Shown here piece by piece: positions 1-36,403 of a stretch of 36,403 bases of DNA (the first letter of the stretch is position 1; every line of letters starts with the position of its first letter). The notes beneath the pieces were generated by a model. It made no database searches. It saw only the letters and a list, made by a program, of their open reading frames with translations, and was not told the origin of the DNA. The stretch lies in assembly GCA_022729795.1 (NCBI GenBank), contig DZBD01000007.1, forward strand, positions 1 through 36,403, written 5' to 3'. Source of the DNA: Sulfuricurvum sp. Its GTDB lineage: Bacteria > Campylobacterota > Campylobacteria > Campylobacterales > Sulfurimonadaceae. The position numbers were made by a program, and so were the translations under genes.

Positions 1-39
1 ATCTTTTTTGAAAGTTTTCGTTCTAAATAGCTTTAGCAC
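1..39 (-). CDS. Start of YafQ/RelE-type toxin, truncated by window edge
   Basis: Minus strand reads GTG CTA AAG CTA TTT AGA ACG AAA ACT TTC AAA AAA GAT = (M)LKLFRTKTFKKD, typical YafQ N-terminus, directly after the antitoxin stop. Confidence 0.55.
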   Translation of the reverse strand, partial: MLKLFRTKTFKKD

Positions 40-42
40 TGT

Positions 43-276
43 TTATAACTCTTCGATTGAGATGAGATCCCCATCAAGATTTTTTGCTTCTTGCATGGCA
101 TTTATTGTTGTTTGATTTGGAATTTTTAGCTCAAAAGGTATTCCTCTTTCGTATTTCACTCTTGTCAAAAAAATATTTATAGCTTGTGATGTAGTTATGC
201 CGATTTTTGCAAATATAGCTTCTGTTTCACTTTTAAGATTGCTATCTACTCTGGCTCTAACAGTTGTATTTAACAT
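43..276 (-). CDS. RelB/DinJ-family antitoxin
   Basis: MLNTTVRARVDSNLKSETEAIFAKIGITTSQAINIFLTRV... is a classic RelB/DinJ ribbon-helix-helix sequence. The internal ATG at 276 is the more likely start than 309. Confidence 0.9.
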   Translation of the reverse strand: MLNTTVRARVDSNLKSETEAIFAKIGITTSQAINIFLTRVKYERGIPFELKIPNQTTINAMQEAKNLDGDLISIEEL

Positions 277-300
277 TTTATTATCCTTTAATTTTTCATA

Positions 301-322
301 TTGTAGCATGAATTTGCTACAA
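301..322. promoter_or_regulatory. Candidate antitoxin operator: 7-nt inverted repeat TTGTAGC-N8-GCTACAA overlapping a TACAAT -10-like hexamer on the minus strand
   Basis: Perfect inverted repeat 301-307/316-322, about 25 bp upstream of the RelB ATG. Confidence 0.45.
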
Positions 323-360
323 AAATAGTTGAGTCAGAGATTTACTTTTTCCCCAACCCC

Positions 361-385
361 GTCACCCTCAGCTTGACTGGGGGTC
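361..385. repeat. REP-like intergenic hairpin (gtcACCCTCAGcttgaCTGGGGGTc)
   Basis: 8-nt arms 364-371/377-384 with one G-U-compatible mismatch and a 5-nt loop, in non-coding DNA. Confidence 0.4.
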
Positions 386-473
386 TAGTTTGTACGGACA
401 TAAACCTCTAATTTTGTTTTCAGTCTTTTGTGATAAAATCATCACCTTAAAATTAATATAAAGAACTTTACGC

Positions 474-1091
474 ATGGAACAAACACAATCAAGAGTGAAT
501 ATTTACGCACTTTTATCCCGTATTTTACTTCAAGAGTTGGAAGTTGAGACTTTAAAAATGATAAAAGAGGATGAAAATATTTTAGATTTTTTTCCTACTT
601 TAAAAGAGTGGAAACCTTTTATCGAGGTGGAAGAGGGGAGATTGCTTGATGAATATCTGAATCCGGATTTTGTCAATTTATCTCTTTTGCATCTGATTCC
701 GTATGAGACTTTTTATACGCGTGAAGACCAGATGATTGAAACAGGCGGTGCAAATCCTGTGACGGATATGTACAGTGCTTATGATTTTATGGTGGATTAC
801 GAGGCTGCCCGTGCTGTTTCAACGGATCACATCGGAGTAGAGCTGGAGTTTATGCACCGTTTGGCTCATGCTGAGTTAAAAGCGCTAGAGGAAAATGATG
901 CAACAGCAGTACAAGAGCTTCAAGAAGTGCAAAAAGAATTTTTGAACAAACATCTCCTCCGCTGGGCTCCAATGTATCTTATCAACATGAAGTTTGAGGC
1001 AAGAACACCGCTGTATTATGATGCTGCGGATATGGCTTTGGAGTTTATTTTGAGTGACAATGAATATCTTATCAAAGAGTTACAGCACTAA
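474..1091 (+). CDS. TorD/DmsD-family molybdoenzyme chaperone
   Basis: 205 aa, all-helical TorD-like sequence with ...LLHLIPYETFYTRED...; immediately followed by a polyferredoxin. Confidence 0.8.
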   Translation: MEQTQSRVNIYALLSRILLQELEVETLKMIKEDENILDFFPTLKEWKPFIEVEEGRLLDEYLNPDFVNLSLLHLIPYETFYTREDQMIETGGANPVTDMYSAYDFMVDYEAARAVSTDHIGVELEFMHRLAHAELKALEENDATAVQELQEVQKEFLNKHLLRWAPMYLINMKFEARTPLYYDAADMALEFILSDNEYLIKELQH

Positions 1092-2195
1092 ATGTCACTG
1101 ATAAATCTAGATGCCGGCAAATGTGTCCGCTCTTTAAGTAGAGAGAGTGAATGTAACAAATGTGAAGTGATCTGCCCCACAGCGGCTATTGTTGTGGGAG
1201 TAAATCCGCTTCCTGCTATTAATTTCAGCGCTTGTGTGGGTTGCGGTGCTTGTCATGCAGTGTGCCCGAATGAAGCCCTTTTTCTGGATGATTTTGACTC
1301 TACAAATTTTTTCTTTGATTTTATAGAGGATAAAGAGAATCTTATCTCTTGTCGTAAAAATGTGCCTTGTATTGCAGCGCTGAGCGTGGAGCATCTCATC
1401 TCTACGGCAGTGTTAAAAAAAGAGATAGTTTTTGATATGGGCTATTGTGATAGCTGTGAGATACAATCCACATGCCAAGCAGCTATTTTAAAAAACTATG
1501 AAGAAGCCACATATATACTTGATGCTATGGAAAATGAAGCTGTTATAAAACTGGAAAATGTTTGTTATGAAGCGCCGCAGGTCGAAGGTGCAAATAGAAG
1601 AGATTTTTTTCGTTCAATCAACCTGAGTACTCTAGCAAAAACAAAACACGGTTTTGAGCAAGAAGTCAAAAAAGCAACGGATGAGTTGGTCGAGCACACT
1701 CTGCAAAAAACAGATATTGCACTCTTGAAGCAAAAGAAAATTCCGCAAAGAAGAAAAATATTTTTTACGGCGATAAAAAGGGCGCAAAAGCCCTCACAAT
1801 TTCATGTTATCGATGCTAGAGAGGTGAGCTTTACATCTCAAAAATTGCTGCATGAAGAGCTTTGCACGGCGTGTCAGATGTGCTATAGAGTCTGCCCAAC
1901 GGGTGCACTGACATCTGATATTAAAAACTCCAAGATAGATTTTGACCCCTTTTTGTGTATAAAATGTCATATTTGTCATGATGTTTGCGAACCGAATGCA
2001 ATAACGCTCTCAAGCTCTTACAATGTAAAAGAGTTTTTTGAGCCTGCGGTTCAAAATTTAATGCGTTTTAATGTTAGAAAATGTGAGGAATGCGATATGA
2101 TTTTTAGTACTAATTCAAATGATACACTTTGCTACAGATGCAAAATAGAAGAAGAAGAGGCTCGCGAACTTTGGGGCATTACAGAGGAGTTGTAA
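1092..2195 (+). CDS. Multi-cluster 4Fe-4S ferredoxin with C-terminal zinc-ribbon-like Cys motifs
   Basis: CVGCGACHAVCP, CTACQMCYRVCP, CIKCHICHDVCEP motifs, then CEEC...CYRC. Confidence 0.9.
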   Translation: MSLINLDAGKCVRSLSRESECNKCEVICPTAAIVVGVNPLPAINFSACVGCGACHAVCPNEALFLDDFDSTNFFFDFIEDKENLISCRKNVPCIAALSVEHLISTAVLKKEIVFDMGYCDSCEIQSTCQAAILKNYEEATYILDAMENEAVIKLENVCYEAPQVEGANRRDFFRSINLSTLAKTKHGFEQEVKKATDELVEHTLQKTDIALLKQKKIPQRRKIFFTAIKRAQKPSQFHVIDAREVSFTSQKLLHEELCTACQMCYRVCPTGALTSDIKNSKIDFDPFLCIKCHICHDVCEPNAITLSSSYNVKEFFEPAVQNLMRFNVRKCEECDMIFSTNSNDTLCYRCKIEEEEARELWGITEEL

Positions 2196-2196
2196 G

Positions 2197-2955
2197 ATGA
2201 TGAACAAGGCAAACGAGATATCGCATCAGACGAAGCTTTACGGTTACATAGGTGAACATGCCGGAGCTAGTAGGTTTAGTGCTGCACTCAACAAAATATT
2301 TAAACAAAACGGCGATAATGCCATGATGATTCCTATGAATATAAGAGCGGATGATTTTTATTTTACCCTGAGTAATATGAAAAAATCACATGTAAACGGT
2401 GCCGTTATTTCCAATGAATATGTTTATGATGTTGTAGCTATCGTTGATGAAGCAAGCGACTTGGTAAAAAGAAGCGGGATGTGTGATATTGTCTTGAGAG
2501 AGGGTGAAAAACTCAGAGGCGATATGTACGGCATACGGGTTTTAGTGGAGCATTTAAAAGATTTTAGGGTTTCAAAAATAGCACTAATCGGCACAACTCC
2601 ACATGCCAAAGCTTTTGCGTTCTTGGCATGTGGATTTGAAGTGAGTTTTTTTAACGACAACCTTGAAGAGTTGATGCAGTTTACACAAGACGTGGAGTTA
2701 AACAATGCGGATTTGAACCGTTTGTCCACGGGAATTGATACCGATTTGTCGCACTTTGACGCAGTTTTAAATTTTTCAAACATGAGCAGTTTAGCAATGA
2801 TAAGCGGCTTATCTGCACACAATTTTGATATGAAAAATGAGAAAGAATATTCAGTCCTAAAAACAAGAGCAAAAGAACTTGAAAAAAAGTATACAAGTTT
2901 TGATGATATGATAGAAATATTTACGCAAAAAGCATATAAAATAATAAAAGGATAG
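2197..2955 (+). CDS. Shikimate-dehydrogenase-like (AroE-fold) protein, probably non-catalytic
   Basis: N-terminal KLYGYIGEHAGASRFSAALNKIF... and VKRSGMCDIVLREGEKLRGDMYGIRVLVEHL resemble AroE substrate and NTDG regions, but catalytic residues are not conserved. Confidence 0.55.
   Translation: MMNKANEISHQTKLYGYIGEHAGASRFSAALNKIFKQNGDNAMMIPMNIRADDFYFTLSNMKKSHVNGAVISNEYVYDVVAIVDEASDLVKRSGMCDIVLREGEKLRGDMYGIRVLVEHLKDFRVSKIALIGTTPHAKAFAFLACGFEVSFFNDNLEELMQFTQDVELNNADLNRLSTGIDTDLSHFDAVLNFSNMSSLAMISGLSAHNFDMKNEKEYSVLKTRAKELEKKYTSFDDMIEIFTQKAYKIIKG
2599..2633. repeat. Inverted pair of the GGCATGTGG motif inside a coding region
   Basis: CCACATGCCAA (2599-2609) and TTGGCATGTGG (2623-2633), 11-nt perfect arms. 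Confidence 0.9.
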
Positions 2956-2959
2956 TTGT

Positions 2960-3466
2960 ATGAATAGAGAAGATTTAAGTGATTTAAGAGCAGAATTTGA
3001 CAAGTTTGTAAGCCAAAAATGTTCACTTGACCAAGATGAAAGCGGAGCAAAAAATCCCGATGCCGGAGATAAAGAGGATGAACAACCGGTTCCTCAGTTC
3101 GTCGATGCTCTTACCGCAAGACTTTTAGCACCGGCACACAGCGGAGTGTATTTGTCTCGCTTGGACATCAAAAGAATAGCAGAGGCTATTGATGAGTCTT
3201 TGCCGATTAAAGAACGGATCAAGATGATACGCTCTTTGTTTCGACATACGACAAGCAAAGAGTATCTCAGCGGTGCTTTTAATGAGATAGACAAACATAT
3301 CAACGGACGTATATTAATCTATCAAGAACTCTCACAAGCGTTCCCCTCATCCAAAACAATCTTTGATGAGAACATACTCAAAGCACAAAAAACTATGAGA
3401 ATGTTTAAGCAGATTATAGAAGATTTTGAAGAGATACAACCAACATCTGACCCGATATTCATTTAA
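2960..3466 (+). CDS. Conserved-looking hypothetical protein, 168 aa
   Basis: Full ORF 5 bp after the AroE-like gene, same strand; no family recognised. Confidence 0.75.
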   Translation: MNREDLSDLRAEFDKFVSQKCSLDQDESGAKNPDAGDKEDEQPVPQFVDALTARLLAPAHSGVYLSRLDIKRIAEAIDESLPIKERIKMIRSLFRHTTSKEYLSGAFNEIDKHINGRILIYQELSQAFPSSKTIFDENILKAQKTMRMFKQIIEDFEEIQPTSDPIFI

Positions 3467-3486
3467 AACGGCTTGGCATGTGGAAA

Positions 3487-4005
3487 TTAAAATACTTGAA
3501 GGTATAAAATTCCCTGCCATAAAAGTGAGCTCAGGATTCCTGCAGCAAAACCTGCAATTATATCATCTCCCATCACTCCCACTCCGCCTTTGGCTTCGCG
3601 GTCGATTCTCCCTATAATAGAGGGTTTTACAATATCGAAGTAACGAAAAAGTGCAAAAGATAAAAGTGCTTGAATCAAAAAGCCGTTTTGTAAATCACCT
3701 ACTTCGCCGAGTCCGACACTCATCGCCGGTGCGACGCTTAGGGCAAGCCACATGCCGGAAAGCTCATCGATAACTATTCTTTTATCATCGTGAATCCCGC
3801 TGAGTGCTTCATATTTATTGATAGATTTAATAGCGATGACACTGATTAAAATCGTTGCCATAAAAAGTGTTTGCACATCAAACAAGGTTAATATCCACAT
3901 GCCAAGAACTAAGGCTACTAAACTTCCTGCTGTTCCGGGTGCCTTTGGTGAGAGTCCGCTGTATCCTAGAGTGATAAAAAACCAATTCATATTTTTCCTT
4001 TGCAT
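3487..4005 (-). CDS. pgpA: Phosphatidylglycerophosphatase A
   Basis: LGYSGLSPKAPGTAGSL...VIDELSGMWLAL...DDIIAGFAAG is the PgpA signature. Confidence 0.93.
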   Translation of the reverse strand: MQRKNMNWFFITLGYSGLSPKAPGTAGSLVALVLGMWILTLFDVQTLFMATILISVIAIKSINKYEALSGIHDDKRIVIDELSGMWLALSVAPAMSVGLGEVGDLQNGFLIQALLSFALFRYFDIVKPSIIGRIDREAKGGVGVMGDDIIAGFAAGILSSLLWQGILYLQVF

Positions 4006-4006
4006 T

Positions 4007-5197
4007 TTAGGTGAGGGAGGTTGTTTGGTAGAGTTTCATCAATTCCTGATAAAAATCTTTTTCCGTATGTTCTTCTAAAAGCCCCTCAACAGGCAAAATA
4101 TCATAATAGAGTTTTTCAAGATTTTTAAATCTATTAGGGAGAATCTTGGAGAGTAAAAAAGCTGAAATCTCTTTTCTCATGAGTACGGCAGGAGGAAGCA
4201 GTCCCAATTCCAAAAGCTCTAAGATAGAGTCGGCATGATAGGCTGTTTGATGGTGCTGGCCGTGCGGGCAGGTGTTTTTACTGACTAGAGTCGTACATTT
4301 ATCACAGTAAACATATTCGCTTGCTATCTCTATCTCTATATCGATTCCGACTACTTTGTCTATGATAGATTTGTTGGAGTTGCAGTCATAGAACATTCCC
4401 AATCCTGCGTGATTTCTGCCGACGGTTAAACGGTCGCATCCATAATTTTTTGCAACGATTGCATCAATGATAATTTCATTATATCCTGCAAATATATAAC
4501 TGTTTTCGATAGGAACAATCACTACGCGGTTTTTTGGCAAAAAATTATTGACAAAGAATTCTAAGGTTTCTTTTCTTGTCTCATAACTTAAATTTGCAGT
4601 GTGATAAGGCTTGAGCAAAAATATTACGAGTAAATCCGTAGTCTCTAAAGTTTGGCGAATAAGTTTTTCATGCGCACGGTGGAGTGGATTGACTGCCATA
4701 AACAGTGAACTTGTGTGTTTTGCATCTATTAATTTTTTTGCATCTTCAATTATTTTGATATTTTCGTTTTTATGCTGTTTGATAAATGTATATTCGCCGC
4801 TCAGCGCCCACGAACCAAGTCTTTTGATGGTAGCCATTACACCGGGATGACTTGTATCGTCTGTCCCGTAAATATGTCTTGCCCGCTCTTTAGGATCTAT
4901 TTTGAAGGTTTCATCTACAATTAATGTAGCAAAAGGGATATTTTCACAAAGAATAGTAACCTCTTCTGATTTTTTTAAGGACTTTAAAACTTCCTCATTC
5001 ATTTTCCCCGACGGTGCTAAAAGAAAAGGAAAAGGAAACGTTTTGCCATGGACAAGACCCGTTTTCAAAACCTCTTCACTCTCTTTTTTGCCCATGAGGG
5101 AGGTGACGGGATTGAGCAAACCGTCTTTGACTAGTTCTAATGCAGAAGCAGCTTCTCTATCTATAAAAAGAGTTTTATTTTTTCTTGATGATGTCAT
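4007..5197 (-). CDS. sat: Sulfate adenylyltransferase (ATP sulfurylase) family protein
   Basis: NPLHRAHEKLIR, VGRNHAGLGMFYD and C-terminal YCDKC...NTCPHG; next to pgpA. Confidence 0.88.
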   Translation of the reverse strand: MTSSRKNKTLFIDREAASALELVKDGLLNPVTSLMGKKESEEVLKTGLVHGKTFPFPFLLAPSGKMNEEVLKSLKKSEEVTILCENIPFATLIVDETFKIDPKERARHIYGTDDTSHPGVMATIKRLGSWALSGEYTFIKQHKNENIKIIEDAKKLIDAKHTSSLFMAVNPLHRAHEKLIRQTLETTDLLVIFLLKPYHTANLSYETRKETLEFFVNNFLPKNRVVIVPIENSYIFAGYNEIIIDAIVAKNYGCDRLTVGRNHAGLGMFYDCNSNKSIIDKVVGIDIEIEIASEYVYCDKCTTLVSKNTCPHGQHHQTAYHADSILELLELGLLPPAVLMRKEISAFLLSKILPNRFKNLEKLYYDILPVEGLLEEHTEKDFYQELMKLYQTTSLT

Positions 5198-6074
5198 ATT
5201 TTTTTCGTTTTTCCCATAAACTTTTACGGGAGATTCCTAGTTTTTTTGAAAGTTCCGTATCGGGGAATTTATTTTGATAGTTTAAAACAATAAATTTGAC
5301 ATAATCTTCAATAGGTAAAATATCACCTTTATCAAAGATATTATTTTCACTCTTAATTTCCAAAATAGAATATTCAGAGTCATCAATTTTTTCGCTACTG
5401 GCAATAATTGCTTTTTTACCAGCAAGAAGCTCAATCAAAGATTTTCTTTCACTTTTTTTTAGAATTTGATAATCAATAATATAGATTACACAATTCTGAG
5501 GGATAGAATCTATTTGGGCTATTGCTTTGGGATCGCAAAGTGTTAAAAAATGGATAGACAAATTCTTTTTTGCGGCATATTCAAAGGCAAAAGCATCCGC
5601 ATATTTCTGAAAGCTTGAAGAGATAAAGAGCGGGAGTTCTACGGCATCATAATTGTAACTGTTAGGGGCACTTGCAAAAGTATGTGTCAAATATTTCTCA
5701 TACGCTTCGTTTCTTTTTTTGAGTTTTTCATAATCTTGATAATGGTCAATTTTTCTTACGAGCTCTTCTATCATAAACGGCTTTAATATATAGTCTTTTG
5801 CCCCTGCGCTCAAGGGCTTGGACACTGTGTCGTTGCTTATATAAGAGACCATAAGGATGACAATAGATTTTTTAAAAGTTTCAATAACAGGGTTGAAATC
5901 TTGTCCGTTAATATTGGTAGAGAGTAAAACTACATCATAATTGGTACTTTTAATTGCATCACGCGTCGACGTGCACATCTCACACACATGCCCGAGTTCT
6001 CCAAGTTTAGTTGCTATGCTTTGTGCAAGATAAACTTCATTTTCTATAATTAGTATTTTCAAATTTGTGTCCAA
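5175..6074 (-). CDS. Atypical orphan response regulator, HP1021/CemR (Cj1608)-like
   Basis: N-terminal receiver with Ser where the phospho-acceptor Asp is expected (YDVVLLSTNI), C-terminal Fis-type HTH (ELSKKLGISRKSLWEKRKKY), adjacent to ispDF as in Helicobacter/Campylobacter. Confidence 0.8.
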   Translation of the reverse strand: MDTNLKILIIENEVYLAQSIATKLGELGHVCEMCTSTRDAIKSTNYDVVLLSTNINGQDFNPVIETFKKSIVILMVSYISNDTVSKPLSAGAKDYILKPFMIEELVRKIDHYQDYEKLKKRNEAYEKYLTHTFASAPNSYNYDAVELPLFISSSFQKYADAFAFEYAAKKNLSIHFLTLCDPKAIAQIDSIPQNCVIYIIDYQILKKSERKSLIELLAGKKAIIASSEKIDDSEYSILEIKSENNIFDKGDILPIEDYVKFIVLNYQNKFPDTELSKKLGISRKSLWEKRKKYDIIKKK

Positions 6075-7180
6075 TCAAAATATTTTAAGTTAGCGTTTGC
6101 AATCACTCCGACTCCTTCCTCTCGGCCAATAAAACCAAGCTTCTCGGTTGTTGTTGCTTTAATGTTTACTCTGGAGCTCTGGCAGTGTAATATTTCTGCA
6201 AGAACTTTTCTCATTTGGAGTTTATAAGGGGCTATTTTGGGTCTCTCAGCTGCTATTGTTACATCTACATTAACTATAATATATCCAAAATTGTGGATTT
6301 TTTTCACAACTCTTTTGAGTAGTTCTTTGGAATCTATCCCCTTGTATGCGTTGTCGTTGTCGGGAAACATCATCCCTATATCGCCCATCCCTGCTGCGCC
6401 TAAGAGTGCATCTATTAATGCATGAATGGCAACATCTCCGTCACTGTGTGCCTTAAAACCAAAGTCTGATTCTATTTTTACTCCACCAAGAAACATCTCT
6501 CCTTTATCATCAAAGGCATGCACATCAAGCCCCGTTCCGCTAAGTGTATCTTTGGATGGCGGCGTGAGGCAGGGAAGTGATTTTAAGTCTTGCAGATACG
6601 TTATTTTATGCGCCTCTTCTTCACCGAGAATAAATTCTCTCGTTCCTCCATAAGCAACAATTGCACTGCTCTCATCCGTAAAATCGGTATGTGTATTGAG
6701 AGCTTCTTTGAGAACTGAAGTTCTGGAGAGTTGCGGCGTTTGAACTCTTTTGATTTTCTCTCTGTCTATGGTAGAGTTTTCATACACTATCGTATCTGTT
6801 ACCTTGAGATAAGGGACAATGCAGTCGCTCTCTCCTTTTTGAGTGATAATAGCGTGTAAAAAAGACTCACTTATGCAAGCACGAGCGATATCGCTTACGA
6901 GTACGTAAGAACTTTGTACTTCACGCAAGGCGTTTTTGAGGGATTCTTGCCTTGTAGCACCCCCTTGAACAAAGGTGTAGGAATCATAGTTCTTCATAAA
7001 TTCTATTTCATCAGGAGATGAAGTTATAATAATTTTGCTAAAAAGATTTGTATTGTCAAGCTTATTGGCAAGGAATTGCCATAATGGCTTGTGTTCAATC
7101 CTGAGCCATTGTTTTTTAACATCTAGCTCAAAACGGCTGGAAGTGCCTGCAGCAAGCAAAATAAGTGTTAAATCAGACAT
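6059..7180 (-). CDS. ispDF: Bifunctional IspD/IspF (MEP pathway)
   Basis: LILLAAGTSSRF (IspD) fused to GTGLDVHAF...AHSDGDVAIHALIDALLGAAGMGDIGMMFPD (IspF). Confidence 0.97.
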   Translation of the reverse strand: MSDLTLILLAAGTSSRFELDVKKQWLRIEHKPLWQFLANKLDNTNLFSKIIITSSPDEIEFMKNYDSYTFVQGGATRQESLKNALREVQSSYVLVSDIARACISESFLHAIITQKGESDCIVPYLKVTDTIVYENSTIDREKIKRVQTPQLSRTSVLKEALNTHTDFTDESSAIVAYGGTREFILGEEEAHKITYLQDLKSLPCLTPPSKDTLSGTGLDVHAFDDKGEMFLGGVKIESDFGFKAHSDGDVAIHALIDALLGAAGMGDIGMMFPDNDNAYKGIDSKELLKRVVKKIHNFGYIIVNVDVTIAAERPKIAPYKLQMRKVLAEILHCQSSRVNIKATTTEKLGFIGREEGVGVIANANLKYFDWTQI

Positions 7181-7363
7181 AAAACTCCTACCCGAAAAAG
7201 TGTTACGAAATTATACATGTACAAAGCTTTTTTTTATCTTTTCTTGATAAACAATAGCTCCGTTATTGTTTCAAAAAGTGCCTAGGAATTTGACTTAATG
7301 AAACTTTAACTTTATTTGATTATATTTCCAACACTTCATATATTTTAATAAATATGTGTATAA

Positions 7364-8794
<1,431 letters not shown>

Positions 8795-8926
8795 CATATC
8801 TTGAGAAAAATTCTCACCTTTAGCTGAAAATAAAAATATCAAGAAGAGATTCAGATGATATTAATATAGTTTTGATATAAATCTGTCTTTAAGTAAAGTA
8901 AAAAAGACACAATTTTAGGAGAAAAT

Positions 8927-10090
8927 ATGACGGAAGAAATCGTAAAATCAGCACTTTCAAAAGTTTTATATCCAGGTTTTACTAAGGATATCGTAACTTT
9001 TGGATTTGTAAATAGTATCGTTATAGATGGTGATAATGTTAGTTTTAATGTAGAAATAACTTCAAGTGCTCCGGAAGTTGCATTACAAATAAAAGACGAT
9101 GCAATCACAGAATTAAAGGCGGTAGGTGCGGGAAATGTTTCTGCAAATATCATCTCTCCGAAAATGCCAAAAGAGAGTTCATCTAAGGGGAAAAATATTG
9201 CTCCTCAAGTGAAAAACTTCTTGATGGTAAGTTCGGGCAAGGGCGGAGTCGGTAAATCGACTACATCCGTAAATATTGCTATCGCACTTGCAGCGCAGGG
9301 GAAAAAAGTGGGTCTTTTGGATGCCGATATTTATGGCCCAAATATTCCTCGTATGATGGGTATTGACGATATCAAGCCTGAAGTAAACGGAAATAAAGTC
9401 CTTCCAATTAAAGCGTATGGAATCGAAGTGATGTCTATGGGTTCATTGATGGAACCGGGTCAGTCTTTAATCTGGCGTGGAGCTATGATAATGAAAGCTA
9501 TCGAGCAATTTTTAAGAGATATTTTATGGTCTGAATTAGATGTTTTGGTTATCGATATGCCTCCGGGAACAGGGGATGCACAGCTTACTTTAGCCCAAAG
9601 CGTACCCGTAACTGCAGGTCTTACCGTAACTACGCCTCAGGGTGTTTCGCTTGATGATTCTCGCCGTTCGTTGGATATGTTTAGAAAATTGCATATTCCA
9701 ATTGCAGGTATTATTGAGAATATGAGCGGCTTTATTGCTCCCGATACCGGAGTAGAATACGATATTTTCGGTAAAGGAACGACGCAGCCTATGGCTGATG
9801 AGTTCAATACAAAAATTATTGCAGAAATTCCAATTGAATCAAGTATCCGCATAGGCGGAGACGACGGTAAACCTATTACCTTTGTAGCGCCTAGTTCTGA
9901 GAGTGCAAAAAGATATATGGCTGCCGCTGAATCTATCTGGGCTACTATAGAAGAGATTAATGCAAACGGCGGCGTGGACAATCAAGCCGTGCAACCTACA
10001 ACGGCTCCGGGCGTGAGTGCATGTTCAACTCCAAAACCTGCTCCTAAAGCAAGTGATGAGAGTTGCGGTACGGGATGTGGCTGTCACTAA
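8927..10090 (+). CDS. mrp: Mrp/NBP35-family Fe-S cluster carrier ATPase
   Basis: SSGKGGVGKSTTSVNIAIALA deviant Walker A, MPPGTGDAQLTLAQ, C-terminal CGTGCGCH. Confidence 0.95.
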   Translation: MTEEIVKSALSKVLYPGFTKDIVTFGFVNSIVIDGDNVSFNVEITSSAPEVALQIKDDAITELKAVGAGNVSANIISPKMPKESSSKGKNIAPQVKNFLMVSSGKGGVGKSTTSVNIAIALAAQGKKVGLLDADIYGPNIPRMMGIDDIKPEVNGNKVLPIKAYGIEVMSMGSLMEPGQSLIWRGAMIMKAIEQFLRDILWSELDVLVIDMPPGTGDAQLTLAQSVPVTAGLTVTTPQGVSLDDSRRSLDMFRKLHIPIAGIIENMSGFIAPDTGVEYDIFGKGTTQPMADEFNTKIIAEIPIESSIRIGGDDGKPITFVAPSSESAKRYMAAAESIWATIEEINANGGVDNQAVQPTTAPGVSACSTPKPAPKASDESCGTGCGCH

Positions 10091-10104
10091 TGTGACAACT
10101 GCAA

Positions 10105-10140
10105 TTTCCACATGCCACGGCATGTGGAAATCTTATTTTT
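10105..10140. terminator. Probable intrinsic terminator built from two inverted copies of the GGCATGTGG motif
   Basis: ATTTCCACATGCC-ac-GGCATGTGGAAAT (13-nt perfect arms) followed by CTTATTTTTTTT, between the convergent mrp and GGDEF genes. Confidence 0.75.
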
Positions 10141-10141
10141 T

Positions 10142-11986
10142 TTAAAATTCTTCGCTCTCAAACATATCTGCAGTAAATTCTACTATTTTATTTCTACCTG
10201 TATTTTTAGCACGGTATAAAGCCGTATCGGCATACTTGATACATTTCCAGATACTATCCCCGTCTGTAGGAAATCTTGCAATACCGATACTCATTGTTTT
10301 TTGCATTGTTTTACCCTCACCGACATCGAAAATAAGGTTTCCAAAGGCAGAGTGAATTTTTTGCGCTACTTTCAGTGCACCCTCTTGGCTTGCATTATGA
10401 AGTAGAACTATAAATTCTTCTCCCCCGTATCGAATAGCAAGGTCTGCTCCGCGAATATTGTCTTTGAGTACGGATGCAATCTCTATAATTACTTTGTCCC
10501 CCATATCATGACCATAAGTGTCATTTACCATTTTAAACCAATCTACATCGAGCATCATTACACTATATTTTTGGTCAAGTCTTTGTGCCTGACTCATCAG
10601 CTGATCTATAAACTCTTCTAAAAATCTTCTGTTATAAAGTCCGGTCATTCCATCGCGCAAGGAGGTATCGCGTAATTTATCCATTAAAATTCTGCTCTCA
10701 ATAACAGGTTTTGTAGCTTCAAGATAGTTTTTAATACTTGGGATGTGCGCATTTACAGCAGATATTTCATTGTCATCTTTTGTCGTAACAGAGATAATAA
10801 GTGAGGCATCGTTATTAATGACAAAGGGGATACAAATATATTTTAAGTCTTTTGCATCACATGATTGGCAAAGATTAATAAATTCAGTGGAGATAACATC
10901 TGTTTTTGTTCTATATGCTCTACATTGCATAGCGTCTTGATCTACGTGTTTCAGGCATATGCTATCACCTTGGCTAATATAGATGAGAGTTCGTGCGGCT
11001 GATTGATTATTGACCTCATACAATGCGAAATGTTGAATTTTATATTTTATTTTCAGTATGTCGATAATTCTTTTATAAACAAGATTTTTTGATGAATCGA
11101 GTTCTATTGTTTTTTTGAACTTATAGATGTCGGAGAGTTCCCCTATAATTGTTTTGGCTTCATAAAGAGGATCGGAAGATGATGTGCACCCCTGCGGTAT
11201 AAAAGTGGAAAGGTCGTGCTTAATGGTTCCAAAAGTTTCTTGCATCTTGGAAAAAAGAGTATTGAGGTGTTTGATTACCTGTTGCGCATCGCCGCCGCTT
11301 ACACTGGATGTAAAATTATAGGTAAAATCTCCTCTGTATGCTTTTTTGATCCCGTTTTGCATATTGGAGAAGAGTTTAATATAGGGAGCGATATAGTGAT
11401 TTATTAGAAAAAGAACAATGACTAAAAAAAGCATATTGATTCCAAAAATCTTTAGTATTGTAAGAAGTCCCGTATTTCTCATAGCGCTTATATCAAATTC
11501 CATGCTGATTGCACCTAGAGTATCCCCTTTTTTGACATCATGACAGCTCAGACAGTTGGGTGTGCCGGTTATTGTTGCTTTATAAGGGATGCTCACCCTT
11601 AAATATATTTTGTCTGTATGCTCAATGACTTTTTGTACCATCTCACCTGTTTCTAAAACTTTTGTATCTATGGCATCGCGGATTGTTTCGTTTGCAAATC
11701 CCTCACCGTATTGTTTTTTGACATTATCGCTTCGCACCAGCCAAAGAGATTTAATATCATCATTCGATGATATTTGATCTAAAAAATATTGTCTTTTATC
11801 CATCATACCATTGACCATATGCGCCGTGAGACCGTCTTTTACTATAGTTGCAGCCATTTTCGATTTTTCAACCGCACTGTTAATGCTGTATTCCCTGAAG
11901 TTGAGCGAGGTGTTGATAATTGTCGCGGTGGTTAAGCCAAGAAGCATTAGAGCAACGATAAAAAGAAGTTTAAATTTTGTTTGCAT
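10142..11986 (-). CDS. Membrane diguanylate cyclase with periplasmic CxxCH sensor domain
   Basis: TM segments, GTPNCLSCHDVKKGD between them, cytoplasmic GAF-like region, RYGGEEF active site. Confidence 0.92.
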   Translation of the reverse strand: MQTKFKLLFIVALMLLGLTTATIINTSLNFREYSINSAVEKSKMAATIVKDGLTAHMVNGMMDKRQYFLDQISSNDDIKSLWLVRSDNVKKQYGEGFANETIRDAIDTKVLETGEMVQKVIEHTDKIYLRVSIPYKATITGTPNCLSCHDVKKGDTLGAISMEFDISAMRNTGLLTILKIFGINMLFLVIVLFLINHYIAPYIKLFSNMQNGIKKAYRGDFTYNFTSSVSGGDAQQVIKHLNTLFSKMQETFGTIKHDLSTFIPQGCTSSSDPLYEAKTIIGELSDIYKFKKTIELDSSKNLVYKRIIDILKIKYKIQHFALYEVNNQSAARTLIYISQGDSICLKHVDQDAMQCRAYRTKTDVISTEFINLCQSCDAKDLKYICIPFVINNDASLIISVTTKDDNEISAVNAHIPSIKNYLEATKPVIESRILMDKLRDTSLRDGMTGLYNRRFLEEFIDQLMSQAQRLDQKYSVMMLDVDWFKMVNDTYGHDMGDKVIIEIASVLKDNIRGADLAIRYGGEEFIVLLHNASQEGALKVAQKIHSAFGNLIFDVGEGKTMQKTMSIGIARFPTDGDSIWKCIKYADTALYRAKNTGRNKIVEFTADMFESEEF

Positions 11987-12062
11987 GGGTTTTCACTTTT
12001 AAATTAATTAATTTGTTAAGATAATATCTAATAAAAAATTAATTTAAAGTGAAAGAAAGATG

Positions 12063-13877
12063 TTATTCTACGGTTACACTTTTTGCAAGATTTCTCGGCA
12101 TGTCTACATCATTGCCGAGTCTGATTGAAATTTCAAGCGCTAGAAGCTGAATGACAACCATCATCTCAAAAAACTCCTGCATATAGTCTTGGCATGTGGA
12201 AATTTGTATAAAATCATCCGCCTTATCAAACTCTAGCGGACTGATTGCACAGATTGTAGAATCTCTTGCGCTTAATTCCTCTACATTGCTTTTTGCTTTT
12301 TCATACAAAAGATGTTGCGGAAGAAGTGCAATAGTGAAGAGCTCAGGATCTGCAAGTGCGATAGGACCATGTTTCATCTCACCCGAAGGATACCCCTCGG
12401 CATGAAGATAGGAAATCTCTTTGAGTTTGAGAGCACCTTCAAGTGCAAGCGGATAAAATATATCGCGTCCGATAAAGAAAAAACCATGCCCGTGCAAGTA
12501 TCTTTTGGAGAGTCTTTTGATTTTTTCATGCATGCTGTCTGCCACTTTGACACAGACCGGAATCTCTCTTAAGAGTGTTATTTGTCTTGCAATTTCGCCT
12601 GCTTCTAAAGAACCTCTGAGTTTTGCGATATAAAGACTGAGCATCCAAAATACTGTTACCTGCGTGGCAAAAGCTTTTGTAGAGGCAACCCCTTTTTCTA
12701 TGCCGGCTCTCGTTAATATACTAGCATCTGCTAAACGAACCATAGAGGAGTTATCAACATTACAAATAACCAAAGTTTTCAAACCTGCATTTTTGGCCAT
12801 TTTGAGAGTTTCAAGCGTATCGGCTGTTTCTCCGCTTTGAGAAATGACGACAAAGAGCGTATCTTTGGACATAATAGGCTCTCTGTATCTGAATTCACTC
12901 GCTACTTCAACGGAGGTTTTTATTTTTGAATACCTCTCAAAAAGGTAAGTAGCACTCAGAGCCGAATGATAGGAAGTTCCGCAGGCACAAAGTTTAATCT
13001 CATTGATTCCGTCAAAAAGTCCATTCTCTAGTTCGTCAAAAAGTATCTCTTCAACTCCTAATCTTCCCATGAGCGTATCGGCGATCACGGTAGTTTGTTC
13101 GTATATCTCTTTTTCCATGAAAAATCTGTATCCGTCTTTTTGAGCGGAGAGTTTATTTTGGGTAAGTTTGGAAAAATGAGGCTGTTTTTGATTGTCCATT
13201 TTGTCGAGAATAAAGATTTCATCTGCAGTTACATAACCATAATCACCGTCTTCAAAATAGTTTACATCGCTGCAATGCCCAATAAGAGGTGTGTCCGAAG
13301 AGGCAAAATATTTTTCGTTTTCAGCGTTGATACCTACTAACATAGGAGAGCCTTGTTTGGCAAAAAAGATAGTTTTTTCTTCCTCTTTCGTGACAAGCAA
13401 AATGGCAAATGCACCCTCTAATTCTTTAACGGTTTTACCAAAGGCTTCAAAAGGATTTGCAGCAGATTTTAAATTTTTTTCAAACTGATGGACAATAACT
13501 TCAGTATCTGTTTGGCTTAAAAAAACAACTCCTTCATCCATCAACTCTTTTTTTAGTTTGGCATAATTTTCGATAATACCGTTATGTACGACATAGGAGC
13601 TGTTTCCCAAATGGGGATGCGCATTAAGTTCGGTAGGCTTTCCGTGTGTAGCCCAGCGTGTGTGACCGATACCTACTGCAAATTTGTCTGTTATGAAGTC
13701 TTTCGTCTTTTCTTCTAAATTGATGAGTTTGCCCACAGCTTTAAAACTCTCAAAATCATTATCTTGAAGTACGGCTATCCCTGCAGAATCATACCCTCTG
13801 TATTCAAGCTCTTTAAGCCCCTCTAGCAAAATTTCTTTTGTATTTTTATTTCCAAGATATCCGACGATTCCGCACAT
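12063..13877 (-). CDS. glmS: Glutamine-fructose-6-phosphate aminotransferase (isomerizing)
   Basis: MCGIVGYLGNKNTKEILLEGLKELEYRGYDSAGIAV..., two SIS domains, C-terminal DMPRNLAKSVTVE. Confidence 0.98.
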   Translation of the reverse strand: MCGIVGYLGNKNTKEILLEGLKELEYRGYDSAGIAVLQDNDFESFKAVGKLINLEEKTKDFITDKFAVGIGHTRWATHGKPTELNAHPHLGNSSYVVHNGIIENYAKLKKELMDEGVVFLSQTDTEVIVHQFEKNLKSAANPFEAFGKTVKELEGAFAILLVTKEEEKTIFFAKQGSPMLVGINAENEKYFASSDTPLIGHCSDVNYFEDGDYGYVTADEIFILDKMDNQKQPHFSKLTQNKLSAQKDGYRFFMEKEIYEQTTVIADTLMGRLGVEEILFDELENGLFDGINEIKLCACGTSYHSALSATYLFERYSKIKTSVEVASEFRYREPIMSKDTLFVVISQSGETADTLETLKMAKNAGLKTLVICNVDNSSMVRLADASILTRAGIEKGVASTKAFATQVTVFWMLSLYIAKLRGSLEAGEIARQITLLREIPVCVKVADSMHEKIKRLSKRYLHGHGFFFIGRDIFYPLALEGALKLKEISYLHAEGYPSGEMKHGPIALADPELFTIALLPQHLLYEKAKSNVEELSARDSTICAISPLEFDKADDFIQISTCQDYMQEFFEMMVVIQLLALEISIRLGNDVDMPRNLAKSVTVE

Positions 13878-13891
13878 AGATTGCTCCGATT

Positions 13892-16417
13892 TTAATTTAA
13901 ATTTGTTAGCAGTTTGTAGATTTTGTCGTCATTATTGCATATATCGTTTTGTTTTTCCATTAAAAAGGTGTCTTTTACCTTGTATTTCGTGCTGTGAATC
14001 TTTGCCGTAATGATATTGATACCAAGTTGCTCGAAACAGTACATAATATATGCCAAAAGACCTCTTTGGTTTGTAGTATTTACGCTGAGTTCGGCATGTG
14101 TGAGTGAATGCTCGCAATCGATTACAATCTGCTCCCGTGTAATTTTTACATTTTTCAATTCCACATGCCAAGACATATCAAAAGAGTTTTTTATAATATC
14201 TTCCACTTCTAGCAGTTCATCACCCTCTACGTTTTTTATAAACTCTATTTTGAAGTATTTAGTATCATCAAAAAGAGTGGTGATCTCCATAGAACCTACG
14301 TCAAGATGGCTTAAGGAAGCAAGCAGATAACTAACATTGATGGGTATTTTTCTAAAAATTTCAATGACTAGAGATTCTTTGGCTTCAATTTTGTAACTGT
14401 ATTCTTTTGTTTCTTGCGCTTTTATTGCAATATCGATAATCTCTTGAGGTGTATGTTGAAAAAAGAAAAGATTGGATTCAATACGCAAAATTTTTGTTTG
14501 AAAAAGTTTCGGCAGCGCCTTAAATTCTGCAAGATTTTGAACTTTTTTCTCTTTATTGAGCCTTTTGGTAGCATCTGTAATTCTGTTACTGTTTTGTGAG
14601 ACTTCAAGAGCACTCGTGTATAAATCATAAAGTAATTTAGAATTAAAAGCATTATAAGTATTGCCTGCAACCCCGTTGATATCTGCATACGTAAGTATAT
14701 AAAGCAGTTTTAAATTTTTATTATCTTGAATGCTGGACATAAATTTATAGAGATTTTTTTCGTTATGGATATTTTCTTTAAATGCGACACTGCTCATTAA
14801 TATGTGGTGTTTGATGAGTGTGACGGCACGCTCTAAATCTTCTTCTTTGAGCTTTATTTTTTTTGCAAACGGAACTATTATTTTTGCACCCACTTCGCTA
14901 TGGTCTTGCGTACGCCCTTTACCTGCATCATGAAAAAGCACTACTATTTTAAGGAGTAATCTTTCATCTTCATCTAAACTTGTATATAAGTTTTTAATAA
15001 AAGGGTCTTTGATATTTTCAAGTGCTTCGACACATTTGATAGAATGTATATCCACAGGGTAGGTATGATAGCCGTCAAACTGCGGTAAATGAGTTACTTT
15101 TCTAAAACTTGAGAAAAGTTCGTGAAAGATTCCCGCATCATAAAAAAGCTTTAAAAAGCAGTACATATTTTCCCTTTTGAGAAGCTCTTTTAAGAGGGAA
15201 TATGTTTTTTGATGCAGCGGATGGGAAACAGTGGTGTAGGTAAACTGGTTTAAAAAACCTGCATCAAAGTTGTAGTCTTTATCGCCAAGCGAGACTATTA
15301 CACTCAGTAGGTGATTTATCGGTTGTATCGGAAGATTATAGGAAGCAAAAAGTCTTGAGTCGTATTCATAAATCCCTTTTGCGATCCGATGCTTTTTAAA
15401 TTTGCTGATATTACTTCTATCTAAAAGATAAGGGCGCACCATCTTTTTTACAAAGATTTGTGTAAAATTATTGATACGCCATCCTGCTTCGAGTACTTTT
15501 GTTGCCATTTTTCGTTCATCTTTGAAGCCAAGCATTTTGCTCATCTCTGGCATATACTCCAATAAAAGACGGTCTTCTTGTTTATTTGCAATAAGATGCA
15601 GGGCACTTCTTACACGAAAAAGAAGCTCAAGTGCGATGCGGTAATCCTTGTATTCTTCATCGGTAAAAACAACCTGACTTAAATCCTTGAGATTACTGAT
15701 TCCGTAAATGGTTTGTGCTATCCAAAATATAAGCTGTGAATCGCGTAGTCCGCCTGTCCCCTCTTTGATGTTGGGCTGCATAGAAATAGGATATTTTCTT
15801 CTTCTTATCTTCGCTTCTTCTATCTTGGCAAGAATAAATTTTTTTGGATTGTACAGCCTGATTCTGTTGAGTTCTTTTTGCGTTGCATGCCAGGTAAAAG
15901 GGGAACCTTCTATGAATCTGGACTCCATTAAAGCAGTTCGTATCGTTACATCTTCATCACTTGCTTTAAAAAGATCACGAGTCTCATGGACTCTGTGCCC
16001 CAGTTTTAGACCCGCATCCCAAGCTAAATAGAGAAGCTTTTCTATGATAAGTTCTAGATTGTAACCATCATTTTTTTGATACACTATCATGAGGTCTATA
16101 TCGCTATGAACACACAATTGCTCTCTTGCATAGCTTCCAAGAGCAACTATTGCTATCGGGATAGAACCTCGCATCGGAAGGTAGTTTTCAAAAATACGTC
16201 TGAGGACTGTTTTGTACATTAAAGAGATAATGCTATCAAGTGCTTTTGTGTGTTTTACTAAAAAATCTTTCCCTTGACTTTGTTCAAAAAGTGCCGGTAA
16301 AGATGTTTTGTAGTCGTTAATATATGCTTTAAAAAGTTTTGAAAGTTCAAAATCCGAACCATTTTTTTCTATAATATCTTCTATCTGTAATACTAAATCC
16401 ACTCTGAGTATCCTCAT
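13892..16417 (-). CDS. glnD: [Protein-PII] uridylyltransferase / uridylyl-removing enzyme
   Basis: GSYAREQLCVHSDIDLMIVY nucleotidyltransferase motif, HDAGKGRTQDHSEVGA HD domain, C-terminal ACT domains. ATG at 16417 (MRILRVDL) is preferred over the extended ORF start. Confidence 0.93.
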   Translation of the reverse strand: MRILRVDLVLQIEDIIEKNGSDFELSKLFKAYINDYKTSLPALFEQSQGKDFLVKHTKALDSIISLMYKTVLRRIFENYLPMRGSIPIAIVALGSYAREQLCVHSDIDLMIVYQKNDGYNLELIIEKLLYLAWDAGLKLGHRVHETRDLFKASDEDVTIRTALMESRFIEGSPFTWHATQKELNRIRLYNPKKFILAKIEEAKIRRRKYPISMQPNIKEGTGGLRDSQLIFWIAQTIYGISNLKDLSQVVFTDEEYKDYRIALELLFRVRSALHLIANKQEDRLLLEYMPEMSKMLGFKDERKMATKVLEAGWRINNFTQIFVKKMVRPYLLDRSNISKFKKHRIAKGIYEYDSRLFASYNLPIQPINHLLSVIVSLGDKDYNFDAGFLNQFTYTTVSHPLHQKTYSLLKELLKRENMYCFLKLFYDAGIFHELFSSFRKVTHLPQFDGYHTYPVDIHSIKCVEALENIKDPFIKNLYTSLDEDERLLLKIVVLFHDAGKGRTQDHSEVGAKIIVPFAKKIKLKEEDLERAVTLIKHHILMSSVAFKENIHNEKNLYKFMSSIQDNKNLKLLYILTYADINGVAGNTYNAFNSKLLYDLYTSALEVSQNSNRITDATKRLNKEKKVQNLAEFKALPKLFQTKILRIESNLFFFQHTPQEIIDIAIKAQETKEYSYKIEAKESLVIEIFRKIPINVSYLLASLSHLDVGSMEITTLFDDTKYFKIEFIKNVEGDELLEVEDIIKNSFDMSWHVELKNVKITREQIVIDCEHSLTHAELSVNTTNQRGLLAYIMYCFEQLGINIITAKIHSTKYKVKDTFLMEKQNDICNNDDKIYKLLTNLN

Positions 16418-16500
16418 ATAATTTGTAACATTATAGTCTAGTTGTCTAAATTTGATATAATCAACAAAAAAAAGTAAAAAAATCCTAAGGAATCGCAATT

Positions 16501-17541
16501 ATGGATAAACATTTATTGACAGAGATAGAGATAAAAGATTTTAAATGTTTCAAAGATTTTAAAGCTGAGGGATTTAAAAGAGTTAATCTTATCGGTGGGA
16601 AAAATAATGTCGGGAAGACTGCTTTTATGGAGGCGTGTTATTTAATCACTAATTCATATAATATATTAAAATTACATCCAAATTATAAAAAAGGACAAAC
16701 AACAAATATTGATAGAGAGTTTTTTTATAATGAGATAATTAAACTAATATTATCAATAGAAGAACATAGAAACTCTAAAGATTTTTTATTAGAATGGTTG
16801 CTAGAAGAATTTACTTTCCAAAATTACAATTTTGAGATAGAGATTGATAAAGAGTTTAATTTAAGTGCGAAAGATAATGTAATATCTCCATGCGAATACA
16901 TAAAACAAAATTATTATAATCATGGAAGTGTTAATATCTCAAGTTTTAGAAAAAATATTTATTACAATATAATTTATAAAAAAAACCACGCTCCTATTTT
17001 AGACAATTATACATTTATCTCTATCCAAAATAATATGAATGAAGCAATTAGAAATATGATAGATGAGTTAAAACTAATGAATAAATATGATTATATTAAT
17101 GGCTTAATGAATGATATTTTTAATATTGAGAAAATAGATGTAATTAAAAATAAAGTCATGCTGCAACAAAGTGGAACCTTCCTTGAACTAAGTAATTTTG
17201 GAGATGGATTAAGATCTTTGTTTTCTATCATAATAGTTTTACTGACACATAAGGAAAAAATAGTTTTTATAGATGAGATTGAAAATGGGATACATTATTC
17301 TCTTTTAGATGATTTATGGGAAATAATTTTAAAAATTTCAAAAGAACAAAATGTTCAAGTTTTCGCCACAACTCACTCAAAAGAGTGTATAGAATCGTAT
17401 GCTAGGGTTGCTAAAAAATTAGAAGATGAGGATGTGACTTATATAAAAATGTCAAAACAAAAAGATGGTTCAATTTACGCAGGTGTGAGGGAATATAAAA
17501 TTTTAGAAAATAGTATATCTCAAGACCATGAGGTAAGATAA
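16501..17541 (+). CDS. AAA-family (AAA_15/21, OLD-like) ATPase
   Basis: Walker A GGKNNVGKT, Walker B IVFIDEIENGIH, ATTHSKECIE switch. Confidence 0.9.
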   Translation: MDKHLLTEIEIKDFKCFKDFKAEGFKRVNLIGGKNNVGKTAFMEACYLITNSYNILKLHPNYKKGQTTNIDREFFYNEIIKLILSIEEHRNSKDFLLEWLLEEFTFQNYNFEIEIDKEFNLSAKDNVISPCEYIKQNYYNHGSVNISSFRKNIYYNIIYKKNHAPILDNYTFISIQNNMNEAIRNMIDELKLMNKYDYINGLMNDIFNIEKIDVIKNKVMLQQSGTFLELSNFGDGLRSLFSIIIVLLTHKEKIVFIDEIENGIHYSLLDDLWEIILKISKEQNVQVFATTHSKECIESYARVAKKLEDEDVTYIKMSKQKDGSIYAGVREYKILENSISQDHEVR

Positions 17542-18074
17542 TGTATGCCATTTTACACGAGGGGAAAAGCATAGATAAAAGTTTTTTTCAACTTTTACTG
17601 GACAATTTAAAACTTGATAAAGATGCTGTTAGATTTTATGGAATGGGTACAAAAAGCAATTTTTTTAATGTAGAACATATTCAATATAAAACTTTAAAAG
17701 ATGATATTTTGGATACGCCCATTTCAAAAGTATTATTTATAATTGATGCTGATGAAAGTTTTGAAAATACAAAAGAAAAGTTAAAAAAGACTATTGAAGA
17801 GTTAGGTTTAAACGAGATAAGTGATTTTTATATAGCTTGTAATCAAGAAACAGAAAAAGGTTATTTAGAGTCTATAATCTTGTCATCTTTACCTAATGAA
17901 CAAAAAGAGTGTATTGAAAACTTTTTAAAATGTTCTGAGTTTAAATCAAAAACTCATGATAAAAGTATTTTAAATGAAATTTATAAAAAGGCATATCCAA
18001 ATGCTCCTTATGACTTTTCTCACAAAAACTTTAACGAACTAAAACAAAAATTACAAAATCTATTCAACAATTAA
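17541..18074 (+). CDS. DUF3226/TOPRIM-like protein
   Basis: Start overlaps the ATPase stop (TAATG); MYAILHEGKSIDKSF...VLFIIDADESFENT resembles TOPRIM E...DxD. Confidence 0.65.
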   Translation: MYAILHEGKSIDKSFFQLLLDNLKLDKDAVRFYGMGTKSNFFNVEHIQYKTLKDDILDTPISKVLFIIDADESFENTKEKLKKTIEELGLNEISDFYIACNQETEKGYLESIILSSLPNEQKECIENFLKCSEFKSKTHDKSILNEIYKKAYPNAPYDFSHKNFNELKQKLQNLFNN

Positions 18075-18099
18075 AAAGTATAAACTAAAGGGAAAAACA

Positions 18100-19161
18100 A
18101 TGGATTTAAAACAAAAGATTTTATCAGGACAACGGATGGATTTTGAGGCGGCGTTAAGCCTTTACGAGATGGATTTTTTTGAGCTTGGCGAATTGGCGGA
18201 TGCGAAGAGAAAAGCGCTTCACGGCAAAAAAACATATTTCAATATCAACCGCCATATCAATCCGACCAATATTTGTGCGGATGTTTGTAAGTTTTGTGCT
18301 TATTCGGCAAATAGAAAAAATCCAAATCCCTACACGATGAGCCATGAACAGATTATGGAAATTGTCAAAGATATTGAAAGTCGCGGGATTAAAGAGGTGC
18401 ATATTGTTTCTGCACATAACCCTGATACGGGGCTTGAGTGGTATTTGGATGTTTTTAAAAAGATAAAAACAGCTTATCCTCATCTGCATGTCAAAGCTTT
18501 GACTGCGGCTGAGGTCGATTTCTTGGCACGCCATTACTCTAAAACATACGATGAGATTTTGGATTTGATGGTGGAAAACGGTGTGGATTCTATGCCAGGC
18601 GGCGGTGCTGAGATTTTTGATGAAAAGGTGCGAGATTATATCTGTAAGGGCAAAGTTACCTCAGAACAATGGCTTGAGATTCATCAAAAGTGGCATGAAC
18701 GAGGCAAAAAAAGCAATGTGACGATGTTGTTTGGGCATGTGGAAAGTAGAGCCGATAGGATTGATCACATGATGCGTATCCGTGAGTTGCAAGATAAAAC
18801 GGGCGGTTTTAATTGCTTTATCCCGCTTGTCTATCAGACGGAAAATAATTACCTCAAAATAGAAGCGCCCATCACCGCAAATGAGATTTTAAAAACGATG
18901 GCGGTGAGTCGTATCGTGCTTGACAATGTTCCGCATCTCAAGGCGTACTGGGTCACTTCGACTGTAAATCTGGCACTTGTTGCTCAAGAATTTGGAGCAA
19001 ATGATATGGACGGAACAATTGAGAAAGAGTCCATTAACTCGGCTGCCGGGGCTAAAAGTGCCAACGGCGTGAACTTGGAAGAGTTTGTAGGACTTATCAA
19101 AAACAGCGGATTTATTCCCGTGGAGCGAGACAGCGTTTATAACGAAATCAAGGTTTGGTAA
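18100..19161 (+). CDS. mqnE: Aminofutalosine synthase (radical SAM, futalosine menaquinone pathway)
   Basis: NPTNICADVCKFCAYSANRKNPNPYTMS CxxxCxxC radical SAM motif and full MqnE-like sequence. Confidence 0.92.
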   Translation: MDLKQKILSGQRMDFEAALSLYEMDFFELGELADAKRKALHGKKTYFNINRHINPTNICADVCKFCAYSANRKNPNPYTMSHEQIMEIVKDIESRGIKEVHIVSAHNPDTGLEWYLDVFKKIKTAYPHLHVKALTAAEVDFLARHYSKTYDEILDLMVENGVDSMPGGGAEIFDEKVRDYICKGKVTSEQWLEIHQKWHERGKKSNVTMLFGHVESRADRIDHMMRIRELQDKTGGFNCFIPLVYQTENNYLKIEAPITANEILKTMAVSRIVLDNVPHLKAYWVTSTVNLALVAQEFGANDMDGTIEKESINSAAGAKSANGVNLEEFVGLIKNSGFIPVERDSVYNEIKVW

Positions 19162-19162
19162 A

Positions 19163-19370
19163 AAACTTTATGCCAAGTACATTTATCAACAAAACGCAGG
19201 TGTCTCAAGTGCAAGAAACTTAGGCATCAAAAATTGCACATGCCGATGGATTGCGTTTTTAGATTCGGATGATTCTTGGCATGTGGATAAGTTGGCTCGG
19301 CATGTGGAATTTCATAAACGACAAATATTCGTTTGGTTTTGGATACTTTGATAAAAAAAATATGTTTTAC
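19163..19370 (+). pseudogene. Remnant of a family-2 glycosyltransferase, frameshifted
   Basis: Frame from 19163: KLYAKYIYQQNAGVSSARNLGIKNCTCRWIAFLDSDDSWHVDKLARHVEFHKRQ..., stop at 19349-19351. A shifted frame at 19323 continues KYSFGFGYFDKKNMFYC. No start codon or full domain. Confidence 0.8.
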
Positions 19371-19384
19371 TGTTAAAAGGCGCT

Positions 19385-19468
19385 ATGAAATATGATAAAC
19401 TTTCACTAGTGCAAGAGTACGAAAAAAAAATAAAAATTTATAAGATACAAAGGGAAAAATTTGAATAA
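19385..19468 (+). CDS. Small ORF (27 aa, MKYDKLSLVQEYEKKIKIYKIQREKFE) overlapping the pglB start
   Basis: ATG...TAA, 8-nt overlap with the TTG start of pglB; could be a leader peptide or gene remnant. Confidence 0.25.
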   Translation: MKYDKLSLVQEYEKKIKIYKIQREKFE

Positions 19469-21569
19469 AACACTCTCACAAACACAATGGACTTTAGTAT
19501 TTATCTTTATTGCATTTGCATTTTCAGTCGCACTTAGACTTATTTGGATGTATCAGTTCTCCGACTATGAAGCCTTTAAATTTAATGGGCAATTTATGAT
19601 AAACACCAATGACGGTTATTATTTTGCAGAGGGTGCTAGGGATATTTTGGCGGGTTCCCATCAAGAGAACGACCTTTCTCCCGTTGGAAGTGCGGCATCA
19701 CAACTCACTGCATTTTTTGCCTCTATTTTGCCTTTTTCTTTTGAGAGCATCATCTTATTTTTACCTGTTTTTTTAAGCTCACTTATTGTAGTTCCTATCA
19801 TTTTGATTGCCAAAAGTTTGAAAAATCTTGAGCTTGGATTTATAGCGGCTCTTTTAGCTTCCATCGCTTGGAGTTACTACAACCGAACAATGATAGGTTA
19901 TTACGATACTGATATGCTCAATATCGTACTCCCGATGTTCTTGCTCTGGTCTCTCATCTGGGCAATGAATACAAAAGAGGATAAATATCTCCTCATTACC
20001 GCTCTTGATATTTTGCTCTATAGATGGTGGTACCCTGAGAGTTATACTTTGGAAGTTTCCTTTTTTGCCTTACTTGTGCTTTACACTTTGGTTTACGAAA
20101 GAAAAAATCTTTACAATTATAAACTTCTCGCATTGATGCTTCTTGCAATGATGATGGTACCGGGATATATAAGGCTAGCGCTTGTACTAGGTGTATTTTT
20201 TCTTTTTAAACAGGAGCGGTTCCAAAAATATATTTACCATATTCTCGCCGTTGCAGTGGCGTTGTTTTTAGTATCCGGCGGGTTTGACCCTATTTGGGCA
20301 AAATTAAAAGTGTATGTATTCAAAGATATAGTCAGTGCTTCACAAAATGGCTTGAATCTACATTTTTATAATGTGGTACAGACGGTCAGAGAAGCGGGGC
20401 AAATCCCTTTTGATGTATTTGCCGATAGAATAAGCGGGAATGTTGTTACTTTTATTTTGTCGGTCGCAGGTTTTGTGTATTTGGTTTGGAAACACAAAAT
20501 TATGCTTTTTGCCCTTCCTTTGCTTGGGCTTGGCTTCTTGGCAAGTGTCGGCGGTTTGAGATTTACTATCTATGCCGTGCCGGTATTGGCGTTTGGAATA
20601 GCATTTTTAATCACTGAATTTACCTCTTTGATGCCCAATAAAGGCTTGAAATATTTAAGCATGATTCTATTGACTACTGCTATTTTGTATCCAAACTACA
20701 AACATATAGAATCTTATAAAGTGCCGACGGTTTTTAATCTTGATGAGGTTACTGTGCTTGATTCTTTAAAAACAATGGCTGATAGAGAAGATTATGTTAT
20801 TGCATGGTGGGATTACGGCTATCCTATCCGTTACTATGCAGATGTGAAAACCTTGGTCGATGGGGGAAAACACAGCGGTAGCGTGAATTTTCCGGTGAGT
20901 TATATGCTTACGAATCCTCAAGATACCTCTGCAAAACTGGCAAGACTAGATGTGGAATTTACCGAAAAAGCCTTTAGGGCACGAGAATCCAATCAAACTT
21001 TGGCAGGCTCAAACATTGAGCAGATGAGTAAAGAATACGGTTTTAACGATACGAATGATTTCCTTTTGTCTTTGCAGACAGACATGAAACTGCCTCCAAA
21101 AACAAGAGATATATACTTTTATCTCCCTTTTGCAATGCTCAATATCTACCCGACCGTAGGTGCATTTTCTTCTATAGACCTTATGAACGGCGATCAGAAA
21201 AAAAGTCCTTTTTTCTTTATAAGTAGAAATTTTGCGGATAAGGGTGACACAATACAACTTGGTAATGGTATCTCTATTAATAAAAGAGATCAGAGTCTGA
21301 GTATGGGGCAAGAAAAAGTGCCTATCAGAAGATTTGTAAAAACAGCGTACGATGCAAAAGGGGAGCTTAGAAAAGAGGTTCGATTGGCAAATTTAGGTTC
21401 AGCTATCAGTGTGATTTATATGTCGGACTATAGAACATTTTTGGTTGTGGATGAGAAAACATACAATTCACTTTATATTCAATTGCTCGTGCTTGAAGAG
21501 TACGATAAAAATCTTTTTGAAAAAGTGATTAGTAATCCACATGCCAAGGTTTATAAACTAAAAATATAG
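19461..21569 (+). CDS. pglB: STT3/PglB-family oligosaccharyltransferase
   Basis: Multi-TM N-terminus, YYDTDMLN, WWDYGYPIRYYADVKTLVDGGKHSG (WWDYG motif). Confidence 0.95.
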   Translation: MNKTLSQTQWTLVFIFIAFAFSVALRLIWMYQFSDYEAFKFNGQFMINTNDGYYFAEGARDILAGSHQENDLSPVGSAASQLTAFFASILPFSFESIILFLPVFLSSLIVVPIILIAKSLKNLELGFIAALLASIAWSYYNRTMIGYYDTDMLNIVLPMFLLWSLIWAMNTKEDKYLLITALDILLYRWWYPESYTLEVSFFALLVLYTLVYERKNLYNYKLLALMLLAMMMVPGYIRLALVLGVFFLFKQERFQKYIYHILAVAVALFLVSGGFDPIWAKLKVYVFKDIVSASQNGLNLHFYNVVQTVREAGQIPFDVFADRISGNVVTFILSVAGFVYLVWKHKIMLFALPLLGLGFLASVGGLRFTIYAVPVLAFGIAFLITEFTSLMPNKGLKYLSMILLTTAILYPNYKHIESYKVPTVFNLDEVTVLDSLKTMADREDYVIAWWDYGYPIRYYADVKTLVDGGKHSGSVNFPVSYMLTNPQDTSAKLARLDVEFTEKAFRARESNQTLAGSNIEQMSKEYGFNDTNDFLLSLQTDMKLPPKTRDIYFYLPFAMLNIYPTVGAFSSIDLMNGDQKKSPFFFISRNFADKGDTIQLGNGISINKRDQSLSMGQEKVPIRRFVKTAYDAKGELRKEVRLANLGSAISVIYMSDYRTFLVVDEKTYNSLYIQLLVLEEYDKNLFEKVISNPHAKVYKLKI

Positions 21570-21633
21570 ATGTTAATATAAGATTATGTGTAGGTGTTAT
21601 ATAATATTTTAAATTTGAATTTGAGGGGTTTTT

Positions 21634-22839
21634 ATGAATTACAGCGACAATTACAATCCGATTATATCTGATGAAGATATTTTTAGTGCGATAGAAAAAG
21701 AAAAAGACAGTATAGGGTATTACAACCTTACGGATCAAGACACTTCTTTGTTTAAAGAGTATGCCCAAACGGTAAAGCAAAAATATATCGTAGTTGTAGG
21801 AATTGGCGGGAGTACGCTCGGTACTTCGGCAATTTATGATTTTTTAAGACACACGAAACAACTGAGTAAAAAACTTTATTTCTTAGAAAGTACAGATCCG
21901 CTTAATATTAAATTTAAACTCGGGCGTATAGATTTGAGTGACACCCTATTTATAGTAATTTCCAAGTCCGGAACGACAATTGAGACTGTTTCGATTTTTA
22001 AATATATTAACTCACTTGTAAAAATAGACAATACGAACACTTTAATCATTACGGAAAGCGACTCAAAACTCAATACCTATGCCCAGCGAAATAATTTAAA
22101 AACATTTGAAATTCCAAAAAATGTAGGGGGAAGATTCTCCGTATTTTGTGCCGTAGGTCTTGTTCCCCTTGCGATTGTAGGGATAGATATCGATGCTATT
22201 CTTTATGGAGCAAAAGAGATTTCAAACTCTTTTTTTGCAAAAGAGCAGCACTATAAAAAAATCATCAATAAGGCAAGATTTTTTGTTGAAAATGAGCACC
22301 GATATAACATTAATGTTCTTTTCTCGTATGCAGCAAGCATGGAAGGTTTTAACAAATGGTATATTCAGCTTTGGGGCGAATCTCTTGGTAAAATCGATGC
22401 AAGCGGCGGGCATCAAGGGCTTACGCCGATGGGTATTACGGGACCTGTGGATCAACACTCTTTTTTACAGCTTATTATTGAGGGCAAAAGAGATAAGACA
22501 CTTACCGTTATCAAAGTAAATGATTTTAGAGATGATTTAACTATCCCTGCAATCACTCTTGAAGGGCTTGAAGAGTTGGATTATATTGATAATCTTCCAT
22601 TCTCAAAACTCATCAATATGCAAGCGGATGCAACAATCGAGGCTATTAACAATCTCAAAGATATCCCTTGTGATGTCATAACTATAGACAATGTGAGCGA
22701 AAAAAGTATAGGGATGCTTATGTATGAATATGAGCTTCTCACCTCTGTATGTGCGAAATTTATGCATATTAATGCCTACGACCAACCAGGTGTGGAAGCC
22801 GGAAAAATCATATTAAAAAGTAAGTTTAATAATAAATAA
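21634..22839 (+). CDS. pgi: Glucose-6-phosphate isomerase
   Basis: VVGIGGSTLGTSAIYDFL, SKSGTTIET, NVGGRFSVF..., GxxxQHSFLQL. Confidence 0.93.
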   Translation: MNYSDNYNPIISDEDIFSAIEKEKDSIGYYNLTDQDTSLFKEYAQTVKQKYIVVVGIGGSTLGTSAIYDFLRHTKQLSKKLYFLESTDPLNIKFKLGRIDLSDTLFIVISKSGTTIETVSIFKYINSLVKIDNTNTLIITESDSKLNTYAQRNNLKTFEIPKNVGGRFSVFCAVGLVPLAIVGIDIDAILYGAKEISNSFFAKEQHYKKIINKARFFVENEHRYNINVLFSYAASMEGFNKWYIQLWGESLGKIDASGGHQGLTPMGITGPVDQHSFLQLIIEGKRDKTLTVIKVNDFRDDLTIPAITLEGLEELDYIDNLPFSKLINMQADATIEAINNLKDIPCDVITIDNVSEKSIGMLMYEYELLTSVCAKFMHINAYDQPGVEAGKIILKSKFNNK

Positions 22840-22879
22840 TTTTTGTAAAAGTAAAAAAGTTTTGTTGTAGGAAGATTGG

Positions 22880-24151
22880 ATGTTAATGAATAAAAAAATA
22901 GCTATTATCGGTTTGGGATATGTCGGAATGCCTTTGGCTCACGCTTTTAGTGCAAAATATAGCGTAGTAGGTTTTGATATATCTCAGTGGAGAATCGATG
23001 AACTGATATCCGGCTACGACAGAACACTGGAGCTGAGCGAGTCTCAGGTCCAAGAAACTCTCTCCAACGGGATGCAGTACTCTATGGAAATTGATGCGAT
23101 TAGAGATTGTAATATTTATATCGTAACCGTTCCTACTCCCGTAGACCAAAATAAAAGACCGCTCTTAACCCCGCTCATAAAGGCAAGTGAAACTATAGCA
23201 AAGGTGCTCAAAAAAGATGATATCGTCATTTATGAGAGTACCGTTTATCCGGGTGCTACCGAAGAGCAGTGTGTACCTGTTCTTGAACGTGTATCAGGAC
23301 TTAGGTTTAATAAAGACTTTTTTTGCGGCTATTCTCCTGAGCGTATTAATCCGGGTGATAAAGAGCATACGGTTACCAAAATTTTGAAAGTAACAAGCGG
23401 AAGTACCCCTGAAATAGGGCAAGTGGTAGATGCGCTTTATGCAAGTATTATTGTTGCGGGAACGCATTTGGCCCCAAACATGAAAGTAGCAGAAGCATCC
23501 AAGGTGATAGAAAATACCCAAAGAGATATGAATATCGCCTTTGTGAATGAGCTTGCCCTTATTTTTAATAAACTAGGCATTGATACTAATTCTGTTCTAG
23601 AAGCTGCCGGAACAAAATGGAATTTTTTAAAGTATAAGCCGGGACTCGTCGGCGGACACTGCATTGGGGTGGATCCATATTATTTGGCATATAAAGCCCA
23701 AGAGGTGGGTTATAATCCCGAGATAATTCTCGCAGGTCGCCGTCTTAACGACAACATGGGGATTTACGTGGCAAATCAGGTGATAAAACTAATGATTAAA
23801 AACGGCTATAAAGTAGACGGTGCGCGTGTGCTGATACTTGGAATCACTTTTAAAGAAAACTGTCCCGATATCAGAAACAGCAGAGTGATCGACGTAATCC
23901 GTGAGCTAGAAGATTTTGGATGCAAAGTGGATGTTTATGACCCTTGGGCAGATAAAAAAGAGGTTCACGAGGAATACGGTATAGAGCTTTTGGAGAGTTT
24001 AGAGAGAAAAAGATACGGAACCACATTGCTTGCCGTAGCTCATGAGCAGTTTAGGGATTTAAATCTTGATGAGATTCGAAACGGCAAAGAAGCGATTGTG
24101 TATGATATAAAATCTTTCTATGATTTAAAAGATGTAAACGGGAGACTATAA
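22880..24151 (+). CDS. Nucleotide sugar dehydrogenase (WbpA/TviB-like UDP-HexNAc 6-dehydrogenase)
   Basis: KIAIIGLGYVGMPLAHAFSAKYSVVGFDI, VYPGATEEQCVPVLE, GGHCIGVDPYYLAYKAQ. Confidence 0.92.
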   Translation: MLMNKKIAIIGLGYVGMPLAHAFSAKYSVVGFDISQWRIDELISGYDRTLELSESQVQETLSNGMQYSMEIDAIRDCNIYIVTVPTPVDQNKRPLLTPLIKASETIAKVLKKDDIVIYESTVYPGATEEQCVPVLERVSGLRFNKDFFCGYSPERINPGDKEHTVTKILKVTSGSTPEIGQVVDALYASIIVAGTHLAPNMKVAEASKVIENTQRDMNIAFVNELALIFNKLGIDTNSVLEAAGTKWNFLKYKPGLVGGHCIGVDPYYLAYKAQEVGYNPEIILAGRRLNDNMGIYVANQVIKLMIKNGYKVDGARVLILGITFKENCPDIRNSRVIDVIRELEDFGCKVDVYDPWADKKEVHEEYGIELLESLERKRYGTTLLAVAHEQFRDLNLDEIRNGKEAIVYDIKSFYDLKDVNGRL

Positions 24152-25119
24152 TGGAAAAAGGGAAAAATTTTGCACTCATGGGTGCGGCAGGTTATATTGC
24201 GCCAAGACATATGAAGGCAATAAAAGAAACGGGCAACAACCTTATCGCTGCATTAGACCCTTATGACGGCATAGGTATTATGGATAGCTATTTTCCGGAA
24301 GCCTCTTTTTTTACCGAGTTTGAAAGGTTCGATAGATTTGTGGACAAGTGGCATAGAGAGCATGAAAAAAAAATAGAGTATGTAAGTATCGCAACTCCCA
24401 ATTATCTTCACGATGCGCATATCCGTTTTGCTCTTCGAAGCGGTGCGGATGCTATCTGTGAAAAACCCTTGGTTTTGAATGTACACAATATCGACCAGCT
24501 CAAAGTGATAGAAAATGAGACAGGTAAAAAAGTGTACAACATTTTGCAACTGAGGCTTCACCCTTCTATCATCGCCCTTAAAGAGCGTGTGGTAAAAGAG
24601 CTCAAAGAGAATCCCGACAAGATGTACGAGATTGATTTGACCTATCTTACTTCCAGAGGAAAATGGTATTTTATCTCTTGGAAAGGAGATCAGGCAAAAA
24701 GCGGAGGAATTGCTTCGAATATCGGAGTTCATTTTTATGACATGCTCTGCTGGGTATTTGGCGATGTAGAAGAAAATATCGTTCACCTCAAAACAGCTGA
24801 TACAAATGCAGGATATTTCAAGCTCAAAAATGCACATGTAAAATGGTTTTTGAGTGTCAATTACGACTACATTCCACAGGCAATAAAAGAAACCGGAGCG
24901 AGAACCTACCGAAGTATTACCGTGGATGGGGAAGAACTGGAGTTTAGTGACGGCTTTACGGATTTACATACAAGAAGTTATGAAGAGATACTCAAAGGAA
25001 ACGGTTCGGGACTTGATGATGCTTACGACTCTATAAAAACCGTCTCTACGATACGAAACTTAGAGCCGATAGGACTCAAAGGGGAATATCACCCTTTTGT
25101 CAAAAAGGTAATTGTGTAA
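24151..25119 (+). CDS. wbpB: Gfo/Idh/MocA oxidoreductase, WbpB-like
   Basis: FALMGAAGYIAPRHMKAIKETGNNLIAALDP..., CEKPLVLN, GGIASNIGVHFYDMLCW. Confidence 0.85.
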   Translation: MEKGKNFALMGAAGYIAPRHMKAIKETGNNLIAALDPYDGIGIMDSYFPEASFFTEFERFDRFVDKWHREHEKKIEYVSIATPNYLHDAHIRFALRSGADAICEKPLVLNVHNIDQLKVIENETGKKVYNILQLRLHPSIIALKERVVKELKENPDKMYEIDLTYLTSRGKWYFISWKGDQAKSGGIASNIGVHFYDMLCWVFGDVEENIVHLKTADTNAGYFKLKNAHVKWFLSVNYDYIPQAIKETGARTYRSITVDGEELEFSDGFTDLHTRSYEEILKGNGSGLDDAYDSIKTVSTIRNLEPIGLKGEYHPFVKKVIV

Positions 25120-25121
25120 TA

Positions 25122-25694
25122 ATGAGTGAATTTTTTGTTCATCACTCCTCTTTTGTGGATGAGAATGTAGTTATCGGCATAAACACTAAAATCTGGCATT
25201 TCTCTCATATACTCTTTGGCTCAGAGATAGGAGATAACTGCTCTTTTGGTCAAAACTGCGTCGTGGGTCCAAATGTGAAGATAGGAAACGGTGTAAAAGT
25301 GCAAAACAACATCTCCATTTATGAAGGTGTCGAGGTTGAAGACGATGTCTTTATCGGACCTTCCGCTGTTTTTACCAATGTGACAAATCCAAGAGCTTTT
25401 ATCGTGAGAAAAGCAGAATTTAAAAAAACACTACTCAAATACGGATGCACTATCGGCGCAAACGTAACGGTGGTTTGCGGTGTCACTATTGGGGAATATG
25501 CACTCATAGGAAGCGGAGCGGTTGTCAATAAAAACGTAGTTCCACATGCCCTGATGGTCGGTGTGCCTGCAAAACAAATAGGCTGGGTAAGCAAGGCTGG
25601 AAATACTTTGGTCTTTGATGCAAAGGGTGTGGCTTTAGATAAATATGACGGCTCACAATACCGTGAAATTGATGGAAGTTTAGAAGTTATTTAA
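25122..25694 (+). CDS. wbpD: WbpD-like left-handed beta-helix N-acetyltransferase
   Basis: [27 protein letters not shown], hexapeptide repeats, [41 protein letters not shown]. Confidence 0.87.
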
Positions 25695-25710
25695 TTCAAA
25701 GGCGCTTCAA

Positions 25711-26253
25711 GTGAAAAAAATTATTGTATTTTTATTAAACCTTTTGGGGATACGAAAGGCAAAAAAAAGAGAATATACAATAGGAAATGTAAAATATAAC
25801 AACTCCATTATAGATTCTTTAGTGCCGCAATATGTGGAGATTGGAGACAACTTTATATCCGCACCCGGTTCCGTTATCCTCGCACATGATGCAAGCTTAT
25901 TAAGCCATTTCAGAGAATACAGAGTTGAAAAAACGATTATAGGGGACAATGTTTTTCTCGGCGCAAACAGTGTCGTGCTTGCGGGTGTAAAGATAGGCGA
26001 TGGAGCGATTATAGGTGCAGGAGCGGTTGTCACCAAAGATGTGGAAGCGTATAGTGTTGTTGCAGGAAATCCTGCAAGAAAGATTTCCACGGTGGATGCA
26101 TACAGAGAAAAATGCAAAAATAGAGGAGTTTTGGTGAAAGCGCCTCAGAGTTTCAATAAAATTTTTGAGAATAAATTATTAAACAAAGCAGATATAGAAG
26201 AGTTTAGAGAAAATGTTTTCAAGCATTATGGGCAAAATGAACCTCTTCAATAA
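25711..26253 (+). CDS. Hexapeptide acyl/acetyltransferase
   Basis: [49 protein letters not shown]. Confidence 0.85.
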
Positions 26254-27523
26254 TATTAAAAAGAAAATTTGGCTCAGAGACGGGCATCTGATTATCTTGG
26301 CCCATATGCTGGATAAGCTTATTAATTTCATTCTTATGATAATTGCCGCACGCTATATGAATCTCGCTATGTATGGAAACTTTTCATATGTGAAATCTTT
26401 GGTTGCATCGGTAACACCTTTTTCGGGGTTTGGCGGAAACCACGCGCTGCTACGTTTTGGGATGGACTCAGAGGCTCATAAAGAGAAATATAATATATTA
26501 GTTTCCTCCTTGGTTTATGGTGCTGTTTTTACCCTTTTGCTTATTTTTGCAATCAAGTTATTTTTGAATCTCGGCGGATTTATGGAGAATGATGCGATGA
26601 AAAAGATGTTTGATATTTACATTTTTTTCATCCTTTCTTATTATATTTTCGATGTCGGTAGAAATTATTACAGGATACTCGGCGATAACAGTAAGTATGC
26701 ATGGATAAGTATCCGTTATTCGGTATTGACACTCCTTGTGAGCTCTTTGGCTTTGATTTTTTTTGATGCTTTTATTTTTATTATCGTGCTGGTTATTTTG
26801 CCGATACTACTCTTTGTTTTTGAAAATAAAAATATCTTCAGGATGAAGAGTGAAAATTTACAATGGAATCCTCTGTTTTGGAGATATGGATTTACGATAG
26901 GGCTCGGTGCATTTTTGAATCAATTTTTTTTACAATCGGATATTATTATTCAGGGATATCTAGGGATAAATCCCGAAGCTATTGCGCAATATAAAGTAGC
27001 CACCTTGCTTGTGTATACCTTTCTTTTTATTCCAAACGCTTTTTTGGTGAGGGATTTTACCCTCATCTCGGCAAACGCAAAAAATAGCATTTTTTTAAAA
27101 AAATATGTTTATGAATATTGGAAATATTCGGGTTTAGTTTTACTTTTTATTATCCCCTCTTTTTTTCTTTTTTCAGACAAAATACTTATTCTTTTGTTTG
27201 GGGATAAATTTCAAAATAGTTTATCCATCCAAAATATATTAATCTGCGGTCTCGCCTCGATGGTTCTTTTAAGAATGCTCTTTGGAAATATTTTAAATGC
27301 AGTGGGAAAAGCAAAGCTTAATGTCATAAATGCGGTTGTGACTATCATTTTAGCTCTTCCTTTACTTTTTTGGCTGACAAAATACTATGGGATACTCGGG
27401 ACGGCGTATGGAATGCTTGGAATGTTTTTTGTTTCAGGTTTGATATCTTTGGGGATGTTTCTCTATTATCTTCGTACAATCTCTACAATAGGGGGCTTCC
27501 ATGAAACTACTCATCATCGCTAA
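26213..27523 (+). CDS. Wzx-type oligosaccharide flippase (polysaccharide biosynthesis protein); ATG at 26231 also possible
   Basis: 12-14 TM profile, [49 protein letters not shown]. Confidence 0.83.
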
Positions 27524-28619
27524 TGGTTCCATTGTTTTTGGCAAAGAGCTGCAAGAGCATCTAAACTCAAACTCCGACAAAGTTTTTTTGCTGGATTTTG
27601 AATCGCTTGTTATTAATAAGCCCGATAATACGCAGGATAAAAGATATGCACAGAAATTTGCAAAATATAAAAAATTACCAAAACTAAGTATGTTTTTTCG
27701 TCTGGTGTTTATAAAAAAAATACTTCATGAGGGCAGTTTTGATATCGTAAATATTCACTACAGCAGATGGATTTATCTTTTCTTACTCAGTGCGCTGAAA
27801 AAATCAAAATTTATTGTCACTTTTTATGGAAGTGATTTTTACAGAACTACCGACACAATCAAAAAGATTCAAAGATATTTATACAAAAAAGCAGATGCCT
27901 TGAGCTTTACAAACCCTTTGACGAGGGAGAGTTTTTTGGAATATTACAAAGAGTTTGAAGACAAATGTTTTGTGTGCAGATTCGGGCTTGGAACCTTGGA
28001 TTTTATAGATAAAAATAGAGATAAAGATACAGCAGAGATTCGAAATATTTTGGGTTACGGCAGAAAAAAAATAATCGTTACCTGCGGATATAACTCTACC
28101 AAAGCACAACAACATGAAAAAATAATAGAGGCACTTGAAAACTTAGATGCTAAGTATAAATCCACATGCCGGTTTATTTTCCCTTTGACGTATGGGGACA
28201 ATATCCACAAAAGATTTGTAAAAGAGAAGCTAAAAGAGGTCGATTTTGAGTGTTTGGTATTGGAAGAATTTTTATATGAGGATGAAAATGCTTATGTAAA
28301 ATTGGCTTCGGATGTAATGATAAATATACTTCAAACAGATAGCTTTTCGGGAAGTATGCAGGAATTTTTGTATGCAAAAAATATCGTCATTACGGGCTCT
28401 TGGCTGCCGTATGATGTTTTTGATAAGGCCGGAATCGTGTATGAAAAGATTGAGCATACGGATGAGTTAAAAGATAAACTTGCATATGTCTTAGCCAATA
28501 GAGAAAATTTTAAAGACAAACTTGAGCGTAACCGAGATATTATTTATGAGCTCTCAAGCTGGAAGAATACTCTTGGCATGTGGAAAAAGATGTATCAGTT
28601 AGTAGAGGATAAAAAATGA
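27501..28619 (+). CDS. Glycosyltransferase (GT4-like)
   Basis: [11 protein letters not shown]-like C-terminus [28 protein letters not shown]. Confidence 0.75.
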
Positions 28620-29716
28620 TAAAAGTAAGCCATCTCACGTCGGCGCATCCACGGTATGACACAAGAATTTTTGTAAAAGAGTGTTGTTCACTTGCACATG
28701 CCGGATATGAAGTTTCTCTTATTGTTGCGGACGGTTTGGGTGATGAGATAAAAGAGGGTGTTTATTTTTATGATGTTGGCAGATTGCAAGGGCGTCTGAA
28801 CAGAATCTTTAAAACCACTCAAAAAGTTTTAGATAAAGCGATAGAACTCAAGAGTGATATTTACCATTTTCATGACCCTGAGCTTATTCCCGTTGGATTG
28901 AAGCTCAAAAAACTTGGATACAAGGTGATTTTTGATTCCCATGAAGATGTCCCCAAACAAATTTTGGGGAAGCACTATTTGAATAAATATATCTCAAAAA
29001 TCCTCTCAAAAAGTTTTGAACTCTATGAAAACTACGCTTGTAAAAAATTTGATGCCGTTATCACCGCCACCGCATATATCAGGGATAAATTTTTACAAAT
29101 AAATAAAAACTCTATGGATATCTGTAATTTTCCCATCATCACCGAACTCTCCAACGACACTTTATGGGAAGAGAGACGGGATGAGGTTTGCTACATAGGC
29201 GCTATTGCCGAGGTTCGTGGCATCAAAGAGATTGTAAAAGCGATGGAATTTGTGGAGTGTGCCAGATTGAATCTTGCCGGCAAATTTGCCCAGAGCGATG
29301 TGGAAACTGAGGTGAAAACCTACAAGGGATGGAGCAGGGTAAATGAGCTTGGCTTTTTAGGACGTGAAGGAATTGCAGATGTTCTGAGTCATTCCAAAGT
29401 AGGTTTGGTAACTCTGCATCCTATCATAAACTATCAAGATGCCCTTCCCGTAAAGATGTTTGAATATATGCTCTCAGGGATGCCGGTCATCTCCTCAAAC
29501 ATCAAACTCTGGCAAGATATAGTAGAAGATGCGGCATGTGGAATCTGTGTCAATCCTTACAATCCACATGCCATAGCAGAGGCGATTACTTTTATAATAC
29601 AAAATCCACATGCCGCAAAAGAGATGGGTGAAAACGGCAAAAAAGCGGTGTTAGAAAAATACAACTGGGACAATGAAGAGAAAAAACTTTTGAAACTGTA
29701 TGAGAGTTTAGTTTGA
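28616..29716 (+). CDS. Glycosyltransferase family 4
   Basis: [37 protein letters not shown]..., [19 protein letters not shown]. Confidence 0.87.
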
Positions 29717-30921
29717 AAAATATCTGGATAATCAACCACCATGCCGTGACTCCCGAAATGGGCGGGGGGACAAGGCATTACGATTTTGCAAAAGAACTTA
29801 TTTCTCGCGGTCACAAAGTCACTATTATCGCCTCTAGTTTTCATTATGCAAAGTATCGGGAGATGAAAGAGTACGGCGATGCGGAGTATCTTTTAGAGAA
29901 TATTGATGGGGTCGATTTTATCTGGATTAAGACCCCTTCTTACAAAGGAAACGGTTTTGCGAGGGTGAAAAATATGGTATGGTTTACATGTAAGATTTTG
30001 AATGTCCTCCCAAAATTAAACCTCCAAAAGCCTGATACTATTATCGGTTCCTCCGTTCATCTTTTTGCAGTGCATGCGGCGTATATCCTCTCAAAAAAAT
30101 ACAAAACCCCTTTTATCATGGAGGTGCGCGACTTGTGGCCAGAGACACTTATTGAGATGGGGATTTCCAAACGGCATCCATTTATTTTACTTTTGGGCTT
30201 TTTGGAGCGATACCTTTACAAGCGCGCAGACAAGATAATAACCTTACTTCCACATGCCGAGAAATATATCGGTAAGTTTGTTGAAAAAGAAAAAATTGTA
30301 TGGATCTCCAACGGTACAGCCATCAAATACCAAGAGACATTTGTACAAAAACTTGATGCGCAAAAGTTTAATATTCTTTATGCCGGGGCGCACGGAATGG
30401 CGAACGATTTGGATATTTTACTCAACGCGGCAGAGCTTTTAAAAGAAAATACTCATATTCATTTTACATTGATAGGAGATGGGGTTTTAAAAGAGTCTCT
30501 TATCCAAAAAACACAAACACTCGGTTTGAAAAATATCACCTTTTTGGATTCGGTTGCAAAAGCGCAGGTACAAGATTATCTCAAAAGTGCAGATCTACTT
30601 TATGTGGGGCTCAAAGATTTGCCGCTTTATAAATACGGGATGAGCATGAACAAAGTTTTTGAATATCTCAGTGCCAAAAAACCTGTTTTGTTTGTGAGTG
30701 CGATTGAAGATAATCTTATCAAAACAGCCGATGCAGGAGCAGTAGTTACGAGTTATAGGGCAGAGGAAATAACTGATGTTATAGAAAACTTTAGTAGAAT
30801 GCCCCAAGAAAAACGGGATCTCTATGGGCAAAACGGGTTTGAATATTTGCAGAAAAATTATACGATTGAGGTTTTGAGCGATAAACTTGAGAAGATATTG
30901 GAGGTGGAAAAAGATGCTTAA
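29713..30921 (+). CDS. Glycosyltransferase family 4 (WbuB-like)
   Basis: [42 protein letters not shown]..., [15 protein letters not shown] start. Confidence 0.87.
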
Positions 30922-31504
30922 AAATATTTTTGATTTTTTCTTGGCACTCGTACTTTTTTTTCTTTTTTTCCCTCTTTTGGCAGTGATTGGGATTTTGATT
31001 TTGCTCACCATGGGAAGACCGATATTTTTTAGGCAGGAACGTCCGGGACAGCATGGAAAAATATTCAGCATCTATAAGTTTCGTACGATGACGGACGAAA
31101 AAGATGTGCATGGAGAATTGCTTTTGGATGAAAAACGCTTAAAAGGTGTTGGGAAATTTATCCGAAGTACAAGCTTGGATGAACTTCCCCAACTCATCAA
31201 TGTGCTCAAAGGTGAGATGAGTTTTGTGGGTCCACGTCCGCTTCTCGTGGAGTATTTGGAGCTTTATAACGAACAACAAAGCAAACGCCATGATCTCAAA
31301 CCGGGCATTACGGGCTGGGCGCAAATCAACGGACGAAATGCAATAAGCTGGGAAGAAAAATTTAATTATGATGTTTGGTATACCCAAAATCACACTTTTT
31401 GGCTCGATATGAAGATACTATGGCGCACCTTTTTAAAAGTACTCAAACGCTCAGATATCGCCTCCTCCTCATCGGTCAGTATGGAAAAATTTAGAGGGAA
31501 TTAG
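30914..31504 (+). CDS. pglC: Polyprenyl-phosphate bacillosamine phosphotransferase family (monotopic PGT)
   Basis: [60 protein letters not shown] at 30914. Confidence 0.92.
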
Positions 31505-31526
31505 TTTTTAATAAATATGTGATACA

Positions 31527-31540
31527 ATTATGTACATAAT
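31527..31540. promoter_or_regulatory. Candidate YefM/YoeB operator: 14-nt perfect palindrome ATTATGTACATAAT with TGTACA core
   Basis: Overlaps a TACAAT -10-like hexamer (31523-31528), 17 bp upstream of the antitoxin ATG. Confidence 0.7.
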
Positions 31541-31556
31541 AATGTAAGGATTTAAG

Positions 31557-31811
31557 ATGCAAGTAGTAAGTATGACGGAAGCTAGGAATAATTTTAAAGC
31601 GATATTTGATGCAGTTTTTTTAAATAATGAGGAAGTTATAATTCACAGAAAAGGTTGTGAAAATGTTGTAGTGATACCTTTTGACGAGTATAGCTCCATG
31701 AAAGAGACACATTATTTATTAAGTTCTCCCAAAAATAAAGAAATTCTTATGAGGTCTTTAAAAGATGCCAGAGACGGAAAAACTTTTGAGAAAGAGCTCA
31801 TAGAGGTATGA
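31557..31811 (+). CDS. yefM: YefM/Phd-family antitoxin
   Basis: VVSMTEARNNFKAIFDAVFLNNEEVIIHRKGCENVVVIPFDEYSSMKET. Confidence 0.93.
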   Translation: MQVVSMTEARNNFKAIFDAVFLNNEEVIIHRKGCENVVVIPFDEYSSMKETHYLLSSPKNKEILMRSLKDARDGKTFEKELIEV

Positions 31812-32061
31812 ATATAACTTTTACAAATGATAGTTGGAATGAATATTTATATTGGCAAACAACCGACAAACAAACCTTAAAAAAAATTAATAATTTGCTT
31901 AAGGATGTAACAAGAGACCCATTTAACGGTTTAGGGAAGCCGGAGCCGTTAAAGTATGAATTTTTAGGTTGTTGGTCAAGAAGAATAACGCAAGAGCATC
32001 GTCTAGTTTATGAAGTTACGGAGTATAGTATATTGGTAATATCTTGCAGGTTTCATTACTG

Positions 32062-32062
<1 letters not shown>
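31808..32062 (+). CDS. yoeB: YoeB/Txe-family mRNA interferase toxin
   Basis: FTNDSWNEYLYWQTTDKQTLKKINNLLKDVTRDPFNGLGKPEPLKYEFLGCWSRRITQEHRLVYEV...ISCRFHY. Confidence 0.96.
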
Positions 32063-35480
<3,418 letters not shown>

Positions 35481-35489
<9 letters not shown>

Positions 35490-36403
35490 GACATGACCTA
35501 CAAATTTACTCATGTTGTTCATAATTTCCGAACCCTTACGAAAGCTCATTCCACATGCCTCATAAGCGAAGAAAACACCTGCTTGGTATTTGTTTCCTTG
35601 AATATCTTTTGGAAACTCTACATATTCTTGATACACTTTTTTATAGTTACCGTAAGGTCCGTCGGTTTGTTCTACAATTTTGCCCTTAGCATCAAAGATT
35701 GCAGTATTTGAACCTTCTCTGCCAAAAACAGATTTTTCAACATGTTTTATCCCCTTAAGAGGCTCAAAAGAGGTTCGCAAAAGATAAGGAGAATCTGGAA
35801 AAAGGTCGCAAAGTATCTTCATCATCCCCTTAGATTGAAAGAGCAACGTATAGGCAGGGTTGAGTATAATTGCCTTTTGGTTTTGGATAATATTAGTAAG
35901 AGTAGTCGCAAGCTCCGGCTCGTCGTGAGCTATATCTTCCCAGGGATAAAGCTTGAACCAATATTCATATTCGTTGTCATGCGCATCAAAGATTCCATTT
36001 TCATCGAAGTGAACGTTTTGTAAATACTCAAAGCCTGTCACAAAACCTGCATCTGTAGCCATTTGTTGCAAGAGTTTCGTAGTCGCTTCCTCCTCCTCAT
36101 TCCCCTGCGTGGAAGAAAAGAGTATTTTCCATCCGTCGTATCGTTCATCAAAGAGTTCCGTATCATCAAAGAGTGTGATAAGTCTTTTAAAATTTTCGGC
36201 TATAGCATCATAAATATTGTTAAACTGTTGCTCTTCATCCATATTGTTGTGTTTGAGAAGTGCCCATTGTAACAGGGCAGTTTCAAAAAGACCTGTCGGA
36301 GTATCCGCATTAAACTCTATAAGTTTAATCGGTTTGCCGTCAATCCCCCCTGCCAAATCAAAACGACCGTAAAGATGCCAATGGACATCATTTTCCCAAC
36401 TTT
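35481..36403 (-). CDS. Glutathionylspermidine synthase-family ATP-grasp protein, N-terminus beyond window edge
   Basis: Frame continues to the edge as WENDVHWHLYGRFDLAGGIDGKPIKLIEFNADTPTGLFE...; convergent 9-nt overlap with pglF. Confidence 0.85.

Follow-up and report, generated by a model that had tools for sequence, protein, structure and literature searches.

A putative uptake-sequence-like word of a Sulfurimonas lineage is present as an inverted pair in the probable terminator of mrp

The window, that is, the whole stretch of 36,403 nucleotides that was analyzed, contains mrp and a gene encoding a GGDEF-domain protein, which are convergent. The 51-bp gap between them, reported in the first-pass annotation, was recovered from the ends of the two genes at positions 10090 and 10142. 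The gap harbors ATTTCCACATGCC-AC-GGCATGTGGAAAT (10104 to 10131), followed by CTTATTTTTTTT (10132 to 10143), a T run that shares bases with the stop codon of the GGDEF gene. The features of the junction are the following.

8927 to 10090, + strand: mrp, encoding a P-loop NTPase of the Mrp/NUBPL type, the gene that the terminator would serve (open reading frame, Pfam)
10104 to 10116, − strand: left arm of the hairpin, ATTTCCACATGCC, a copy of GGCATGTGGAAAT read on the opposite strand (sequence, motif matches)
10117 to 10118, no strand: AC spacer separating the two copies, with CACG as the loop in the RNA (sequence, RNA fold)
10119 to 10131, + strand: right arm of the hairpin, motif copy GGCATGTGGAAAT (sequence, motif matches)
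10132 to 10143, + strand: U-tract of the terminator, CTTATTTTTTTT (sequence, terminator scan)
10142 to 11986, − strand: gene for a GGDEF-domain protein, a diguanylate cyclase, convergent with mrp (open reading frame, Pfam)

The RNA of the gap was predicted to fold into a 12-bp stem closed by a 4-nt loop (−20 kcal/mol, z = −4.9), and none of the shuffled sequences was as stable. The U-tract directly follows this stable hairpin, downstream from a stop codon, and the 8 T out of 8 positions found after the 12-bp stem are the strongest run among the pairs described below. An independent terminator scan called the site on the + strand only. On the opposite strand, the sequence after the stem is TGCAGTTG, which is devoid of a T run, indicating by anatomy that the terminator serves mrp. 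Thus, assignment of the pair and its U-tract as the intrinsic terminator of mrp is well supported by the structure seen in the sequence, termination itself being predicted from it. Sequence, fold, and terminator scan therefore agree with the earlier proposal that two inverted motif copies act as a terminator in this gap; the description of the elements was exact, although the span given for them, 10105 to 10140, started one base late and ended three bases short.

The 13-mer GGCATGTGGAAAT was present in five exact copies in the window versus 0.02 expected and in 199 copies in the genome, where the reversed control gave none. Its 10-mer GGCATGTGGA was present in 840 copies in the 2.25-Mb host genome (410 and 430 on the two strands), again with none for the reversed control. 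In a 669-kb sample of this genome, most copies were intact, with 290 perfect 10-mers and 95 bearing one mismatch, whereas a Markov-3 control gave 1 and 25, respectively; the mismatch was at the ninth base in 60 of the 95. The full consensus deduced from the same sample was approximately CTTGGCATGTGGAAAT, with about 10 fixed and 6 biased positions and almost no information outside. Single copies were mostly located within called genes (212 of 240 in the sample, 98 sense and 114 antisense) and displayed a codon-frame bias, with one favored frame per strand. The window contains the following additional copies.

2598 to 2634, no strand: heads-in pair of 10-mers inside a gene, gap of 17 (pair scan)
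3475 to 3487, + strand: single exact motif copy (motif matches)
12191 to 12203, + strand: single exact copy, within a glmS-like gene (12063 to 13877, − strand) (motif matches, Pfam)
29533 to 29572, no strand: tails-in pair of 10-mers inside a gene, gap of 20 (pair scan)
35423 to 35435, + strand: single exact motif copy (motif matches)

The copy located in the glmS-like gene was in place at the same codons in the motif-bearing relatives L086, L095, L096, L124, and L145. Other relatives, including the motif-rich L089, had different codons at this site and aligned without insertion. This pattern argues for an origin of the copy by substitution, with retention or convergence, rather than by transposition.

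The genome-wide scan for further inverted pairs proposed in the annotation revealed 34 matches to heads-in pairs within 20 nt, corresponding to 33 distinct pairs. Pair statistics were obtained with the 669-kb sample, in which gene calling relied on a simple longest-ORF rule; about half of the sampled contigs had been picked for holding copies, which affects density more than placement. Within a distance of 20 nt, 25 inverted pairs (14 heads-in and 11 tails-in) were found versus 3 direct pairs. Random placement (1000 trials) gave a mean of 1.5 for both types, with maxima of 8 and 6, respectively. The inverted pairs were intergenic in 19 of 25 cases, though called genes account for 95% of the sample. 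Enrichment at gene 3' ends, which had also been proposed for verification, was observed: a pair was found in 15 of the 29 convergent gaps versus 2 of the 202 others, both of them among the 150 co-directional gaps and none among the 52 divergent ones (p = 7 × 10–14). Class-wide enrichment in T-tracts was not detected among the pairs, 7 of 17 having at least six T in eight positions on either side, versus 26% per position tested in control gaps. In the absence of such enrichment, the intrinsic-terminator assignment is well supported at the mrp site, and for the other pairs we only infer it.

The host is a Sulfurimonas, the named relatives identified by mrp being mostly of this genus, with identities of up to 92%. 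A first sample of relatives had suggested that the word was almost private to the host species. This view was corrected by a wider scan of 135 genomes of the genus, which contained 31 to 1302 copies of the 10-mer in 19 genomes and 0 to 13 copies, near background, in the others. A k-mer scan of sampled congeners revealed related words sharing a CATGT center. These were TACATGTAAA in G011 and G034, as well as in G055, which belongs to another family, TACATGTAGA in G006 and G032, and the intermediate word [AT][GA]CATGTG[GA]A in G036. Together with GGCATGTGGA, they have the appearance of lineage-specific dialects with a shared core, as found for uptake sequences. None of 22 further genomes scored was rich in both GGCATGTGGA and TACATGTAA. 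In a tree of Mrp, which as a single gene is weak for species history, the genomes containing TACATGTAA grouped together and those containing GGCATGTGGA were clustered without forming one clade. In relative G020 (L210 to L212), words of the CTCACGCA/CTGCGTGAG type were over-represented on both strands and may be another dispersed word.

The 3' end of mrp was also compared among relatives. A perfect inverted pair of the host's word (TTCCACATGCC...GGCATGTGGAA) was present in L089, and an imperfect pair in L096. In L106, L107, and L109, the paired word was their own, TACATGTA. The pair is faced by a GGDEF gene in L106 and L109, but not in L107 according to the gene call used. Most other relatives had unrelated hairpins at this position or none that was obvious. 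The mrp junction thus provides a natural experiment, with one terminator position occupied by different words according to lineage.

We consider it probable that GGCATGTGGA, in its full form approximately CTTGGCATGTGGAAAT, is an uptake-sequence-like motif of the host's Sulfurimonas lineage, that its paired copies are used as 3'-end signals, and that relatives use dialects of it. A surface DNA receptor belonging to a pilus or to a type-II-secretion-like machinery would prefer DNA bearing the word. Recombination of the imported DNA would spread and maintain copies that have arisen by point mutation, as the pattern of copies suggests, which would account for the hundreds of copies seen on either strand, most of them within genes. 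Copies arranged head-to-head or tail-to-tail just past gene ends would form hairpins used as 3'-end signals, and related species would follow the same scheme with words altered around the shared CATGT. Features of uptake sequences found for the word include copy numbers far above chance, occurrence on both strands without replication polarity, and inverted pairs at gene ends. The uptake-sequence-like role suggested by the annotation appears strengthened by our analysis of copy number, strand balance, codon-frame bias, the dialect-like words of relatives, and competence genes. Against this reading, known uptake sequences are not palindromes, whereas the TACATGTA form is one, and pairs of this form were only weakly associated with convergent gaps.

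The hairpin could also be a terminator made from a word serving as an intracellular chromosome signal, such as a Chi-like, FtsK-orienting, or nucleoid site, the pairs having been co-opted. Such words likewise reach hundreds of copies, and a polar word, TAAACGCAG, exists in some relatives. However, polarity along the replichore is the rule for Chi and FtsK-orienting sites, whereas GGCATGTGGA displayed no replichore strand skew of the Chi/KOPS type and was balanced between strands in every contig containing at least nine copies, unlike TAAACGCAG in G009. In addition, related Sulfurimonas lack GGCATGTGGA or have another word. We therefore regard a chromosome signal as unlikely. The word TAAACGCAG itself was enriched in the Sulfurimonas relatives G009, G014, G016, G023, G010, and G029 (128 to 782 copies, with small reversed controls). 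All of its listed copies in G009, from 0 to 1.29 Mb, were on the + strand. This polarity ruled out TAAACGCAG as a further dialect; from its distribution, it looks like a replication-polar word of the Chi or FtsK-orienting type.

A second alternative is that the word marks sites of modification or self-marking, in restriction-modification or another defence, or is an abundant palindrome similar to HIP1, the pairs being by-products. In favor of this, the TACATGTAA form is a palindrome, and its counts are very high in G011 and G055, reaching 1029 and 2573, respectively, with small reversed controls; since TTACATGTAA is its own complement, copies containing it are counted on both strands. This explanation is nonetheless improbable, as GGCATGTGGA is not palindromic and the inverted pairs at convergent gene ends are left unexplained. 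With about 10 fixed and 6 biased positions, the word is, to our knowledge, long for a methylase site. Cyanobacterial HIP1, for which a link to a methylase is known, provides a precedent for an abundant palindrome of this kind (PMC1939737). In the 2.8-Mb genome of G055, from another family of the order and thus outside Sulfurimonas, the 2573 hits to the near-palindrome TACATGTAA, counted per strand, had the consensus CTTTACATGTAAAG.

That the 25 pairs represent a family of miniature repeats, or cruciforms formed by the DNA itself, in insertion-tolerant convergent gaps, with the mrp site alone causing termination, is very improbable even though U-tracts are not enriched at the pairs and the pairs are located in very short gaps, because the flanks of the pairs have nothing in common beyond the word, unlike those of mobile-repeat copies, divergent gaps are also insertion-tolerant and contain none, and the run of 8 T comes right after the 12-bp stem at the mrp site.

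An uptake-sequence motif would require a machinery for natural transformation, which is present in the host, although its components are not specific to motif-bearing species. ComEC and DprA are encoded by contigs C99 and C101, respectively. ComEC was found in almost every relative, whether or not the word is present there, and hence only permits the uptake idea without discriminating. Ten pilin-like proteins were detected in the host as N_methyl matches, as well as three secretins, one clustered with an MshE-like ATPase and T2SSF, and another, GspD-like, adjoining a T2SSE ATPase. Contig C68 (L050, 1 to 9204) carries an MSHA-like pilus cluster comprising an MshEN/T2SSE ATPase, T2SSF, a secretin, and N_methyl proteins. 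This cluster is one place to look for a candidate sequence-reading pilin.

The putative system would work like the DUS of the Neisseriaceae, and our analysis recovered every feature of uptake sequences that could be tested. DUS occur as eight dialects sharing a CTG core, and their inverted pairs are tied to terminators (PMC3630211). As described there, DUS resemble the present motif in being dispersed, non-mobile words of 10 to 16 bp present in high copy on both strands and mostly within genes, in forming terminator-associated inverted pairs, and in having dialects with a small core, CTG in one case and CATGT in the other (PMC3630211). Copies number about 840 here versus 2,245 to 5,918 in those DUS dialects for which counts were compared (PMC3630211). 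The present motif differs from DUS by its unrelated sequence, its occurrence in a distant phylum, and the palindromic form found in some species. The DUS receptor is ComP; its putative counterpart here may be one of the candidate pilins. The USS of the Pasteurellaceae have a different word, AAGTGCGGT, and extra AT-tracts downstream, whereas the information in the present word does not extend further than about 12 bases from the start of the core. The two types of motifs are alike as abundant dispersed words present as opposed copies in terminators, terminators of Haemophilus influenzae often consisting of two opposed USS copies (PMC5217627). TerminatorNet, a 2026 survey of prokaryotic terminators, reported uptake words in up to 22–37% of the predicted terminators of some species, only for Neisseriaceae and Pasteurellaceae, with Sulfurimonas and Campylobacter absent from the text (PMC13020248). 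The mrp site is like these cases in harboring an uptake-like word inside a predicted terminator, in a host group outside those families (PMC13020248). In Campylobacter jejuni, methylation of its own DNA acts as a self-label at uptake (PMC8468864). The discrimination of self-DNA proposed here would likewise occur in the Campylobacterota, but the candidate label is an over-abundant long word rather than methylation (PMC8468864).

Sequence-labelled uptake has been described for two families of proteobacteria, and reports for other families were not found in the open literature. Searches of the same literature, subscription papers and preprints aside, revealed no report of uptake sequences for Sulfurimonas, Epsilonproteobacteria, Campylobacter, or Campylobacterota. 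The case appears evenly poised for a broader proposal, namely that Sulfurimonas and at least one other family of the Campylobacterales have a third, independently evolved system of sequence-labelled uptake, with several dialects that exclude one another, include a palindromic one, and may be barriers to gene exchange between species, and with terminators made from each lineage's own label at the same junction. If true, this third case, in a distant phylum and in a genus where different dialects are still in use, would allow one to ask how a label and its receptor change together and whether labels isolate species.

Two host contigs drew attention for the absence of motif copies. The first 20 kb of C117 (L067) contained none and encoded a major capsid protein of the crAss-like type, together with a weak match to the crAss muzzle protein. 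This contig looks, from its gene content, like that of a crAss-like phage and is possibly mis-binned, and its use as evidence that foreign DNA lacks the word was therefore dropped. Contig C116 (L066), also without a motif copy, contained a long open reading frame, Cas9-like by eye, adjoining a Cas1-like open reading frame.
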